The position numbers were made by a program, and so were the translations under genes. The notes under the pieces are model-generated. The model worked only from the letters and a program-made list of their open reading frames with translations, searched no databases and was not told where the DNA came from. From NCBI GenBank assembly GCA_018267285.1, contig JAFDYU010000019.1, positions 211,961 through 275,960 of the forward strand: a DNA stretch of 64,000 bases, given 5' to 3'. The stretch's first letter is position 1; each line of letters starts with the position of its first letter. This DNA comes from Bacteroidota bacterium (GTDB taxonomy: Bacteria > Bacteroidota > Bacteroidia > Cytophagales > Cyclobacteriaceae). Of this stretch, positions 1 through 64,000 are shown piece after piece.

Positions 1-1
1 C

Positions 2-2617
2 CACGACTCCGTTATTCCTTTCGATATAACCGAAAGTATTTATTTTGACGATTTAAGAATCACGGTTTTAGCCGCTCTGGTTCTTGGTGTACTCAGTTCA
101 TTTTTCTTTGTTCATTTTCTTGTTCGTATTGTTAAATTGTGCGTATCAACGCATCATTTTTTGGTTTCTTTATTTTTAGGAGGACTTCTGTTTTTAATCT
201 ACTTTCTATTTTCCGAACTCAATTATTCGGTCACGCTTCTGGTGGGATCATTATATTTTATTTTCTTATTTTATTCAGGTTACAATAAAGCCGTGGCAAC
301 TATTGGTTATCGCACCTTTCCGGTTATTGCCGTGATTATTATTCTATACGCAGTGCAAGCAGCCGTTGGAATTAAACACTTTGTTGGAGAAAAAAAAGTG
401 AAGATGATGCTCAGCTCTGCCACAAGCCTTTATAATAGAGATGTGTTGGGCGAATATTTATTGCAGCAAGCGTACAGTAAAATAATTCATGATCCTTTTG
501 TGGCCGCCAGTGTGCGCAACCCACTGCTATCGAAAAATGAGGCACGACAAAAAATTAAACAGCTATACCTGAATGATTATTTCAATCGATATACTATTAA
601 AATTGACTTTTACCGTAATGACGGCAGCCCGGCCGATAAAGAATCTTTAGTCGATTTTGCGTCTGCTATTGAACAAGTTCATGACGATGCTTTTAAAACG
701 CCTTATGAGGGGATCTATCTCATTCAAAACAGTAATGCAACTATTTTGAAACATTACCTTGTTGTTGCGCCACTTAACAATGTAGATAAAGTAAATGGGT
801 ATGTGGTGATAGATTTGTCGATCAGGCACATTGCACAACAACAAGTGTATCCCACACTTTTGGTCGATAGTAGATTCGCACAGTCTATTCGCAATAAGAA
901 TTTCAGCTATGCTACGTTTAGCCAAAATAAACTGATCGATCATTTCGGTGACTACAATTTTGAACGTGATTTTGATGTAAAATTACTTCATAACCGTGAA
1001 TTGTTTCTGAATGGAATAGCAAAAGACACTCATCAGTTTATTAGGGTAGAAAACGACAATGGTAATAGTTTGGTGCTAGCTGCTACTTTATACTCTGAAT
1101 TAAATGTAATCGCCAATTTTTCTTTTCTTTTTTCAGTAGGTGTGTTTTTGATTTTGTTGATTGCAATTTTGTTTTTTTTTAAACACCGTTTTAGAGAAAG
1201 ACATCTGAATTATTCAGCGCGTATTCAGATTTTCGTGTACTTGTCTTTTGTAGCGCCACTGATTGTGGTGAGTATAATGGCCCTGAGAATGATTGGCCTG
1301 TCGAACGAAACTCAGTACGAAAATGAAATTCAAAAAAAAGGACAAGCGATTGCGGAGTCGTTAGCACAGTTAGAGGAGCGAGGAACTGATATTCAAAGTA
1401 ACTTAAGTGGTAAGTTAGATGACTTATCGCAGACACAAGGTGCCGAAATGAACTTGTATAACTCTGCGGGAGAGCTTACCGCATCTAGCCAGCCGGCCAT
1501 TTTTAAAAATCATTTGGTCATGCGAATGGCTAATCGTTCGGCATGGGAAAAGATTGTAAAATATGGATATTATTTTGCCAATGAACCTTGCCGGATTGGG
1601 CTACTTGATTACAATAGCTCTTTTTTTGCAGTTAAATCGAGAAACACAAATAAATTACTAGGAATTCTTGAGTTGCCATTTTTTGAACAAACTTCAAACG
1701 CTGCAAAGGCAACTATATTTTCGAATATTATTATTGCGTTTGCTTTTGTGTTTATTCTTTTTTCTTTCCTTTCGCTCATTACTCTACAAAAATTAACTTG
1801 GCCACTTCGGTTTATAGCTAAGAGATTGAACGCTACCTATCTTTCAAGCAATCAAACTATCCACTGGGAAACCAACGATGAAATCGGGCGGCTGGTTAAA
1901 GAATACAACAAGATGCTCAGAAACCTTGAAGAAAGTAAATCGGAACTATTAAAGAGAGAAAAGGAAAATGCTTGGCGTGAGATTGCACAACAAGTTGCGC
2001 ACGAGATTAAAAACCCCATCACCCCAATGAAACTTACACTTCAACAATTGGAATACTTACAAGCGGGGAATAAACTCACCGAAGATAAAACTAGGCAATC
2101 GGTACAGATACTACTTCATCAAATCGAAACGCTGAATGAAATAGCAACGACCTTCAGCTCGTTTGCTACTTTGCCTACTCCTGAAATTTTGAAAATTAAC
2201 CTTTCTGATTTATTAAGAAAAACAGTTACTTTATTTGCGCACCATACACAAGGAAACATCAGTTATTCAACTACTGAAAATTGGTATGTTCTGGGCGACC
2301 CAAAGCTACTCGGAAGGATTTTCTCCAATATTATTTTGAATGGCCTTCAATCTGGAACGAACGACACCCATATAAAGGTTGATATCGCGGTGCAACCAGA
2401 AGATGATACCTGTGTTGTTTCTATTAGAGATAATGGAAAGGGTATATCTCCTGAATTAAAAGATAAAATTTTCCTACCTCATTTTAGTACAAAAAAGACA
2501 GGATCAGGACTTGGCTTGGCTATTGCCAAACAGGGCATCGAGCAAATGGGAGGAGAGATATGGTTTGAAACCAGCAAACAGGGAAGCTGTTTTTACGTGA
2601 AATTAAAAATGATTTAA
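2..2617 (+). CDS. NtrY-like membrane sensor histidine kinase (5' end outside window)
   Basis: A two-component sensor kinase that autophosphorylates a histidine and passes the phosphate to a response regulator not seen here. The frame is open from base 2 with hydrophobic, protein-like sequence ahead of the first start-like codon (TTG at 137), so the true start lies upstream of the window. Several N-terminal membrane segments are followed by an extracytoplasmic region, a further membrane helix near 1110-1180, a second extracytoplasmic part, another helix near 1720-1790, a HAMP-like linker, the H-box (HEIKNP, His codon at 2000-2002), an N-box (NIILNGLQSG), and G-boxes DNGKGIS and TGSGLGLA. The HAMP plus HEIKNPITP arrangement resembles NtrY kinases. 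It converges on the ABC ATPase gene with only 10 bases between stops. The ligand is unknown. Confidence 0.88.
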   Translation, partial: HDSVIPFDITESIYFDDLRITVLAALVLGVLSSFFFVHFLVRIVKLCVSTHHFLVSLFLGGLLFLIYFLFSELNYSVTLLVGSLYFIFLFYSGYNKAVATIGYRTFPVIAVIIILYAVQAAVGIKHFVGEKKVKMMLSSATSLYNRDVLGEYLLQQAYSKIIHDPFVAASVRNPLLSKNEARQKIKQLYLNDYFNRYTIKIDFYRNDGSPADKESLVDFASAIEQVHDDAFKTPYEGIYLIQNSNATILKHYLVVAPLNNVDKVNGYVVIDLSIRHIAQQQVYPTLLVDSRFAQSIRNKNFSYATFSQNKLIDHFGDYNFERDFDVKLLHNRELFLNGIAKDTHQFIRVENDNGNSLVLAATLYSELNVIANFSFLFSVGVFLILLIAILFFFKHRFRERHLNYSARIQIFVYLSFVAPLIVVSIMALRMIGLSNETQYENEIQKKGQAIAESLAQLEERGTDIQSNLSGKLDDLSQTQGAEMNLYNSAGELTASSQPAIFKNHLVMRMANRSAWEKIVKYGYYFANEPCRIGLLDYNSSFFAVKSRNTNKLLGILELPFFEQTSNAAKATIFSNIIIAFAFVFILFSFLSLITLQKLTWPLRFIAKRLNATYLSSNQTIHWETNDEIGRLVKEYNKMLRNLEESKSELLKREKENAWREIAQQVAHEIKNPITPMKLTLQQLEYLQAGNKLTEDKTRQSVQILLHQIETLNEIATTFSSFATLPTPEILKINLSDLLRKTVTLFAHHTQGNISYSTTENWYVLGDPKLLGRIFSNIILNGLQSGTNDTHIKVDIAVQPEDDTCVVSIRDNGKGISPELKDKIFLPHFSTKKTGSGLGLAIAKQGIEQMGGEIWFETSKQGSCFYVKLKMI

Positions 2618-2627
2618 CTACGAGTAG

Positions 2628-3383
2628 CTACGAATTAGTTTTCCTCATTTTACTCATCACTTTGTTGGCAAATACAAAATCATCTAACTCTTCAATTCCG
2701 GAATCAGTAATTTCCGAGTGATTTCCTTCCCACAGTTTATGTCCTTGGTATAAGAAGATAATATTTTCGCCAATACCCATCACGGAGTTCATATCGTGGG
2801 TAACTACCAGTGTGGTGATGTCAAGCTCGTGGGTTATTTCATGAATGAGTTCGTCTATCAAGATGGAGGTTTGAGGATCAAGCCCCGAGTTGGGCTCATC
2901 GCAAAAAAGGTAATTTGGGTTGTTGACAATGGCACGCGCAATACCCACCCTTTTTTTCATGCCACCACTGATTTCAGACACTGCTTTTTTGTTGGCATTC
3001 TCAAGTCCTACACGTTTCAAACAAAGGTTAGCTCGTTCGCGTTTTTCGTCTGCGTGCATTTGGGTAAGAACTTCGAGCGGGAACATCACATTTTCTTCTA
3101 CATTTTTCGAGTCGAAAAGTGCACCACCCTGAAAAAGCATTCCAATTTCTCTCCGTATTTCCGATTTAACTTCTTTATCCGCATCTGTAAAGTTTCGCAG
3201 GTTATAGAATACATTTCCGGTATCAGGGTGGATTAACCCGACAATACACTTCAGCAATACGCTTTTACCTGTACCACTCGATCCAATGATCAGATTTGTC
3301 TTGCCTTTTTCAAACTCGGCACTGATGTTTTCAAGCACCACTTTGTCGCCAAATCTTTTTGAAATGTGGTTAATCTTAATCAT
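2628..3383 (-). CDS. ABC transporter ATP-binding protein, MlaF type
   Basis: Cytoplasmic ATPase of a retrograde phospholipid or lipid ABC transporter of the Mla/Ttg2 type. The 251-residue protein has Walker A GSSGTGKS at residues 34-41, a Q-loop (GMLFQGGALFDS), the signature SGGMKKR, Walker B LFCDEP with SGLD, and an H-loop in VVTHD. The GGALFDS stretch after the Q-loop is typical of MlaF-like proteins. Its start overlaps the stop of the permease gene by one base (TAATG), so the two are translationally coupled. A substrate-binding MCE protein is not in the window and is probably encoded elsewhere. Confidence 0.92.
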   Translation of the reverse strand: MIKINHISKRFGDKVVLENISAEFEKGKTNLIIGSSGTGKSVLLKCIVGLIHPDTGNVFYNLRNFTDADKEVKSEIRREIGMLFQGGALFDSKNVEENVMFPLEVLTQMHADEKRERANLCLKRVGLENANKKAVSEISGGMKKRVGIARAIVNNPNYLFCDEPNSGLDPQTSILIDELIHEITHELDITTLVVTHDMNSVMGIGENIIFLYQGHKLWEGNHSEITDSGIEELDDFVFANKVMSKMRKTNS

Positions 3384-4111
3384 TACAAAATAAGGTCAAC
3401 GATGAAGTAGTCGGCAAGCAGAATAGCAATTACACTGGTGGTTACAGCTTCAGTAGTGGCAATACCAACTTCCAATGCTCCGCCTTTTGTAAAATAACCT
3501 TTGAAAGAAGAAATGGAAGAAATCAAAAAAGCAAACACAAATGATTTCACCAAAGCCACAGAAATTTCTGTTGGGTTAAATTCAAAGCGAATCCCGGAAA
3601 TAAACTCAGTTGGTGTTAGTAGTTGTGCAAACGTGCCAACAAGATAACCACCAACCATTGAACAAACTCCAGATATGATTACCAGCATGGGGTACATCAT
3701 CATAGAAGCAATTATTTTGGGAAGCACGAGGTACGATGAAGAGTTAACCCCCATAACCTCTAAGGCATCGATTTGTTCAGTGATGCGCATAGTGCCCAGG
3801 CCGCCTGCCATACTCGAACCGATTTTGCCGGCATAAATAAGTGCCATTACGGTAGGGGCGAGCTCAAGTATGGTCATCTCCCGCACAACTTGAGAAATCA
3901 CGAACCGAGGAATAAGCGGATTTACCATATTGAATGCGGTCTGAACGGTGGTAACAGCTCCGATAAATGTGGAGACCAGGATGAATAGAAAGGCAGACTT
4001 TACTCCGATTTGCATACATTCTTCCAATACTAATTTATAGTATGTTGAGAAGGATTCTCTTCGCACAAAAAGCGACCCCAGAAAAATTACGTACTTGCCA
4101 AAACCTTTCAT
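3383..4111 (-). CDS. ABC transporter permease, MlaE type
   Basis: Inner-membrane permease that partners the ATPase immediately downstream. The 242-residue form has the MlaE core: an amphipathic N-terminus, a TFIGAVTTVQTAFN segment, the EL.PT..AL..AG..GS..A..LG.M pattern with the EQIDALEVMGV coupling helix, and several hydrophobic helices. The frame stays open to 4267 and has an upstream ATG at 4159. The ATG at 4111 is preferred because the first residues (MKGFGKYVIFLG) match how the family begins, and because a TATCTTTG promoter box at 4139-4146 would start transcription downstream of the earlier ATG. Confidence 0.88.
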   Translation of the reverse strand: MKGFGKYVIFLGSLFVRRESFSTYYKLVLEECMQIGVKSAFLFILVSTFIGAVTTVQTAFNMVNPLIPRFVISQVVREMTILELAPTVMALIYAGKIGSSMAGGLGTMRITEQIDALEVMGVNSSSYLVLPKIIASMMMYPMLVIISGVCSMVGGYLVGTFAQLLTPTEFISGIRFEFNPTEISVALVKSFVFAFLISSISSFKGYFTKGGALEVGIATTEAVTTSVIAILLADYFIVDLIL

Positions 4112-4138
4112 TAAAAAAACATGAAATGCTATATTGCT

Positions 4139-4146
4139 CAAAGATA
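4139..4146 (-). promoter_or_regulatory. -7 promoter box for the Mla permease/ATPase pair
   Basis: On the minus strand the sequence reads TATCTTTG, a perfect TAnnTTTG Bacteroidota -7 box, about 28 bases ahead of the chosen permease start. No clear TTG is seen at -33, so this is a partial match. Confidence 0.5.
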
Positions 4147-4157
4147 AAATATTTTTC

Positions 4158-4862
4158 ATGAACCCATTAATGGTAATTACCGGGGGCACCAAGGGAATTG
4201 GAAGGGCCATTGCACAACGTTTTGCAAAGGCCGGATTCGATCTTGCGCTTTGTGCGAGAAACGACAAAGACCTTCACCAAACCAAACACGACATTGAAGC
4301 TGAATTTCAAAACAATGTGTTCACCCATCCGGCAGATGTTTCGAATAGAGCAGGAGCTAATAGTTTTGCTTCGTTTGTTTTGCAACGTAAAAGACCGATT
4401 CAGGTGCTGGTTAACAACACAGGCCATTTTATACCAGGTGAATCCATGCAAGAGGAAGACGGTGTCTTGGAAAGCATGATTGCTTCCAATCTTTACAGCG
4501 CATACTATACCACACGTGGAGTAGTTGAATCAATGAAAGAAAATAAGGCCGGGCACATTTTTAATATGTGTTCTATTGCAAGTATTAAGGCTTATCCCAA
4601 CGGAGGATCGTATGCTATTTCTAAATTTGCATTGCTTGGGTTTACAAAAGTACTCCGCGAAGAAATGAAACCTTTTAACATCAGAGTTACTGCTGTTTTG
4701 CCGGGGGCTACAAAGACCTTGAGTTGGGCCGGGTCAAATCTACCCGACTCCCGTTTTATGAAACCCGAAGATGTGGCAGAAGTAATCTATAATGCCTATT
4801 CAATTTCCGACCGAAGTGTTGTTGAGGAAGTAATTATCCGCCCACAACTTGGAGATATTTAA
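4158..4862 (+). CDS. Short-chain dehydrogenase/reductase (SDR)
   Basis: NAD(P)-dependent oxidoreductase of the classical SDR family, 234 residues from the ATG at 4158. It shows the Rossmann glycine motif TGGTKGIG near the N-terminus, an NNTG motif (LVNNTGHF), the active-site Ser in NMCSIAS and the YAISK catalytic Tyr/Lys pair, and an AVLPGAT segment after it. An earlier in-frame ATG (4134) would add eight residues ahead of the first beta strand and is less likely. The substrate cannot be read from the sequence; 3-oxoacyl reductase-like or sugar/sterol reductase activities are possible. It is divergent from the Mla-type genes and convergent with pgk. Confidence 0.88.
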   Translation: MNPLMVITGGTKGIGRAIAQRFAKAGFDLALCARNDKDLHQTKHDIEAEFQNNVFTHPADVSNRAGANSFASFVLQRKRPIQVLVNNTGHFIPGESMQEEDGVLESMIASNLYSAYYTTRGVVESMKENKAGHIFNMCSIASIKAYPNGGSYAISKFALLGFTKVLREEMKPFNIRVTAVLPGATKTLSWAGSNLPDSRFMKPEDVAEVIYNAYSISDRSVVEEVIIRPQLGDI

Positions 4863-4877
4863 TTGCTGAAGGCACAC

Positions 4878-6065
4878 TTATTCTTCCAGGGCTTTTACAC
4901 CCGGCAATATTTTTCCTTCAAAGAATTCTAGGAGCGCACCGCCACCGGTAGATACATAACTTACTTTATTATCATATCCAAATTTGGCAACCGCTGCGGC
5001 AGAGTCTCCACCCCCGATGAGTGAGAATGCACCGTTAGACGTAGCATGCACAACGGCCTCAGCAACTTTCTTTGTTCCATTTTCAAATTTTGCCATTTCA
5101 AAAACCCCCATGGGCCCGTTCCATAAAATAGTTTTTGAAGTTTCAATCACTTTAGAAAAAACTTCTTGCGCCTGAGGGCCGATATCTAGCCCCATCCATT
5201 CGGGCTTAATAGAATTGTTTAGAGCGGTATCTGTGTTTGCCTGAGCATCAAATTTGTCGGCAATAATTGAATCGATCGGCAGGTGCAATTCAACTCCTTT
5301 TGATTTTGCTTTTTGTATAAGTTCTTTGGCAAGTTCAAGTTTGTCGTCTTCCACCAACGATTTGCCGATGCTTCCACCCATTGCTTTGAAGAACGTATAA
5401 GTCATTCCCCCGCCTATTAGCAGGTGGTCAACTTTATCCAACAATTTTTCAATGATTAATATTTTATCGGATATTTTTGCCCCGCCCATAATGGCGGTAA
5501 ACGGCTTGGTGGCATTCTCCAATACTCGTTTTGCATTATCGACCTCTGCGGCCATCACAAATCCGGCACATTTTTCTTTGAAATACCTGGCTACAATCGT
5601 TGTACTGGCATGAGCACGGTGTGCCGTGCCAAAAGCATCGTTGACATAAATATCTCCGTGCTTCGAAAGTTTTTCGGCAAAAGCCAAATCGCCTTTCTCT
5701 TCTTGTTTATAGAATCGTAGGTTTTCTAATACAAGGATTTCACCCGGTTTTAAACCAGACGATAATGAAAAGGCATCCTCGCCAATGCAATCGTTTGCAA
5801 ATTTTATTTTTGATCCAAGCAGTTTTTCGGTTGTAGGAAGGGTATGCTTGAGCGAATATTTTTCTTCCGGCCCTTCCTTTGGCCGCCCCAGGTGCGACAT
5901 CAGCACACAACTTCCTCCATCCGCCAGTATTTTCTTCAATGTTGGAATGGTTGCCCGAATGCGGTTATCATCCGATACATTAAAATTTTTATCGAGGGGA
6001 ACATTAAAATCAACACGGATTAGTGCACGCTTCCCTTTGAAGTTAATGTCGTTTACGGTTTTCAT
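4878..6065 (-). CDS. pgk: Phosphoglycerate kinase
   Basis: Glycolytic enzyme that transfers phosphate from 1,3-bisphosphoglycerate to ADP, giving ATP and 3-phosphoglycerate in the cytoplasm. The 395-residue length is normal. Visible family motifs are RVDFNVPLD at the N-terminus, SHLGRP, LENLRFY, NDAFGTAHRAHAS, GGAKISDK, the hinge GGGMTYTF, NGPMGVFE and the C-terminal nucleotide loop GGGDSAAA. The gene stands alone behind a terminator that closes the accC operon. A TATCTTCG sequence at 6088-6095 (minus strand), one base off the -7 consensus, probably drives it. Confidence 0.98.
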   Translation of the reverse strand: MKTVNDINFKGKRALIRVDFNVPLDKNFNVSDDNRIRATIPTLKKILADGGSCVLMSHLGRPKEGPEEKYSLKHTLPTTEKLLGSKIKFANDCIGEDAFSLSSGLKPGEILVLENLRFYKQEEKGDLAFAEKLSKHGDIYVNDAFGTAHRAHASTTIVARYFKEKCAGFVMAAEVDNAKRVLENATKPFTAIMGGAKISDKILIIEKLLDKVDHLLIGGGMTYTFFKAMGGSIGKSLVEDDKLELAKELIQKAKSKGVELHLPIDSIIADKFDAQANTDTALNNSIKPEWMGLDIGPQAQEVFSKVIETSKTILWNGPMGVFEMAKFENGTKKVAEAVVHATSNGAFSLIGGGDSAAAVAKFGYDNKVSYVSTGGGALLEFFEGKILPGVKALEE

Positions 6066-6087
6066 TCGATTAAATTTTGATGAGCCG

Positions 6088-6095
6088 CGAAGATA
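6088..6095 (-). promoter_or_regulatory. Near-consensus -7 box for pgk
   Basis: Minus-strand TATCTTCG differs from TAnnTTTG at one base. It lies between the accC terminator and the pgk start, leaving a leader of about 15-20 bases. The same TTCG variant is seen ahead of the 80-residue gene (19488-19495) and ebfC (52476-52483). Confidence 0.35.
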
Positions 6096-6099
6096 ATAA

Positions 6100-6128
6100 A
6101 AAAGCCCTCACCTGATGCGAGGGCTTTT
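6100..6128 (-). terminator. Terminator after accC
   Basis: A perfect 10-bp stem (AAAAGCCCTC at 6100-6109 with GAGGGCTTTT at 6119-6128) and a 9-base loop. Read on the minus strand it is followed by a T-rich run. It separates the accBC operon from pgk. Confidence 0.85.
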
Positions 6129-6149
6129 GACCAGTGTATTTTTAAAAGA

Positions 6150-7499
6150 TTATTTTAATTGAGAAAAGTCGAAGGAGGTTTCAAGAAACTTGGTGGTGAA
6201 CTTCCCCGATCGGAACGTGGGGTTATCCATCAAGGCCAAATGAAAAGGAATGGTTGTCTTCACGCCTTCAATGATAAATTCACTTAAGGCGCGCTTCATT
6301 CGGGTTATTACTTCCTCCCTAGATTGCCCGGCTACAATCAGCTTACCGATCATTGAGTCATAATTGGAGGGAATGGTGTAGCCCGTATATACGTGGCTGT
6401 CTACTCGCACGCCATGCCCACCCGGTTTGTGCATGTTGGTTATTTTTCCGGGCGATGGGCGGAACCCATTGGCCGGATCTTCCGCGTTGATGCGGCACTC
6501 CATAGCGTAAAGAGTAGGGAAATAATTTTTGCCTGAGATGGGCACTCCGGCAGCCACTTTGATTTGCTCTTTAATCAGATCGTAGTTGGTCACCTCTTCG
6601 GTAATGGGGTGCTCCACTTGAATACGGGTGTTCATTTCCATGAAATAAAAATCCCCGTGTTTATCTACCAGAAATTCGATGGTGCCGGCTCCTTCATAAT
6701 TTATTGCTTTAGCACCTTTTATGGCGGCTTCGCCCATACGCTCACGCAATTCTTGGCTTACAACAGGAGAAGGGGTTTCTTCTACCAGCTTTTGATGCCT
6801 GCGTTGAACCGAACAATCGCGTTCCGACAAATGGCATACTTTTCCATATTGATCGCCCACCACTTGAATTTCGATGTGGCGGGGTTCTTCAACAAATTTT
6901 TCGAGGTAGAGGCCATCGTTTCCAAAAGAAGCCCCCGCTTCGCGCTTGGCATCATCCCAGGCTTTCTTAAACTCGCCTTCGTTATTGATGATGCGCATCC
7001 CCTTGCCACCACCACCCGCAGTTGCTTTAACGATAACCGGATACTTGATTTTTTTTGCGATCTCCATTCCTTCCTCAATCGAACTCAACAAGCCATCAGA
7101 TCCCGGAATGGTGGGCACACCGGCTTTCTTCATGGTATCTTTCGCGGTCGATTTATCGCCCATGGCGTTGATCATGGCGGGGCTTGGCCCGATAAACTTA
7201 ATTCCGTATTCATGACAAACTGCTGAGAATTCCGCACGTTCGGATAAGAATCCATAGCCCGGATGAATGGCATCGGCATTGGTTATCTCTGCGGCTGAAA
7301 TAATGCGGGGGATATTCAAGTACGAATCTTTGCTGGGAGCATCTCCAATACAAACGGCCTCATCGGCAAAACGAACGTGCAGACTTTCACGATCGGCTGT
7401 TGAATATACAGCAACCGTTTTTATGTCCATCTCTTTGCAGGTGCGAATGATGCGCAGTGCAATCTCTCCCCGGTTGGCTATCAATATTTTTTTAAACAT
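6150..7499 (-). CDS. accC: Acetyl-CoA carboxylase, biotin carboxylase subunit
   Basis: Carboxylates the biotin of BCCP with bicarbonate and ATP, the first half-reaction of malonyl-CoA synthesis. The 449-residue protein starts with the N-terminal fold motif [15 protein letters not shown], has the ATP-grasp glycine loop [12 protein letters not shown], the bicarbonate/biotin site HIEIQVVGD and [12 protein letters not shown], and [12 protein letters not shown] with the catalytic region. It lies 79 bases downstream of accB on the same strand, as expected for a shared transcript, and ends at a strong terminator. A homologous subunit of another biotin carboxylase cannot be fully excluded, but the context favours ACC. 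Confidence 0.97.
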
Positions 7500-7578
7500 A
7501 AATTTCGTTATGGGTTGATCGTTGTAGTTATATAGTATTCGAAACTACGTTTAGCTATTAACTCTTAACTAATTCAAA

Positions 7579-8130
7579 TTAATCGGGTTCAACAACAAAC
7601 AACACCTGATCGTATTCTACAGGTGATGAGTTTTCGACCATTGCCTTCACTACGGTACCGGAAACCTCTGATTCAATTTCATTGAACAACTTCATGGCTT
7701 CAATGATGCAAACAACTTGCCCTTTAGAAACTTTGTCGCCCACTGAAATAAATGGGGGAGAGTCAGGGTTTGACGAACGATAAAATGTGCCAATCATAGG
7801 CGATTTTATATCTACCGTCTTTTTTCCTGGCGCGGCAGGCTTTTCGGCTTTTGGCGCAGGTGCGGAAGCCGCAGTTGCTACGGGCGCGGGTGCCGACATG
7901 GCCATCGGAGCGGCCATCATCGGAGTAGATTTTAATACTTTTTGGTCGGGTTCGCGTTTTACGTGAAGTTTCAACTCTTTGGTCTCAATGTCTACTTCGT
8001 TCAAACCAGATTGTGCAATGAAGTCGATAAGATCTCTGATTTCGGTAGTTTTCATTTCGTTTTTGTTTTGAGGTTCGGAAGAAGTGGAGGTTTTTTTTGA
8101 CTTGGCTCCACCGTTTTTATTTGATGCCAT
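7579..8130 (-). CDS. accB: Acetyl-CoA carboxylase, biotin carboxyl carrier protein
   Basis: Carries biotin between the carboxylase and carboxyltransferase of ACC. The C-terminal domain contains the biotinylation motif EAMKL with the target Lys at about residue 147 and the conserved SPMIGTFYR start of the biotinyl fold. A flexible Ala/Pro linker lies at residues about 70-105. The family normally starts near [13 protein letters not shown], which is Met26 here (ATG at 8055). The 25 residues before it are Lys/Ser/Asn-rich and may be a real extension or an over-long start call. The gene begins 6 bases after the efp stop, so the two are cotranscribed. Confidence 0.95.
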
Positions 8131-8136
8131 GAAATT

Positions 8137-8700
8137 TTATTTTACACGTTCAACATATTCGCCATTGACAGTCTTTATCTTAATGTTATCGCCCGTGTTT
8201 ACAAATAAAGGTACACGGATTTCTGCACCCGTTTCAATCGTTGCTGCCTTTAGCGTGCGCGTGGCCGTATCGCCCTGAAGCCCGGGTTCGGTGTACGTTA
8301 CGTTAACAACTACGTGGGCCGGTGGTTCTGCGGTAATGGGTTGTACTCCGTTTTCAAAAGCGATCAGGAGTGTAACGCCTTCCTTAATATAATTTACCGA
8401 ATCGCCCAATAAAACTTTGTCGAGATAGATTTGCTCGAACGTTTGGTTGTCCATACACACCAGGCTTTCGCCATCTTGGTAGAGGTATTGGTATTCTTTT
8501 GTTTCCACCCGGAGTTGTTCTACTGCATCGCCCGGACGGAAACGGTTTTCTACAATTTTGCCATTGCGTACGTTGCGCATTTTCAGTTGGTAGAAAGCCC
8601 TGAGGTTTCCGGGTGTGCGGTGCTGCATTTCTTCTACCTGCACCACTTCACCATTGTAGCGAATAAAACTTCCTTTGTTCAGATCAGATACAGTTGCCAT
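8137..8700 (-). CDS. efp: Elongation factor P
   Basis: Ribosome-binding factor that helps peptide-bond formation at proline stretches. The 187-residue, three-domain protein shows the N-terminal KOW-like domain, the loop HRTPGNLRAF and the C-terminal OB domain with GDNIKIKT and Y.ERV at the end. At the loop tip, where E. coli has the lysylated K34 in PGKGQAF, this protein has Asn (residue 32), so E. coli-type lysylation is not possible there. It sits between fabH and accB in the fatty-acid/translation block on the minus strand. Confidence 0.96.
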   Translation of the reverse strand: MATVSDLNKGSFIRYNGEVVQVEEMQHRTPGNLRAFYQLKMRNVRNGKIVENRFRPGDAVEQLRVETKEYQYLYQDGESLVCMDNQTFEQIYLDKVLLGDSVNYIKEGVTLLIAFENGVQPITAEPPAHVVVNVTYTEPGLQGDTATRTLKAATIETGAEIRVPLFVNTGDNIKIKTVNGEYVERVK

Positions 8701-8759
8701 AAGTAATTACAAAAAAATAAAGGTTAAGATTCGAAAATATTTTCAGTTCTCCAAGGTGT

Positions 8760-9770
8760 TTAGTGTTTGGGGCGATTTCCGTCATAGGCCCATTTCACAT
8801 AAATGCCGCCCCAGGTAAAGCCACCGCCAAATGCTGCGATAATAAGGTTGTCACCTTTTTTAAGTTGCTTTTCATAATCCCACAGCAGCAAAGGTATGGT
8901 GCCGCCCGTGGTGTTGCCGTAGCGTTCGATGTTCATCATTACCTTATCGCTACTAATGCCCACACGGTTAGCGGTGGCATCGATAATGCGCTTGTTGGCT
9001 TGATGCGGAACAAGCCAGGTAATTGTTTCGGCTGTAAGATTATTTCGTTCGGCAATTTGTGCGGCCACATCGGCCATATTGGTTACGGCAAATTTAAAAA
9101 CTGCAGAACCTTCTTGGTATACATAGTGCAACCGCTTATCCACCGTTTCGTGCGAAGGCCGCAGTCGGCTGCCTCCCGCCTTCATGTGCAAATAGGCTTC
9201 GCCTGCGCCATCGCTTCTCAGCACGGAATCTATTACACCATTATTTTCTGTAGCAGGTTCCAACAACACACAGCCGGCACCATCGCCAAAGATAATGCAG
9301 GTTGTACGGTCGGTGTAGTCGAGAATGGCAGACATCTTATCGCCTCCAATAACCACAACCTTTTTATACATGCCCGATTGAATGAAGCTTGCGCCTGTAC
9401 TTAAACCATAAATGAAACCGGAGCAAGCAGCGCCCAGATCGTAACTGAATGCATTTGTGGCTCCCACGGCTGTTGCCACAATATTTGCGGATGCCGGAAA
9501 CGTAAGATCGGGTGTGATGGTGGCAAAAATGATACAATCAATTTCTTTAGGATCGATTTTGGTTTTGGCCAACATATCTTCCACGGCCTTGATGCCCATT
9601 ACCGATACACCCACATTGTCGCCCTTCAGTATCCTTCGCTCTTTAATGCCGGTTCGGGTGGTGATCCACTCATCGGTGGTTTCTACCATCGTTTCTAATT
9701 CTTTGTTGGTAAGTACGTAGTCGGGCACATATCCGCCTACCCCTGTAATTGCTGCCCTGAGTTTATTCAT
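8760..9770 (-). CDS. fabH: 3-oxoacyl-ACP synthase III (KAS III)
   Basis: Starts fatty-acid chains by condensing an acyl-CoA primer with malonyl-ACP. The 336-residue protein has the thiolase fold with the nucleophile Cys116 in DLGAACSGF, the His of VPHQAN and the Asn of YGNTTGGT, giving the Cys-His-Asn triad. The TTDEWI..RTGI..R N-terminal motif is also present. It lies between rpmF and efp. A hairpin terminator stands just before its start (9800-9825), so it may have its own promoter or depend on read-through. No plsX gene is next to it. Confidence 0.97.
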
Positions 9771-9799
9771 AAAAATGATAAGGCCTTAAAAATAAAAAC

Positions 9800-9825
9800 G
9801 CCCGATTCGGTTTATGGAATCGGGC
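9800..9825 (-). terminator. Hairpin terminator between rpmF and fabH
   Basis: Perfect 9-bp stem GCCCGATTC (9800-9808) with GAATCGGGC (9817-9825), loop of 8 bases, followed on the minus strand by GTTTTTATTTTT. It would end transcripts from DUF177-rpmF or attenuate expression of fabH downstream. Confidence 0.75.
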
Positions 9826-9915
9826 AAAAAAAGATATACTAATTTAACTGCAGCTTAAAGCTACAATACTTGTTGGCATTAAAACATGCGTGATGCAAAA
9901 AATCAGTCATGGCAA

Positions 9916-10107
9916 TTAAGCCAATACTTCTTTTTCCATTACTACATTTCCTTTGAAATACAATTTGCCTTCGTGCCAGAAAGCGCGGTGAGGCAAATGA
10001 TGTTCACCGGTGGTTGGGCAAACTGCCGATGCTTTAGCAACTGCTTTGTAGTGAGTTCTTCTCTTGTCTCTGCGAGTTTTCGAGGTCTTTCGTTTCGGAT
10101 TTGGCAT
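9916..10107 (-). CDS. rpmF: 50S ribosomal protein L32
   Basis: Small ribosomal protein of the large subunit, 63 residues, recognised by the start [21 protein letters not shown] and the tail HHLPHRAFW. It keeps only one Cys (VCPTTGEHH) of the four found in zinc-ribbon L32 proteins, so it is a zinc-independent form. It follows the DUF177 gene by 18 bases; this pairing is widespread and DUF177/YceD genes are nearly always next to rpmF. Confidence 0.96.
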
Positions 10108-10125
10108 AACCTATTAATTTATATT

Positions 10126-10626
10126 CTACTTTAGTTTTTTCAACACTTCCCAACGCGGATCAATCGGTTTTTCTTCTGAGTTGTTGGCTGAAGAATAGAC
10201 CAATGTATCGCTATTTTCGTCATTGCGGAAACGCGGATGAAGTTTTTTCATCGGTATTTCAAGTGCAATAAACTCGTACATCAGTTGCCCCAATTCAAGT
10301 TTGTCTTGATGGCTGGGGATGATGTATATTTCTTCGCTGACTTCCTGGGCTTCTTCGCCATACTTAAATACCACCTGCTTGCGAATTGATAGGGGGAACT
10401 CAAATTCTTCCAGACTGCGGTCGCAAACCAAATTGGCATGGCCTTTAATTTCGAAATCAGCTTCAATGAACGTTTCTCGTTTGTCGAGATTTACATGGGC
10501 TGCAAACGTTCCACCGGTAATCACTTCTTGGCCATACTTTTTAAAAAACTCCTCGCTCAATTTGAAGTCGAACGGATGAACGCTTTTTGAAAGGCCGAGA
10601 ATGTTTACGCTGTAGCTGTTTGCCAT
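10126..10626 (-). CDS. DUF177 (YceD-like) protein
   Basis: A 166-residue cytoplasmic protein of the YceD/DUF177 family, whose members are encoded beside rpmF and are linked to 23S rRNA or ribosome maturation. The recognisable parts are the conserved Cys region (ANLVCDRSLEEFEFPL) and the acidic HQDKLELGQLMYEFIALEIPM motif, where E...L...P is the family hallmark. It heads the rpmF-fabH-efp-acc series. The exact biochemical role is not shown by the sequence. Confidence 0.9.
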   Translation of the reverse strand: MANSYSVNILGLSKSVHPFDFKLSEEFFKKYGQEVITGGTFAAHVNLDKRETFIEADFEIKGHANLVCDRSLEEFEFPLSIRKQVVFKYGEEAQEVSEEIYIIPSHQDKLELGQLMYEFIALEIPMKKLHPRFRNDENSDTLVYSSANNSEEKPIDPRWEVLKKLK

Positions 10627-10649
10627 CCCCGTTTTTTTAAATAAGACGG

Positions 10650-10657
10650 CAAATTTA
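10650..10657 (-). promoter_or_regulatory. -7 promoter box for DUF177-rpmF
   Basis: Minus-strand TAAATTTG fits TAnnTTTG, 24 bases ahead of the DUF177 start. No good -33 TTG was found. Confidence 0.4.
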
Positions 10658-10725
10658 TTACGTTTTGGCGGATTTTGCGAATTGCCTGCCGTTTTTTGAA
10701 AAAAGAAGTAGAAAATACTCTAAAG

Positions 10726-11118
10726 TCAGAGGTATTCCGCTAAAACTGTCGATTTCAACTCAGTTTTTGATGTTTTACTTAAGTTTTCAAAGAGATACTC
10801 GACTACGCTTTTTTTAAAACCGAGCTTGATGGCAATGCTTTTTACAAAAATGAGCTCACTTTCAAATATTTTGTGGTCGGCATAGATCAATTCTACGCAG
10901 GAAATTAAATATTCAAATTTCTGATCGTTCGAGAGCGCGCCCAGCGAATCGATAGGCTGCGGAGTGCGAATCAGCCGGTTTACGGCATCTTCCGGAAAGT
11001 TACGATCTTTGGCTATCCTCAAAATCATTTCACGCTCGGCCTGTGCAAAATGCTTGTCTGCTTCGGCAAGCTGAATCAGTATGTTAAGTTGCTTTTCAGT
11101 TATTATGTCCATCGTCAT
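10726..11118 (-). CDS. TerB-like protein, first copy
   Basis: A 130-residue, helical, acidic protein resembling the TerB/tellurite-resistance fold (COG3793-type), of unknown function. It has no signal peptide or membrane segment. It aligns along its length with the protein at 39677-40069, sharing the pattern RxPxPIxxLxxxxxDQKFExL, a middle acidic patch and KLGxKKxVVxxL, so the two are paralogs. The start may be the second ATG (11112), since a TACCTTTG box ends only 11 bases upstream of the first. Neighbours are pdxA upstream and DUF177 downstream on the same strand. Confidence 0.8.
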   Translation of the reverse strand: MTMDIITEKQLNILIQLAEADKHFAQAEREMILRIAKDRNFPEDAVNRLIRTPQPIDSLGALSNDQKFEYLISCVELIYADHKIFESELIFVKSIAIKLGFKKSVVEYLFENLSKTSKTELKSTVLAEYL

Positions 11119-11128
11119 ATAGGTCGTT

Positions 11129-11136
11129 CAAAGGTA
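11129..11136 (-). promoter_or_regulatory. -7 promoter box for the TerB-like gene
   Basis: Minus-strand TACCTTTG fits TAnnTTTG and lies in the short gap after pdxA. The predicted transcript would have a leader of only a few bases. Confidence 0.45.
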
Positions 11137-11152
11137 CAATATTTTGAAACGC

Positions 11153-12193
11153 TTACGGTTGTTGCTGCGGTTGGGTTGCCTCTAATCGAGTTTTCACGAT
11201 ATCGCACGCAAGATAAATAGCCTGGCGCAAGGAACTCTCGTCTGCCTGGTTTTTTCCAGCAATGGCATAAGCTGTGCCATGATCGGGTGATGTGCGCACA
11301 ACCGGTAACCCTGCCGTAAAGTTTACCCCGGTGCTAAAGTCTATGGTTTTGAAACCGATGAGGCCCTGGTCGTGGTACATGGCAAGTACGGCATCGTAAG
11401 CTTTGTATTGATTCGACCCGAAGAAACCATCGGCTGCAAGCGGCCCTACAATCAGTTTCCCTTTAGACTTTAAATCGGCAATGACGGGTTTAATAATTTC
11501 ATTTTCCTCGGTTCCAAGCAGGCCGTTATCGCCCGCGTGCGGGTTGAGGCCGAGCACGGCAATTTTTGGTTTAGAAATATTGAAATCTTTTTTGAGTGAC
11601 ATTTCAAGAAGCCTGATTTTTAGCTCGACCCGATCGCGCGTTAGGTGTTTTGTAATTTCATGAACAGGTATATGCTCGGTAACCAACCCTACTTTTAGAT
11701 TATTTCCGGCCAACAACATCAAACTTTCTCCGGCATTAAACTCTTGGGTTAAATATTCGGTGTGGCCACGATGCGGAAACTCCTCGCCATGAATGGTGTT
11801 TTTATCAATGGGTGCGGTAACGAGTGCATCGATCAGCCCTTCCTTCAATTCTTCCACCGATTTCTTCAGACTTAGAAGTGCGGCTCTCCCGCCTTGTTTG
11901 GAAGGTTGTCCGGGTGTTATTTCAATTACTTCTTCCCAGCAATTCACCACGTTGATGGATTTGGCAAACAGCTGCCCTTTTGTTTTAACCTGACTGTAAT
12001 TGAAGTCTTCGGTATTCATCAATTTACGATAGTAAGATAATACGCGCGTAGAGCCGTAGATTACGGGGGTTAGAATATTGAGCAGCCGGGTATCGGCAAG
12101 TGCTTTAATCACCACCTCTGCACCAATGCCGTTGATGTCGCCCAACGTGATGCCGATGCGTGGTTTATCGTGAGTTTGTGGGTTCATATTCAA
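11153..12193 (-). CDS. pdxA: 4-hydroxythreonine-4-phosphate dehydrogenase
   Basis: NAD-dependent oxidation of 4-phosphohydroxy-L-threonine in the DXP-dependent route to pyridoxal phosphate. The 346-residue protein starts with RIGITLGDINGIGAEV, has the metal/substrate histidines in the GHTEYL and MYHDQGL motifs, and ends the active site with RTSPDHGTAYAIAGKNQA, all typical of PdxA. Start is either ATG 12193 or ATG 12187; the difference is two residues. A promoter (TAAATTTG with TTTG 22 bases upstream) lies between the arms of an inverted repeat in front of the gene. ksgA is divergent. Confidence 0.97.
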   Translation of the reverse strand: MNMNPQTHDKPRIGITLGDINGIGAEVVIKALADTRLLNILTPVIYGSTRVLSYYRKLMNTEDFNYSQVKTKGQLFAKSINVVNCWEEVIEITPGQPSKQGGRAALLSLKKSVEELKEGLIDALVTAPIDKNTIHGEEFPHRGHTEYLTQEFNAGESLMLLAGNNLKVGLVTEHIPVHEITKHLTRDRVELKIRLLEMSLKKDFNISKPKIAVLGLNPHAGDNGLLGTEENEIIKPVIADLKSKGKLIVGPLAADGFFGSNQYKAYDAVLAMYHDQGLIGFKTIDFSTGVNFTAGLPVVRTSPDHGTAYAIAGKNQADESSLRQAIYLACDIVKTRLEATQPQQQP

Positions 12194-12196
12194 TTC

Positions 12197-12269
12197 GAAA
12201 ATTCAATATTCGAAATTCAAATTTATCCTTGCAAGTTTTAGTTTATTCAAAGACGAATCTTGAATTTTG
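12197..12269. repeat. Imperfect inverted repeat flanking the pdxA promoter
   Basis: Left arm GAAAATTCAATATTCG (12197-12212) and right arm CGAATCTTGAATTTTG (12254-12269) are inverted copies matching at 14 of 16 bases, 41 bases apart. The spacer contains the predicted pdxA -33 and -7 boxes. It could be an operator pair or a DNA/RNA hairpin. Confidence 0.55.
12218..12251 (-). promoter_or_regulatory. Promoter of pdxA
   Basis: On the minus strand TTTG (12248-12251), a 22-base spacer, then TAAATTTG (12218-12225), matching the Bacteroidota consensus. The pdxA start follows 25-31 bases downstream. Confidence 0.55.
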
Positions 12270-12285
12270 ATTTTTTCAGTTTAAA

Positions 12286-13077
12286 ATGCACGTTCGCCCC
12301 AAAAAATTTCTTGGTCAGCACTTCCTTAAGGATCAAAACATAGCCCAGCGGATTGTGGACTCGCTGGTATTATCCGATGATAAAAATTTTGTTCTTGAAG
12401 TTGGCCCCGGCACAGGAGTTCTCACTCAGTTTTTGGTTCAAAAAGCTAATGTCGATTTGCATTTGGCAGAGATCGACCGCGAGTCCATAGCCTACTTGAA
12501 AGGAAAATTTCCTAACCATTCGGATAAACTGATTGAAGGAGATTTTCTGGAGTTGGATATAACTTCACTAACCAATAAAAATATTCACATCATCGGCAAT
12601 TTTCCCTACAACATATCTTCTCAGATTTTTTTTAAAGTATTGGATTGCCGGCAACAGGTACAACAGGTAGTGGGCATGGTGCAAAAAGAAGTGGCCGACC
12701 GCATTGCAGAGAAAGAAGGCAGTAAAACGTATGGAATACTCAGCGTACTCTTACAAACATTTTACGATATCGAATATCTTTTTAAAGTTCCTCCCGGAGT
12801 TTTCTTTCCACCACCCAAAGTAATGTCTGCGGTTATACGCTTGAAGCGGAATATGCGCAACAACCTTCCGTGCAGCGAAGCCTTGTTTAAAAAGGTGGTA
12901 AAACAATCGTTTCAAAACCGGAGGAAGACCTTGCGAAACGCACTCAAACCCTTAAATTTACCCACACAGATTTTGTCTCTTGCGCTTATGGATAGGCGAG
13001 CAGAACAACTGAGTGTAGAAGAGTTTATTTCCCTTACCGTACAAATTGAGGAAGCCGGTGGAGTTCGCAGCGTTTGA
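12286..13077 (+). CDS. ksgA: 16S rRNA dimethyladenosine transferase
   Basis: Dimethylates two adjacent adenosines at the 3' end of 16S rRNA using S-adenosylmethionine during small-subunit maturation. The 263-residue protein opens with the family motif KKFLGQHFLKDQNIA, has the SAM loop EVGPGTGVLT and the catalytic GNFPYNIS motif, then a PPPKVMSAVIRL segment. It is divergent from pdxA and its end overlaps the start of mgtE by about 20 bases, suggesting a two-gene transcript. Confidence 0.97.
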   Translation: MHVRPKKFLGQHFLKDQNIAQRIVDSLVLSDDKNFVLEVGPGTGVLTQFLVQKANVDLHLAEIDRESIAYLKGKFPNHSDKLIEGDFLELDITSLTNKNIHIIGNFPYNISSQIFFKVLDCRQQVQQVVGMVQKEVADRIAEKEGSKTYGILSVLLQTFYDIEYLFKVPPGVFFPPPKVMSAVIRLKRNMRNNLPCSEALFKKVVKQSFQNRRKTLRNALKPLNLPTQILSLALMDRRAEQLSVEEFISLTVQIEEAGGVRSV

Positions 13078-14410
13078 GTTGACCAAGGAATTTCGCGATC
13101 GTTTTCAGCAGGCACTGAACGAACGCGACAAAGCATTTATCTATTCATCTCTCGAAGATGTAAATCCTGCTGACATCACTTCGCTTTTATCCGAGTTTGA
13201 CAGCAACGAATCGAAATTTGTAGTTGATCTGCTCTCTTTGCAGGTGCGGTCGCGGATCATCAAAGACCTGGATCCGGATACCCGCAAAAATTTTCTCTCC
13301 GTTTATTCGGTAGATGAACTAACCCCCATCGTTAACCTGCTCGATTCGGATGATGCGGCCGATATACTGAATGAACTTCCGATAAAAACCAGCGAAGAAA
13401 TTATTGCTTTGCTGGATTCTGATTTGAAATCGCAGGTGATCGACCTTTTGCGGTACGATGAAAACGTGGCGGGTGGCCTCATGGCTAAAGAATTACTAAA
13501 AGCCCAAGCCAGTTGGACTATGGTCGAGTGTATTGATGAGATCAGAAAGCAGGCCGAAAGCGGCATGAAATTTTATTCGGTTTGGGTAGTGGATGAAAAC
13601 GATCGGTTGCTTGGCAGCCTTCCGCTTCAGAAACTAATTCTCACCGATCCCAATACAAGAGTGAAAGATATTTATGACGATGACATTGTTTCGGTTGAGA
13701 CTTACATAGAAGACAGCGAAGTGGTGGAGATCATGAAAAAGTACGACCTTGAATCGATACCTGTGGTTAATGTTCAACACCAACTGGTGGGCCGAATTAC
13801 CATTGATGATGTAGTAGATGTAATTACCGAACAAGCAGAAGAAGAACGCCAGTTGATGAGCGGTATCACCGAAGACGTAGAAGAAGACGACAGCCTGTGG
13901 CGCAATGTGCGTGCCCGCTTGCCCTGGCTGCTCATTGGTATTTTTGGGGGTATGCTCAGCGCACGGTTCATGGGTTTTTTTGCGCAAGAACTCGCGAAAG
14001 TTACAGCCATAGCTTTCTTCGTTCCGCTTATTCAGGCTACGGGCGGAAATGTGGGCATCCAGTCTTCGGGTTTGGTGGTGCAAAGTTTGGTAAACCCCAA
14101 CTATGTAGACGAAGGATTGATGAATCGACTGCTGAAAGGCTTTAGCGTTGCCTTTCTCAACGGGTTGGTGCTTTCGCTTATTGTACTGGGTTCCACATTG
14201 TTGTTTTTTGATAATAATATGCTTTCCATCATCGTTTCCTTCGCTCTTTTTTGCGTGGTGCTATTTTCATCGTTTGTTGGAACCATCACCCCGTTGATTA
14301 TCAATAAACTTGGGTTTAACCCCGCGCTCGCCTCGGGGCCATTCATCACCACAACCAGCGATTTGCTTGGCCTCACTATTTATTTTTTAACGGTGCAGAT
14401 TTTAATTTAA
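13058..14410 (+). CDS. mgtE: Magnesium transporter MgtE
   Basis: Mg2+-gated magnesium channel of the inner membrane. The 450-residue protein has an N-terminal superhelical domain (PADITSLL, LL.SDDAADIL.ELP), two CBS domains (around residues 135-260, with VKDIYDDDIVSV and SIPVVN), and a C-terminal membrane domain of about five helices containing IQATGGNVGIQSSGL and the pore-lining NPALASGPFITT. GTG at 13058 is chosen because GAGG lies 6 bases before it and the protein then starts close to the family N-terminus; TTG 13046 and TTG 13079 are alternatives. The frame overlaps the ksgA end. Confidence 0.94.
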   Translation: MEFAAFELTKEFRDRFQQALNERDKAFIYSSLEDVNPADITSLLSEFDSNESKFVVDLLSLQVRSRIIKDLDPDTRKNFLSVYSVDELTPIVNLLDSDDAADILNELPIKTSEEIIALLDSDLKSQVIDLLRYDENVAGGLMAKELLKAQASWTMVECIDEIRKQAESGMKFYSVWVVDENDRLLGSLPLQKLILTDPNTRVKDIYDDDIVSVETYIEDSEVVEIMKKYDLESIPVVNVQHQLVGRITIDDVVDVITEQAEEERQLMSGITEDVEEDDSLWRNVRARLPWLLIGIFGGMLSARFMGFFAQELAKVTAIAFFVPLIQATGGNVGIQSSGLVVQSLVNPNYVDEGLMNRLLKGFSVAFLNGLVLSLIVLGSTLLFFDNNMLSIIVSFALFCVVLFSSFVGTITPLIINKLGFNPALASGPFITTTSDLLGLTIYFLTVQILI

Positions 14411-14521
14411 AACAGATTGAGAGCCATTCCATAGATGGAAATTACGTTGCATGTTTGATTATTATTTTGATTTTTCTTTCTTGAAAAAAAATTCATAATT
14501 TCAGTAAGTTAATTTTAAACA

Positions 14522-15364
14522 ATGGCGGAGAAAGATTGGAAGCAACGTGTTAAGGATAAATTCGATGAGATCGTTGAGAAGCCATTGCTCACCAGTGTAA
14601 TTGTGTTGGTCTGCGTTGCTATTATTGTGTTGAGCCTGAGTTTAAGCTACTACGTATCCGAATTTCACAACTTCTGGGGGCAAGTACTAGCCGAAGCACA
14701 CGGAATGATTTTTGATATTGCCGTGATTGGTATTTTACTTTTTTGGCTTAACCAAAACGGCCAAACCCGACAGCAGATCAGAATGTACAAAGACGAAATC
14801 GATGACTTTCGCCTTTGGGAATCGGAAGAAGCGGCATTCCGAACGGTGGGTAATATCAAAAGGCTGAACCGACATAAAATTTATGAAATCAACCTGGTGA
14901 ACTGTCACCTCTCGCGCACCAACTTGAGCCACGTTAACCTGAAAGCATCTAACCTTAACTCGGCAAACCTCACGAACTCCTCGTTAATCGAAACCAACCT
15001 GGAGAACACACGGCTCAACCAAACCAATTTAGAAAATTCAAACCTCAACCAGGCCAACCTGAAAGGAGCTTATGCCAGTGGTGCAAATTTTAAAGACGCG
15101 TATTTAATAAAAGCGAATTTCGAAAATGCTTTTTTGATTAAAACCAATTTCAAAAATGCGTACCTGATGGAGGCCAATTTGCAGAACAGTTATTTGATGG
15201 GCGCAGACTTTGAAAATGCCAGTTTGTACAAAGCCGATTTGCGCGGTGCCAAAGGGCTTACGCTCGAACAACTTACCCACGCAAAAACATTATACCTCGC
15301 TAAGTTTGACGATGAACTGTTTGAACAAGTTAAAGCAATTATTCCTGAGCTGGTAGGCAGCTAA
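14522..15364 (+). CDS. Membrane-anchored pentapeptide-repeat protein
   Basis: A 280-residue protein with two N-terminal membrane helices (about residues 20-45 and 60-80), a short charged linker, and then about 20 tandem A(D/N)LXX-type pentapeptide repeats (residues about 125-255: NLSHV, NLKAS, NLNSA, NLTNS and so on) that should fold into a right-handed quadrilateral beta helix facing the cytoplasm. Many repeats carry Asn in the second position. Function is unknown; some pentapeptide proteins mimic DNA, others are scaffolds. It ends directly before a promoter-plus-hairpin region leading to greA. Confidence 0.88.
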   Translation: MAEKDWKQRVKDKFDEIVEKPLLTSVIVLVCVAIIVLSLSLSYYVSEFHNFWGQVLAEAHGMIFDIAVIGILLFWLNQNGQTRQQIRMYKDEIDDFRLWESEEAAFRTVGNIKRLNRHKIYEINLVNCHLSRTNLSHVNLKASNLNSANLTNSSLIETNLENTRLNQTNLENSNLNQANLKGAYASGANFKDAYLIKANFENAFLIKTNFKNAYLMEANLQNSYLMGADFENASLYKADLRGAKGLTLEQLTHAKTLYLAKFDDELFEQVKAIIPELVGS

Positions 15365-15366
15365 AT

Positions 15367-15397
15367 TTTGTTTGCGTGGTATAAAGAATTACCTTTG
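15367..15397 (+). promoter_or_regulatory. Promoter of greA
   Basis: TTTG (15367-15370), a 19-base spacer and TACCTTTG (15390-15397), a full Bacteroidota consensus. Transcription would start near 15402, inside the left arm of the hairpin at 15401-15435. Confidence 0.6.
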
Positions 15398-15400
15398 TGC

Positions 15401-15435
15401 AACAAACAACGGCTTCTACGAAGCCGTTGTTTGTT
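15401..15435 (+). terminator. Long perfect hairpin with T tract
   Basis: A 16-bp perfect stem (15401-15416 with 15420-15435) closing a 3-base loop and followed by TTTTT. It looks like the terminator of the pentapeptide-repeat gene, but it also falls at the predicted 5' end of the greA transcript. Confidence 0.85.
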
Positions 15436-15477
15436 TTTTTAACGAAGGGTAGAAAAATTTATTAATGGAGAATGGTT

Positions 15478-15954
15478 ATGAGCAAAAAAATTTCATATTA
15501 TACAAAAGAGGGGTTGGATAAATTAACTAACGAACTCAATACATTAAAATCCAAAGGAAGGGCCGACATTGCTCGCCAGATTGCCGAAGCCCGCGACAAA
15601 GGCGACTTGAGCGAAAATGCCGAGTACGATGCCGCCAAAGATGCTCAAGGCCACCTTGAAGCTAAGATTGCCAAACTCGAAGATCTGGTTGGCAACGCAC
15701 GACTGATAGACGAAACAAAAATCGATACATCTTCCGTTTCTATCCTCTCAAAAGTTACGATCAAAAATAAAAAGAACGGAGCTTCGGTTACGTACACCTT
15801 GGTGAGCGAAGAAGAAGCCGACTTGAAAGCCGGAAAAATTTCTACACAATCGCCTATTGGAAAAGGATTGCTGGGCAAGAAGAAAGGAGAAACAGCCAAA
15901 GTAAAAACACCGGCAGGCGAAATGGAATTTGAGATTGTAAATATTGGAGCGTAG
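15478..15954 (+). CDS. greA: Transcription elongation factor GreA
   Basis: Rescues backtracked RNA polymerase by stimulating transcript cleavage through the secondary channel. The 158-residue protein has the N-terminal coiled coil with the acidic tip (ARDKGDLSENAEYDAAKD) and a C-terminal FKBP-like domain (SPIGKGLLGKKKGE). ATG 15478 is chosen over ATG 15472 because GGAG (15467-15470) stands 7 bases before it, an unusually clear ribosome-binding site for this window. It has its own promoter and a structured leader. Confidence 0.97.
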   Translation: MSKKISYYTKEGLDKLTNELNTLKSKGRADIARQIAEARDKGDLSENAEYDAAKDAQGHLEAKIAKLEDLVGNARLIDETKIDTSSVSILSKVTIKNKKNGASVTYTLVSEEEADLKAGKISTQSPIGKGLLGKKKGETAKVKTPAGEMEFEIVNIGA

Positions 15955-15959
15955 TAAGG

Positions 15960-16044
15960 ACTTGAGGTTTGAGATATTAGATTTGAGATTATTTTTGAGT
16001 AGATTGAAATGTCAATCTCATCTCAAGTCTAACCTCTAATATCT
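15960..16044. repeat. Intergenic cluster of short inverted repeats
   Basis: Between greA and the HIT gene, three complementary word pairs occur: AGATATTAGA (15972-15981) with TCTAATATCT (16035-16044), TGAGATT (15984-15990) with AATCTCA (16014-16020), and ACTTGAG (15960-15966) with CTCAAGT (16022-16028). The third pair crosses the first, so alternative folds are possible. Its role is not known. Confidence 0.4.
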
Positions 16045-16048
16045 AAAA

Positions 16049-16447
16049 ATGCCTTCCATCTTCTCCAAAATAATTAACCGCGAGATTCCGGCCTATATCG
16101 TAGCCGAAGACGAAAGTTTCCTTGCGTTTCTCGACATCAACCCGTTAACCGTAGGGCACACGCTGGTTATCCCTAAAAAAGAAGTGGACTATTTTTTCGA
16201 TGTGGATGCCGACTCGCTGGCTGCGATGATGGTGTTTTCAAAGAACGTGGCAGCCGCCATAAAAAAAACAACCAACTGCGAGCGGGTGGGTATGGCTGTA
16301 CTTGGCTTTGAAGTGCCGCACGCACACCTGCACCTCGTGCCCATGAACGGCATGAACGACATTAATTTTGCCAACCCAAAATTGAAATTATCTAAGGAAG
16401 AGTTTGCTGAGGTGGCAAATAAACTTAGTATTCTGTTAATTAAATAA
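16049..16447 (+). CDS. HIT-family nucleotide-binding protein
   Basis: A 132-residue histidine-triad protein, probably a nucleotide hydrolase or transferase such as HinT (adenosine phosphoramidase). The N-terminus has the SIFSKIINREIP..IV.ED family start, followed by FLDINPLTVGHTLVIPK and the catalytic triad HAHLHLV, whose middle region supplies the nucleophilic His. It lies 94 bases after greA, with a repeat-rich spacer between, and overlaps the 3' end of gpsA on the other strand by 8 bases. Confidence 0.93.
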   Translation: MPSIFSKIINREIPAYIVAEDESFLAFLDINPLTVGHTLVIPKKEVDYFFDVDADSLAAMMVFSKNVAAAIKKTTNCERVGMAVLGFEVPHAHLHLVPMNGMNDINFANPKLKLSKEEFAEVANKLSILLIK

Positions 16448-17495
16448 AATCAATATCCACGTTCAGCGGGTAGCGCATCAAAAAATCAAGCGCTTCTTCT
16501 ACGGTCAGCCCTTCAAACAAAACTTTGTACAGCCTGTCGGTGATGAGTGCGCGTACTTTGTAATGATCGGCACATTTCTTAGCAATACGCACGGTGTTTA
16601 TACCTTCGGCCACTTCCTTCATGTCTTCAATAATATCTTTAAGCTTTTCCCCTTTTGCCAGGCGGTAGCCCACCGTAAAATTTCGGCTCATTGGGCTGTT
16701 GCAGGTTGTAACCAAGTCGCCAATGCCGGCCACGCCCAGAAATGCTTTGGTATCGCCACCCAGTGCGCGCCCGAGGTAAACCATCTCCACCGCACCCCGG
16801 CTGATGAGCAAACCTTTGGCGTTATCGCCAAAGCCAAGCCCGTTCAGCGCGCCCGAAGCAATCGCAATAATATTTTTTAAAACCCCGGCAATCTCTACAC
16901 CCACGATGTCATTGTTTTCATATACCTGAAAACGATCGCTCTTCAATAATTTTTTTCCCGTTTGTATCACTTCATTAAAACTACTGGCCACCACCGTAGC
17001 TGCGGGTTGGCGAAGCGCAAGTTCTTTGCTCAAGTTCGGACCCGCCAAGCAACCGATTCGTACGGCCACACTTTCTTCGCGTATTACTTCGCTCATGGTC
17101 TTTACCATGCTGCGGTCTAATTTTTTTACCGACTCAATCGTTTCACCTTTTGGCAAAGCAATATCAAATCCTTTTGTGCCGTGAATGAGCATGTGGTACG
17201 GATGCAGATGTGGAGATAACCTGCGCATCATTTCGCGGAAGTGCGCGGCCGGCACCATCGGGAAAAGTATTTCGCACTCGTTGGCAATCACCGAAAGATC
17301 GTTTACGGCTTCTACCTGCGGATGAACTTCGTAACCTCGGTTTAGATGTGTTGCGTTGATTCGCATCACATCATTTTCATTGCGGGCATACAGCAGCACT
17401 TTGCGGTTTTGCGCCAGCAAATTCGAAATAACGGTGCCAAAGTTACCGGCACCGATTACGCCAACGGGTTTTTCAGATGTATTGCTCAAGGCCAT
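16440..17495 (-). CDS. gpsA: Glycerol-3-phosphate dehydrogenase (NAD(P)+)
   Basis: Reduces dihydroxyacetone phosphate to sn-glycerol-3-phosphate for phospholipid synthesis. The 351-residue protein has the nucleotide loop GVIGAGNFGTVIS, the AGPNLSKELA active-site region, the catalytic Lys in GVLKNIIAIASG, and GIGDLVTTCNSPMSRNFTVG near the C-terminus. Its start lies inside the end of the acyltransferase gene (23-base overlap), so the enzyme that makes G3P and the one that acylates it are translated from one message. Confidence 0.95.
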   Translation of the reverse strand: MALSNTSEKPVGVIGAGNFGTVISNLLAQNRKVLLYARNENDVMRINATHLNRGYEVHPQVEAVNDLSVIANECEILFPMVPAAHFREMMRRLSPHLHPYHMLIHGTKGFDIALPKGETIESVKKLDRSMVKTMSEVIREESVAVRIGCLAGPNLSKELALRQPAATVVASSFNEVIQTGKKLLKSDRFQVYENNDIVGVEIAGVLKNIIAIASGALNGLGFGDNAKGLLISRGAVEMVYLGRALGGDTKAFLGVAGIGDLVTTCNSPMSRNFTVGYRLAKGEKLKDIIEDMKEVAEGINTVRIAKKCADHYKVRALITDRLYKVLFEGLTVEEALDFLMRYPLNVDIDFI

Positions 17496-19161
17496 AACCC
17501 ACCAGGCGGTTGTGATAATAATAGAGCAGGCTCAAATCTTTGGTAACGATGTTGCCTTTTTTGTTTTTCAATACCGGCCGATTTAAGTGAAACACCCCGG
17601 CATTATCTATGCCGCGCATAATGGCAAGATCCGATTTTCCTTTCAGATGCGAGGCAATTTTGATTTTATCTTGTTCTTTCAATAAATAAATCTGTTTGCG
17701 CACGCGTTTAAATGTAGCACGGAATTCTTGGTAATCAATTTCCAAATCTTCTTCGGGCAACCGAAGCAAGTTGAACAAATCCAACTGACTGAATTTTTTC
17801 TGCCACATTTCAAAAGCGATGAATGAAACCAGATGGCTTGCAAATACGCGGTTTATTTTGTGGTACTCCGATACAATTCGCTGGCTGAGCATGCGCGTGT
17901 ATTCGTCTTCGCGCTGGCGATCTATGGTAAGTTCGCCACTGCTGATGAAATAATCTTTGGTATTGATGATTCGCCCATGCGAGTCGAGGCTATTGCCCTC
18001 ATCGTTCACAAAATTGCCCATCACATCCAGCCCCCGGCCAATGGAAACAGAAATATTCGATCGGTTGCCAAAAAATTTGATAAGAAAACGGATCAACTGA
18101 AAACTTCCGTACTTATCGTCTTCAACAAAATACCGGTCTTGACCTTTCACACTTAAATAATCTTCGATCAGATCGGGGGCCTCCAACACAAAATGATAAT
18201 TGAGAGACACGGGCACAACAAATATTTTTCGGGTTTCACCGGAGTTGTACAGTGCACGTTGAGCTTCGATAGCGGTGCTGAGCAACCCCAATTTCAATTG
18301 CTTTTCGATCATGCCGGAGCGCGAACGCGTGCCGCCCGGAAAAAATATACTATGTGCACCCTTTTGTATGGCGAGGCTCGAATACATTTTCAGTGTTTCG
18401 AGGTACGGCAAATTCTTTTTTCTACGATCTACTTTATACGCACCCAAGCTGTTCATGAAGTAAGCAATGATGCGGATGTTGAAAAGATTCAACCCGGCTC
18501 CGTAAATAAAAGCCGGCAGCCCCATAGCGTGGATAACCCAGCCAATTAAAATGGAGTCGAGGTTACTAAAATGCGTAGGCACCATAACTACCGTTCCCTG
18601 GCGGGCAAGGTTGCGGAGCATCTTTACTTTACCCACGATGTGAATTTTATCGCGCAGGGTGTATTGATTGCGAAAATAGGCTCCAAATTTTTTCACTCGG
18701 GCTCCGTTAAGCAGACGGGCAAACCAAAACTTCACGGCCTCCCGCGCAAACCTATAGGAATTGGCTTTGAAATTCCCGGCAATCTCGGAGGAATACCGGT
18801 GAACAATCCGCAGGAGCACATCATCAACTTTGGGTTTGGCTTCTTCGGCATCTTTGGCACTTAAATCGGCCAACTCGTTTTTAATACACGACCAAAAACG
18901 CGAATCGTCTTTGGGATCAACGCGCCAGCGATTTCTCTTAATGCGGTTTTGCTCACGATAGGCCGTGGCCTGCAAGTCTTCAATCAATTGCTTGGTAGAA
19001 GGGCGAAGCTCGTGGATGCGCTCTACCGATTTGCGCGTTACTTCTTCAATAAATTCTTTTCGGTTTTTACTGAGTTGGTACACAGGCCAGTCCGGTATGC
19101 GATCCAGTATCGGTTTGTATTTCTTGCTCTTGTTTTTCTTTTCTTCGATGATTTCCATCAA
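17473..19161 (-). CDS. plsB: PlsB-like glycerol-3-phosphate acyltransferase
   Basis: Probably acylates the sn-1 position of glycerol-3-phosphate at the membrane. The 562-residue protein has an N-terminal helical region and the acyltransferase core with the HX4D motif (HFSNLD, His197 and Asp202), followed by FIYGAGLN and FFPGGTRSRSG, the block that binds G3P in PlsB-type enzymes. It is shorter than E. coli PlsB (about 800 residues) but matches the core. Fusion-like overlap with gpsA supports a G3P substrate. A lysophosphatidate or other acyltransferase role is less likely. Confidence 0.82.
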   Translation of the reverse strand: MMEIIEEKKNKSKKYKPILDRIPDWPVYQLSKNRKEFIEEVTRKSVERIHELRPSTKQLIEDLQATAYREQNRIKRNRWRVDPKDDSRFWSCIKNELADLSAKDAEEAKPKVDDVLLRIVHRYSSEIAGNFKANSYRFAREAVKFWFARLLNGARVKKFGAYFRNQYTLRDKIHIVGKVKMLRNLARQGTVVMVPTHFSNLDSILIGWVIHAMGLPAFIYGAGLNLFNIRIIAYFMNSLGAYKVDRRKKNLPYLETLKMYSSLAIQKGAHSIFFPGGTRSRSGMIEKQLKLGLLSTAIEAQRALYNSGETRKIFVVPVSLNYHFVLEAPDLIEDYLSVKGQDRYFVEDDKYGSFQLIRFLIKFFGNRSNISVSIGRGLDVMGNFVNDEGNSLDSHGRIINTKDYFISSGELTIDRQREDEYTRMLSQRIVSEYHKINRVFASHLVSFIAFEMWQKKFSQLDLFNLLRLPEEDLEIDYQEFRATFKRVRKQIYLLKEQDKIKIASHLKGKSDLAIMRGIDNAGVFHLNRPVLKNKKGNIVTKDLSLLYYYHNRLVGYGLEQYI

Positions 19162-19185
19162 CTATTTTTTAAGACAAAGGGATGT

Positions 19186-19216
19186 CAAAGTTAAACGACA
19201 GACAGGCAATCACAAA
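19186..19216 (-). promoter_or_regulatory. Promoter of plsB-gpsA
   Basis: Minus-strand TTTG (19213-19216), a 19-base spacer and TAACTTTG (19186-19193), a complete consensus match, 25 bases ahead of the plsB start. Confidence 0.65.
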
Positions 19217-19230
19217 ATGAAGGTAATCTG

Positions 19231-19473
19231 CTATTGTAATTCGCTTAGCGATCGGTTAAGGCTTTCGGCCATTTGATTGAACCGAAGTAGAGCATCTGAA
19301 ATAAATTGATCGGTAACCATTTTTTTTACATCTTCTTCAGTGGCCACATCGTATTCCTGGAGTTTGAAAGTCTGTTCAAAAAAACCTGCCTCCAACTTGA
19401 TGAGGTAGCGGTTGTTCCAATGAAAAACCGTAATCTTGATTTCTGGGTTTGGAATTTCGGCAACGATGCGCAT
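19231..19473 (-). CDS. Small conserved-looking protein, unknown function
   Basis: An 80-residue protein without signal peptide or membrane segment. It begins with a beta-rich half (RIVAEIPNPEIKITVFHWNNRYLIKLEAG) and ends in a charged helical half (ATEEDVKKMVTDQFISDALLRFNQMAESLNRSL), a composition that looks like a genuine folded protein. It resembles short uncharacterised proteins annotated in other Cytophagales, but no family name is recognised. It lies upstream of plsB-gpsA on the same strand, yet plsB has its own promoter. A near-consensus TACCTTCG box (19488-19495) lies about 15 bases ahead of its start. Confidence 0.72.
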   Translation of the reverse strand: MRIVAEIPNPEIKITVFHWNNRYLIKLEAGFFEQTFKLQEYDVATEEDVKKMVTDQFISDALLRFNQMAESLNRSLSELQ

Positions 19474-19606
19474 GGCGTTTTTATTGCCGAAGGTAAGGAC
19501 GAATTTTATGTAAACTTACTATTGCAGTCCTCACCCAATAATCGTTATCAGTAAGCAAGCCTTAGAATTAAAAGCTAATTTCATTACAACTCTCCTTCAA
19601 TACTTG

Positions 19607-19614
19607 TATTTTTG
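19607..19614 (+). promoter_or_regulatory. -7 promoter box for the CHU_C gene
   Basis: TATTTTTG fits TAnnTTTG, 20 bases before the ATG at 19634. No clear -33 element. Confidence 0.4.
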
Positions 19615-19633
19615 AACGTATTTTGCTTTGTAT

Positions 19634-22606
19634 ATGATGTTCATTCGGCAGTTGAGCGGTTTGTTGTTGGTGGCGTTTTTTTTGTTCGGCTTTTTTAAAG
19701 CGGATGCTACGCACTTGCGTGCAGGCGATATTACCATAAAGAGACTAAGCTGCAACAGCAACACGTTTCAAATTACCCTGCACGTCTATACCCGAACCAG
19801 TGTAGTTACAAAATTCAGTATGGGCGGTGCGGGTAGCTTAAATTTTGGAGACGGCAGTGCTATCTTTCATCCGCCCGAAATAGATTTTCCCCCAATCATT
19901 GGCCAATCGGATAACGGCCCCATTGGAGAGGTTACGTTCACGGTAACGCACACTTACGGCAGCAACGGGCTGTACACCATTACCTATTCTGAACAGAATC
20001 GCAACGAGGGAATATTGAATATTGATAATTCCGTCAATACACCTTTTTTTATGCAGACCCAGATTTTGATAGACGATGGTGTGGGCTGCAATAATTCACC
20101 GGAGTTGTTGGTGCCGCCCATCGACCGTGGCTGTACTGGGGTTAAATGGTTTCATAATCCTGGGGCTTACGATCCCGATGGCGACAGCCTTTCGTACGAG
20201 TTGTTTGTGCCCAAGCAGGGTGCTGTTTACGATGACAACGGGGTGTTAATTTCAAGCCTTGATGTAGGGGGCTATCGTCAGCCCAATAACAATGAATTTT
20301 ACACCGGCTCAGCCCAAAAAGAACCACCCGGTGTTGGGCCCGCTACGTTTTCAATAGATCCGTTGACGGGCACACTTACCTGGGATGCCCCCGGTGAGGC
20401 AGGCGAATACAATGTGGCTTTCCTAATACGCGAATGGCGAAAGGTATTTGGCCAATGGGTGTGTTTAGGCTACGTGGAGCGCGATATGCAGATTGTTATC
20501 CAAAACTGTACGAACCAACGTCCGCAACTTCAAGTGCCTGCAGATATTTGTGTAACGGCTGGAACTTTAATTACCGAAGATATTTATGCCACAGACCCGG
20601 ATGGCAGCACCTTGGGCGGTGGAGCCGGCAAAGGCGACAGTGTAAAAATTGAGGCGTTCTCACAAATCTTCAGCATTAATCCTAACAAGGCAAAAATTTC
20701 ACCCGATTCGGGCGTGTGGCAACCTACCCTAAGCCCGGTGCAACAAGCACACATTCAATTAAAATGGCAAACGGCCTGCGAGCATGTTAAAGAACAGCCC
20801 TACGAAGTGGTCTTTAAAGCCACCGACAACGGTAGCCCTCCCTTATCTACTTTCGATGCCTGGAAGATCATGGTGGTGGCTCCTGCACCGATTTGGAATA
20901 CAATAACGTTAAACCCCGGGCAACGATCATCACAGCTCTCGTGGCAGCCGTATGCATGCAAGTCTGCAACCAACGCTGCAACTATGCAAGTATGGCGCAG
21001 GGTCGACAGTTCGCCATTTACACCTTCTACGTGCATAACCGGAATTCCCGACTCACTCGGCTACACCATGATTGGTGAAGTACCCATCGGCAGTTCGGGC
21101 TTCTTAGATCAAAAACTTGCAGCAGGTGCTGAATATTGTTATCGGTTAGTGGCCACTTTTTCTGACGGGAGTTTAAGCTACGTATCGACTGAATATTGTA
21201 TACCTCCTATATTAGCCGATGCCCCAGTAATTACCAATGTAACGATCGACAGCACCGATCTATCGACCGGGAAGATTACTATCAAATGGAGGTCACCGTT
21301 CGAGGCTGACCAAGGGCAGTTTCCCAAACCGTACACCTTTGTTGTGATGCGTGCCGAAGGATTTAACGGCAACATCAATTTAATCACGGTAAGCAAAGGC
21401 CAGCAGTCGGACAGCACGTTTTCGGATGACGGCTTGAATACCCGCGATCTCGTTTACAACTATCGGATAATTGCTTTTGCAAGCAACGGCAATAGGGTAG
21501 ATACCTCTGCTGCTGCTTCCTCAGTGCGGCTGGATTTAAAACCCCAATTCAAACAAGTTCAGCTTACCTGGGGCGCTGATGTGCCCTGGTCCAACAACAC
21601 GCCTCAATATCCTATTCATTTAATTTACCGCACCCCTAATTCTTTAGCAGAAACCATAAGCGAGCTTACCCTGATCGATAGTGTGAATGTAACGCAGCGG
21701 CCTGTGTTGATGTATGTAGATTCGGGTCAGTACAACGGTGTGCCGTTAGATCAAAAACAAAACTATTGTTACGCAGTGATGACGCGCGGCTCGTACGGCA
21801 ATCCAAAAATTAAAGCTCCACTTATTAATTTTTCAGAAATAACTTGCGCCATACCCGGAGACACCCTCAAGCCCTGTAAGCCTTTGGTGGTGGCTACGGG
21901 AGGCGGGTGCTCGAGCAACAATACCTTTTGCCCCGGTGATGGCAACACCGGAGCTATTCCCTACAGCAATGTAGTGCGCTGGAAAAGGCCGGCTGATACA
22001 GATTGCCGAGCCGACATCAGAAAATACAACGTTTATGCCTCGTCCGATGGCCAGAATTTTAATATCGTTGCAAGTGTTGTCGATACTTTCTATGTAGATG
22101 CCGGGTTAAACTCATCCGCACGTTGCTATAAAATATCTTCGGTAAACCGGGCTGGCAAAGAGAGCGATTTAACGGATCAATTCTGCTTTGATAATTGCCC
22201 GTATTATGCGCTGCCCAATGTGTTTACTCCAAACGGAGATGGCTGTAATGATTTGTTCAGCGCGTACAGCATCAGAAGGTACGGAGATCCCGATTCGGGA
22301 GATTACCCTCCGTGCAATACCAGCACAGATCAAATCAACAATATAAAAACATGGTGTGCCCGCTTTGTGCTCAGCGTTAACTTTACCGTTTACAACCGAT
22401 GGGGTAGGGAAGTGTACAACTATCAGGGGAACGGTAACGATGGCGATCAAGGCAGCGGTGTGTTCATTGATTGGAACGGAAAAGACAATGCCGGCCGCGA
22501 CTTAGATGCCGGTACCTACTACTACGTGGCCAACGTAGTATTTAATGTGGTAGACCCCAAACGGAAAAGCCAAACCGTTAAAGGATGGGTGCAACTCATG
22601 AGGTAG
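19634..22606 (+). CDS. Large secreted protein with gliding-motility C-terminal (CHU_C) domain
   Basis: A 990-residue exported protein. The N-terminus is a signal peptide (LLLVAFFLFGFFKADA) followed by THLRAGDITIKRL, a conserved opening found in large Bacteroidota surface proteins. The middle has repeated Ig/fibronectin-like beta segments and many NGD/DPDG turns. The last 130 residues are the CHU_C type B sorting domain (LPNVFTPNGDGCNDLF, VYNRWGREVY, WNGKD..GRDLDAGTYYY), which targets proteins to the type IX secretion system. ATG 19634 is chosen over the TTG at 19628. Likely role: cell-surface adhesin or gliding component; the exact ligand is unknown. Confidence 0.9.
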   Translation: MMFIRQLSGLLLVAFFLFGFFKADATHLRAGDITIKRLSCNSNTFQITLHVYTRTSVVTKFSMGGAGSLNFGDGSAIFHPPEIDFPPIIGQSDNGPIGEVTFTVTHTYGSNGLYTITYSEQNRNEGILNIDNSVNTPFFMQTQILIDDGVGCNNSPELLVPPIDRGCTGVKWFHNPGAYDPDGDSLSYELFVPKQGAVYDDNGVLISSLDVGGYRQPNNNEFYTGSAQKEPPGVGPATFSIDPLTGTLTWDAPGEAGEYNVAFLIREWRKVFGQWVCLGYVERDMQIVIQNCTNQRPQLQVPADICVTAGTLITEDIYATDPDGSTLGGGAGKGDSVKIEAFSQIFSINPNKAKISPDSGVWQPTLSPVQQAHIQLKWQTACEHVKEQPYEVVFKATDNGSPPLSTFDAWKIMVVAPAPIWNTITLNPGQRSSQLSWQPYACKSATNAATMQVWRRVDSSPFTPSTCITGIPDSLGYTMIGEVPIGSSGFLDQKLAAGAEYCYRLVATFSDGSLSYVSTEYCIPPILADAPVITNVTIDSTDLSTGKITIKWRSPFEADQGQFPKPYTFVVMRAEGFNGNINLITVSKGQQSDSTFSDDGLNTRDLVYNYRIIAFASNGNRVDTSAAASSVRLDLKPQFKQVQLTWGADVPWSNNTPQYPIHLIYRTPNSLAETISELTLIDSVNVTQRPVLMYVDSGQYNGVPLDQKQNYCYAVMTRGSYGNPKIKAPLINFSEITCAIPGDTLKPCKPLVVATGGGCSSNNTFCPGDGNTGAIPYSNVVRWKRPADTDCRADIRKYNVYASSDGQNFNIVASVVDTFYVDAGLNSSARCYKISSVNRAGKESDLTDQFCFDNCPYYALPNVFTPNGDGCNDLFSAYSIRRYGDPDSGDYPPCNTSTDQINNIKTWCARFVLSVNFTVYNRWGREVYNYQGNGNDGDQGSGVFIDWNGKDNAGRDLDAGTYYYVANVVFNVVDPKRKSQTVKGWVQLMR

Positions 22607-22992
22607 AGAAACTTATTTTTTTTGATGGAGTTTGCGGCCTGTGCAATGCCTGGGTGCAGTTTGTGATTCATCGAAACAAAAAAAAATCACTGTTCTTTAC
22701 TCCGCTTCAGTCGGATTATTCAAAAAATCTTCTGCAACAAGTTCAGGTTGAAACTAATGTGCAAACAATAATTTATTTTAAGAAAGGAAAATTATTTTTT
22801 AAAAGTGACGCAGTTTTAGAAATTGCGAGAGAGTTACGTGGGCTGTGGCCGTTGTTTTTTGTTTTAAAAGTGATCCCCCGGTTTTTTAGAGATTATATTT
22901 ACGATAAAGTTGCAACACACAGGTACAAGTGGTTTGGTAAGTTGCCCGAGTGCAGATTGCCCACACCCGATTTGAAAGATCGTTTCCTGTAA
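22585..22992 (+). CDS. DCC-family thiol-disulfide oxidoreductase
   Basis: A 135-residue thioredoxin-like protein of the DUF393/DCC family, named for the N-terminal DxxCxxC: here FFDGVCGLCN with Cys17 and Cys20. It also shows FTPLQSDYS and a C-terminal segment with YDKVATHRYKWFG typical of the family. The start lies 22 bases inside the end of the CHU_C gene, which suggests coupled translation, although a functional link between them is not evident. Substrate unknown. Confidence 0.9.
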   Translation: MGATHEVEKLIFFDGVCGLCNAWVQFVIHRNKKKSLFFTPLQSDYSKNLLQQVQVETNVQTIIYFKKGKLFFKSDAVLEIARELRGLWPLFFVLKVIPRFFRDYIYDKVATHRYKWFGKLPECRLPTPDLKDRFL

Positions 22993-23048
22993 CGATTTGC
23001 AGCAATGAGTTTTATCTTCTACTTTGAATTCTAAATTTCGATAATCGC

Positions 23049-23924
23049 ATGAAAGCATTCATTTTTCCTGGACAAGGCGCTCAGTTTACAGGCATGGGTA
23101 AAGACCTTTTTGATACCAACACTAAAGCAAAAACCCTTTTTGATACAGCTAATAAAATTCTAGGGTTCAACATTACCGAGGTTATGTTTGGTGGAACTGC
23201 CGAAGAATTAAAACAAACCAAGGTAACACAACCTGCTGTTTTTATTCACTCAGTCTTGGTGGCCATTTGTCAAGAGGGGCAACGACCTGCTTTGGTGGCG
23301 GGGCACTCGTTGGGTGAGTTTTCTGCCTTGGTAGCCAATGGTGCACTTTCATTTGAAGATGGACTCAAACTGGTGAGCCAACGAGCAAGTGCTATGCAAA
23401 AGGCATGTGAGAAAAATCCATCTACTATGGCTGCTATCTTGGGGCTGGACGATAAAGTTGTAGAGGAAATCTGTGCCTCTATTTCAGATGAAATTGTAGT
23501 GGCCGCTAATTACAATTGTCCCGGGCAGTTGGTGATATCGGGCTCGAACAAAGGTATAGAAATTGCCTGCGAAAAGATGAAAGCTGCCGGTGCAAAACGC
23601 GCATTGCCGTTGCAGGTGGGTGGGGCATTTCACTCTCCGCTGATGGAACCCGCCCGCGAAGAATTGGCCACCGCTATAAATGCAACAAAATTCAATGACC
23701 CATTTTGCCCGGTGTATCAAAACGTAAATGCACTTGCCGCAACCGATGTGTCTGCGATTAAAAATAATTTGATCGCTCAACTCACGGCACCCGTTCGGTG
23801 GACACAAACCGTGCAAAATATGGCTACGGCCGGTACAACATCGTTTGTTGAATGTGGGCCGGGCAAAGTATTGCAGGGCTTGGTAAAGAAAATTGCTCCT
23901 ACGGCCGAGGCCGTCAGTCTTTAA
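23049..23924 (+). CDS. fabD: Malonyl-CoA-ACP transacylase
   Basis: Moves malonyl from CoA to acyl carrier protein for fatty-acid elongation. The 291-residue protein starts with AFIFPGQGAQFTGMGKDL, has the nucleophile Ser87 in GHSLGE, the substrate Arg in LVSQRASAMQ, and the catalytic His in GGAFHSPLM. The C-terminus keeps VECGPGKVLQGLVKK. It stands apart from the fabH-acc block at 6-10 kb. Its stop overlaps the folK stop by 11 bases on the opposite strand. Confidence 0.97.
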   Translation: MKAFIFPGQGAQFTGMGKDLFDTNTKAKTLFDTANKILGFNITEVMFGGTAEELKQTKVTQPAVFIHSVLVAICQEGQRPALVAGHSLGEFSALVANGALSFEDGLKLVSQRASAMQKACEKNPSTMAAILGLDDKVVEEICASISDEIVVAANYNCPGQLVISGSNKGIEIACEKMKAAGAKRALPLQVGGAFHSPLMEPAREELATAINATKFNDPFCPVYQNVNALAATDVSAIKNNLIAQLTAPVRWTQTVQNMATAGTTSFVECGPGKVLQGLVKKIAPTAEAVSL

Positions 23925-24405
23925 AAATCTTTACGCTCAGCCTATCGCTACTTTCGCATGCCAGTTGTTCATTAGATTTCTTCAGTAACGGATGTACAAA
24001 ATCGGGGCTTATTTCGGCCAACGGAATTAAAACAAAATTTCGTTCGTGCATTCGCGGGTGCGGGATAATGAGTTGATTGGATGCGATGATTTCATCACCA
24101 AAATAGATAATGTCTATATCGATAACACGTGCTCCCCACTTTTCTTTTCGTAGTCTACCCATGTCCATTTCAATGGATAGAATTTTTTCTAACAAATCAA
24201 CGGCAGGAACACTACACTCAACTTGAATCACTTGATTAAGAAAATCCGGCTGATCTGTTTTGCCCCAAGCTCTGGTTTCGTATATAGAAGAGGTCTTGAT
24301 GATTCTACAAACGTATTGATCGATTAATTTTCTACATTGGTTTAGATGTGCCTTTCGGTTGCCAAGATTACTGCCGATGGAAATAAAAACAGTTCGATTC
24401 ACCAC
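23914..24405 (-). CDS. folK: HPPK, 6-hydroxymethyl-dihydropterin pyrophosphokinase
   Basis: Transfers pyrophosphate from ATP to 6-hydroxymethyl-7,8-dihydropterin in folate synthesis. The 163-residue protein opens with VFISIGSNLGNR, and shows SSIYETRAWG, DFLNQVIQVE, the metal-binding RVIDIDIIYFG and LIIPHPRMHERNFVLIPL, the standard HPPK motifs. It is divergent from sppA and overlaps the fabD end. A TACCTTTC sequence near 24414-24421 on the minus strand is a one-mismatch -7 box. Confidence 0.96.
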   Translation of the reverse strand: MVNRTVFISIGSNLGNRKAHLNQCRKLIDQYVCRIIKTSSIYETRAWGKTDQPDFLNQVIQVECSVPAVDLLEKILSIEMDMGRLRKEKWGARVIDIDIIYFGDEIIASNQLIIPHPRMHERNFVLIPLAEISPDFVHPLLKKSNEQLACESSDRLSVKIFKD

Positions 24406-24456
24406 AATTATTTCCGAAAGGTAACCAACCTCCTTTATTAACCGTTTAGGTTTGTT

Positions 24457-24464
24457 TACTTTTG
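24457..24464 (+). promoter_or_regulatory. -7 promoter box for sppA
   Basis: TACTTTTG fits TAnnTTTG, 20 bases ahead of the sppA ATG. The -33 region is T-rich but lacks a clear TTG. Confidence 0.5.
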
Positions 24465-24483
24465 ACCCCTAAAATTTAAGAAA

Positions 24484-26250
24484 ATGAATTTCTTTAAAAC
24501 ATTTCTGGCCTCGTGCCTCGGTTCGTTAATTGCACTTGTGCTGCTGGTTTTTTTAATCATCGGTATCTTCTCTGCAGCAATTTCCGGACTTTCGGGGGGC
24601 GATAAAATCGTAACCATCAACGACAATTCTGTATTGAACTTGAAACTCAATGTGCCCATAACCGAAATGGATATTGAAAACCCGTTTGAAGGATTGCCGT
24701 TTCCCGGGATAGACGAAGTTGCGGTAGGCTTATTACCTTTAAAACAAACTATAGAGCATGCCGCTACCGATCCTTCTATTAAAGGAATTTATCTTGAGGT
24801 AAGCTTATTTCAGGGCGGCTATGCGCAAGCAAAAGAAATTCGCGAAGCTTTAATAAATTTTAAGAAATCGGGAAAATGGATTGTGGCGTACTCAGAATTT
24901 TTCACCGAAAATTCTTATTACATCGCTTCGGTCGCAGATAAAATATATTTAAACCCCGAAGGCGAACTTGAACTTAACGGGCTGGCCGTTGAAGTCAGCT
25001 TCTATAAAAAACTGTTCGATAAATTAGAGATCAAGCCTGAAATTTTCCGCGTGGGCGATTTTAAAAGTGCTGTTGAACCTTTCTTCCTCGATAAAATGAG
25101 TGATGCCAACCGCTTACAATTACGGGCATTGATTGATGATATTAATAATTCTACAAATCTCGAAATAGCGGAGGCTAGAAAAATCGATAATACCGAATTA
25201 AAAAAGATAACCGATCAAATGCTGGTGACAGCTCCGGAAGATGCGGCTAAGTATCGATTGGTTGATTCATTGTTTTATTTCGATCAGGTTCAAGCAGAGC
25301 TTAGAAATAGGTTGGGGCTGGGCAAAAACGGGAAGATCAACCTTGTGAAGTACAGCAAATACAAGAAGAGTTTTACCAACGTATCAACTTCCAAGAATGA
25401 AATAGCCGTGATAGTTGCCGAAGGTGAGATAATACCCGGTAAAGCCGGTGAGAGCAGCATCGGATCAGAAACCTTTGCCGAAGAATTGCGGAAAGCAAGA
25501 ACAAACGACCGCGTGAAGGCAATTGTGCTGCGCATCAATTCACCGGGAGGGAGCGCGCTGGCTTCGGATGTAATGTGGCGCGAAGTGGTGCTCGCCACAA
25601 AAGAAAAACCGGTTATTGCTTCCATGTCAACCTATGCGGCATCGGGTGGTTATTATTTGGCTATGGGTTGCGATACCATTGTGGCCGAGCCTACAACCAT
25701 CACGGGTTCAATTGGTGTGTTTAGCGTGCTGTTCGATCTGAGCGGTTTCCTCGGAAACAAACTGGGCATTACATTCGATGAAGTGAAGACCGGAGAGTTC
25801 AGCGATATCGCCACATTTACCAGACCACTCACGACTGCCGAAAAATCCATTTGGCAGAAGAAGACCAACAAAATTTATGAAGGATTCACCACGAAAGCAG
25901 CCGATGGCCGTGGTATGGAGGTGGAACAACTTCGTTCAGTGGCTTCGGGCCGTGTATGGACAGGCACACAAGCCAAAGAAAAAGGATTGGTAGATGTGTT
26001 GGGTGGCTTTGACGATGCCGTGAAGATTGCCGCAGAGAAAGCTGGTGTAGCAAACGATTACAAACTGCGGTTCTACCCGAAACAGAAAAATTTCCTGGCA
26101 CAATGGCTCGAAGACTTAGAAGAAAATTCAAAGACAAGCATTTTAAAAAACGAACTGGGTGAAGGCTATGAAACATTCCGACAACTGAAGAAAGCTCAGC
26201 AGTTGCAGGGTGCCCAGACGCGCTTACCTTTTGAGTTTCAATGGAAATAA
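24484..26250 (+). CDS. sppA: Signal peptide peptidase SppA, 67 kDa type
   Basis: Membrane-bound serine protease that degrades leftover signal peptides. The 588-residue protein has one N-terminal membrane anchor (residues about 8-32) and the tandem S49 architecture of long SppA: the N-half with the general-base Lys region (YYIASVADKIYLNPEG) and the C-half with the nucleophile Ser in STYAASGGYYLAMGCDTI and the TITGSIGVFS motif. Length matches E. coli SppA (618 residues). bioB follows after 29 bases and may share the transcript. Confidence 0.95.
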   Translation: MNFFKTFLASCLGSLIALVLLVFLIIGIFSAAISGLSGGDKIVTINDNSVLNLKLNVPITEMDIENPFEGLPFPGIDEVAVGLLPLKQTIEHAATDPSIKGIYLEVSLFQGGYAQAKEIREALINFKKSGKWIVAYSEFFTENSYYIASVADKIYLNPEGELELNGLAVEVSFYKKLFDKLEIKPEIFRVGDFKSAVEPFFLDKMSDANRLQLRALIDDINNSTNLEIAEARKIDNTELKKITDQMLVTAPEDAAKYRLVDSLFYFDQVQAELRNRLGLGKNGKINLVKYSKYKKSFTNVSTSKNEIAVIVAEGEIIPGKAGESSIGSETFAEELRKARTNDRVKAIVLRINSPGGSALASDVMWREVVLATKEKPVIASMSTYAASGGYYLAMGCDTIVAEPTTITGSIGVFSVLFDLSGFLGNKLGITFDEVKTGEFSDIATFTRPLTTAEKSIWQKKTNKIYEGFTTKAADGRGMEVEQLRSVASGRVWTGTQAKEKGLVDVLGGFDDAVKIAAEKAGVANDYKLRFYPKQKNFLAQWLEDLEENSKTSILKNELGEGYETFRQLKKAQQLQGAQTRLPFEFQWK

Positions 26251-26279
26251 TTCTGTTATCAATCATCAATTAAATTACC

Positions 26280-27275
26280 ATGATTCGAAACAACTGGACT
26301 CGTGCAGAGATAACCGAAATCTACAATACCCCCATATTGGATTTGATCTATCGAGCAGCAACAATGCACCGTCAATTTCACGATGCCCAAGAGGTACAGG
26401 TTTGCACGCTTCTCTCCGTTAAAACCGGAGGTTGCCCCGAAGACTGTTCGTATTGCCCGCAAGCCGCACGCTATCACACCGATGTGAAAGTGCATAAGTT
26501 GATGGAAGTAGATGAGGTAATGCAGAAAGCACTCGAGGCCAAAGAAGCCGGGAGTACCCGCTTTTGCATGGGCGCTGCCTGGCGCGAGGTAAGGGATAAC
26601 AAAGATTTTGATAAAGTGCTTTCCATGGTGAAAGGTGTAAGCACACTGGGGATGGAGGTTTGCTGCACCCTCGGAATGCTTACCCATGAACAAGCCGAAA
26701 AACTAAAGGATGCCGGGCTTTACGCCTACAACCACAACCTCGATACCAGCGAAGAATTTTACTCGGAAATAATTACAACGCGTACCTACAAGGATAGGCT
26801 GGAAACGCTCGAAAATGTGCGCACCGCCAAAATATCGGTGTGCTCGGGAGGAATTATAGGAATGGGCGAAAACGATGATGAACGGATAGGCATGTTGCTC
26901 ACTTTAGCCACTTTACCAGAGCATCCGGAGTCGGTACCGGTCAATGCCCTGATTCCCGTTGCCGGAACTCCACTCGAAGATCAGGAAAAAGTCTCTGTTT
27001 GGGAGATGGTCCGCATGGTTGCCACCGCACGTATTATTATGCCCAAAGCTATGGTGAGGTTATCGGCTGGCCGCGTGCGTATGACGGTGGAAGAACAAGC
27101 CCTATGTTTTTTGGCCGGAGCCAACAGTATTTTTGCGGGAGACAAACTACTTACTACACCTAACCCGGGCGTTGTGCAAGACCAAGAGATGTTTCAAATT
27201 CTGAACCTTAAGCCCAGAAAGTCTTTCAAAGACTCAGAAAAGAAAAGCACAAAAACCCACACCCAGGTTATCTAA
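26280..27275 (+). CDS. bioB: Biotin synthase
   Basis: Radical-SAM enzyme that inserts sulfur into dethiobiotin. The 331-residue protein has the 4Fe-4S motif CPEDCSYC (Cys52, Cys56, Cys59), the SAM region [15 protein letters not shown], the second-cluster ligands in YNHNLDTS and [10 protein letters not shown], and AGRVRMTVE near the end. This supplies the cofactor used by the AccB protein at 7.6 kb. It is close behind sppA and converges on the tiny gene at 27320-27484. Confidence 0.97.
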
Positions 27276-27319
27276 AACGATGACCAAAATGTGGATTTTT
27301 GTGCGAAAAACAAGCAAAA

Positions 27320-27484
27320 TCAGTACTTGTCTTCAGAAATGAGCCCACCGATAGGCTCGCTATCGGAGTTCATTTTTACAACTTCCTTGGTCGCTTTTTT
27401 AGCTGCCTTGGTGGAAGAAGTGAAAGCAAAAGACAAAGCAACGATAGCTGATATGGCAATCAAGCCTAGAATTTTGGTTTTCAT
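27320..27484 (-). CDS. Tiny exported protein A (54 aa), unknown function
   Basis: A 54-residue ORF with a clear signal peptide: MKTKI then a hydrophobic core (LGLIAISAIVALSFAF) and a possible signal-peptidase site around STKA-AKK, leaving a mature peptide of about 27 residues that contains TKEVV, PIGG and ends in EDKY. It starts 30 bases after the stop of tiny protein B on the same strand and so is probably cotranscribed. Both share a T(K/E)EVV motif just after the exported segment. No family is recognised. A longer ORF on the opposite strand (27291-27518) is a shadow. Confidence 0.7.
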   Translation of the reverse strand: MKTKILGLIAISAIVALSFAFTSSTKAAKKATKEVVKMNSDSEPIGGLISEDKY

Positions 27485-27514
27485 AATTGATGTGTTTAGA
27501 TTTTTAATTTTTGA

Positions 27515-27652
27515 TTAGCAACCTTTGTCGCAGTTGGCTACGCCACCTGATCCACCAGAGGTTTCTTTAGGATTAACTACCTCTTCGGTACAGGCTGAGA
27601 ATGAAACAGCAAGTGTGGCTACGAGTGCGAGGGTGTAAAGTACTTTTTTCAT
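27515..27652 (-). CDS. Tiny lipoprotein B (45 aa), unknown function
   Basis: A 45-residue ORF starting MKKVLYTLALVATLAVSF and followed by a lipobox-like FSAC, so the Cys at residue 21 is a likely lipidation site. The mature part starts C-T-E-E-V-V, has a Gly/Ser stretch (SGGSGG) and ends CDKGC with two further cysteines that might form a disulfide. A consensus promoter lies in front of it. The gene is divergent from the TPR histidine kinase with 84 bases between their starts. Function unknown; an extracellular lipopeptide, signal or envelope-stress reporter are guesses. Confidence 0.7.
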   Translation of the reverse strand: MKKVLYTLALVATLAVSFSACTEEVVNPKETSGGSGGVANCDKGC

Positions 27653-27692
27653 GTTGGTTTTGGTTTAAGATTGATTATTTTAAATTGCGGTG

Positions 27693-27720
27693 CAAAAGTA
27701 ACAACTACTTTTTTAAACCA
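27693..27720 (-). promoter_or_regulatory. Promoter of the tiny exported-protein pair
   Basis: On the minus strand a TTG (27718-27720), about 17 bases of spacer, and TACTTTTG (27693-27700), a full consensus match, 41 bases ahead of the 45-aa gene. Confidence 0.6.
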
Positions 27721-27736
27721 ATAATTTTTTAACCTC

Positions 27737-29896
27737 GTGTTCCACAAGTCGATTATATTTTTAATAACTATTTTTCCTTCACTGTTATATGCGCAAGCGA
27801 AACGAGTTGATTCGCTGAAAAAAAACTTGGAATTAAATTTAAAAAAAGACACTTCGCGGTTCGATATTCTATATGAGTTAGCATACGAATATTCGGGAGA
27901 AATTGACTCTGTTTCGCTAGTGTACTCAACGCTCGCCTATGATTTGGCACTGGAACTAAACGATACGGCCAGGATTGTAAAGGGAGGGAGGATCAAGGCA
28001 GGTGAGCTTAGAAGAACCGAAAAGCTTGATGCATCAATTCAGCTTGCGAAATACCTTTTGCCGATTGCTAAAAGGAATGGAAGAATGTTTGATTTGAAAC
28101 TCCTCCTTACCTCAATAGCTGTTTCATATACTAATAAGGCCGAATACGATAAGGCACTTAAATATGATTTTGAGGCATTGGTTGTTAGGGAAAATGAAGG
28201 TGACAAGAAAGGCATGAGCATAGTCTTAAATAACATCGGAGTGATCTACTACAAACTTCATGATGTAAGAAGTGCTTTGGAATATTACAATAAGGCACTC
28301 GATCTAAAAAAAGAAATGAAAGATAAGTACGATCTTGATCGGCTTTATATTAATATGGGAGAATGCTACAATCTTTTAGAGGAGCATGCCGTAGCAAAAG
28401 AATTTATCGAGAATGGATTGAATTCTTGTGAGGGAAAATGTTCTGACCAAATCATTCTTGAAGGTGAACTTGCGTTAGGGACTTCTCTATCTGAAAGCGG
28501 AAGAGAGGAGGAGTCAATAGAACATTTCATCGCCTCACTTAACGTAGCAAAGAAAATAAATAATTATAGATTCCAGGCTGAGAATTTGATTGCTATTGCC
28601 AAAGTGTATTTAAAAAAGAAAAATTTTGAAAATGTTAAAAAATATCTGAAAGAAACGGAATCAATAGCCAGAGATAAGGGTTACCGCTTTTTATTGGAAA
28701 CAACCTATAAACTTTTCTCCGAGCTTTATGAAAAAACAGCAGATTACAAAAATCAGTCGGTGTATCAATCCAAATACATAAAACTTAAAGACAGCATTCT
28801 GAGTGAAAAAGTCATCAGCAACCTTTCTCAGTTAAGAACAGATTATCAGGAGCGCGAAAACATTAAGACCATTGCCGAAAAAGATCAAGTGTTGCTTTTG
28901 CAGAAAGAAATAATCAAACGTCAGCAACGTCAATATTTTTTTATTGTTACCATTGCCTGTCTTATCGCTGCGCTTGCCTATGCTTTGTTTTATTTTCACA
29001 GACGGCAACAGAGAGCCAAGCAAAAAATTGAAGAGCAAAATATCTTGCTGGAGGTCCACAACCGCGAGCTTGAAGAAAACGTGCGCGAACGCACCAGCGA
29101 CTTGTTCCACTCCATGGAAGAACTACACCGCGTGAACGATGACCTCGACAATTTAATATACAAAACCTCGCACGATTTGTCGGGTCCGTTGGCCTCCATG
29201 AAAGGCTTGAGCAACTTGGCTTTGATGGAAGTGAAAGATGAACACGCCACCTTCTATTTAAAAAAATTAGATGAGATAGTAAACAAATTCCATTTAGTGC
29301 TCTCGCGCCTCAGCACAGTAAATAAAATTACGGATCACCAGTTGAAGCCCTCAAAAGTTGACTTTGATACAATATTAGATGACTTGATTTCATCCGAGAA
29401 ACAAAAGGGCCTCCCTCAGGATTTCGAGTTTCAACGATCGATCGATAAAAATTTGAAATTCGAGTCGGATGAATTTATTGTGTACCTGATTTTAGAAAAT
29501 CTGATTGACAACGCCATTAAATATTACAACACCACTAAAGAAGTAAAACCCTACGTAAAAGTTACCGTGAGCATGGAGGGTGCTTTCGGTAAAATTGAAA
29601 TTGAAGACAACGGCATTGGTATAGGAACCAACGAGCAAAATCATATTTTCTTAATGTTCAACCGTGCCTCAGAGCGGTCTGAAACCGGTGGGGTAGGCCT
29701 TTACCTTATCCGCCAGGCCGTAGAAAAAATCGGAGGTCAAATTAGATTGATCCACTCGTCATCGCAAGGCTCTAAATTTCAAGTGCTTATTCCAGATTTA
29801 CACCCGGTGTTGCAAAAACGAAACGAACAAGAAAAAAAATTGATCGAGTTCCTAGAGCAGTCAGACCATAAAGGCATTATTTCACCGATTATCTGA
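27737..29896 (+). CDS. TPR sensor histidine kinase with signal peptide
   Basis: A 719-residue membrane kinase. The order is: signal peptide (SIIFLITIFPSLLYAQA) after a GTG start, an extracytoplasmic array of TPR repeats (residues about 25-380, for example GVIYYKLHDVRSALEYYNKAL), one membrane helix (FFIVTIACLIAALAYALFYF, about residues 397-416), a coiled coil, the HisKA box SHDLSGPLAS with His479, and an HATPase domain with DNGIGIG and TGGVGLYLI. No receiver domain or response-regulator gene is nearby, so it is an orphan. It is divergent from two tiny exported proteins, which could be its ligands or targets; that link is only inferred. Confidence 0.88.
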   Translation: MFHKSIIFLITIFPSLLYAQAKRVDSLKKNLELNLKKDTSRFDILYELAYEYSGEIDSVSLVYSTLAYDLALELNDTARIVKGGRIKAGELRRTEKLDASIQLAKYLLPIAKRNGRMFDLKLLLTSIAVSYTNKAEYDKALKYDFEALVVRENEGDKKGMSIVLNNIGVIYYKLHDVRSALEYYNKALDLKKEMKDKYDLDRLYINMGECYNLLEEHAVAKEFIENGLNSCEGKCSDQIILEGELALGTSLSESGREEESIEHFIASLNVAKKINNYRFQAENLIAIAKVYLKKKNFENVKKYLKETESIARDKGYRFLLETTYKLFSELYEKTADYKNQSVYQSKYIKLKDSILSEKVISNLSQLRTDYQERENIKTIAEKDQVLLLQKEIIKRQQRQYFFIVTIACLIAALAYALFYFHRRQQRAKQKIEEQNILLEVHNRELEENVRERTSDLFHSMEELHRVNDDLDNLIYKTSHDLSGPLASMKGLSNLALMEVKDEHATFYLKKLDEIVNKFHLVLSRLSTVNKITDHQLKPSKVDFDTILDDLISSEKQKGLPQDFEFQRSIDKNLKFESDEFIVYLILENLIDNAIKYYNTTKEVKPYVKVTVSMEGAFGKIEIEDNGIGIGTNEQNHIFLMFNRASERSETGGVGLYLIRQAVEKIGGQIRLIHSSSQGSKFQVLIPDLHPVLQKRNEQEKKLIEFLEQSDHKGIISPII

Positions 29897-29933
29897 TTTT
29901 CATTTCGCATCTTTGCCTTTTCATTTTTAGTCG

Positions 29934-32039
29934 ATGAATAAGAATTACCAGCGATACACAGTCACTGCGGCACTACCTTATGCCAACGGCCCTAAACACA
30001 TAGGTCACCTTGCCGGGGCATACATTCCGGCCGATGTTTATGTGCGTTACCTGCGCCTAAGTGGAAAAGATGTGATTTTTGTTTGTGGCAGCGATGAACA
30101 TGGCACGGCCATTCCCAATCAGGCCTTAAAGGAAAAAACTACCCCGCAGGCAATCATCGACAAATACGATTCACTCATCCGCGATTGTTTCTATAAACTC
30201 GGAATGTCGTTCGATATTTACCATCGAACCAGCGAGCCGATTCATCACCAAACCTCACAAGATTTTTTTTTAACACTGCACCAAAAAGGGTTGCTCACCG
30301 AAGAGGTATCGGAGCAGTACTACGATGAAGAAGCAAAAGTTTTTTTGGCCGACCGATATATTGTTGGAACCTGCCCCAAATGTGGCTATGCCAATGCTTA
30401 CGGAGACCAATGCGAGAAGTGCGGATCTTCATTAAGCCCAAGCGAACTGATCAACCCCCGATCAACCCTTTCGGGGAAATCACCGGTGTTGCGGCCCACC
30501 AAGCACTGGTATTTGCCGTTGCAGAATTACGAAAGTTGGTTGCGAGAATGGATCCTTGAATCGCACAAAGAAGATTGGCGAGCCAGTGTTTATGGCCAAT
30601 GCAAATCGTGGATTGATGCGGGGCTTCAACCGCGCGCAATGACTCGCGACTTAAATTGGGGTATAAAAGTGCCGCTCCCCGATGCAGAAGGAAAAGTGCT
30701 CTATGTTTGGTTTGATGCACCCATCGGTTACATCTCTGCAACTCGGGCGCTGTTTGAGGAGATTGCAGAGAAAAAGAAAAAATTTGCTACACCTCAACGC
30801 GATTTTGGAAAAATACAGAAAGACGATTGGAAGAAGTATTGGCACAATGAAGAAACGAAACTGGTTCATTTCATTGGCAAGGACAACATCGTGTTTCATT
30901 GCATAATTTTTCCCATTATGCTTCATGCTTCAGGTGAATATATTTTACCCGATAATGTACCTGCCAATGAATTTATGAACTTGGAGGGAGATAAGATGAG
31001 CACAAGCAGAGGCTGGTCTATTGAGATGCACGAATACCTCGAAGATTTTCCCGACAAGCCCGATGTGCTGCGTTATGTATTGCTCACCAACTTGCCCGAA
31101 ACAAAAGATAGTGAGTTCACTTGGAAAGATTTTCAAGCGAAGAACAACAACGAGCTTGTTGCCATTTTTGGAAATTTTGTGAACCGTGCGTTGGTGCTCA
31201 CCCAAAAATATTTCGACAACAAAATACCCGCACTTGGAGCGTTGATCGATGTTGACAAAAACATAATTTCGGAATTAAAAAATTTTCCGTCTCAGATTGC
31301 CTTTTCTCTTGAGAGCTATCGTTTCCGCGAAGCAACCGCATCGTTGATGGATTTGGCGCGACTCGGAAATAAATATTTGGCAGAAACAGAACCGTGGAAG
31401 TTGGCAAAAAACGATCTGCCGAGAGTAGGCACCATCTTGAATCTTGCGTTGCAGATTGTGGCAAACCTCGCAGTAGTCTGTGAGCCGTTTTTGCCGTCTT
31501 CTTCTAAGAAGCTGAAAGAAATGCTTGCCTTCGATGGAACAGATTGGACAAAAACCGGAAGTATAGATTTGATGAAAGCCGGGCATCCATTGGGTAATGC
31601 CAGTCTGCTTTTTGAAAAAATCGAAGATCAGGTTATAGAGAATCAAATAAAGAAACTGAACGATAAAAAGAACGCTATGGAATTAGCTTCATTGCCGGCC
31701 GAGGCCGCCAAACCGGAAATATCATTTGAAGAATTTTCAAAAATGGATATCCGAATAGGCAAAATTTTAAAAGCTGAACCGGTAGAGAAATCAAAAAAAC
31801 TATTGAAACTTCAAGTGGATACCGGCATTGATGTGCGCACCGTAATGAGCGGTATTGCCGAACATTTTTCTCCTGAAGAAATCACCGGAAAACAAATAAC
31901 TATTTTGGTTAATCTTGCGCCAAGAAAAATAATGGGGGTGGAGTCGCAAGGCATGATTTTGATGGCTTCGGATAAAGATGGGAAGTTGAGATTGTTGCAG
32001 CCGAGTGAAGTTGTAGCACCCGGATCAAAAGTTAGCTAA
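29934..32039 (+). CDS. metG: Methionyl-tRNA synthetase
   Basis: Charges tRNA-Met. The 701-residue class I enzyme has the HIGH-type motif PKHIGHLAG, a zinc knuckle with two CxxC pairs (CPKCG...CEKCG), the KMSKS-type GDKMSTSRG and the anticodon-binding helical domain. The last 110 residues (from about [16 protein letters not shown]) are an EMAP/Arc1p-like OB fold that binds tRNA and supports dimerisation. The gene opens a series of translation genes but is separated from thrS by a short spacer with its own promoter box. Confidence 0.97.
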
Positions 32040-32053
32040 TAGCCAACAGAAGT

Positions 32054-32061
32054 TATATTTG
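32054..32061 (+). promoter_or_regulatory. -7 promoter box for thrS
   Basis: TATATTTG fits TAnnTTTG, 20 bases before the thrS ATG. No clear -33 TTG. Confidence 0.45.
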
Positions 32062-32080
32062 CATTTCTAAAAATTAACTA

Positions 32081-34015
32081 ATGAACATTAAGATAACGTT
32101 GCCTGATGGAAGCATTCGTGAGTTTCCACAGGAAGTGAAAGGAATTGAAATTGCACAAAGCATCAGTGAAGGGTTGATGCGCAACGCACTGGCGATTGAG
32201 GTAAACGGAGAAATTTGGGACCTGTCGCGTTCAATAACAAAAGATTCATCTATAAAAATTTTTACCTGGAATGATAAAGGCGGCAAGTATGCCTTCTGGC
32301 ATTCGTCTGCTCACTTGTTTGCCGAAGCATTGGAAGCTCTTTACCCCGGAGTAAAATTTGGCATTGGGCCCCCAATCGAAAATGGCTTTTACTACGATGT
32401 GGATTTGGAAGGCAGAACATTTGGAGATGAAGAACTAGCTGCGGTAGAAAAGAAGATGAGCGAGCTTGCTAAAGTGAACAGCGTCTTTGTTCGCAAAGAT
32501 GTTTCCAAGGCAGAAGCCATTGAGTATTTTACCAAGAAAGGCGATCAATATAAATTAGAATTGATCGATGGGTTGCAAGACGGATCGATCACCTTTTACC
32601 AGCAGGGAAATTTCGTAGACCTATGCCGGGGGCCACACATCCCTTCAACAGGGCCGATCAAAGCAATAAAACTTTTGAACATAGCGGGCGCGTATTGGCG
32701 TGGCGATGAAAAGAACAAAATGCTCACACGCATTTATGGCATCACGTTTCCTAAGCAAAAGGAATTAGACGAATATCTTCATTTGCTCGAAGAAGCAAAA
32801 AAACGCGATCATCGTAAGCTTGGGAAAGAACTCGAACTGTTTGCGTTTTCTGAAAAAGTTGGCCAAGGCTTACCGCTGTGGTTGCCTAAGGGAACCATCC
32901 TTCGTGAGCGGCTGGAGCAATTCATGCGCAGGGCGCAGATCAAAGCGGGCTACGATCCGGTTGTTACTCCGCACATCGGCAGCAAAGATTTGTATGTCAC
33001 TTCGGGGCATTATGAAAAATATGGAAAAGACTCCTTCAAACCCATCAAGACCCCTGACGAGAATGAAGAATTCTTACTCAAACCGATGAACTGCCCGCAC
33101 CATTGCGAGATATACAAAGTGAAACCCCGTTCGTACAAGGAACTGCCCATTCGGTTGGCTGAATTTGGAACGGTATATCGTTACGAACAAAGCGGGGAAC
33201 TTCATGGGCTCACCCGGGTGCGGGGCTTCACCCAAGACGATGCGCACATTTTTTGTCGGCCCGATCAGGTAAAAGCTGAGTTTGTAAAAGTGATTGACCT
33301 GGTGCTGCACGTATTTCAGTCGCTGGGGTTCGAAAATTATACCGCCCAGGTTTCGTTGCGCGATCCGGAGAACAAACAAAAATACATTGGCGATGACGAA
33401 CTGTGGAACCGTGCCGAGCGCGAAATCCAGGAAGCGGCAGACGAGCGCGGGCTGAAGACCATTGCCGTAAAGGGCGAGGCTGCCTTCTACGGCCCTAAGC
33501 TCGACTTCATGGTGCGCGATGCACTTGGCAGAAGCTGGCAGTTAGGTACTATTCAAGTAGATTACCAGTTGCCGCAGCGTTTTGAACTTGAATACGTTGG
33601 TTCTGATAATCAGAAGCACACACCCGTGATGATCCACCGTGCACCGTTTGGTTCGCTGGAGCGATTTGTGGCTGTGCTGATCGAACATTGTGCGGGTAAC
33701 TTCCCGCTTTGGCTTGCGCCCGAACAATTTGCAGTATTGCCGATTTCTGAAAAGTTTAACGACTACGCCCAAAAGGTTGTAGATAAGTTGAAAGAATCCG
33801 ACATCCGCGGATTTTTGGATGACCGCGATGAAAAGATAGGCCGTAAGATTCGTGATGCAGAAGTGAAGAAAGTGCCGTTCATGCTCATTGTAGGCGAAAA
33901 AGAGGCTACCGATAGCAAAGTAGCTGTACGCAAACATGGCGAAGGCGACAAAGGTGCGATGGGGCTGAATGAATTTGTTGAGCAGTTTAAGTCAGATTTT
34001 AGTATGCCCGGCTAA
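32081..34015 (+). CDS. thrS: Threonyl-tRNA synthetase
   Basis: Charges tRNA-Thr and edits mischarged Ser-tRNA. The 644-residue class II enzyme has an N-terminal TGS domain ([12 protein letters not shown]), an editing domain with [11 protein letters not shown], the catalytic core with motif 2 ([25 protein letters not shown] partly visible), the zinc-binding MNCPHH, and a C-terminal anticodon-binding domain ([14 protein letters not shown]). It precedes infC-rpmI-rplT, the same order as in enterobacteria. Confidence 0.98.
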
Positions 34016-34085
34016 TTTTGATAAACCAAAAAATTAGCGATATTTGCAGCCTGTTTTTAAAAAAGTAAGAATTTAAACCCAACGA

Positions 34086-34658
34086 GTGGCATTAAGACCA
34101 ACGAACAACCGGCCTTTTAATAGAGGATTTCGGCCGCGCGTAGTAGAAGAACCCTACCGCATTAATGAAAGAATAACCGCCCAGCGCGTGAGGGTGGTGG
34201 GCGAAAACATCAAAGTTGATGTTTACCCGATAGCTACAGCTATTAAGCTGGCGCAAGAACAAGGGTTGGACTTGGTGGAGATTTCGCCTAAGGCGGAACC
34301 CCCGGTTTGCAAAGTGGTTGACTACTCAAAGTTTAAGTACGAACAAAAAAAGAAACAGAAAGAAATCAAGGCCAACGCCCAGAAGTCGATTTTGAAAGAA
34401 ATCCGGTTTGGGCCAAATACCGATGACCACGATTTCAATTTTAAAGTGAAACACGCGGAGAACTTTCTGAAAGAAGGCGCAAAGGTAAAGGCCTACGTGC
34501 ACTTTGCCGGACGTTCGATTGTGTACAAAGAAAGAGGAGAGATTTTGCTGTTGAAGTTTGCTCAGTCGCTTGAAGAACTGGGAAAAGTAGAGCAGATGCC
34601 GCAGTTAGAAGGGAAGCGTATGTATTTGATGATGGCTCCCAAAGGAAAAGGAAAATAG
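34086..34658 (+). CDS. infC: Translation initiation factor IF-3
   Basis: Prevents premature subunit joining and checks start-codon pairing on the 30S subunit. The 190-residue protein has a basic N-terminal extension, the N-domain motif [16 protein letters not shown], the linker [13 protein letters not shown] and the C-domain [14 protein letters not shown] and [17 protein letters not shown]. The start must be GTG at 34086: a stop lies in frame at 34074 and no in-frame ATG occurs before the C-domain. A non-AUG start is the usual device for IF-3 self-regulation. Confidence 0.97.
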
Positions 34659-34676
34659 ATTTTAATAAGTTATACC

Positions 34677-34877
34677 ATGCCTAAGTTAAAAACCAAGTCA
34701 GGTGCCAAAAAGCGTTTTAAAGTTACCGGCACCGGTAAAATCAAACGCAAGAAAGCTTATGCCCGGCACATTCTGACAAAAAAAGAAACCAAACAGAAGC
34801 GAAACCTTGGCAAGAAGGTCACTGTAAAGAAAGTAGATGAGAGCAACATCAAGCCGATGCTGCCTTATTTAGTTTAG
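34677..34877 (+). CDS. rpmI: 50S ribosomal protein L35
   Basis: A 66-residue basic protein of the large subunit, recognised by [36 protein letters not shown] in pieces ([21 protein letters not shown]) and the ending KPMLPYL. It follows infC by 18 bases and lies in the classic infC-rpmI-rplT operon. Confidence 0.98.
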
Positions 34878-34879
34878 TA

Positions 34880-34970
34880 TAGGCTTTTGCCTTGAGCAAA
34901 GCCTGGTTTTATGTTCAACCCGGCCGATGGCACAAAGATTCTCTAAAAAAAAACGAGAGCGCCTACGGCC
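34880..34970 (+). promoter_or_regulatory. Structured spacer between rpmI and rplT
   Basis: Two possible hairpins: AGGCTTTTGC (34881-34890) with GCAAAGCCT (34896-34904), and a longer one pairing GGCCGATGGC (34922-34931) with GCCTACGGCC (34961-34970) plus CTCT (34941-34944) with AGAG (34956-34959). It could be an internal regulatory RNA such as an L20 binding site; the family match was not tested. Confidence 0.45.
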
Positions 34971-34986
34971 AAAAATGTAAAGTAAT

Positions 34987-35331
34987 ATGCCACGTTCAGT
35001 AAACAATGTTGCATCGCGCAAAAGGCGCAAAAGAGTGTTAGAGCAGGCCAAAGGTTATTTTGGCCGCGGTAAAAACGTTTGGACAGTCGCCAAGAATAAG
35101 GTCGAAAAAGGTATGGGTTATGCCTACCGCGACCGGAAGGCGAAGAAACGCGACTTCCGCTCACTTTGGATCACCCGTATCAATGCCGGGGCTCGCCAAT
35201 TCGGAATGTCGTATTCCGAATTTATGGGCAAAATTAAAACAGCAGGAATTGAATTAAACCGCAAAGCTCTTGCCGATCTGGCGGCTAACCACCCGCAAGC
35301 CTTCGAGGCTGTGGTAAAAAAACTGAAGTAA
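34987..35331 (+). CDS. rplT: 50S ribosomal protein L20
   Basis: Assembly and structural protein of the large subunit, 114 residues. It has the N-terminal basic extension ([22 protein letters not shown]), the [12 protein letters not shown] motif and [11 protein letters not shown], all invariant in L20. It lies 109 bases after rpmI, a wider gap than usual, with a structured spacer. L20 represses its own operon in several bacteria, which makes that spacer interesting. A terminator follows at 35352-35380. Confidence 0.98.
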
Positions 35332-35351
35332 TCAAAAAGCACTTTGTGTAG

Positions 35352-35380
35352 AAAGGCTGTCATTTAAAATGGCAGCCTTT
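35352..35380 (+). terminator. Terminator after rplT
   Basis: A 12-bp stem AAAGGCTGTCAT (35352-35363) with ATGGCAGCCTTT (35369-35380), one G-T pair, followed by TTTTG. It closes the thrS-infC-rpmI-rplT unit. Confidence 0.85.
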
Positions 35381-35441
35381 TTGTTTTGAGTCCTTTAAAT
35401 CACTAGTTTATATACCCTCTAATTTTCGGCATAGTTATCGC

Positions 35442-35449
35442 TATCTTTG
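35442..35449 (+). promoter_or_regulatory. -7 promoter box for the LPP20-like operon
   Basis: TATCTTTG fits TAnnTTTG, 22 bases before the GTG start at 35472. A TTTTC run about 19 bases upstream is a weak -33 candidate. Confidence 0.5.
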
Positions 35450-35471
35450 AATTCCAATAATCAGACCCAAC

Positions 35472-36866
35472 GTGAAAAAGTTTTTATTCTTTGCTTTAGT
35501 TATTCTAATCAGTTGCTCGCCAGCTTCCACGCAGACTAAATCAGCTAAAAAAAAGAAAGGCAAAAAAAATGAAAACCCACAGCCTGCGTGGCTCAGTGCA
35601 AAGCCCGATGAGAGCATCTACTACATCGGCATAGGCCATGCCACCAAAGATGGCCAGAACAATTACATACAGGAAGCAAAGAAAAGTGCACTTGAAGATT
35701 TGGTTTCCGAAATTAAGGTAAATGTTTCGTCAACATCAGTGTTGAACCAACTCGATGATGGTAAAGGCTTTTCTGAGAAGTATCAGCAAATGATACAAAC
35801 TACGGCCGCAGACGAAATAGAGGAATTTGAGCAAGTTGATGTTTGGCAGGATGACCGGAACTATTGGGTTTATTATCGTTTGTCGAAACAACGGTACAAG
35901 GAGATCAAAGACCAACAAAAACAAAATGCAATTACACTGGGGCTTGATTTTTTCACCAAAGCACGTCAGGCTCAAACCGCCAACGACCCGGTTACTGCAC
36001 TTGGTTTTTATTACCAGGGATTTCGGGCTGTTGAAAAATATTTGGCCGAGCCACTTCAAATTCAGTTTAAGGGGCAAGACATTTTGCTCACTAATGAAAT
36101 TATTGCAGATATGCAGTTGCTGATGGATAAGATGCAATTATCTGTAAACCCGGCTCAGTTTAATGTAAATCGCATTGTAGCTCAAACCGGGCAGACCATC
36201 ACAGCTAAAGTAGTAGATAAATCAACTCAAAAAGCTATTTCAGGCTTGCCGTTAATTGCTGCCTTCGAAAAAGGAGCGGGCGATGTTTTTCCCGATTACA
36301 AAACCGGAGATGACGGCTTGGCAAAAATATTATTATCCAAAATCGGCTCTCGAGATATCGAACAAACATTAGCTGTAAAAGTGAACGTATTAAAGTTTGC
36401 AGGAGATAACCCATCCGATATTTACAGTTTGGTTTCGCAAAAACTGGTTGTCCCCAAAGCAATCGTTGTTATGAATGTGAAGCGCCCATTGGTTTACATG
36501 ACGTCTGTTGAAAAGAACCTCGGTGCCGATAAAGCCAATCCGCAAGTGGCCAACAAGATTAAAAATTACCTTGCTACTTCAGGTTTTGAATTTACTACCG
36601 ATAAAAGTAAAGCCGAACTGGCACTTGATGTTAACTCAAACTCCGAAAAAGGAGCGAAGTCGGGAAGTATTTTCATTACGTATGCCACATCCATAATTCG
36701 GGTTTCATCCGTTAAAGATGGTACTGAAATTTATGCCACCACCTTGGACCGTGTGAAAGGATTTAGTTTGGACTACGAACGCAGCAGCCAGGATGCCTAC
36801 AATAAACTGCTCGATAACCTCGACAGCCAGACATTGCCGGAAATGCTCAATGCTATTTTACAGTAA
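35472..36866 (+). CDS. LPP20-like lipoprotein
   Basis: A 464-residue envelope lipoprotein from a GTG start: MKKFLFFALVILISC, with a textbook LISC lipobox and lipidated Cys15. A Lys-rich linker is followed by an LPP20/FlgP-like domain (PAWLSAKPDESIYYIGIGHATKDG, then repeated ALEDLVSEIKVNVSS). The C-terminal half has a second repeat-like region with LDVNSNSEKGAKSG. The function of LPP20 proteins is unclear; related proteins sit near LpoB-type activators. A second, shorter lipoprotein of similar type follows 96 bases downstream, suggesting a transcript of two. Confidence 0.78.
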   Translation: MKKFLFFALVILISCSPASTQTKSAKKKKGKKNENPQPAWLSAKPDESIYYIGIGHATKDGQNNYIQEAKKSALEDLVSEIKVNVSSTSVLNQLDDGKGFSEKYQQMIQTTAADEIEEFEQVDVWQDDRNYWVYYRLSKQRYKEIKDQQKQNAITLGLDFFTKARQAQTANDPVTALGFYYQGFRAVEKYLAEPLQIQFKGQDILLTNEIIADMQLLMDKMQLSVNPAQFNVNRIVAQTGQTITAKVVDKSTQKAISGLPLIAAFEKGAGDVFPDYKTGDDGLAKILLSKIGSRDIEQTLAVKVNVLKFAGDNPSDIYSLVSQKLVVPKAIVVMNVKRPLVYMTSVEKNLGADKANPQVANKIKNYLATSGFEFTTDKSKAELALDVNSNSEKGAKSGSIFITYATSIIRVSSVKDGTEIYATTLDRVKGFSLDYERSSQDAYNKLLDNLDSQTLPEMLNAILQ

Positions 36867-36962
36867 TTAAACCGTTTGAATGAATATTTATCTAAGATTA
36901 AATTTCGAAATAAAGTGGCCTTAAAGTTGCTTTGTTGTAAATTGCATAACCATAAATACCCA

Positions 36963-37556
36963 ATGAATATGAAAAAAATAGGAAGTTATACGATGGTTGC
37001 AGTGACAATCGCTGCAGCGTTAGTTGCGGGCTGCAAAGGCAGCAAAAAAGATAAGACTCCTGCAGGGGAAACGGAAATTACCGTTCCATGTTCCGGCCCT
37101 GGTTACTTTACCGATAACAAAGTGTTCCGTGCAAACTCGATTGGCGAAAGCATGGACCAAGTGACTTCCAAAAAGAAGGCATTAACCAATGCACGTAATG
37201 ACCTTGCTCAGGCCATTCAAACTACGGTGAAGACGGTGACCGACAACTACACGAATTCTACCACAAAGGATAAAAAAGAAGATTTAGAACAAAAATTTGA
37301 AAGCCTTAATAGGGAGGTAGTTGATCAAACATTGCAAGGAATTCGCACGATTTGTGAGAAATTGGTTCAAACCAAAGATGGTAATTACAAAACATACATA
37401 GCCATAGAACTTTCTGCCGATGATCTGGTGAAGCAGTACAACAGCCGTCTTTCTGCCGATGATAAGCTGAAAGTGGATTATGATTATGAAAAATTCAAAG
37501 ACACCTTCAATAAAGAGATGGATAAAATGGCAGCACAAAAAAATGGTGGCAACTAA
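36963..37556 (+). CDS. LPP20-like lipoprotein, short copy
   Basis: A 197-residue lipoprotein. The frame is open from 36876, but the preferred start is ATG 36963 (or 36969), because it gives the signal sequence MKKIGSYTMVAVTIAAALVAGC with an AGC lipobox. The mature part starts with KGSKKDK and has a CSGPGYFTDNKVFRANSIGESMD segment and a long helical region with alternating charges. Its pattern of an N-terminal YF..N..F.A...GES and ALTNARNDLAQAI resembles the LPP20 fold of the upstream gene. Function unknown. Confidence 0.7.
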   Translation: MNMKKIGSYTMVAVTIAAALVAGCKGSKKDKTPAGETEITVPCSGPGYFTDNKVFRANSIGESMDQVTSKKKALTNARNDLAQAIQTTVKTVTDNYTNSTTKDKKEDLEQKFESLNREVVDQTLQGIRTICEKLVQTKDGNYKTYIAIELSADDLVKQYNSRLSADDKLKVDYDYEKFKDTFNKEMDKMAAQKNGGN

Positions 37557-37576
37557 TTTTTGAAAGAACTAAAATT

Positions 37577-37604
37577 AAATCCCGATCTTTTTAGGTCGGG
37601 ATTT
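37577..37604 (+). terminator. Terminator after the LPP20-like pair
   Basis: A perfect 9-bp stem AAATCCCGA (37577-37585) with TCGGGATTT (37596-37604), 10-base loop, then a T tract. Confidence 0.85.
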
Positions 37605-37623
37605 TTTATTTTGCGCCTCCTTT

Positions 37624-39633
37624 ATGAAACTGACATTTGATTCAAAAAATAGTATGAGCAATAAATTGTTTCCAGGCTTGAAGTGGAGAGGAAATATTTA
37701 CGTGGCCCTTGTACTGAGCCTGTTGCTGGTGATGGTGGTTTATTCGGTCAGCCGATTAGGTTTTTATGTTTTCAATACTTCTTATTTTCCCGATATGACC
37801 GTTGCCCGTTTGCTGCGCATTATGGGCGGAGGGTTGCGGTTTGATTTGTCTGCAACACTATATTCTAATTCGCTCTTTATTTTATTAATGATCCTTCCGC
37901 TTACGTATCGTTTCAATGCCTATTACAAAAAGATTCTGTTTTGGATATTCATTGTTGTTAATCCCTTAGCCTTTGCAATTAATACGGCCGATTTTATATA
38001 CTATCGGTTTACATTGCGCAGAACTACGGTGAGTGTGTTTAGTCAGTTTAAGAATGAAGAAAACCTCGGGCTTTTACTATTACGGTTTTTGTGGGACTAT
38101 TGGTATGCTGTTCTTTTCTGGATTTTTATTGTAGTTGTTTTTTATTTTATAGCCAAACGAATAAAATTTTCGGGCCCACAACTTTCAAGTAAAATTTCTT
38201 TTTATGGATACGGTGTGCTTGCCCTGTTGCTTTGTATTTACCTTTTTGTAGGTGGAGCACGTGGTGGATTTCGCAGCAGCACTCGGCCAATTACTTTGAG
38301 CAACGCTGCTGCCTATGCACAAGTGCCCAATGATATTAACCTTGTTTTGAACACCCCCTTTGCTTTGATGAGGACTGCAAAAGCGAACGTGATTGAAAAA
38401 GTGAATTATTTTGGGTCGGAACAAGAACTTGAAAAAATCTATTCACCTTTGAAACAACCGATTGACACCACAGCTTTTAATCGGCAAAATGTCGTAATCA
38501 TAATTCTTGAAAGCTTTTCAAAAGAATTTGTAGGTGCCTACAATAAAGAGATTTATGACGAAAACTATAAAGGTTATACCCCGTTTCTCGATTCACTAAT
38601 CGGTGTGAGTTATGCGTATCAATTTTCAATGGCTAATGGCAGAAAATCCATTGATGCCATGCCTTCGGTTATTTGCAGCATTCCTTCTATTGAAGTGCCT
38701 TTTGTGCTTTCTCATTTTTCCGGGAATAAAGTTAACAGCTTGGCAAGCCTGCTGAAGCAAGAGAACTATTATACTGCTTTTTTTCATGGTGCGCCAAATG
38801 GTTCCATGGGCTTTGATGCATTTGCCAACCTTTCTGGTTTCGATAACTATTTTGGCAAGACTGAATACAATAACGATGATGATTTCGATGGCATCTGGGG
38901 GATATGGGACGAACCCTTTCTTCAGTTTTTTGCTTATAAAATGAATACGTTTAAGCAGCCTTTTTACACCACCTTGTTTACAGTTTCTTCCCATCATCCG
39001 TACAATCTTCCGGATCAATACGAACATACATTTAAAGGCGGCCCAAGGCCTGTGCACCGAACTATTGAGTATACCGATATGGCGTTGAGAAAATTTTTTA
39101 AGACGGCAAGTAGTATGCCTTGGTTTGAAAACACATTATTTGTTATTACTGCCGACCATGCTTCGGCTGAAATTACAGTTCCACAATACAATTCGGCATG
39201 GGGCTATTTTTCTATTCCGGTTTTCTTTTATCATCCGGGCATTAATGGCGGAGGCCTTAAGCCAGAGATCGTACAACAGATTGATATAATGCCATCGGTG
39301 TTGGGCTATCTGAACTATAAAAAACCTTACATTGCTTTTGGCCGCGATATTTTTCACAACGGGACTAAGCCTTTTGCTTTCAATTATTTAGATAATACCT
39401 ATCAGCTATTTCAAGGAGATTATTTATATCAGTCTGATGGTTCGAAGCCGATCGGTTTGTATCATTTTAAAAAGGATAAATATTTAAAAAATAATTTGAT
39501 GAATCAGTTGGCCGATACGGTGAGAGACCGGGATATTCATTTAAAGGCGTTCATTCAACAGTATAACAACCGCATGGTTGATAATAACTTAACCATGGAG
39601 GGCAGCCAGTTAAAAAAGATATTAAAAAAATAA
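37624..39633 (+). CDS. LTA-synthase-like membrane sulfatase/phosphoglycerol transferase
   Basis: A 669-residue inner-membrane protein with about five N-terminal helices (residues 25-205) and a large extracytoplasmic sulfatase-fold domain. It shows IIILESFSKEF (metal-binding Glu), the likely nucleophile Thr in GYTPFLDSL, SIDAMPSVI, and the metal ligands ITADHASAE near the C-terminus, the lipoteichoic-acid-synthase layout. In Gram-negatives such proteins transfer phosphoglycerol or phosphoethanolamine to envelope glycans. A second ATG at 37654 is possible. A short hairpin after the gene (39635-39651) may end its transcript. Confidence 0.85.
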   Translation: MKLTFDSKNSMSNKLFPGLKWRGNIYVALVLSLLLVMVVYSVSRLGFYVFNTSYFPDMTVARLLRIMGGGLRFDLSATLYSNSLFILLMILPLTYRFNAYYKKILFWIFIVVNPLAFAINTADFIYYRFTLRRTTVSVFSQFKNEENLGLLLLRFLWDYWYAVLFWIFIVVVFYFIAKRIKFSGPQLSSKISFYGYGVLALLLCIYLFVGGARGGFRSSTRPITLSNAAAYAQVPNDINLVLNTPFALMRTAKANVIEKVNYFGSEQELEKIYSPLKQPIDTTAFNRQNVVIIILESFSKEFVGAYNKEIYDENYKGYTPFLDSLIGVSYAYQFSMANGRKSIDAMPSVICSIPSIEVPFVLSHFSGNKVNSLASLLKQENYYTAFFHGAPNGSMGFDAFANLSGFDNYFGKTEYNNDDDFDGIWGIWDEPFLQFFAYKMNTFKQPFYTTLFTVSSHHPYNLPDQYEHTFKGGPRPVHRTIEYTDMALRKFFKTASSMPWFENTLFVITADHASAEITVPQYNSAWGYFSIPVFFYHPGINGGGLKPEIVQQIDIMPSVLGYLNYKKPYIAFGRDIFHNGTKPFAFNYLDNTYQLFQGDYLYQSDGSKPIGLYHFKKDKYLKNNLMNQLADTVRDRDIHLKAFIQQYNNRMVDNNLTMEGSQLKKILKK

Positions 39634-39634
39634 A

Positions 39635-39651
39635 AGCTGCGCAAGGCAGCT
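39635..39651 (+). terminator. Possible weak terminator after the sulfatase gene
   Basis: A 6-bp stem AGCTGC (39635-39640) with GCAGCT (39646-39651), followed by CTTTATT. The stem is short and the T run is broken. Confidence 0.4.
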
Positions 39652-39676
39652 CTTTATTATAGATTATTGGGGTGGG

Positions 39677-40069
39677 TTATTTCAGAAATTTGTGGGCTCT
39701 GTCGATCAACATTTTTCGATCGGCTGTGATGGTGGGGTCGCTGTAAATACGGGAAGACAACTCGGCCACCACTCCTTTTTTATAGCCCAGTTTTTCGGCT
39801 ATTTTTTCGCAAAAGTGGATTTCACTCTTGAATACCTGGCCATCGCTCTTCATGAGCTGGATCAGGTGGTAGAGGTTTTCGAATTTCTGATCCTCGGTGA
39901 AAGAAGAAAGGTCGCCAATAGGTTTCGGACGTTTCAACATTTCATCAAATTCTTCATTGGTAATACCATTGGCTTTGGCAATAACGCGAATAGTCTTTGC
40001 CTCTTTTTCAGCAACAGTGCTGTCGCTTGCAGCCAGATTGATAAGTACATTCAGTTGCTCTTTAATCAT
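39677..40069 (-). CDS. TerB-like protein, second copy
   Basis: A 130-residue helical, cytoplasmic protein, paralog of the gene at 10726-11118: same length, shared LIxLAxxDxxxAExE N-terminus, RPKPIGDLSSFTEDQKFENL and KLGYKKGVVAEL. TerB-fold proteins bind calcium or sit at membranes in tellurite or phage defence systems, but no other ter gene is present and this pair may be a general housekeeping version. It converges on the sulfatase gene and is divergent from the DUF2807 gene. Confidence 0.8.
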   Translation of the reverse strand: MIKEQLNVLINLAASDSTVAEKEAKTIRVIAKANGITNEEFDEMLKRPKPIGDLSSFTEDQKFENLYHLIQLMKSDGQVFKSEIHFCEKIAEKLGYKKGVVAELSSRIYSDPTITADRKMLIDRAHKFLK

Positions 40070-40222
40070 GATGTTTTAATATTTGTGCGAAAATATGGGG
40101 TTTAACAAAATTAAATTTAGCTAAAATCCGGTTATTTCTTACACTTTGAAAAAATATTTTTAACCCTTAAACACCCTACTATGCAACCCTCGAGTTGGCC
40201 GTCCGTCTTTAAGACAAAAATC

Positions 40223-40912
40223 ATGAATATGAAAAGTATTTTGTTATTGGTGTTGGGTTTTGTTTCGTTCACTGTCCTATCTCAGAATAGCGAAACACGT
40301 GCATTGAAATCATTTCATAGTATAAAGGTGTCTCATGCAATAGACGTTTATTTGAAAAAAGGGGATAAAGAAAGCGCCCGTGTTGAAGTGACTGGGGGAG
40401 ATGTAAAAGATGTAGTGACAGAGGTTACTGAAAATACGTTGCGTGTAAAAGCACGCGATTCTCATGGTTTTTTTTCAAGACTTGATGCCAAAGTTTATGT
40501 AACCTACGTATCGCTTGAGAAAATATCGGCCGGTTCAGCCTCCAGTGTTTTTTCCGATGGAGCTATAAAAGCAAATAATCTTGATATCGGAGCTTCGAGT
40601 GCGGCAAGCGTAGAAATTTCAGTAGATGCAACATCTATGATGGTGGATGTATCCAGTGCTGGCGATGTGGTGCTTGAAGGCAAAGCGCCTAAATTAGAGG
40701 TTGAGGTGAGCTCTGGAGGTGAGGTAGATGCTTATCGGTTGGAGTGCGAAACTGTGGTTGTGCGTTCGAGCAGTGGTGGCGATGCCAAGGTTTCCGTTTC
40801 TAAAGATCTCGATGCGCACGCCAGCAGTGGCGGTGATATTCGCTATCGCGGCAACCCGGTGCGCACCAACACCAACTCAAGTAGTGGTGGATCAGTTAAA
40901 AAATCAAACTAA
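40223..40912 (+). CDS. Head-GIN (DUF2807) domain exported protein
   Basis: A 229-residue protein from ATG 40223, chosen over 40181 because MNMKSILLLVLGFVSFTVLSQ is then a proper signal peptide. The rest is a DUF2807 beta-helix: RALKSFHSIKVSHAIDVYLKKG opening, then repeats of SAGSASSVFSDG, GASSAASVEIS and the Gly/Ser-rich SSGGEV, SSSGGDA, SSGGDI, SSGGSV turns. Such head-GIN proteins are secreted or outer-membrane associated in Bacteroidota, function unknown. Its stop overlaps a small ORF on the minus strand by 4 bases. Confidence 0.85.
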   Translation: MNMKSILLLVLGFVSFTVLSQNSETRALKSFHSIKVSHAIDVYLKKGDKESARVEVTGGDVKDVVTEVTENTLRVKARDSHGFFSRLDAKVYVTYVSLEKISAGSASSVFSDGAIKANNLDIGASSAASVEISVDATSMMVDVSSAGDVVLEGKAPKLEVEVSSGGEVDAYRLECETVVVRSSSGGDAKVSVSKDLDAHASSGGDIRYRGNPVRTNTNSSSGGSVKKSN

Positions 40913-41067
40913 CTGTTTTTTCTGCGAGCAACTTTCGGTACGTTCAACCGATCTTCCTGACGATTGATCTCCCAATTAATCAAGGCCAAAGCAAAACTTC
41001 GTTGGTAAAAGTTGGCATCTGCTTTAGGCACATAAGGCTGAATCTTTTTTACAGTAAAATTGACCAT
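40909..41067 (-). CDS. Possible 52-residue ORF downstream of the ABC-F gene
   Basis: Starting with ATG 41067 this ORF gives MVNFTVKKIQPYVPKADANF, then YQRSFALALINWEINRQ and a basic tail VPKVARRKNS. The composition looks like protein and the stretch is otherwise empty. The same frame is open right back to the ABC-F stop codon at 41134-41136, so it could be a separate small gene, a decayed fragment, or a read-through extension. No family recognised. Confidence 0.4.
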   Translation of the reverse strand: MVNFTVKKIQPYVPKADANFYQRSFALALINWEINRQEDRLNVPKVARRKNS

Positions 41068-41133
41068 ATTCCAATTCGATTTCCCTGTTAGACGTAAAAG
41101 ATGCCCTTTTAGTTTAATAGTATAGGGAATGTT

Positions 41134-42984
41134 TTACTGATCTAATTCTGAAAGCCGTAACCAACGGTTTGTTTTAATTTCAATCGTTTGCGAAACGGAT
41201 TCTATCTTCTGCGAAAGCTCAGAAAGTTTCTGATGATCATGGCCGGTTGATAGCTGGTCGGTAAGAACCTTTTTTTGATTTTCAAGCTCATCAATTTCCC
41301 GTTGAAGCAATTCGTATTCTTGCTTTTCTTTGAAAGAAAGCTTCGTCTTTTCTTTTTTGATTTCCGTTGGCTCCTGATTTGCCCGAACTTGTAGAGATTC
41401 CGGCTCATCGCCTGAACTTCGGTAATCGGAATAATTCCCATTTAAGAGCTTAATATTCCCATCACCTTCGAAAACAAAAAGCTGATCGACTAAGTGATCC
41501 ATAAAATACCGGTCGTGTGAAACCAGCAGAAGACAGCCGTTAAATTTTTCAAGGAAATCTTCCAGAACATTAAGCGTGTCGATGTCAAAATCGTTGGTGG
41601 GTTCGTCAAGCACTAAAAAATTTGGGTTGGTCACCAATATTTTTAACAACTGCAAACGCTTTTTTTCACCCCCGCTTAATTTTTCGATGAATGTATATTG
41701 TTTTTCGGGAGGAAATAAAAACAAGTCGAGGAATTTAGATGCTGAAACCTGAGAGCCATCGGCCAATGTGATAAATTCAGCAATTTCTTTTACTTCTTCA
41801 ATTACGCGGTGAGATGGGTTTAGGCTTTCGGTCTCTTGTGTGAAATAGCCGATTTTGGTAGTTACGCCCGGAATGATTTCGCCAGCATCCGGTTGGGTAG
41901 TTTGGTTGATCAGATTGAGGAACGTAGATTTTCCAACTCCATTTTTTCCAACGATACCGATGCGATCTTTCTTTTTAAAGATGTACGAAAAATTGTCGAC
42001 CAGTTTTCGGCCATCGTAACTTTTGGTCACGTGGTGAAGTTCAAGAATTTTGCCACCCTGTCTGCGCTCGGCAATGTCGAGCTCGAGTTTGTCGCGTTTT
42101 AAATTGGTGGAAGCTTTTTCTTGCAGTTCGTAGAAAGCATCTACCCGGTACTTGGCTTTTGTACCTCGGGCTTTGGGTTGCTTCCGCATCCATTCTAATT
42201 CTTTTTTCATCAGGTTGCGGGCCTTGGCAACCTCTGTCTTCAGCATTTCTTCGCGTTCCGATTTTTTTTCGAGGAAATAGGCATAGTTGCCTTTGTAGGT
42301 ATAAAGCTTGCCGCGATCAATCTCTAAAATCAGGTTGGCCACGTTATCCAGAAAATAGCGATCGTGGGTAACCATTAGCAGCGTGATGTTTTGCCCCGAC
42401 AAATAATTTTCAAGCCACTCGATCGCTTCAAGGTCCAGGTGATTGGTGGGCTCATCGAGAATCAGTAAATCGGGCGAGGTTAGCAACATTTGCGCAAGAA
42501 ACGTGCGTTTACGTTGCCCACCGGAGAGCTCTTCAAATTTTTGGTTGAGGTTGGTGATGCCCAGTTTACTGGTAATCTCATGCACGCGCGAGTCGTACTC
42601 CCAGGCGTTAAATTCTTCCATTTGTTCAAGTGCCCGTTGCATCCGTTCGGCCGATACCTCAGGGTCGTGCAGGCAGTGTTCGTACTCTTTAACTACGGCA
42701 GCAATTTTATTTTTCTCATCAAACAAGATGTCTTCAATGGTCAAGTGGCCGGGCGCATTAGGCTGTTGCACAAGATCGCCAATGGTTATGCCATCGCGTA
42801 CGCTGATTTTACCGCTGTCCGATTGAACTTGGCCTACAAGGATTTTAAGTAAGGTAGATTTGCCTACGCCATTTTCGCCAACCAATGCAATTTTATTGCC
42901 TTGCGATATGCCAATGCTCAAATCTTGAAAGAGCCACCGGTCGTGGTACGATTTAGATAAGTTTTCTGCCGATAAATAGTTCAC
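41134..42984 (-). CDS. ABC-F family ATPase (Uup-like)
   Basis: A 616-residue soluble protein with two ABC domains joined by a charged helical linker (PtIM-like) and a C-terminal coiled coil. Walker A motifs are GENGVGKST and GKNGVGKST; signatures LSGGQRKR and LSGGEKKR; Walker B LLILDEPTNHLD and LVLDEPTNDFD. No membrane domains are present, so it is a ribosome- or replication-related ABC-F protein rather than a transporter. The C-terminal coiled coil (residues about 535-616) points to Uup. A TACCTTTG promoter box lies 29 bases upstream. Confidence 0.93.
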   Translation of the reverse strand: MNYLSAENLSKSYHDRWLFQDLSIGISQGNKIALVGENGVGKSTLLKILVGQVQSDSGKISVRDGITIGDLVQQPNAPGHLTIEDILFDEKNKIAAVVKEYEHCLHDPEVSAERMQRALEQMEEFNAWEYDSRVHEITSKLGITNLNQKFEELSGGQRKRTFLAQMLLTSPDLLILDEPTNHLDLEAIEWLENYLSGQNITLLMVTHDRYFLDNVANLILEIDRGKLYTYKGNYAYFLEKKSEREEMLKTEVAKARNLMKKELEWMRKQPKARGTKAKYRVDAFYELQEKASTNLKRDKLELDIAERRQGGKILELHHVTKSYDGRKLVDNFSYIFKKKDRIGIVGKNGVGKSTFLNLINQTTQPDAGEIIPGVTTKIGYFTQETESLNPSHRVIEEVKEIAEFITLADGSQVSASKFLDLFLFPPEKQYTFIEKLSGGEKKRLQLLKILVTNPNFLVLDEPTNDFDIDTLNVLEDFLEKFNGCLLLVSHDRYFMDHLVDQLFVFEGDGNIKLLNGNYSDYRSSGDEPESLQVRANQEPTEIKKEKTKLSFKEKQEYELLQREIDELENQKKVLTDQLSTGHDHQKLSELSQKIESVSQTIEIKTNRWLRLSELDQ

Positions 42985-43012
42985 GTTAAAACGAAATTAA
43001 AGAATGAGGCCG

Positions 43013-43020
43013 CAAAGGTA
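43013..43020 (-). promoter_or_regulatory. -7 promoter box for the ABC-F gene
   Basis: Minus-strand TACCTTTG fits TAnnTTTG in the gap shared with the divergent rpe gene. No -33 TTG is clear. Confidence 0.5.
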
Positions 43021-43068
43021 ATTGTTCTATGCCGATGTGCGAGGTTAAAAATGTTAGAAAGAACAACT

Positions 43069-43076
43069 TATCTTTG
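43069..43076 (+). promoter_or_regulatory. -7 promoter box for rpe
   Basis: TATCTTTG fits TAnnTTTG and lies 21 bases before the ATG at 43098. It falls inside the longer open frame that begins at 43029 and therefore argues for the later start. Confidence 0.5.
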
Positions 43077-43097
43077 GCTTTTGAATCCTTTGATAAA

Positions 43098-43742
43098 ATG
43101 ATTTTAGCCCCATCCATACTTGCAGCCGATTTTGCCAACCTTCAGCGTGAGGTAGAAATGATCAACAACAGCCTGGCCGACTGGATCCATGTAGACGTGA
43201 TGGATGGTGTGTTCGTGCCCAACATTTCCATGGGCGTACCCGTGGTTGAGGCAATTAAACGCCATGCCAAAAAACCGTTAGACGTGCACCTGATGATCGT
43301 TCAGCCCGAAAAATATGTTGAGGCATTTCAAAAAGCAGGAGCAGAGACCATATCGGTGCACATCGAAGCGTGCGCTCACCTTCATCGCAACATTCAGCAA
43401 ATAAAATTATTGGGTTGCAAAGCGGGGGTAGCTGTAAGTCCACACACACCAATAGCATCTTTATCTGAAGTGATTCAGGACATTGACTTGGTTTGCCTGA
43501 TGTCCGTAAACCCGGGTTTTGGCGGGCAAAAATTTATTGAAAACACGTACAACAAAGTACAAGAATTAAAAACGTTGATAACCGAAAAGAGTTCGAATGC
43601 GTTAATTGAAATTGATGGCGGTGTAAACCAAAAAAATGCAAAACCGTTGCTTGAAGCGGGCGCTGATGTTTTGGTAGCTGGAAACTTTGTGTTTTCTTCA
43701 CCTACTCCAAGTGATGTAATCAGGCAGTTGAAACAAAATTGA
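43098..43742 (+). CDS. rpe: Ribulose-phosphate 3-epimerase
   Basis: Interconverts ribulose-5-phosphate and xylulose-5-phosphate in the pentose phosphate pathway. From ATG 43098 the protein is 214 residues, the normal size, and opens with ILAPSILAADFANLQ. It has the metal-binding WIHVDVMDGVFVPNIS, DVHLMI, HIEAC, MSVNPGFGGQKF and the phosphate-binding IEIDGGV and VLVAGNFVF. The frame is open to 43029, but that would add 23 residues not found in the family and start upstream of the promoter box. Confidence 0.97.
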   Translation: MILAPSILAADFANLQREVEMINNSLADWIHVDVMDGVFVPNISMGVPVVEAIKRHAKKPLDVHLMIVQPEKYVEAFQKAGAETISVHIEACAHLHRNIQQIKLLGCKAGVAVSPHTPIASLSEVIQDIDLVCLMSVNPGFGGQKFIENTYNKVQELKTLITEKSSNALIEIDGGVNQKNAKPLLEAGADVLVAGNFVFSSPTPSDVIRQLKQN

Positions 43743-43765
43743 TTTACAATTTTAAAAACTGATGG

Positions 43766-44338
43766 ATGGCCGTAGTTAGAAATATATTTATTTCAATCCT
43801 GTTGATTTCGTGTGCACGATCGGTTACCCGCGTGAACCCCGATCAACAAATTGATCTGAGTGGCAGGTGGAACGACAGCGACTCGCGTACGGTGGCTCAA
43901 AAAATGATAACCGAGTTGCTTAGTAGCGATAAATTTAAAGACTATGCAAAAGCGCTCAATAAAAAACCCGCCATTATTGTTGGGCTCGTCCGAAACAAAA
44001 CCAGCGAGCATATCGATGCCGACAATTACATAAAAAAAATCGAGATGGCCATCTACAATTCAAATATTGCTGACTTGGTAGAATCGGATAGTTTTAGAGA
44101 CAAACTACGCCAAGAGCGGGCCGAGCAACAAGATTTTGCCAGTTCCGGAACTGCTTCGAAGTGGGGCAAAGAAGAAGGTGCCAACCTGATGCTCTTTGGT
44201 GAAATGACCTCTGAAACGGATGTGTACAATAAAAAACGGGTGGTAAATTATGTCACAACGCTTTTCCTAACAGATATCGAAACGAACAAACGAGTGTGGT
44301 ATGGGCAGGAGGAGATCAAGAAGTTTATTAAAGACTAA
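43766..44338 (+). CDS. LpoB-family lipoprotein (PBP activator type)
   Basis: A 190-residue outer-membrane lipoprotein: VVRNIFISILLISC has an LISC lipobox. The mature part has the LpoB signature of DLSGRWNDSDSR, a KPAIIVGLVRNKTSEHID strand and KEEGANLMLFGEM with a beta strand after it. In gammaproteobacteria LpoB activates the cell-wall synthase PBP1b; here the target is unknown. It follows rpe by 23 bases and precedes a COG3014 lipoprotein, an arrangement recurring in Bacteroidota. Confidence 0.82.
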   Translation: MAVVRNIFISILLISCARSVTRVNPDQQIDLSGRWNDSDSRTVAQKMITELLSSDKFKDYAKALNKKPAIIVGLVRNKTSEHIDADNYIKKIEMAIYNSNIADLVESDSFRDKLRQERAEQQDFASSGTASKWGKEEGANLMLFGEMTSETDVYNKKRVVNYVTTLFLTDIETNKRVWYGQEEIKKFIKD

Positions 44339-44343
44339 GCCAG

Positions 44344-45783
44344 ATGTCTGGCAGTGATCAAAGACAAAACGGAAACTTGAAAAAGGTACTTAGCCTATTC
44401 GTTCTACTTGTTACTTCGTCTTGTGCTACGTATTATCAATCTAACTTTACGTTTAATCAAGAGTTTGAAAGCGGCCAGATCGATAAGGCATTCGAAACGC
44501 TTCAAAAGCATTCGGCTCAGGCAAACGGTAAAAAAGAATTTCTTTACCTCGTTAACAACGGCCTTGTGTTGTCTATGATGGGGCGCTACGAAGACAGCAA
44601 CACGTTTTTTGAAAAAGCATTTTTATTTGGCGAAGACTATCGCATCAACTATTTGAACGAAGCAGCCTCGTATCTTACCAATCCTAATTTCACTTCGTAC
44701 AAAGGCGAAGACCACGAGCATTTGTTGCTATTGTATTACAAAGCCATGAACTATCTGAAGATGAACAACATTGACGATGCTCTGGTGGAGTGCCGCAGGC
44801 TGAACATACGGTTACAGCAGTTAACGGATCGGTACAAATCAAAAAACAAATACGAAGAAGATGCCTTTATTCATGTACTGATGGGATTAACGTACGAAGT
44901 TGATAAAGATTACAACAACGCTTTTATTGCGTATCGCAATGCGCTTCGTATTTACAAAGATGATTACCAGTTGATGTTTGATGTTGCTGCACCAAAACAA
45001 CTTAAAACAGACCTGTTGCGCACGGCCTGGCTCAGTGGCTTGAAAGACGAGTTTGAAGCCTATAAAGATTCATTGAAAATGCCCGACTATGTTTATCAAC
45101 CAACGGAGGGTGGTGAATTAATATTTTTTTGGCATAATGGGCTCAGCCCCGTGAAAGCTGAATGGGGCGTTAATTTTACGATCACCCACAGCGGCAACTG
45201 GGTTTATTTTTCCAACCCTCAGTTGGGTTTGAATTTTCCTTTTGATATGGCTGGTCATAGTGCTCAACAGCGAAACGGGCTGGCAAGGCTTGAAGTATTT
45301 AGGGTGGCATTTCCGAAATACATAGAACGTCCGGACTATTATTCGCAAGCATCGATAACAGCAGATGGAAATAACCTACCGCTTCAATTGCTTGAAGATG
45401 TAAATAAGATAGCCTTTAAATGCCTGCAAGAACGTATGGGGCTTGAGTTTAGCAAAGCCCTGTTGCGGGTAGCATTGAAAAAGTTGGAAGAGTATGAAAT
45501 ACGCAAACAAGACCGCACGCTGGGGTCGTTGGTAGGGGTATTCAATGCCCTCACCGAAAGGGCCGATACCCGCAATTGGCAAACACTGCCTCACGATATT
45601 TCGTATTGCCGGGTTCCGCTTAAAGAGGGACAAACTACCTTAACATTTACCGTAAAGAATTCAACCGGCAAATCGGTAGATCATACCTTTACCTACAATA
45701 TAAAAAAGGGACAGACGTTATTTCATACGTTCTCATCATTGGAAACCAGCTTTCCAAACTATGGGTATTCGAGAAACTATTGA
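44344..45783 (+). CDS. COG3014-family TPR lipoprotein
   Basis: A 479-residue protein starting 5 bases after the LpoB-like gene. An internal TTG (44377) would give a more typical lipoprotein start (MKKVLSLFVLLVTSSC); the lipobox is VTSSC. The mature part has TPR-like helices (residues about 45-230, DKAFETLQKHSAQ and MGLTYEVDKDYNNAFIAYRNAL) and a C-terminal half with SALETSF-like ends and PKYIERPDYYSQASI. COG3014 genes are often next to lpoB, so a joint envelope or murein role is inferred. Confidence 0.78.
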   Translation: MSGSDQRQNGNLKKVLSLFVLLVTSSCATYYQSNFTFNQEFESGQIDKAFETLQKHSAQANGKKEFLYLVNNGLVLSMMGRYEDSNTFFEKAFLFGEDYRINYLNEAASYLTNPNFTSYKGEDHEHLLLLYYKAMNYLKMNNIDDALVECRRLNIRLQQLTDRYKSKNKYEEDAFIHVLMGLTYEVDKDYNNAFIAYRNALRIYKDDYQLMFDVAAPKQLKTDLLRTAWLSGLKDEFEAYKDSLKMPDYVYQPTEGGELIFFWHNGLSPVKAEWGVNFTITHSGNWVYFSNPQLGLNFPFDMAGHSAQQRNGLARLEVFRVAFPKYIERPDYYSQASITADGNNLPLQLLEDVNKIAFKCLQERMGLEFSKALLRVALKKLEEYEIRKQDRTLGSLVGVFNALTERADTRNWQTLPHDISYCRVPLKEGQTTLTFTVKNSTGKSVDHTFTYNIKKGQTLFHTFSSLETSFPNYGYSRNY

Positions 45784-45872
45784 AATGAATTGGCCATAGC
45801 CGCTAATCGTAGCTAATTCTCTATCTTTATCCACAAAATATAGACCTGAGACCGTTTTTAACTATAGTTGCC

Positions 45873-46856
45873 TTGCTGCTCATGTGGCCCAACTCCTTAT
45901 TTTCGCAAGATGAAGGCAAGTCTGCTATTCCGTTAGATCACTTTTATGTCAAGCCAAGGCACGGCACCAACGCAATACGCAGGGTACTCAAAAACTTTCA
46001 TTTCGGGGCCTATACGGGATTAGGAAAAACGTTTTTTAACGGCAGCCTTTCCGGTTATGGCGTCTATCAAACCCCGGGCTCTCCCCCCGAAATTTTTACC
46101 AACTCAGGCACGCGTTTTACCAATTGGATTAACAATGCCGGAACCGACACAAGTGCTCCCAACAACTCTTATATCTTGGTTGCACCGGGTTCATCAAATC
46201 TTCGGTTTAAGGGAAGTGCCTTTAATATCCCTATAGGCGGTTCGGTGCATTATGAATTTGATCGTTACCGAATTGGCGGGGGATATTCTTATGAGTTGAT
46301 GAGTATCGGTACGTTGCAATCCGTAACCATGGGCGACAAAATCGGGAGCATGAAAGCAAGCTCGGCAACGGGCTTTGTACGAAAATACTGGGGCATGGCA
46401 GGCGTTGCCTTTTATCGGTGGAATGATTTTTTATTTATTGGCGATGTGCAGGTAGGAAGTTACAAGTTGAAGACCAACTACAACACGGCACAGGTTACCA
46501 CCAGTACTTTTTTTAACTTGGGTGTAACTATAGAAAGAAACCTTTCCGAATATTTCAAAGTCTTTGCCCGGCCTTATTATGAAATTAAGAACTACAGTCT
46601 TACGCCATCAGGCGGCCAACCCATACGTTACAATATAAATGCCCTGTACGTAACGGTTGGTTTTACCTACGCTATCCCCGAGCTTCCGCGCTGTTTTTTG
46701 AATGGGTGCCATGCCCAGATTAACCACGCACACGGAAACAAAGAGTACCGAAGTCGCAGGCATGCGATCTTTAAAAAACAAAACCCAGGGTATGGAGAAA
46801 ACTACCAGCCGATAAAGTACAAAGGCAAGAATAAAAATAAGCTGAACCCGTATTAA
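45873..46856 (+). CDS. Outer-membrane beta-barrel-like protein, start uncertain
   Basis: A protein of at least 327 residues with alternating beta strands, aromatic residues and turns (HFGAYTGLGKTFF, IGGSVHYEFDRYRIGGGYSYEL, YWGMAGVAFYRW) typical of a small outer-membrane barrel, and a short basic C-terminal extension with HGNKEYRSRRH. TTG 45873 gives a poor signal peptide. The frame stays open upstream to 45813 and a CTG at 45846 would start LRPFLTIVALLLMWPNSLFS, a better signal peptide. Family not recognised; related proteins in Bacteroidota are named only as hypothetical. Confidence 0.68.
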   Translation: MLLMWPNSLFSQDEGKSAIPLDHFYVKPRHGTNAIRRVLKNFHFGAYTGLGKTFFNGSLSGYGVYQTPGSPPEIFTNSGTRFTNWINNAGTDTSAPNNSYILVAPGSSNLRFKGSAFNIPIGGSVHYEFDRYRIGGGYSYELMSIGTLQSVTMGDKIGSMKASSATGFVRKYWGMAGVAFYRWNDFLFIGDVQVGSYKLKTNYNTAQVTTSTFFNLGVTIERNLSEYFKVFARPYYEIKNYSLTPSGGQPIRYNINALYVTVGFTYAIPELPRCFLNGCHAQINHAHGNKEYRSRRHAIFKKQNPGYGENYQPIKYKGKNKNKLNPY

Positions 46857-46871
46857 ATAAATCACTGCGCC

Positions 46872-47717
46872 TTGAGTTACCTCACCATAGACCCTACACA
46901 AATACCCACTGCAAAATTGCACGGCTACATGCAGGGTGCTATAGCACCACGGCCTATTGCATTTGCGAGCACCGTTGATGCACAGGGAAACATCAACCTG
47001 AGCCCGTTCAGCTTTTTTAACATGTTCAGCACCAACCCGCCTATTGTTATTTTTTCTCCTTCTCGTAGGGTACGCGATAATACTACAAAACACACGCTGG
47101 AAAATATTTTGGAAGTGCCTGAAGTGGTAATCAATATTGTAAATTATGCCATGGTAGAACAAGCCTCTTTGGCAAGTTGCGAATATCCAAAAAACGAAAA
47201 TGAATTTGTAAAAGCCGGATTTACCGAGCTTAAGTCGGTTAAGGTAAAGCCACCCCGCGTGGCCGAATCGCCCGCATCGTTTGAATGTAAAGTGAACCAG
47301 GTGATTTCTCTCGGTAGCGAGGGAGGGGCAGGCAACTTAATTGTTTGTGAAATAGTGCTTGCACATTTTAAAACTGAAATCATGGACGGCCAAAACCACA
47401 TTGACCCGCAGAAGTTAGATGCCGTGGCCCGCATGGGCGGAGATTTTTATTGCCGGGCTCACGGAGAAAATGTTTTTACGGTACCCAAACCAAATACAAA
47501 ACTGGGTATTGGCTTCGACCAACTTCCGGATGACGTTCGCAGCAGCAAAATATTATCAGGAAACGATCTTGGGAGGTTGGCCAACATCGAAAAATTGCCC
47601 GAGGCAACAGATCTTATGGCAGGCAGGCTAAACCAAAATGAGCGACATCAGCAAGCCAAGCAATTACTTTCTAAGGGAAAGGTAGATGACGCCTGGCGCG
47701 TGCTGCTTTCTAAATAA
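46872..47717 (+). CDS. Flavin reductase-like (FMN-binding split-barrel) protein
   Basis: A 281-residue cytoplasmic protein from a TTG start. The N-terminal 190 residues match the flavin-reductase split barrel: GAIAPRPIAFASTVDAQGNINLSPFSFFNMFSTNPP with the FMN phosphate site and PVVIF-like strand (IVIFSPSRRVRDNTTKHT), and VEQASLAS. The C-terminal part is charged and helical with QAKQLLSKGKVDDAW. It may be an FMN-dependent reductase or a flavin-binding regulator; the electron partner is unknown. The start is 15 bases after the barrel gene. Confidence 0.85.
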   Translation: MSYLTIDPTQIPTAKLHGYMQGAIAPRPIAFASTVDAQGNINLSPFSFFNMFSTNPPIVIFSPSRRVRDNTTKHTLENILEVPEVVINIVNYAMVEQASLASCEYPKNENEFVKAGFTELKSVKVKPPRVAESPASFECKVNQVISLGSEGGAGNLIVCEIVLAHFKTEIMDGQNHIDPQKLDAVARMGGDFYCRAHGENVFTVPKPNTKLGIGFDQLPDDVRSSKILSGNDLGRLANIEKLPEATDLMAGRLNQNERHQQAKQLLSKGKVDDAWRVLLSK

Positions 47718-47814
47718 GTGATTTAGGTGGCAAGGTTTTGCTAAGGGAAAAGGCTTTACCTTGATGGTGGACGAAGACCTTATTTCATCAAAATAGGATT
47801 GATATTATATCTCC

Positions 47815-48795
47815 CTAATTGCGGTACAAAACTGCCTTAACGGCTTTTACCGTGCGCTCCACGCTTGGAAGAATTGCATCGATCAGCGTGGGTGCGTAGG
47901 GAAGGGGTACATCCAGGCTATTAATACGGTGTACGGGCGCATCCAGGTAATCGAAAGCATACTTTTGAACATGGTAGGTAATCTCTGAGGAGATGGCAGC
48001 GAGAGGCCATGCTTCTTCAATAATCACCAACCGATTGGTCTTCTTTACAGACTCTACCACTGTTGCATAATCTATTGGTCTTACCGAGCGAAGATCGATC
48101 ACCTCTGCCGAAATACCTTCTTTCTCCAGTTCGGCAGCAGCGGCAAGCACCACTTTCATGATTTTGCCAAACGACACAAGGGTTACATCAGTTCCCGATC
48201 TTTTAATATCAGCTGACCCGATGGGGATCAAATATTCTTCGGTAGGCACTTCGCCTTTGTCGCCATACATCAACTCACTCTCCATGAAGATGACCGGGTC
48301 GTTATCGCGTATAGCAGATTTTAATAGACCTTTGGCATCGTAAGGTGTAAACGGAACAACCACCTTTAAGCCCGGTGTGTTGGCATACCAATTTTCAAAA
48401 TTCTGAGAGTGTTGTGAACTGAGCATACCGGCATTCCCGGTTGGCCCTCTGAACACAATAGGCACATTAAACTGCCCACCCGACATGGATAACATTTTTG
48501 CGGCTGAGTTGATCACCTGATCAATGGCAACCAACGAAAAATTGAAGGTCATGAATTCTACGATGGGGCGTATTCCGTTCATGGCAGCACCAACGCCAAC
48601 TCCGGCAAAACCCAATTCTGAAATGGGGGTATCGATTACGCGGTCGGCCCCAAACTCATCCAACATACCCTGGCTAACTTTGTAGGCTCCGTTGTATTCG
48701 GCTACTTCTTCACCCATCAACAATACGCTTTTGTCTCTGCGCATTTCTTCGCTCATAGCCTCGCGCAACGCTTCTCTGAATTGAATTTCCCTCAT
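47815..48795 (-). CDS. pdhB: Pyruvate dehydrogenase E1 component, beta subunit
   Basis: Provides the C-terminal half of the thiamine-diphosphate E1 heterotetramer that decarboxylates pyruvate. The 326-residue protein has the transketolase middle domain (REALREAMSEEMRRDKSVLLMGEEVAEYNGAYKVSQG) and the C-terminal domain with DLRSVRPIDYATV and EEAWPLAAISSEI. The alpha subunit is not in the window. A branched-chain or acetoin E1 is possible but the sequence reads as PDH beta. It stands alone, behind the terminator of the OmpA/TPR gene. Confidence 0.93.
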   Translation of the reverse strand: MREIQFREALREAMSEEMRRDKSVLLMGEEVAEYNGAYKVSQGMLDEFGADRVIDTPISELGFAGVGVGAAMNGIRPIVEFMTFNFSLVAIDQVINSAAKMLSMSGGQFNVPIVFRGPTGNAGMLSSQHSQNFENWYANTPGLKVVVPFTPYDAKGLLKSAIRDNDPVIFMESELMYGDKGEVPTEEYLIPIGSADIKRSGTDVTLVSFGKIMKVVLAAAAELEKEGISAEVIDLRSVRPIDYATVVESVKKTNRLVIIEEAWPLAAISSEITYHVQKYAFDYLDAPVHRINSLDVPLPYAPTLIDAILPSVERTVKAVKAVLYRN

Positions 48796-48867
48796 ATTTC
48801 TGTTTGTTTACAAAGTCCGTAAAAATAGCAACAGGACGAACAGTATTCAAGAATTTATTGGCAATAA

Positions 48868-48897
48868 AAAAGCCCTGACGAGTGAGTCAGGGCTTTT
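48868..48897 (-). terminator. Terminator after the OmpA/TPR gene
   Basis: A perfect 12-bp stem AAAAGCCCTGAC (48868-48879) with GTCAGGGCTTTT (48886-48897), 6-base loop, followed on the minus strand by TTATT. Confidence 0.85.
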
Positions 48898-48917
48898 CCA
48901 AATTCCTTTTTCCAAGA

Positions 48918-50690
48918 TTATTTTAATGCATTGCGGAATGCATCGGTGGTATTAAACTTCGAAAATTCAAGGTCACTTAAAGCCTTGTCTTTCAAGCTGG
49001 GATTGAGTTTAACTGCGCTTGAGAGGTTGCTTACCACTTGATCGCCATTGCCGTTGTGAGCTGCTGCAATAGCCGCACCGTAAAAGGCAATTGCCATGTT
49101 CGGGTTCTTCTTGGTGGCTTCTGCAAAAGACGAAGCGGCATTGCTGTTGTCTTTAGAGAGCAGTTGAGCCAAGCCCTTATTAAATAAATTTACATCGGTA
49201 TCAACTGATGATGAAGTAGAGCGTACGGCATCGCTGTAGCTTGCCTTGTAGATTTCGCAAGCTCCTTTCACACCGTTTATGCCACGAGCAACATCATTGC
49301 TTGCACCGCTAAGTGCCTGCGCTGCATAGCTATACGATTTGTAAGCGTTGCCTTTCATCAAGGCTATAGAGGCAAGGTTAGCCAAAACTTCAGGCGCTTG
49401 CTTCAGTTTGGAAGCAATGTCGAGTTGGGTAGCTGCCTTGTCGGAAAGCTCTGCTTGTTTGGCAGGGTTTTCGATCATCATTTGAATGTAAACGGCAGCC
49501 AAGTTGTTGTTGGCATTCCAGTTGTTTCCTTTTTTAGTTGCGGCCTCATAGATCGCAGCTTTCTCATCCAATGAAGGAGTGAGAGTAGCCGAATACATCA
49601 ACTCTTCAAAAGAAAGCGTATCAGCTTTTACTTCGCCTTTGGTAATTTGTTTAGCAAGTACAGAGATTTCGGCATCTGTCTTTTTTGCTTTTACCGTTAA
49701 GATTTCAGTTTTGGCTGCACGAAGACCCGGATAAACATCTTTGAAAACTTTATTGTAGGTCTTTAATTTTTTCATGGACTTCTCCTTGTCTTCAAAAGAA
49801 CCACCATTGTTGATGATGTTGGTGTATTCTGATTTTTCATCGGCTGAAATGCCTTCATAAGAAGCTAAAGCTGTTGAGAAACCAGCCCAATCGTCAACGA
49901 TAGGTTTCAATATAAATTTGATCTCAGCGGCTACACCCTGATAATCGTATTTCTTCATCTGGTCGCGATAGTATTTTTCGATTACGGCAGCACGTTCTTC
50001 AGAAAGTTTGCTGTTGATGCGTTCCAAACCTTCGGGTGAGTGGGTACCGGTGATCGTTACGGTTTTCGTAATGTTTTTAGCTGCAATGAAAGCATCCAAT
50101 TGCTTTCCTTTCTCTGCTTTGATCTCTGACTTGCGAAGTACCGATCTTCCGCGTTCGAAGTTGAAATCGGGAATCGTTACCGGGATAAGCTCTTCTTGAT
50201 TGTTGTATCCGTGATCTGCAAAGGCAGCGTAGTATGAGTTTTGAACCAGCTTTGATGTTGTAATAATACCCGTAGCAACGGCTAAACGCGGTGTAGTCTT
50301 AGACTTGGTACCCTTTGAGGCAGCAAACTGGATTTCGACCGTTCCGTTTTTGTAGGTGTCTTTGTACGGGAATGAGAAATTTTTAGTTACAGGTGTTTGC
50401 TCGGTTTTGTTGTTGGGGTAATCTTCGGCTTTAAATGGAACCGGAGGCAACGCCAACTCATTATCTCCATATTTGTAGAATGTATTGAGTGTCAATACCG
50501 TACCTTTCTTCAGAACTTTGGCAGGGATGTTACCCGACATGTCGAAATTAACCGTGTCTTTGTGAACTTCGAGCGGGTTAGGTTTTACATCTACTTTTTG
50601 GTCTTTGACCATTTTAATCATCTGAGGGAGGGTACATCCGGCCATGGTCATGGCTCCGATGATGGTGAGGGAGTAAACTAGTTTTCTCAT
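48918..50690 (-). CDS. OmpA-type TPR lipoprotein
   Basis: A 590-residue outer-membrane lipoprotein: RKLVYSLTIIGAMTMAGC gives an AGC lipobox. A beta-rich N-terminal part (residues about 40-180) is followed by an OmpA-like domain (IPDFNFERGRSVLRKSE, GTHSPEGLERINSKLSEERAAVI), which usually binds peptidoglycan, and then a long helical TPR-like C-terminal region (MIENPAKQAELSDKAATQLDIA, SYAAQALSGASNDVARG, AFYGAAIAAAHNGNG). The arrangement suggests a cell-wall tether with a protein-interaction module. Partners unknown. Confidence 0.82.
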   Translation of the reverse strand: MRKLVYSLTIIGAMTMAGCTLPQMIKMVKDQKVDVKPNPLEVHKDTVNFDMSGNIPAKVLKKGTVLTLNTFYKYGDNELALPPVPFKAEDYPNNKTEQTPVTKNFSFPYKDTYKNGTVEIQFAASKGTKSKTTPRLAVATGIITTSKLVQNSYYAAFADHGYNNQEELIPVTIPDFNFERGRSVLRKSEIKAEKGKQLDAFIAAKNITKTVTITGTHSPEGLERINSKLSEERAAVIEKYYRDQMKKYDYQGVAAEIKFILKPIVDDWAGFSTALASYEGISADEKSEYTNIINNGGSFEDKEKSMKKLKTYNKVFKDVYPGLRAAKTEILTVKAKKTDAEISVLAKQITKGEVKADTLSFEELMYSATLTPSLDEKAAIYEAATKKGNNWNANNNLAAVYIQMMIENPAKQAELSDKAATQLDIASKLKQAPEVLANLASIALMKGNAYKSYSYAAQALSGASNDVARGINGVKGACEIYKASYSDAVRSTSSSVDTDVNLFNKGLAQLLSKDNSNAASSFAEATKKNPNMAIAFYGAAIAAAHNGNGDQVVSNLSSAVKLNPSLKDKALSDLEFSKFNTTDAFRNALK

Positions 50691-50801
50691 GGAATTTGGT
50701 TTAAATACATAGTTTTTGAAGTCGTAAATGTAAGGTTTAAAGGCTAATTGGTTGCAATGATAGGCAAAAAAATAAGAATGGAATATGTTATCGGTGCATG
50801 T

Positions 50802-50809
50802 TATATTTG
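50802..50809 (+). promoter_or_regulatory. -7 promoter box for the PspC gene
   Basis: TATATTTG fits TAnnTTTG; it would give a leader of about 70 bases before the PspC-type gene. A minus-strand TACCTTTG (50844-50851) faces it 35 bases away. Confidence 0.35.
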
Positions 50810-50843
50810 CAACTTGAAAAAAATGGCGATGAATTGCCGTTTA

Positions 50844-50851
50844 CAAAGGTA
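50844..50851 (-). promoter_or_regulatory. Possible -7 box toward the OmpA/TPR gene
   Basis: Minus-strand TACCTTTG fits TAnnTTTG but lies 146 bases from the OmpA/TPR start. A closer TACATTTA (50725-50732) has one mismatch. Confidence 0.3.
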
Positions 50852-50889
50852 AATGGAAGGTTTTAAAACAGGATTAGAACGTTAAGGGT

Positions 50890-51108
50890 ATGGTGAAGCG
50901 GATACAATTGTTTTTTGAGGGCCATGCATTTGGGGTTTGTACCTATCTGGGCGAAAAGCTGGGCATTGCCACGTCTTCAATCCGGTTGTTTTTTATCTAT
51001 GCCTCCTTCCTCACACTGGGCTCTCCGGTGGTACTCTATATGGCTCTGGCATTTATTCTAAATATCCGAGGGCATCTGCGCAAGCGAAACACCATCTGGG
51101 ATTTTTAA
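50890..51108 (+). CDS. PspC-domain membrane protein
   Basis: A 72-residue protein consisting of one PspC domain: an amphipathic N-terminus (RIQLFFEGHAFGVCTYLGEKLG), the ATSSIRLFFIYASF motif and a single membrane helix, then a basic tail RGHLRKRN. PspC proteins belong to the phage-shock/envelope-stress group, but no pspA or pspB homolog is nearby. It converges on the glycosyltransferase gene with a 4-base overlap. Confidence 0.85.
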   Translation: MVKRIQLFFEGHAFGVCTYLGEKLGIATSSIRLFFIYASFLTLGSPVVLYMALAFILNIRGHLRKRNTIWDF

Positions 51109-52121
51109 CGATTAAGGTCTTCGTAGTTCTTTTTCCCAAACAGGAAATACTTAAAAACAATTAACCCTTGGTAGATATTTTCAACGTTGAAGGTGCCCAC
51201 CTGATGATACGTGTTGTTCCGCTTTTTTAATTCATGATACAATCGCCTGACAAAACTCAGGTGAGCTACAACGATTGCCTTAGCGTGTATGCCATCGCCC
51301 CCAATTAGAAAGCGAAAAGCTGCTGCCCAATCTAAAAATACTCGTAGCGGAAATTTCCAAAGCAATACGGAAATACGTTGATGCTTTACTAGTAAACTTA
51401 GGCCATTGCGAAAGTTAAAATAAGTTTTGCGAGGGCTTGAGGCGGAAAGCGTTCCACCGCCAACGTGGTACACCGTGCTTTTGCCCTCATAAAATATTTT
51501 GTAGCCTTTGCGTTGCAACCTCCAGCATAGATCAATTTCTTCCATGTGCGCAAAGAAGTCTTCATCCAATCCGCCCATTTCATGGTAGCAGTTTGCCCTT
51601 ACAAATAAGCATGCCCCCGAGGCCCAAAAAATTTGCGTTGTGTCGTTGTATTGCCCGCGATCTTCTTCAATAGAGTCGAAAAGCCGTCCTCGGCAAAACG
51701 GATAACCCAATATATCGATCTGCCCGCCCGCTGCACCGGCATATTCAAATTTGTGTTTTTGGCGATGAGCCAAAATCTTTGGCTGGGCAGCTGCAATATG
51801 CGGATTGGTGTCCATCAGTTCTATAACCGGCTTCAGCCAATCTCGGGTAACTTCAACATCCGAGTTTAGTAAAATAAAATAAGTGGAGTCTATTTTTCTT
51901 AACACTTCATTGTAGCCGCCACAAAAGCCTTTGTTTTCAGAAAGCCTGATTAAGTCAACTCCGGGAAAATCGTTTACGACCAAATCCGCAGACCCATCGG
52001 TAGAGCCATTATCGGCTACAACAATTTTTGCTTCTTTGCTGTATTCGATTACCGAAGGCAGAAATTGTTTAAGGAAATGTTTCCCGTTGTAGTTAAGAAT
52101 TACTACTGCAACTTTGGTCAT
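51105..52121 (-). CDS. Family 2 glycosyltransferase
   Basis: A 338-residue inverting GT-A glycosyltransferase. It opens with VAVVILNYNGKHFL, has VADNGSTDGSADLV, the DXD-like LNSDVEV, and the catalytic DEDFFAHMEEIDLCWRL with the ED-x-D pattern seen in rhamnosyl and other surface sugar transferases. A hydrophobic segment near the C-terminus may tether it to the membrane. It overlaps the ebfC stop by 4 bases (ATGA), so it is coupled to the gene for a DNA-binding protein. Donor and acceptor unknown. Confidence 0.92.
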   Translation of the reverse strand: MTKVAVVILNYNGKHFLKQFLPSVIEYSKEAKIVVADNGSTDGSADLVVNDFPGVDLIRLSENKGFCGGYNEVLRKIDSTYFILLNSDVEVTRDWLKPVIELMDTNPHIAAAQPKILAHRQKHKFEYAGAAGGQIDILGYPFCRGRLFDSIEEDRGQYNDTTQIFWASGACLFVRANCYHEMGGLDEDFFAHMEEIDLCWRLQRKGYKIFYEGKSTVYHVGGGTLSASSPRKTYFNFRNGLSLLVKHQRISVLLWKFPLRVFLDWAAAFRFLIGGDGIHAKAIVVAHLSFVRRLYHELKKRNNTYHQVGTFNVENIYQGLIVFKYFLFGKKNYEDLNR

Positions 52122-52453
52122 CCCATGAAGCTGCTTAAGTCCATGCCGGGTATGTTGGGCAATAGGCCTTCGGTTGATTTTTTCAGTTGCTCTTTTGCCT
52201 GTGCTTCGGCTCCCTCACTGGCCTTGTTCACAGCAGCGATAACCAAGTCCTGTATCAATATTTTGTCGTCAGCTTTTAGAATGGCCGCATCAATATCAAG
52301 TGCAACGAGTTGCCGTTTACCGTTTACCGTGGCTTTTACCATGCCTCCACCTGACTCGCCATCGATTTTTAGATTCACTAAATTTTCTTGTGCTGTTTTG
52401 AGCCGGGCCTGCACCTCTTTCATTTTGCCCATCATATTCATGAGATCAAACAT
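52118..52453 (-). CDS. YbaB/EbfC nucleoid-associated protein
   Basis: A 111-residue small DNA-binding protein of the YbaB/EbfC family. Markers are the helical start FDLMNMMGKMKEVQARLKTAQ, the basic central strand GMVKATVNGKRQLVALDID and the helical tail LIQDLVIAAVNKASEGAEAQAKEQLKKSTEGL. In many genomes ybaB follows dnaX or recR; here it precedes a glycosyltransferase. A TAACTTCG sequence at 52476-52483 (minus) is a one-mismatch -7 box. Confidence 0.93.
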   Translation of the reverse strand: MFDLMNMMGKMKEVQARLKTAQENLVNLKIDGESGGGMVKATVNGKRQLVALDIDAAILKADDKILIQDLVIAAVNKASEGAEAQAKEQLKKSTEGLLPNIPGMDLSSFMG

Positions 52454-52518
52454 GGTGTATGTAATTAAACGAACGCGAAGTTAGCACTCGTAACGGACTC
52501 GTATAGGTAGAGAATGAT

Positions 52519-54414
52519 TTATTTATGAATTAGTACAACGGTTCCCGCTTTCTTAAAGGTATTGCCGACTAAATCGGTTATTTCGGCCGTCCACACATAG
52601 GTGGCATCGGGCATTTGGGTTCCATCGCGCCTGCCGTCCCAGGCGGTGTTATTATCGGTAAAGAAAACCAATGAACCCCAGCGGTCGAATACCTGCAATT
52701 CCATCTTGGCTATGTAAAATCCCTTCACACTAAACGTGCGGTTCAATGCAGATTTGCTATCCGGATTAAATGCCGTTGGGTAATACAGATTAACGTGCCG
52801 CTCTACTTTTATTTCATTAGATATGGAAACCGGAACACCCGCCTCCATTGCCTGCGCTATAATTTTGTAATAGACAATTTGATTAACCGGATCGGACAGC
52901 GAATCGACAAACGTGGAATCGAGTCCGGTATAAATGGTAGTGCCGGCTTGCCCCGGCTGAAAATATTTTTGCACGGAATAATATTTTACCCCTTGGTCCC
53001 AACCGATGTAGGCCGACCACTGTAAATTAATTTCATTTAACTGACCTACTGCGCCATTCAAAATTATAGGGCAGGCTGGCATACCCGTTGCGCTGGCATT
53101 ACCACAGTTGTCTGTATAATTGATTTGGTAGCACAAACCGGTTTCATTATACGTTGAGTCGGTAAATTTTTGGATGTTTGATTTTCCTTGAAGTGAATAG
53201 GCACCTCCTGTTGGTTTGCGGAAAATATCGTAACCGGAGATGGTGTATGCCGGATCGGTAAGCCAACTCAAATCCACTTGAGCACTCCCCACCACTGCGC
53301 TTGTATTATTGATGCCAGCAGGTGTTTGTGTTAAAAAGGCTGTTCCGGTTTTTTCGAGCGAATAACTTTTTGCCCCCGATGCATAATTGCTTATCAATTG
53401 ATAGGTATAATCGGTTTTGCAGATGATGGCATTGTCGTTGTAGGTGGTAGCGGTGGCACTGACCGAAGTCAGTTTGGCGTTGTTGCGCTCAATATCAATC
53501 GTTGATATACCCGTGCTTGCTGTTTGCCAACTCAATTCATCCGTACCGCTCACCAAATTCAATTTAAAATTATGGCTACAGATGGGCGGAGCATAAACAT
53601 TGGTGTTGGCACACGGATCGAACGAACCGAGCCGGAAACAATAATAATTGTCGTCAACCAAAAGCCCCTTGGCAACCATGGAAGTGGTGTCGTACAAAAC
53701 TTGAAAAAGTTGAAAATTGGTTGAGTTGTTGTAGCCTATCTCACTGTGGTATTCGATATTGGTTTGCGGTGTATAATCAAGCTGCAACGTGCCGGCATCA
53801 ACGGCAGTCAACGATTTAACAGAAGGTATTGGTAAATTGTTAAGTGCCGTAAACCCCTGTACCTTGGCCGCACAATTATCGGCAGCATTTAATTTTTGCC
53901 CATGAATACTGATGTTGTAGTTGCCCACAACTCCATAGGCATGGGAAGCGGTTTGTGTGTTGCCCGAAGGTATGGCGGTATCAACGGAGCCATCGTTGTT
54001 GAAGTCGATAAAGTATTTATCGTAATTTTTGTCGGTGATGTTCACGTCCACCTTAGCACCTGCGCAGGTATAAATATCAAAATCGGGTTGGATGTTCGGA
54101 TCAACGGTTATGGTGATGTCATCGCTTCCCGATCCTTGATGGATAACATTAAGTGTATAGGTGCCGGGTGTGGTATAAACCAACGTGAAAACATTGGAAC
54201 ACGGAGGGTTGGTGGTGGCCAGGCAACTCGTGCCATCCGATACCATGGTGCAAGGATTACACGCTGCCACTGGCGAGATATTAACGGTTAAGGGCGCACA
54301 GCCTCTAACCTGATCTACACTAAATCTGCCCAACCTACTGGTGTATGGGGTTATTACTTGTGCTTGTGCTATGCACACAATCATTGACAAACCAACAAAG
54401 AGCGAATTCCTCAC
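52519..54414 (-). CDS. Secreted CHU_C protein with PKD-like start
   Basis: A 631-residue exported protein with signal peptide (SLFVGLSMIVCIAQAQ), a PKD-like opening (VDQVRGCAPLTVNISPVAAC), several fibronectin/Ig-like segments and the CHU_C C-terminal domain (YYPTAFNPDSKSALNRTFSVKG, MELQVFDRWGSLVFF, AWDGRRDGTQMPDATYVW, KAGTVVLIHK). It is a likely T9SS substrate and relative of the protein at 19634. Its start overlaps the hutH stop by 4 bases, which is odd for a surface protein gene and couples it to a cytosolic enzyme. Confidence 0.88.
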   Translation of the reverse strand: MRNSLFVGLSMIVCIAQAQVITPYTSRLGRFSVDQVRGCAPLTVNISPVAACNPCTMVSDGTSCLATTNPPCSNVFTLVYTTPGTYTLNVIHQGSGSDDITITVDPNIQPDFDIYTCAGAKVDVNITDKNYDKYFIDFNNDGSVDTAIPSGNTQTASHAYGVVGNYNISIHGQKLNAADNCAAKVQGFTALNNLPIPSVKSLTAVDAGTLQLDYTPQTNIEYHSEIGYNNSTNFQLFQVLYDTTSMVAKGLLVDDNYYCFRLGSFDPCANTNVYAPPICSHNFKLNLVSGTDELSWQTASTGISTIDIERNNAKLTSVSATATTYNDNAIICKTDYTYQLISNYASGAKSYSLEKTGTAFLTQTPAGINNTSAVVGSAQVDLSWLTDPAYTISGYDIFRKPTGGAYSLQGKSNIQKFTDSTYNETGLCYQINYTDNCGNASATGMPACPIILNGAVGQLNEINLQWSAYIGWDQGVKYYSVQKYFQPGQAGTTIYTGLDSTFVDSLSDPVNQIVYYKIIAQAMEAGVPVSISNEIKVERHVNLYYPTAFNPDSKSALNRTFSVKGFYIAKMELQVFDRWGSLVFFTDNNTAWDGRRDGTQMPDATYVWTAEITDLVGNTFKKAGTVVLIHK

Positions 54415-55907
54415 GCCTCTAAATTAATTTCTTTAACAAATTTCTCGGCCTCTTTCATATCTCGGTGCAAAAAGCGATCACTTTCTATAAACGGCACAAG
54501 CGAACGAAAAGTATCTACAAATTTTTCTAAAACGGGCGATGATTTTGCCGGTTTCCGGAAATGCAAAGCCTGTGTGGCCGTAATTAACTCGATGCCAAGA
54601 ATGGAATATACATTGTTAACCACACGGTACGCTTTGGTGGCCGCATTGGCGCCCATACTCACGTGATCTTCCTGCCCATTGCTCGATACAATGGAATCGG
54701 TTGAAGCCGGAGAACAAAGCTGTTTATTTTGGCTTACCAAGGAGGCCGCAGTATATTGTGGGATCATCAGACCCGAATTAATGCCCGGATTGGCAACGAG
54801 GTAATTGGGCAAGTCGCGCGAACCGGAGATCAGTTGATAGGTTCTACGTTCGGAGATATTTCCAATCTCGGCAAGTGCAATAGATAAAAAATCTAATGCC
54901 AGAGCCAACGGTTGGCCGTGAAAATTTCCGGCTGAGATTATCTTGTCTTCATCCGGAAAAACATTGGGGTTATCGGTAACACTGTTGATTTCGGTTAAGA
55001 AAGTCTGAGTTACAAATTGAACGGCATCATCGCTTGCCCCGTGCACCTGCGGGATGCAGCGAAACGAATACGGATCTTGAACGTGTTTTTTACTTTTTGC
55101 GATCAGCTCACTTCCGGTCAATAAATTTTTTATTTCTGCAGCAACTTTTAATTGCCCAGCGTGCGGCCGTATGCGGTGCACTTCAACACTAAAAGGATCT
55201 ATTCGGCCGTCAAACGCATCGAGTGATAGCGCACTGATGATATTCGCTAATTTTAATATGCGCTGTGCCTGGAGCACGCACCATATTCCATAAGAACTCA
55301 TAAACTGTGTGCCATTCAGCAGCGATAATCCTTCTTTTGATTTGAGGCGGATTTTGTCCCAGCCGAGTTGTTTCAGTAGGAGCGAGCTCTCCAGGTTTTT
55401 CCCCTGATAAAAAACTTCGCCCATGCCGATCAGCGGCAGCGACAAATGTGCCATGGGTGCGAGGTCACCGGATGCGCCCAACGAGCCCATTTCATAAATA
55501 CGGGGCAAGACATGTTGGTTGAACATGTCGGCCATTCGTTGCACAGTTTCTACTTGCACACCCGAGTACCCGTAGGCGAGCGACTGGATCTTTAAAAACA
55601 TCATGAGCCTAACCATTTCATGAGGTACTTCAGCGCCTGTACCGCACGCGTGCGATAGAACCAAATTTTCCTGAAGTTTTTCCAGTTGATCTTTGGGAAT
55701 GTTTTTGTTGTACAGCGAGCCAAAGCCGGTGTTGATGCCATAAATGGGGTCTGACGAGGCAGTCATTTTATCGTCCAGGTATTGGCGGCATTTTTGGATA
55801 AGCTCAACAGCTTCGCTGGAGAGTACAAGCTGAGAATCTTTCGATAGTACGCTCTGTACATCGGCAAGCGAAAGTTTGGCTGAACGGATGGTATGAATGT
55901 AGCTCAC
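54411..55907 (-). CDS. hutH: Histidine ammonia-lyase
   Basis: Deaminates histidine to urocanate and ammonia. The 498-residue protein has the ASG tripeptide that forms the MIO electrophile in GSLGASGDLAPMAHLSL, and the motifs YGINTGFG, LVLSHACGTG, NGTQFMSS and PQYTAASLVSQNKQL. The related aromatic ammonia-lyases and aminomutases share MIO, but the HAL pattern fits best. It overlaps hisS (4 bases) upstream and the CHU_C gene downstream, making one translational chain. No other hut genes are in view. Confidence 0.93.
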   Translation of the reverse strand: MSYIHTIRSAKLSLADVQSVLSKDSQLVLSSEAVELIQKCRQYLDDKMTASSDPIYGINTGFGSLYNKNIPKDQLEKLQENLVLSHACGTGAEVPHEMVRLMMFLKIQSLAYGYSGVQVETVQRMADMFNQHVLPRIYEMGSLGASGDLAPMAHLSLPLIGMGEVFYQGKNLESSLLLKQLGWDKIRLKSKEGLSLLNGTQFMSSYGIWCVLQAQRILKLANIISALSLDAFDGRIDPFSVEVHRIRPHAGQLKVAAEIKNLLTGSELIAKSKKHVQDPYSFRCIPQVHGASDDAVQFVTQTFLTEINSVTDNPNVFPDEDKIISAGNFHGQPLALALDFLSIALAEIGNISERRTYQLISGSRDLPNYLVANPGINSGLMIPQYTAASLVSQNKQLCSPASTDSIVSSNGQEDHVSMGANAATKAYRVVNNVYSILGIELITATQALHFRKPAKSSPVLEKFVDTFRSLVPFIESDRFLHRDMKEAEKFVKEINLEA

Positions 55908-57301
55908 TTGTGTTTAAAAATTTTGCTATTAAAATCTAAAATCATGGCGACAACTTCATCCAGCGAAAGCTTCGATTGATTGCCTGTTTCCATATTCTTT
56001 ACAGTCAACAAACCCGACTGCACTTCTTCGGGGCCAACCACCACCACAAATGGAATTTTTTTGCGATCGGCATATTCCATCTGTTTTTTTATTTTTAATC
56101 GGTCGGGGTAGATTTCGCAACAGATTTCTTTTTCCCGAAAAGCCTGACCGATTTTCAGTGCAAACGGAAAGCTTCCCTCATCGAGGTGTGTAATCAGTAC
56201 GGTGGTAGATGTAGTTGTATTTTTTGGAAATGCGTTCAGTTCTTCCAGGGCATCGTACAACCGATCAATGCCAAAAGAAAAGCCAACACCCGAGCTTTTC
56301 TCTTTTGCATCGAACACTGCGGTGAGATTATCGTAACGGCCACCACCGCTCACACTTCCAATGGCAACGTGGTTAATCTTTACTTCGAAAATACAGCCAG
56401 TGTAATAACTCAGGCCACGGGCAAGAGCCAGATCCAATTCAACATGTTCATCGGTAGAACCGAAAGTTTGCAGCAGTGAAAACACAGTAGTTAGGTCGTT
56501 GAGTCCTTTTTTTCCTTTTTCTGATGAGGTCATTTTTTTGGAAAGCCATTCAACTTTTTGTTGGATGTTTCCTTGAAAATTCAATGTTTCAAAAAGCACG
56601 GGCAAGCTGCTTTCGTTAAAGCCTCTGGCTTTCAGTTCTTCCTTCACTTTTTCTTCCCCGATTTTATCAAGCTTATCGATAGCCACAAAGAGAGAACTCT
56701 CGTTTCCGGTTGCGCCAATCATTTCTGCCAGGCCGGAGAGGATATCGCGGTGATTGATTTTAATTGTGTAATCGTTTATGCCGAGCGATTTAAAAGAATC
56801 TTTAATCATTAAAATGATTTCGGCTTCGCACACCAGCGAGTCGGTGCCCACCACATCGGCATCGCATTGATAAAACTCGCGGTACCTGCCTTTCTGTGGC
56901 CGATCGGCCCGCCATACCGGTTGGATTTGATACCGCCTGAACGGAAACACGATTTCGTGCCGGTTCATAACCACATAGCGTGCAAACGGAACGGTGAGAT
57001 CGTACCGCAAACCTTTTTCGGAAATATCGGGTGTTAAAAGTTTTGAGTTGCGAGCTTCGAGATTTGGTTGGCTTGCATCTTTAAGGAAATCGCCTGAGTT
57101 AAGAATCTTGAACAATAACTGATCGCCTTCTTCTCCATATTTACCCGTAAGGGTAGAAAGGTTTTCCATGGCCGGAGTTTCCAGCGGTTGAAAGCCATAC
57201 TTCTGAAATACTTTTTTAATAGAGTCGATGATAAATTGCCGTTTGGCCATCTGCTCGGGGCCGAAGTCACGTGTACCTTTGGGCAATGCTATTTTTTCCA
57301 T
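55904..57301 (-). CDS. hisS: Histidyl-tRNA synthetase
   Basis: Charges tRNA-His. The 465-residue class II enzyme has motif 1 (ALPKGTRDFGPEQMAKR), motif 2 (RYREFYQCDADVVG), the histidine A and B motifs LARGLSYYTGCIFEV and SGGGRYDNL, and a C-terminal anticodon-binding domain (PKNTTTSTTVLITHLD). The stop of hisS overlaps the hutH start (ATGA), an unusual link between a histidine-using synthetase and a histidine-degrading enzyme. Confidence 0.96.
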   Translation of the reverse strand: MEKIALPKGTRDFGPEQMAKRQFIIDSIKKVFQKYGFQPLETPAMENLSTLTGKYGEEGDQLLFKILNSGDFLKDASQPNLEARNSKLLTPDISEKGLRYDLTVPFARYVVMNRHEIVFPFRRYQIQPVWRADRPQKGRYREFYQCDADVVGTDSLVCEAEIILMIKDSFKSLGINDYTIKINHRDILSGLAEMIGATGNESSLFVAIDKLDKIGEEKVKEELKARGFNESSLPVLFETLNFQGNIQQKVEWLSKKMTSSEKGKKGLNDLTTVFSLLQTFGSTDEHVELDLALARGLSYYTGCIFEVKINHVAIGSVSGGGRYDNLTAVFDAKEKSSGVGFSFGIDRLYDALEELNAFPKNTTTSTTVLITHLDEGSFPFALKIGQAFREKEICCEIYPDRLKIKKQMEYADRKKIPFVVVVGPEEVQSGLLTVKNMETGNQSKLSLDEVVAMILDFNSKIFKHK

Positions 57302-57405
57302 GCTACAAAACTAATTGTTATTCGCAGATGATGACAGTTTGTTGATTTGAGTTTGTTTGCGTGCTTAAAAATTTGTAGCTCGCGTCAAAAAATTAAACAT
57401 CTGTT

Positions 57406-57930
57406 ATGAAAAACTTTTTTGCTGTTGGTTTAGTCGTGGCCTTAACGTTAGTGAGCTCCACAGCCTTTGGGCAATTTAAAAAAGGGGACAACCTGCTGAA
57501 CTTGGGTTTGGGGCTTAATTCGTATTACAATGGGGGCATACCGCTCAGTGTTTCGCTGGAGCATGGCGTTACCAACGAGATAAGCGTGGGGGGTATCATC
57601 GATTACCTGTCGTACCATTACGGTTACATCGGCTCTAACTACAATTTTAACGCGTTTTTCATTGGAGCTCGAGGCTCTTACCACTTCAACAAAGTGTTGA
57701 ACATCAATGATAAAGAGTGGGATATTTACGCAGGGCTCAGCCTTGGCCTTAGGTCGGTTAACTGGAACGACAATAACTTTAAGTACAGCAACGGGGCTTA
57801 TGGCACAGGTCTTTTTCTGGGGGTGCATGCCGGGGCGCGCTATTATTTTAGCCCTAAAGTTGGAGGTTTTTTCGAACTGGGGGCGCTGGGTTCCACGAAT
57901 GTGCGCCTTGGGGTAGCATTTAAATTCTAA
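57406..57930 (+). CDS. Small outer-membrane beta-barrel protein
   Basis: A 174-residue protein with a signal peptide (KNFFAVGLVVALTLVSSTAFG) and an 8-strand OmpX/OprF-like barrel pattern: alternating FLKGDNLLNLGLG, YYNGGIPLSVSLEHG, EISVGGIIDYLSYHYGYIG, FNAFFIGARGSYHFN, WDIYAGLSLGLRS, GLFLGVHAGARYYFS, and a C-terminal LGVAFKF ending in Phe. Function unknown; small barrels of this size often act as porins or adhesins. Confidence 0.85.
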   Translation: MKNFFAVGLVVALTLVSSTAFGQFKKGDNLLNLGLGLNSYYNGGIPLSVSLEHGVTNEISVGGIIDYLSYHYGYIGSNYNFNAFFIGARGSYHFNKVLNINDKEWDIYAGLSLGLRSVNWNDNNFKYSNGAYGTGLFLGVHAGARYYFSPKVGGFFELGALGSTNVRLGVAFKF

Positions 57931-57934
57931 CGTA

Positions 57935-57964
57935 TTGTAATAAGGAAAATACTGATTACTTTTG
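57935..57964 (+). promoter_or_regulatory. Promoter of the 49-residue basic protein
   Basis: TTG (57935-57937), a 19-base spacer and TACTTTTG (57957-57964), a full consensus match, 23 bases before the ATG. Confidence 0.65.
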
Positions 57965-57986
57965 CGTTCTTTTAAAAACAAAAGTT

Positions 57987-58136
57987 ATGTCAGTTACCCG
58001 CTTGAAACGAAAAAACCGCAAAGATAAAGCCAAGGCTTCGCGCAGAAGAACCGATTTGAAAGTGCAAAACTTCAAACCTGTTGCCAAAGCCGTAGATATT
58101 GAGAAAATCAAAGAAGAATTTAAGGCGAAGAAGTAA
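57987..58136 (+). CDS. 49-residue basic protein, own promoter and terminator
   Basis: A very basic small protein with sequence beginning MSVTRLKRKNRKDKAKASRR, a middle KVQNFKPVAK and an acidic/basic helix DIEKIKEEFKAKK. It has no signal or membrane segment. A consensus promoter lies directly in front and a strong terminator (58155-58186) behind, so it is a complete transcription unit. It may bind RNA or ribosomes, judging only from its charge. Family not named with confidence; similar short basic proteins occur in other Bacteroidota. Confidence 0.8.
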   Translation: MSVTRLKRKNRKDKAKASRRRTDLKVQNFKPVAKAVDIEKIKEEFKAKK

Positions 58137-58154
58137 ATCTTCCATACAAGCTTC

Positions 58155-58186
58155 AAAAGCCAACGAAAAAACAATCGTTGGCTTTT
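58155..58186 (+). terminator. Terminator of the 49-residue gene
   Basis: A perfect 12-bp stem AAAAGCCAACGA (58155-58166) with TCGTTGGCTTTT (58175-58186), 8-base loop, followed by TTT. Confidence 0.9.
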
Positions 58187-58276
58187 TTTATTTGATAACA
58201 TCGGTATTACGATACCGCTTGCAACCCGTGCAACCTTCGGGTAAATATTGCGTCTATGCCAAAATACTCTTGCCCG

Positions 58277-59656
58277 ATGAAAAAATTACTGATTAGCGCT
58301 TTCTCGATTCTTTCAATAGTAGGTTTTAGTCAACGAAATATTAAAATTGAAATGACAGAAGGTTATGAACTGTCAAACATTTTGCTTGCGTTAACAAAGT
58401 ATGGGAGAACCGATAAGTGGGACGTGCAGAAAATACCACCTTATTACGATGAGGTTTTAAACTATTTTGAACCCGTTAAAGATCATCCTCTTTTAGACAG
58501 CATTAATTACTCGCGGCCTAAATGGGAAAAGTTTCTTGGCTTTAGAACCGACATGTACGCCTTTTCATTTGATTCTAACGGAAGATTAAAAAGGGATTAT
58601 CCTTTTAATTCGTTCGGCCCCGTTGAAGTGGATAAGCACATTGATTTGATTAACGACTTTGTGGCAAAATCGAATTACAGACAATTCTATAACAATCATA
58701 AAAGCTTTTACCAAAAAATTGTAGAGAACTACGAAGGATATTATTTCGTAGATCAATCAAAAAAATTTTTAGATAAAATTGCCGGGAAGCCAAAAGCCGA
58801 TAATCGTAAAAAATATATAGTTGCTATTTCCCCGTTAGTGGGTGGGCAAAATTGCCATCGTGACGTTGATAGTTTAACCACTGTAGATTTTCCAAATATT
58901 AGCAAAGACCTTATCCAGGGAAACTTAAACTCTGATCTAACTACAAGGGTGGTGGAGAACCATTCGTTGTTCACAGAAATGGACCACGGCTACATCAACC
59001 CGATTTCTGAAAAGTACGAAAACCTGATCGCAGCTAACTTCGATCTGAACAAATGGGATAACGAATCGGGCTATCCGGGTATAAATTGTTTCAATGAGTA
59101 CATGACCTGGGCTGCCTACGATTTATTCATAAAAGAAAAATTCCCAAAAATGGCAGATTCGATATCGTTACAATGGCAATATCAGAATGCTTCGCGTGGG
59201 TTTATAGCACAAAATATTTTTGCCCGTAAGGTTTCAGAACTTTACTTCAGCCAAAAGGGAGATAAGAAACTTGAGCCCATTTATGTTCCATTGCTTAAAT
59301 GGTGTAAGGAAGTAGAACGCATAGTATCGCAACCTTCATTACAAAATATTGACAAAGAAATTTTCGTAAAAACGGATCTGTCAAATCTTGTAGTTCAATT
59401 CTCCGAACCAATGAATACAGGTACTCCCTTTAAGGTTCAATTGGTTGAATTCAAAAACAGCAATCAAACAGGTAAAAATAATTGGGTAGAAATAAAAGAT
59501 GGCTGGATAAACAATGGAAAGAGTCTGAGACTCAAACTTAACACGAGCTTTGAAGAATTTGCGTTGATCTTTAATTGGTGGGGGAATGACAAACCACTCC
59601 TTTCAAAAAATGGAATATTTCTAAAACCACAGAGTTATATACTCTTAAAAAAATAA
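58277..59656 (+). CDS. Secreted DUF4932-like protein
   Basis: A 459-residue exported protein from ATG 58277 (KKLLISAFSILSIVGFSQ signal peptide); the frame opens at 58256 but the later ATG gives the cleaner signal. The body resembles DUF4932 proteins. In the place where a zinc-protease HExxH would be expected the sequence reads TEMDHG (residues 233-238), keeping Glu and the second His but with Thr for the first His; a NEYMTW segment with Glu274 follows, as gluzincins have a third ligand. It may be an inactive or altered metallopeptidase. It stops one base before the phosphodiesterase stop on the other strand. Confidence 0.65.
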   Translation: MKKLLISAFSILSIVGFSQRNIKIEMTEGYELSNILLALTKYGRTDKWDVQKIPPYYDEVLNYFEPVKDHPLLDSINYSRPKWEKFLGFRTDMYAFSFDSNGRLKRDYPFNSFGPVEVDKHIDLINDFVAKSNYRQFYNNHKSFYQKIVENYEGYYFVDQSKKFLDKIAGKPKADNRKKYIVAISPLVGGQNCHRDVDSLTTVDFPNISKDLIQGNLNSDLTTRVVENHSLFTEMDHGYINPISEKYENLIAANFDLNKWDNESGYPGINCFNEYMTWAAYDLFIKEKFPKMADSISLQWQYQNASRGFIAQNIFARKVSELYFSQKGDKKLEPIYVPLLKWCKEVERIVSQPSLQNIDKEIFVKTDLSNLVVQFSEPMNTGTPFKVQLVEFKNSNQTGKNNWVEIKDGWINNGKSLRLKLNTSFEEFALIFNWWGNDKPLLSKNGIFLKPQSYILLKK

Positions 59657-60163
59657 TCAATTCATTGCCCCGCGCTTGCCCAATTCAATCACTTCCATGT
59701 TTTTGATTTCGTTAGTAACGATTTCAAAACGAACCAGTGTTTTCATGTGGTGAAACCCGTGATTGCCCGCTGCACCCGGATTGATGTACAGCATATTGTT
59801 ATAGCTTGGATCTCTCTTGATGCGCAGGATGTGCGAATGGCCACAAATAAAAACATCTGGAGTTCTGTCTTTCAATAGCTTTTTAATACGTGGGTTGTAG
59901 TTTGGCGGTGCGCCACCAATATGCGTTATCCAAATGGATAGGCCTTCCACATCAAGCCAAAGGTCTTCCGGAAAACGGATTTGAAGCGGTTGGTTATCGA
60001 TATTTCCATGCACGGCCCGGAGCGGCTTAAATTTTTCAAGGTTATCTGCAACAGAGGCATCACCAATATCGCCCGCGTGCCAGATCTCATCCGCGTTTTT
60101 GAAATATTCAAAAACCTTGGAGTCCAGGAAACCGTGCGTATCTGAAATTAATCCGATCCTCAT
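59657..60163 (-). CDS. YfcE-type metallophosphoesterase
   Basis: A 168-residue calcineurin-like phosphodiesterase. The metal motifs are IGLISDTHGFLD (D-x-H), HAGDIGDA (GDxxD), VHGNIDN (GNxD), WITHIGGAPP and FICGHSHILR (GHxH), the standard order of the YfcE/MJ0936 group. It likely hydrolyses phosphodiesters or small phosphate esters in the cytoplasm; the natural substrate is unknown. It abuts the DUF4932-like gene tail to tail with no spacer. Confidence 0.92.
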   Translation of the reverse strand: MRIGLISDTHGFLDSKVFEYFKNADEIWHAGDIGDASVADNLEKFKPLRAVHGNIDNQPLQIRFPEDLWLDVEGLSIWITHIGGAPPNYNPRIKKLLKDRTPDVFICGHSHILRIKRDPSYNNMLYINPGAAGNHGFHHMKTLVRFEIVTNEIKNMEVIELGKRGAMN

Positions 60164-60236
60164 CGATCTAAAATTAAAAATAATTCTGTTGTGGAATTAT
60201 TCTATATCTATATCCCCTTAATGAAAAATTGAGGTC

Positions 60237-60266
60237 TTGATTCAATTCGTTTCTTAATTATATTTG
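60237..60266 (+). promoter_or_regulatory. Promoter of the sugar isomerase gene
   Basis: TTG (60237-60239), a 19-base spacer and TATATTTG (60259-60266), a full consensus match, 18 bases before the ATG. Confidence 0.6.
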
Positions 60267-60284
60267 ATTCAATAAATTGTAACT

Positions 60285-61124
60285 ATGAACCGAAGATCGT
60301 TTATTGAACTGTCTGCTTTAGCGGCAACCACCTTGATACTTCCATCTGTTTTTGCCACAGAAAATAAAATGAAAATAGGGCTGCAACTTTATACGTTGCG
60401 TGATGTTATTAATAAAGATGTTTTGGGTACACTGCAACAAATTGCTTCGTTTGGTTATCAGGAATTAGAGTCGTATGGTTATACCGATGGAAAATTATTT
60501 GGCCTCCCAATAAAAGAGGTGGCAACAATGACATCGGATTTGGGAATGAAAATCACGAGTGGGCACTATGGCATTGATCTTTTTACAGACTGGGAGCGTG
60601 CGGCCAACGATGCTAAAGAGATTGGCTGCTCAAACATGGTGGTTCCATCTTTACCTCAAGCCAATAGGCAAAATTTAGACAGCATAAAAAAAACCTGCGA
60701 GCAAATGAATCGTCAAGCCGAGGTGTGCAAAAAATATGAAATTCAATTTGGCTACCACAATCATGCCGATGAATTTGCTGTGATTGAGGGTAAAACAGTT
60801 TATGAATGGATGCTTTCTTTGCTTGATCCCAAGCTGGTTTCTATGGAGATGGATATTTACTGGGTTACGTATGCCGGGCAAAATCCTTTGAAGTGGTTTG
60901 AAAACTACTCGGGTCGGTTTCAGCAGTGGCATGTTAAGGATATGAGCAAAACAGATCGAAAGCGTAATGCAGACCTGGGCACAGGCACGATAGACTTTAA
61001 AGCTATTTTTGCAAAAGCCAATCTGGCGGGGCTTAAGCATTTCTACATTGAACAAGAAACGTACCCGTCATCGTCAATGGAAAGCGCTAAAGTCTGTGCA
61101 GACAATGTAAAGAAATTTTATTGA
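60285..61124 (+). CDS. Exported sugar phosphate isomerase/epimerase-like protein
   Basis: A 279-residue TIM-barrel protein of the xylose isomerase-like (AP endonuclease 2) superfamily with a Tat-type leader MNRRSFIELSALAATTLILPSV, so it is probably sent to the periplasm. The barrel shows IGLQLYTLRDVINKDV, GYQELESYGYTDG, KYEIQFGYHNHADEF, MEMDIYWVTYAG (metal ligands), QWHVKDMSKTD and FYIEQETYPSSSM. Such proteins rearrange sugars such as inosose or 3-keto-glycosides. It has its own consensus promoter. Confidence 0.9.
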   Translation: MNRRSFIELSALAATTLILPSVFATENKMKIGLQLYTLRDVINKDVLGTLQQIASFGYQELESYGYTDGKLFGLPIKEVATMTSDLGMKITSGHYGIDLFTDWERAANDAKEIGCSNMVVPSLPQANRQNLDSIKKTCEQMNRQAEVCKKYEIQFGYHNHADEFAVIEGKTVYEWMLSLLDPKLVSMEMDIYWVTYAGQNPLKWFENYSGRFQQWHVKDMSKTDRKRNADLGTGTIDFKAIFAKANLAGLKHFYIEQETYPSSSMESAKVCADNVKKFY

Positions 61125-61196
61125 GTTTTATTGCAACCGTTTGAACTCGGTTTTTGCTCGCTTTTTTTTATCTTTAAGCCTTAAATCCATCATCTT

Positions 61197-63047
61197 ATGG
61201 TAGGCATAGAAAAGCACACTTCCACCTACAAGGTCAACCACACCGAATTAAAAAAATGGGTTCAGCAAATAGTTGAGCAATGCCAGCCCGAACGAGTGCA
61301 TTGGTGCGATGGCTCAAAAGAAGAGTATGATGTTTTGTGCAAAGAATTGGTTGAGAAAGGAACATTCATAAAACTCAATACTGAAAAAAGACCTAATAGT
61401 TATGCGTGTTTTTCGGATCCGAGCGATGTGGCCCGCGTAGAAGACAGAACCTTTATTTGCAGCAGAAAAAAAGAAGACGCAGGCCCAACCAACAACTGGG
61501 TCGACCCCAAGGAGATGAAAAATACTTTGAGCAAACTGCTTGAGGGGTGTATGAAGGGGCGAACCATGTACGTGATACCGTTCAGCATGGGGCCAGTCGG
61601 TTCTAACATCTCTCACATCGGAATAGAAATTACCGATTCTGAATATGTAGTGGTAAACATGCACCTGATGACGAGAGTTGGAAAAAAAGTTGTTGATACG
61701 TTGGGTTCTGATGGTGAATTTGTAAAGGCGTTGCATACCCTTGGAGCCCCACTTTCCCTTGGCCAAAAAGATGTGAAGTGGCCGTGCAATCCCACAACAA
61801 AATATATTGTTCATTATCCCGAAGAACGTTCTATCGTTTCTTATGGATCGGGTTATGGAGGCAATGCGCTGCTCGGTAAAAAATGTTTTGCCTTACGCAT
61901 TGCATCATCGATGGCAGAAGAAGAAGGATGGCTGGCCGAGCACATGCTTATACTTGGAGTTGAAAGCCCCGACAAAGAAAAGACATACGTAGCGGCTGCT
62001 TTTCCCAGTGCGTGCGGAAAAACAAACTTTGCTATGCTTATTCCACCTAAAGAATTTGCAGGTTGGAAGGTTACAACCGTTGGCGATGACATTGCCTGGA
62101 TTAAACCCGGAAAAGATGGAAGGCTGCACGCCATAAACCCGGAGGCCGGGTACTTTGGTGTGGCACCGGGCACCAATACCAAGAGCAACCCCAACGCCAT
62201 GCTCACCATTTCTAAGAACACCATCTTCACCAATGTTGCCGTTACGGATGATGGCGACGTGTGGTGGGAGGGAATGACGAAAGAAGCTCCAAAAAACCTT
62301 ACGGATTGGCGGGGGCAAAAATGGGATCCCGCTTCAGGCAAACCGGCCGCTCACCCCAACGCGCGGTTCACCGCTCCGGCCTCGCAATGCCCCAGCATCG
62401 ACAGCGACTGGGAGAATCACAACGGTGTGCCAATCAGTGCTTTTATTTTTGGTGGCCGGAGAAGCAACACCATTCCTCTGATCTATCAGGCTCATAATTG
62501 GAATTATGGCGTTTACCTGGCCGCTACCATGGGATCGGAAATGACAGCCGCAGCCTTTGGTGAAGTAGGTAAAGTAAGGCGCGATCCGTTTGCCATGCTT
62601 CCGTTCTGTGGCTACCACATGGGCGATTATTTTAATCACTGGCTGCAGTTTGGCCGCGACATTCCGAATCCGCCCCGCATCTTTGGGGTGAACTGGTTTC
62701 GCAAAGACGACAAAGGAAATTTCTCATGGCCCGGTTTTGGCGATAATATGCGGGTGTTAAAATGGATTGTTGAAAAAGTAAGAGGTAAATCAAACGCAGT
62801 CGAAAGCCCGATTGGCTGGATGCCACATTACGAAGATATCGACTGGACCGGCCTCGATTTTTCTAAACAGCAGTTTGATGAAATCATGGTGATTGACCGA
62901 GAGCAATGGAAAACGGAACTCCACTCTCATGCAGAACTTTTCGAACGCATGTACGATCGCCTTCCAAAAGAATTTATTTTTATGCGTGAGCTGCTGCTGT
63001 CAAGCCTGTGGCGATCTCCCGAAAAATGGAGTGTTGAAGGGGAGTAA
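61197..63047 (+). CDS. pckG: Phosphoenolpyruvate carboxykinase (GTP)
   Basis: Converts oxaloacetate and GTP to phosphoenolpyruvate for gluconeogenesis. The 616-residue GTP-type enzyme has the reactive loop [13 protein letters not shown] with the P-loop Lys, the metal and GTP region [29 protein letters not shown], the conserved [15 protein letters not shown] and [17 protein letters not shown] sequence at 61170-61177 is a one-mismatch -7 box. GTP type rather than ATP type is shown by the GTP-specific loops and length. Confidence 0.97.
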
Positions 63048-63061
63048 ACAATTCGTTTTGA

Positions 63062-64000
63062 TTAGCTCATCTTCGAAAGCGCGTTGATGTATCGCTCGGG
63101 CAGTTCGCCTTTCGTAGCCATTTGATAGTCGGCATAGCTGCAGGGCACAACCGAGTTGCGCGCATATTTTGCACCCAGCCGTGCGTGGCTCACTTCCATC
63201 CACCATTTTTCGGTGAGTTTACTTTTATAGAAAACAATGGTTTCCGGTTCTACGGGCATAGATACCACAAACTTTAGAAAGTCGTTTGATTTGAAATTGG
63301 TCTCTTGCTTTCGCTGATAAAACCCTTCTATAAAATACCAAATCATGGTGGCTACCACCGAAGCAGTTTTTTTATGGACATCGTCATACTGCGGATTGTA
63401 TTCGTAAAACCCTGCCGAACTCAGTTTTTCATTCAGCCCTGCATACCAGCAAATCTGGCAAGCTTCTTCTCCGGTCAACCCAAAAGGTTGGGCGTTAGCG
63501 TTGCCCGGTGCGTCCGTTGATTTAATGGCCGTAATATCAAACGAAAGCATATCGGCATAGCGGATGGCCGGTTCCATCTCGGCAAGGTTGGCACGCATCT
63601 GGCCAATCCGGTGTGCTTCAAAATTCAGTTTTTCAAGAACGGCAACCGAAAACGGATCGGTAAGGTAGGTTTGATGCGCAAGGTGTGTGTAACTAAACAA
63701 ATAATTGGGCTCGTGCAGCAATACTTTGTGCAGGTGCTGTTGCGAAGCCGGGGCTGTTTTGCTGTCGTTCAAATCAAGAAAGGCATCGATGTTTAGAAAA
63801 CTAACCAGCTTTTGCATGTCTTCGTAGCCTCGGTATTGCCCGTAGTCCAGATCGTGTGTGCCTCCCAAAAGTATGGGCATCACATTTACTTCCAACAGCA
63901 TTCGGCACACTTCACTGATACGTGTGTAGGTTTCATCCAGATCGACCCCCACATTCAGGTTGCCGAGGTCAACAATATTGTAAGCCCCCGTTCCTTTTTT
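63062..64000 (-). CDS. Arginase-fold protein (formimidoylglutamase-like), N-terminus outside window
   Basis: A ureohydrolase-fold protein of at least 312 residues; the frame is open to the window edge, so the N-terminus is missing. The fold is shown by PILLGGTHDLDYG, the NIDAFLDLND strand, LSFDITAIKSTDAPG, and FYEYNPQYD. Compared with arginases, the DAHxD metal site reads DAFLD (63773-63787) and the SxDxD site reads SFDIT (63530-63538), so two of the manganese ligands are replaced. It is likely an inactive or changed member; related Bacteroidota proteins are called formimidoylglutamase. It converges on pckG. Confidence 0.82.
   Translation of the reverse strand, partial: KKGTGAYNIVDLGNLNVGVDLDETYTRISEVCRMLLEVNVMPILLGGTHDLDYGQYRGYEDMQKLVSFLNIDAFLDLNDSKTAPASQQHLHKVLLHEPNYLFSYTHLAHQTYLTDPFSVAVLEKLNFEAHRIGQMRANLAEMEPAIRYADMLSFDITAIKSTDAPGNANAQPFGLTGEEACQICWYAGLNEKLSSAGFYEYNPQYDDVHKKTASVVATMIWYFIEGFYQRKQETNFKSNDFLKFVVSMPVEPETIVFYKSKLTEKWWMEVSHARLGAKYARNSVVPCSYADYQMATKGELPERYINALSKMS

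Follow-up and report, generated by a model that had tools for sequence, protein, structure and literature searches.

Two very small proteins with export signals, S45 and S54, are encoded divergently from an orphan sensor histidine kinase, TPRK, and the arrangement S54-S45(n)-<>-TPR kinase is found as a module across one GTDB family of environmental Bacteroidota. We think it probable (about 0.58) that the cell makes and exports S45 and S54 as ligands of this divergently encoded kinase, which would sense them through an extracytoplasmic helical-repeat (TPR) domain in a manner resembling the NlpE-CpxA pair or a pheromone system. The link of the two small genes to the kinase is strongly supported, because the partners co-occur in both directions, gene order and orientation are conserved, modules have been duplicated, some lie at other loci, and the peptides accompany essentially one kinase clade. 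The initial annotation of this DNA had suggested that the small products are a ligand or target of the kinase; the genetic part of that suggestion stands, and the further step, that they would be ligands rather than products regulated by the kinase, is the one argued below.

Organization of the locus

The window is the whole stretch of DNA that was analysed, 64,000 nucleotides from a Bacteroidota bacterium (GenBank assembly GCA_018267285.1, contig JAFDYU010000019.1). On its minus strand lie S54 (27320..27484), a cysteine-free peptide of 54 codons with a predicted export signal, and S45 (27515..27652), a predicted micro-lipoprotein of 45 codons with the lipobox FSAC, both delimited from open reading frames and homologues and separated by 30 bases. 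The predicted mature S45 of the window, CTEEVVNPKETSGGSGGVANCDKGC, has 25 residues, and the C-terminal tail of S54 is of the type EPxGG[FL]xSEDK[FY]. S45 is present here as one copy, and relatives carry from one to five in tandem. The 84 bases between S45 and the GTG start of the kinase at 27737 form a divergent intergenic region (27653..27736) common to the S45-S54 unit and the kinase. The initial annotation had described the two reading frames, their export signals and spacing, and the gap to a kinase with an exported TPR array, and our reading of the frames, together with Pfam and hydropathy for the kinase, agrees with it. A T(K/E)EVV motif that it had noted in both peptides was rejected as a coincidence, because only one of the 69 distinct S54 sequences has it.

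Within the intergenic region, a promoter-like element of the form TTG-N18-TACTTTTG, which we take to be the Bacteroidota consensus, is located on the minus strand (27693..27721), 48 bases upstream of the S45 start, and a related block occurs at that position in many relatives. The full-consensus promoter claimed earlier is present in the window but is not general, since the exact TAnnTTTG form is found at 6 of 77 loci compared with 3.3 expected. A looser variant at the same position occurs at 50/77 loci compared with 5.6 in shuffles, a descriptive figure because the variant was defined post hoc. Another block, G[TA]ACACnnG[TG], overlaps the start codon of the kinase (window 27733-27742, minus strand) and lies 5′ of S45 at 30/77 loci compared with 0.2 in shuffles, for a motif that was likewise picked post hoc. 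Rfam gave no match at 26000-30500 of the window.

The genes on either side were assigned by Pfam, and all are on the plus strand. They encode an S49 peptidase (sppA-like, 24484..26250), which is a frequent flank of the module by synteny, a Radical-SAM/BATS protein (bioB-like, 26280..27275), frequent but not constant in that position, and a methionyl-tRNA synthetase (metG-like, 29934..32039), a frequent flank 3′ of the kinase. A response-regulator domain was not found in the ten nearby genes scanned, from 19628 to 35331, in agreement with the earlier description of the kinase as lacking a regulator. The SppA-like peptidase gene often adjoins the two exported-micropeptide genes, perhaps only as a result of old synteny. 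Further upstream, a 992-aa protein (19628-22606) has a C-terminal CHU_C domain, a type IX secretion signal domain.

An orphan kinase with a predicted extracytoplasmic TPR domain

The kinase, TPRK (27737..29896, plus strand), is a protein of 719 aa delimited by its GTG start and characterized by Pfam, AlphaFold and hydropathy. It has a signal-like N terminus, a TPR domain at residues ~25-390, a single hydrophobic segment at ~399-421 by hydropathy, the acceptor histidine H479 and a HATPase domain at 578-687. The signal-like N terminus and the hydrophobic segment predict that the TPRs are outside the cytoplasm. HATPase_c scores 69.6 bits, above the Pfam cut-off, and HisKA is below it (16.2 vs 26.9 bits). 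Among 67 aligned kinases, H479 is present in 67, N592 in 65, D624 in 67 and G652 in 67. The acceptor histidine, the N and G boxes and the HATPase domain give TPRK the features by which a sensor histidine kinase is recognized from its sequence.

The AlphaFold model (mean pLDDT 88.4, 67 sequences) predicts helix pairs until residue ~354, followed by a long helix that enters the membrane segment. In Foldseek the model is matched best by kinase cores and by the LGN/Pins superhelix, structures of which have been solved with NuMA, Inscuteable or Frmpd4 according to their titles; likeness to superhelices that were solved with peptide partners is one of the points in favour of a ligand role for S45 and S54. 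NprR (E 3e-8) is one of the TPR proteins whose repeats match part of the ectodomain. A pair of cysteines in the TPR domain, C231-x3-C235 (codons 28427..28441, plus strand), is kept in most peptide-linked kinases, with C231 in 59/67 and C235 in 60/67 of those aligned. C231 is absent from the peptide-less L263, L264, L127, and the second kinases of L085 and L269, and also from three deep S45-bearing kinases (L265, L266 and L268). Related TPR sensor kinases are present in ~10 other families of the same order.

Conservation and co-occurrence among relatives

A search with the single S54 sequence gave matches at E<=0.1 in 25 of 116 genomes, a count to which the window's own genome contributes and of which 24 belong to the genus, and later profiles of the small proteins reach much of the GTDB family. 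For the kinase, 295 genomes of the family were searched with a profile, blind to the peptides, and for S54 a profile was applied to a draw equal to that one in size and number of genera. Kinases scoring at least 600 bits were found at 66 places in 65/295 genomes. S45 and/or S54 lie within ~1 kb at 63 of these places, and at the other three (G052, G516 and G539) a contig end cuts the peptide side. In the opposite direction, S54 at E<=1e-5 was detected in 57 genomes. Each of the 57 also matches the kinase at E<=1e-80, either whole or in broken form, and no such S54 was detected in the 199 genomes that had no kinase match. These absences of the kinase are soft, because only three kinase candidates were scored per genome. 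G344, for example, had no match to the first kinase profile, and kinases were found there with another; no peptides were found at L308, the G344 kinase that was read.

The S45 loci, 77 in all at one per genome, were collected via peptides or kinase and are therefore not an unbiased sample. The number of S45 copies is one at 53 loci, two at 12, three at eight, four at three and five at one. At 75 of the 77 the kinase is divergent and no more than 1 kb away, and the other two loci are at contig starts. Where both small genes are present, S54 is downstream of S45 in 68 of 69 loci, and the remaining one is a two-module locus. S54 was undetected at five S45 loci long enough to contain it (L259, L260, L265, L267 and L268), which counts against the ligand reading. 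In four loci of genus g55 (L136, L137, L138 and L139) the gene with two tandem copies is S54 rather than S45.

At the level of the order, the S45 profile matched 188/291 genomes at E<=0.01. Most of the matches listed are signal peptides of ordinary lipoproteins, within long reading frames, and the convincing ones among them belong to the family of the window; two small matches outside the family (L133 and L134) look generic. Of 18 further genomes without strong peptide or kinase matches, 17 yielded metG, and neither an orthologue of the kinase nor S45 or S54 was found next to it. At three of these 17 metG loci a different, longer kinase adjoins metG, and no small exported reading frame was picked up there.

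Linkage beyond inherited gene order

Because most loci share the stretch sppA-(bioB)-module-metG, old synteny could by itself account for the linkage. On that explanation, the small genes would act elsewhere and would be beside the kinase only because the neighbourhood is conserved, as the retention of the whole stretch might suggest. We regard this as quite improbable, in view of the two-way co-occurrence described above and of several loci that depart from the usual order. G027 has two modules in tandem (L257:2766-5443) and G042 has two that are ~12 kb apart (L145/L294); in both genomes the two kinases are accompanied by different S45 and S54-like peptides, the second S54 of G027 being a weak match (E 7e-4). 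In G065, G418 and G482 a divergent S45 lies beside a related kinase, and none of sppA, bioB and metG was found in the 7-19.5 kb read at these loci; two of the modules, those of G065 and G418, are close to a contig start. Duplicated modules and modules away from the usual flanks show that the linkage is more than inherited synteny.

The peptides are also selective in the kinases that they accompany. In a quick tree of 86 kinases, with several long branches and with kinase fragments excluded, 63 form one group (SH-aLRT 99). Peptides are found beside 60 members of this clade, two (G052 and G539) are cut by a contig end, and beside one, the kinase of G406, no peptide was detectable. G396 has an S45-like gene by a kinase that is outside the main clade, on a long branch. 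These two genomes, one with a peptide-less kinase inside the clade and one with an S45-like gene at a kinase outside it, count against the ligand reading. Neither S45 nor S54 is found at five other TPR loci of the window's own genome, the nearest paralogue of the kinase in that genome (L127) has no peptides, and none that is convincing was found in the ~1.5 kb flanks of 14 related kinase loci (13 outside the family and one inside), where a single weak S54-like match (E 0.034) looks spurious. These absences also speak against a shared neighbourhood as the whole explanation. A contig scan for generic kinase motifs, with 80 loci listed, showed peptides at L147 and L148 only; these are G554 and G067, already counted, and there were no new cases. 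L266 has an S45-like lipoprotein (L266:7469-7645) whose tail is a repeat of the VVRRGEDIRG type; its gene is at the end of a contig, beside a kinase outside the main clade.

Selection on the mature peptides

The suggestion that S45 and S54 are spurious reading frames might be prompted by their shortness and by scores below all family cut-offs, and its probability is next to nothing. Pooled over 13 genome pairs, in which some genomes occur twice, pN/pS is 0.19 for S54 and 0.21 for S45; both are under purifying selection, which refutes that suggestion. Lipobox, length and position are conserved in dozens of genomes, with both frames kept at the same place. The initial annotation had proposed conservation and codon substitution as checks on its two genes, and each came out in their favour, with a pooled ratio of ~0.2 for both.

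Tandem arrays of S45 provide a closer view. There are 36 adjacent copy pairs in 22 genomes, and nine of these pairs were left out for unequal mature length; L257, which has two different modules, and L017, a near twin of L098, were also omitted. Within arrays, pN/pS is 0.07 for mature S45 (at pS 0.365), 0.07 for the tail alone, and 0.35 for the signal peptide (at pS 0.364). The mature peptide is identical in 15 of 27 array pairs. In L098, for example, neighbouring copies have identical mature peptides, 10 synonymous differences and signal peptides that differ at seven residues, and those of L089 have 10 synonymous differences and four residue differences in the signal peptide. Some array copies do differ (L104, L105, L112, L113, L114 and L121). 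Since the codons have diverged, with equal pS, while the peptides are unchanged, it is selection and not copying that keeps mature S45 alike.

Across relatives the predicted mature S45 has 19-39 residues. A cysteine is in the expected range, by pattern, in all 107 distinct S45 sequences, and with its signal segment and lipobox cysteine S45 has the features of a predicted bacterial lipoprotein. The head that follows cleavage is of the form C-[TSA]-[KEDQ]-[EDQT]-x-[VI] in 91/93 distinct S45. At least two acidic residues are found at +2..+6 in 105/107, and proline at +8 in 103/107; an acidic pair at +2..+6 occurs in 18/70 crude ORF-derived lipoproteins of at least 100 aa from the same DNA. Lipoprotein surface-export signals described in Bacteroidetes are C-x-K-[DE]2-x in Capnocytophaga and SDDFE in Flavobacterium, with SDDDD also given in the available part of that account (PMC5080379). 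Exact C-x-K-[DE]2 is present in 17/107 S45. The head fits a LES-like surface-export signal, and a surface location for S45 is plausible.

The tails suggest a further connection between the two peptides. S45 and S54 have no visible homology, yet their final residues are alike within a genome, as in the picked examples GFERI/GLERI in L081, ADGPY/EDQAY in L113, and, in L121, ADDAF (one of three copies) and ADQAF. For 66 loci, reduced to 62 distinct tails, the mean S45-S54 tail score is 10.82, compared with 8.94 (sd 0.39) in within-genus shuffles (0/5000), a comparison in which kinship inside genera remains. The last residue is common to both peptides in 22/62, compared with 14.0 in within-genus shuffles. 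Peptide distances track the TPR part of the kinase better than the kinase core, with a partial r of 0.53 between tail and TPR-ectodomain distances. The covariation does not imply contact between peptide and ectodomain, because the value for the cleaved signal peptide, used as a control, is nearly as high (0.44).

These observations bear on a different explanation, in which S45 and S54 are outputs of the kinase: together with an unlinked response regulator, it would control the divergent promoter, and the peptides would be bulk small components of the envelope or surface. The divergent promoter arrangement and the recurring block before S45 are what such regulation would produce, tandem copies would fit a need for dosage, and the acidic head is like a surface-export signal. 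Bulk components of this kind are less easy to reconcile with a mature peptide that is near-identical across the copies of an array, even in its tail, while tails vary from one genome to another, or with the likeness of S45 and S54 tails, both of which suggest specific recognition. We consider this explanation unlikely, while giving it real weight.

Comparison with known systems

Neither S45 nor S54 of the window reaches a Pfam or NCBIfam cut-off. For window S45, AimP scores 21.7 against a cut-off of 35 (residues 1-23), Phr_nterm 12.7 against 25 (residues 1-19), and the PG1828 lipoprotein model 22.7 against 50. The last of these (NF050142) describes a small lipoprotein and matches 17 of 27 S45 sequences at E<=0.01 (best E 2.2e-6), but in three of them the match covers the signal region only (~1-28), at 22.7, 18.2 and 25.5 bits vs the cut-off of 50. 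The S45 of some relatives weakly match PG1828, AimP and RiPP models. DUF6520 (PF20130) weakly matches 8 of 16 S54 sequences at E<=0.1 (best E 0.011), and window S54 scores 15.6 over residues 1-41, below the gathering score of 25.4. PHROGs gave two weak matches to S54 (E 0.06 and 0.09) and none to S45.

The closest named relative of the kinase is FimS of Porphyromonas gingivalis, the model of which (NF053520) is the best NCBIfam match of TPRK (E 4e-32). TPRK is not FimS, because it scores 111.2 bits against a cut-off of 600. As described in the available portion of its report (PMC11053733), FimS has, as predicted for TPRK, a periplasmic domain of several TPRs, placed between two membrane segments and followed by a histidine-kinase core. 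FimS has the partner FimR, whereas no regulator was found in the ten genes scanned near TPRK, whose partner may be encoded elsewhere. The same portion states that the signal of FimS is not known, has the authors suggest possible polypeptide binding, and makes no mention of a peptide gene (PMC11053733).

NlpE and CpxA serve as a working model for our favoured reading of S45, by analogy and with no claim of homology. NlpE is an exported E. coli lipoprotein that activates the inner-membrane kinase CpxA when it accumulates at the inner membrane (PMC6593411). It is a two-domain protein, unlike the predicted mature peptide of S45, and CpxA senses via PAS-type domains, not TPRs, according to the title of PMC11078701. 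Comparison can also be made with peptide systems of a different topology, as follows.

In the RRNPP systems (NprR, Rap and PlcR), the gene of a TPR receptor lies beside that of a tiny exported peptide, and the receptors are cytoplasmic and bind processed peptides re-imported by oligopeptide permease. The module shares the pairing of TPR receptor gene and tiny exported peptide gene; it differs in that the TPRs of TPRK are predicted to be outside the cytoplasm and one of the peptides is a predicted lipoprotein. By analogy, the module would work like known peptide- or lipoprotein-sensing kinases, yet it fits no specific family tested. Titles and the starts of abstracts in the open-access literature held no description of a peptide or small-lipoprotein and kinase system like it, and no papers on NVEALA were found in that literature.

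How the peptides may act

In the mechanism that we propose, S45 would be exported, lipidated on its cysteine and cleaved to a lipopeptide of 19-39 residues, made up of an acidic head of the CTEEEV.P type and a short genome-specific tail. S54 would be exported too and would bear a similar tail. Binding of the tails to the extracytoplasmic TPR superhelix may set the activity of the kinase, which would thereby read the amount and envelope location of the peptides. We favour ligands over products because a TPR superhelix suits short extended peptides and because the tail has been selected like a recognized ligand.

A surface-bound S45 would not normally meet the periplasmic TPR domain, a point against the ligand reading in general, and one that would fit sentinel signalling when export stalls. 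As a sentinel, S45 would normally be shipped onward and would signal when it lingers near the inner membrane. We lean to such local use because the head of S45 resembles the surface-export signal of Bacteroidota. The principal alternative is action as a pheromone between cells, for which the peptide might be released by cutting or in vesicles.

It is possible, and we put this forward tentatively, that the module represents a new class of peptide signalling, in which a lipidated minimal peptide, usually with a tail-matched non-lipidated exported one, is read by an extracytoplasmic TPR-kinase, with ligand genes in tandem and, in some species, decoy TPR arrays. If so, a class of ligands for FimS-like TPR kinases would have come to light. 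The module provides a large natural set of candidate ligand-receptor pairs, including duplicated modules and tail variants, and opens the question of what extracytoplasmic TPR kinases sense to direct test. Among its products are a candidate ligand lipoprotein of very small size and a family of micro-proteins unnamed in the libraries searched.

Shortened TPR receptors

Several genomes carry shortened paralogues of the TPR kinase (502-540 aa), with TPRs, a membrane segment and a coiled region. The acceptor histidine is present in 0/12 by pairwise alignment, and the ATPase domain is absent. Both C231 and C235 are kept in 10 of the 12, C231 only in one, and neither in one. These proteins occur singly or in rows of at most four, and some are broken; they adjoin the module in L097 (7265-8830), L090 (6985-8529), L272, L274, L275 and L294, and lie away from it in L273 and L276. 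They look like decoys or co-receptors. That they keep the TPR part and not the catalytic part supports the ligand reading, and retention of the sensor part is a further point against S45 and S54 as mere outputs.

Shortened receptors in tandem beside some modules could also be taken as immunity proteins or decoys of a bacteriocin-like or RiPP-like system, in which S45 and S54 would be precursors of antagonistic or modified peptides and the kinase their inducer. Tandem copies and species-specific tails would suit such precursors, as would weak matches to the YxzE putative bacteriocin in 2 of 16 S54 (best E 0.011), to chryseobasin-related RiPPs in 3 of 27 S45 (best E 2.8e-4) and to cittilin in one. 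We think this improbable. Among the ten nearby genes of the window there is no modification enzyme, transporter or immunity gene, PADLOC gave no match to the peptides, and shortened receptors were observed in only ~10 genomes. The housekeeping flanks and vertical conservation of the module are also features that most bacteriocin loci do not have. In addition to the paralogues described above, L023 and L025 probably have one shortened paralogue each, with a match that ends near residue 520.
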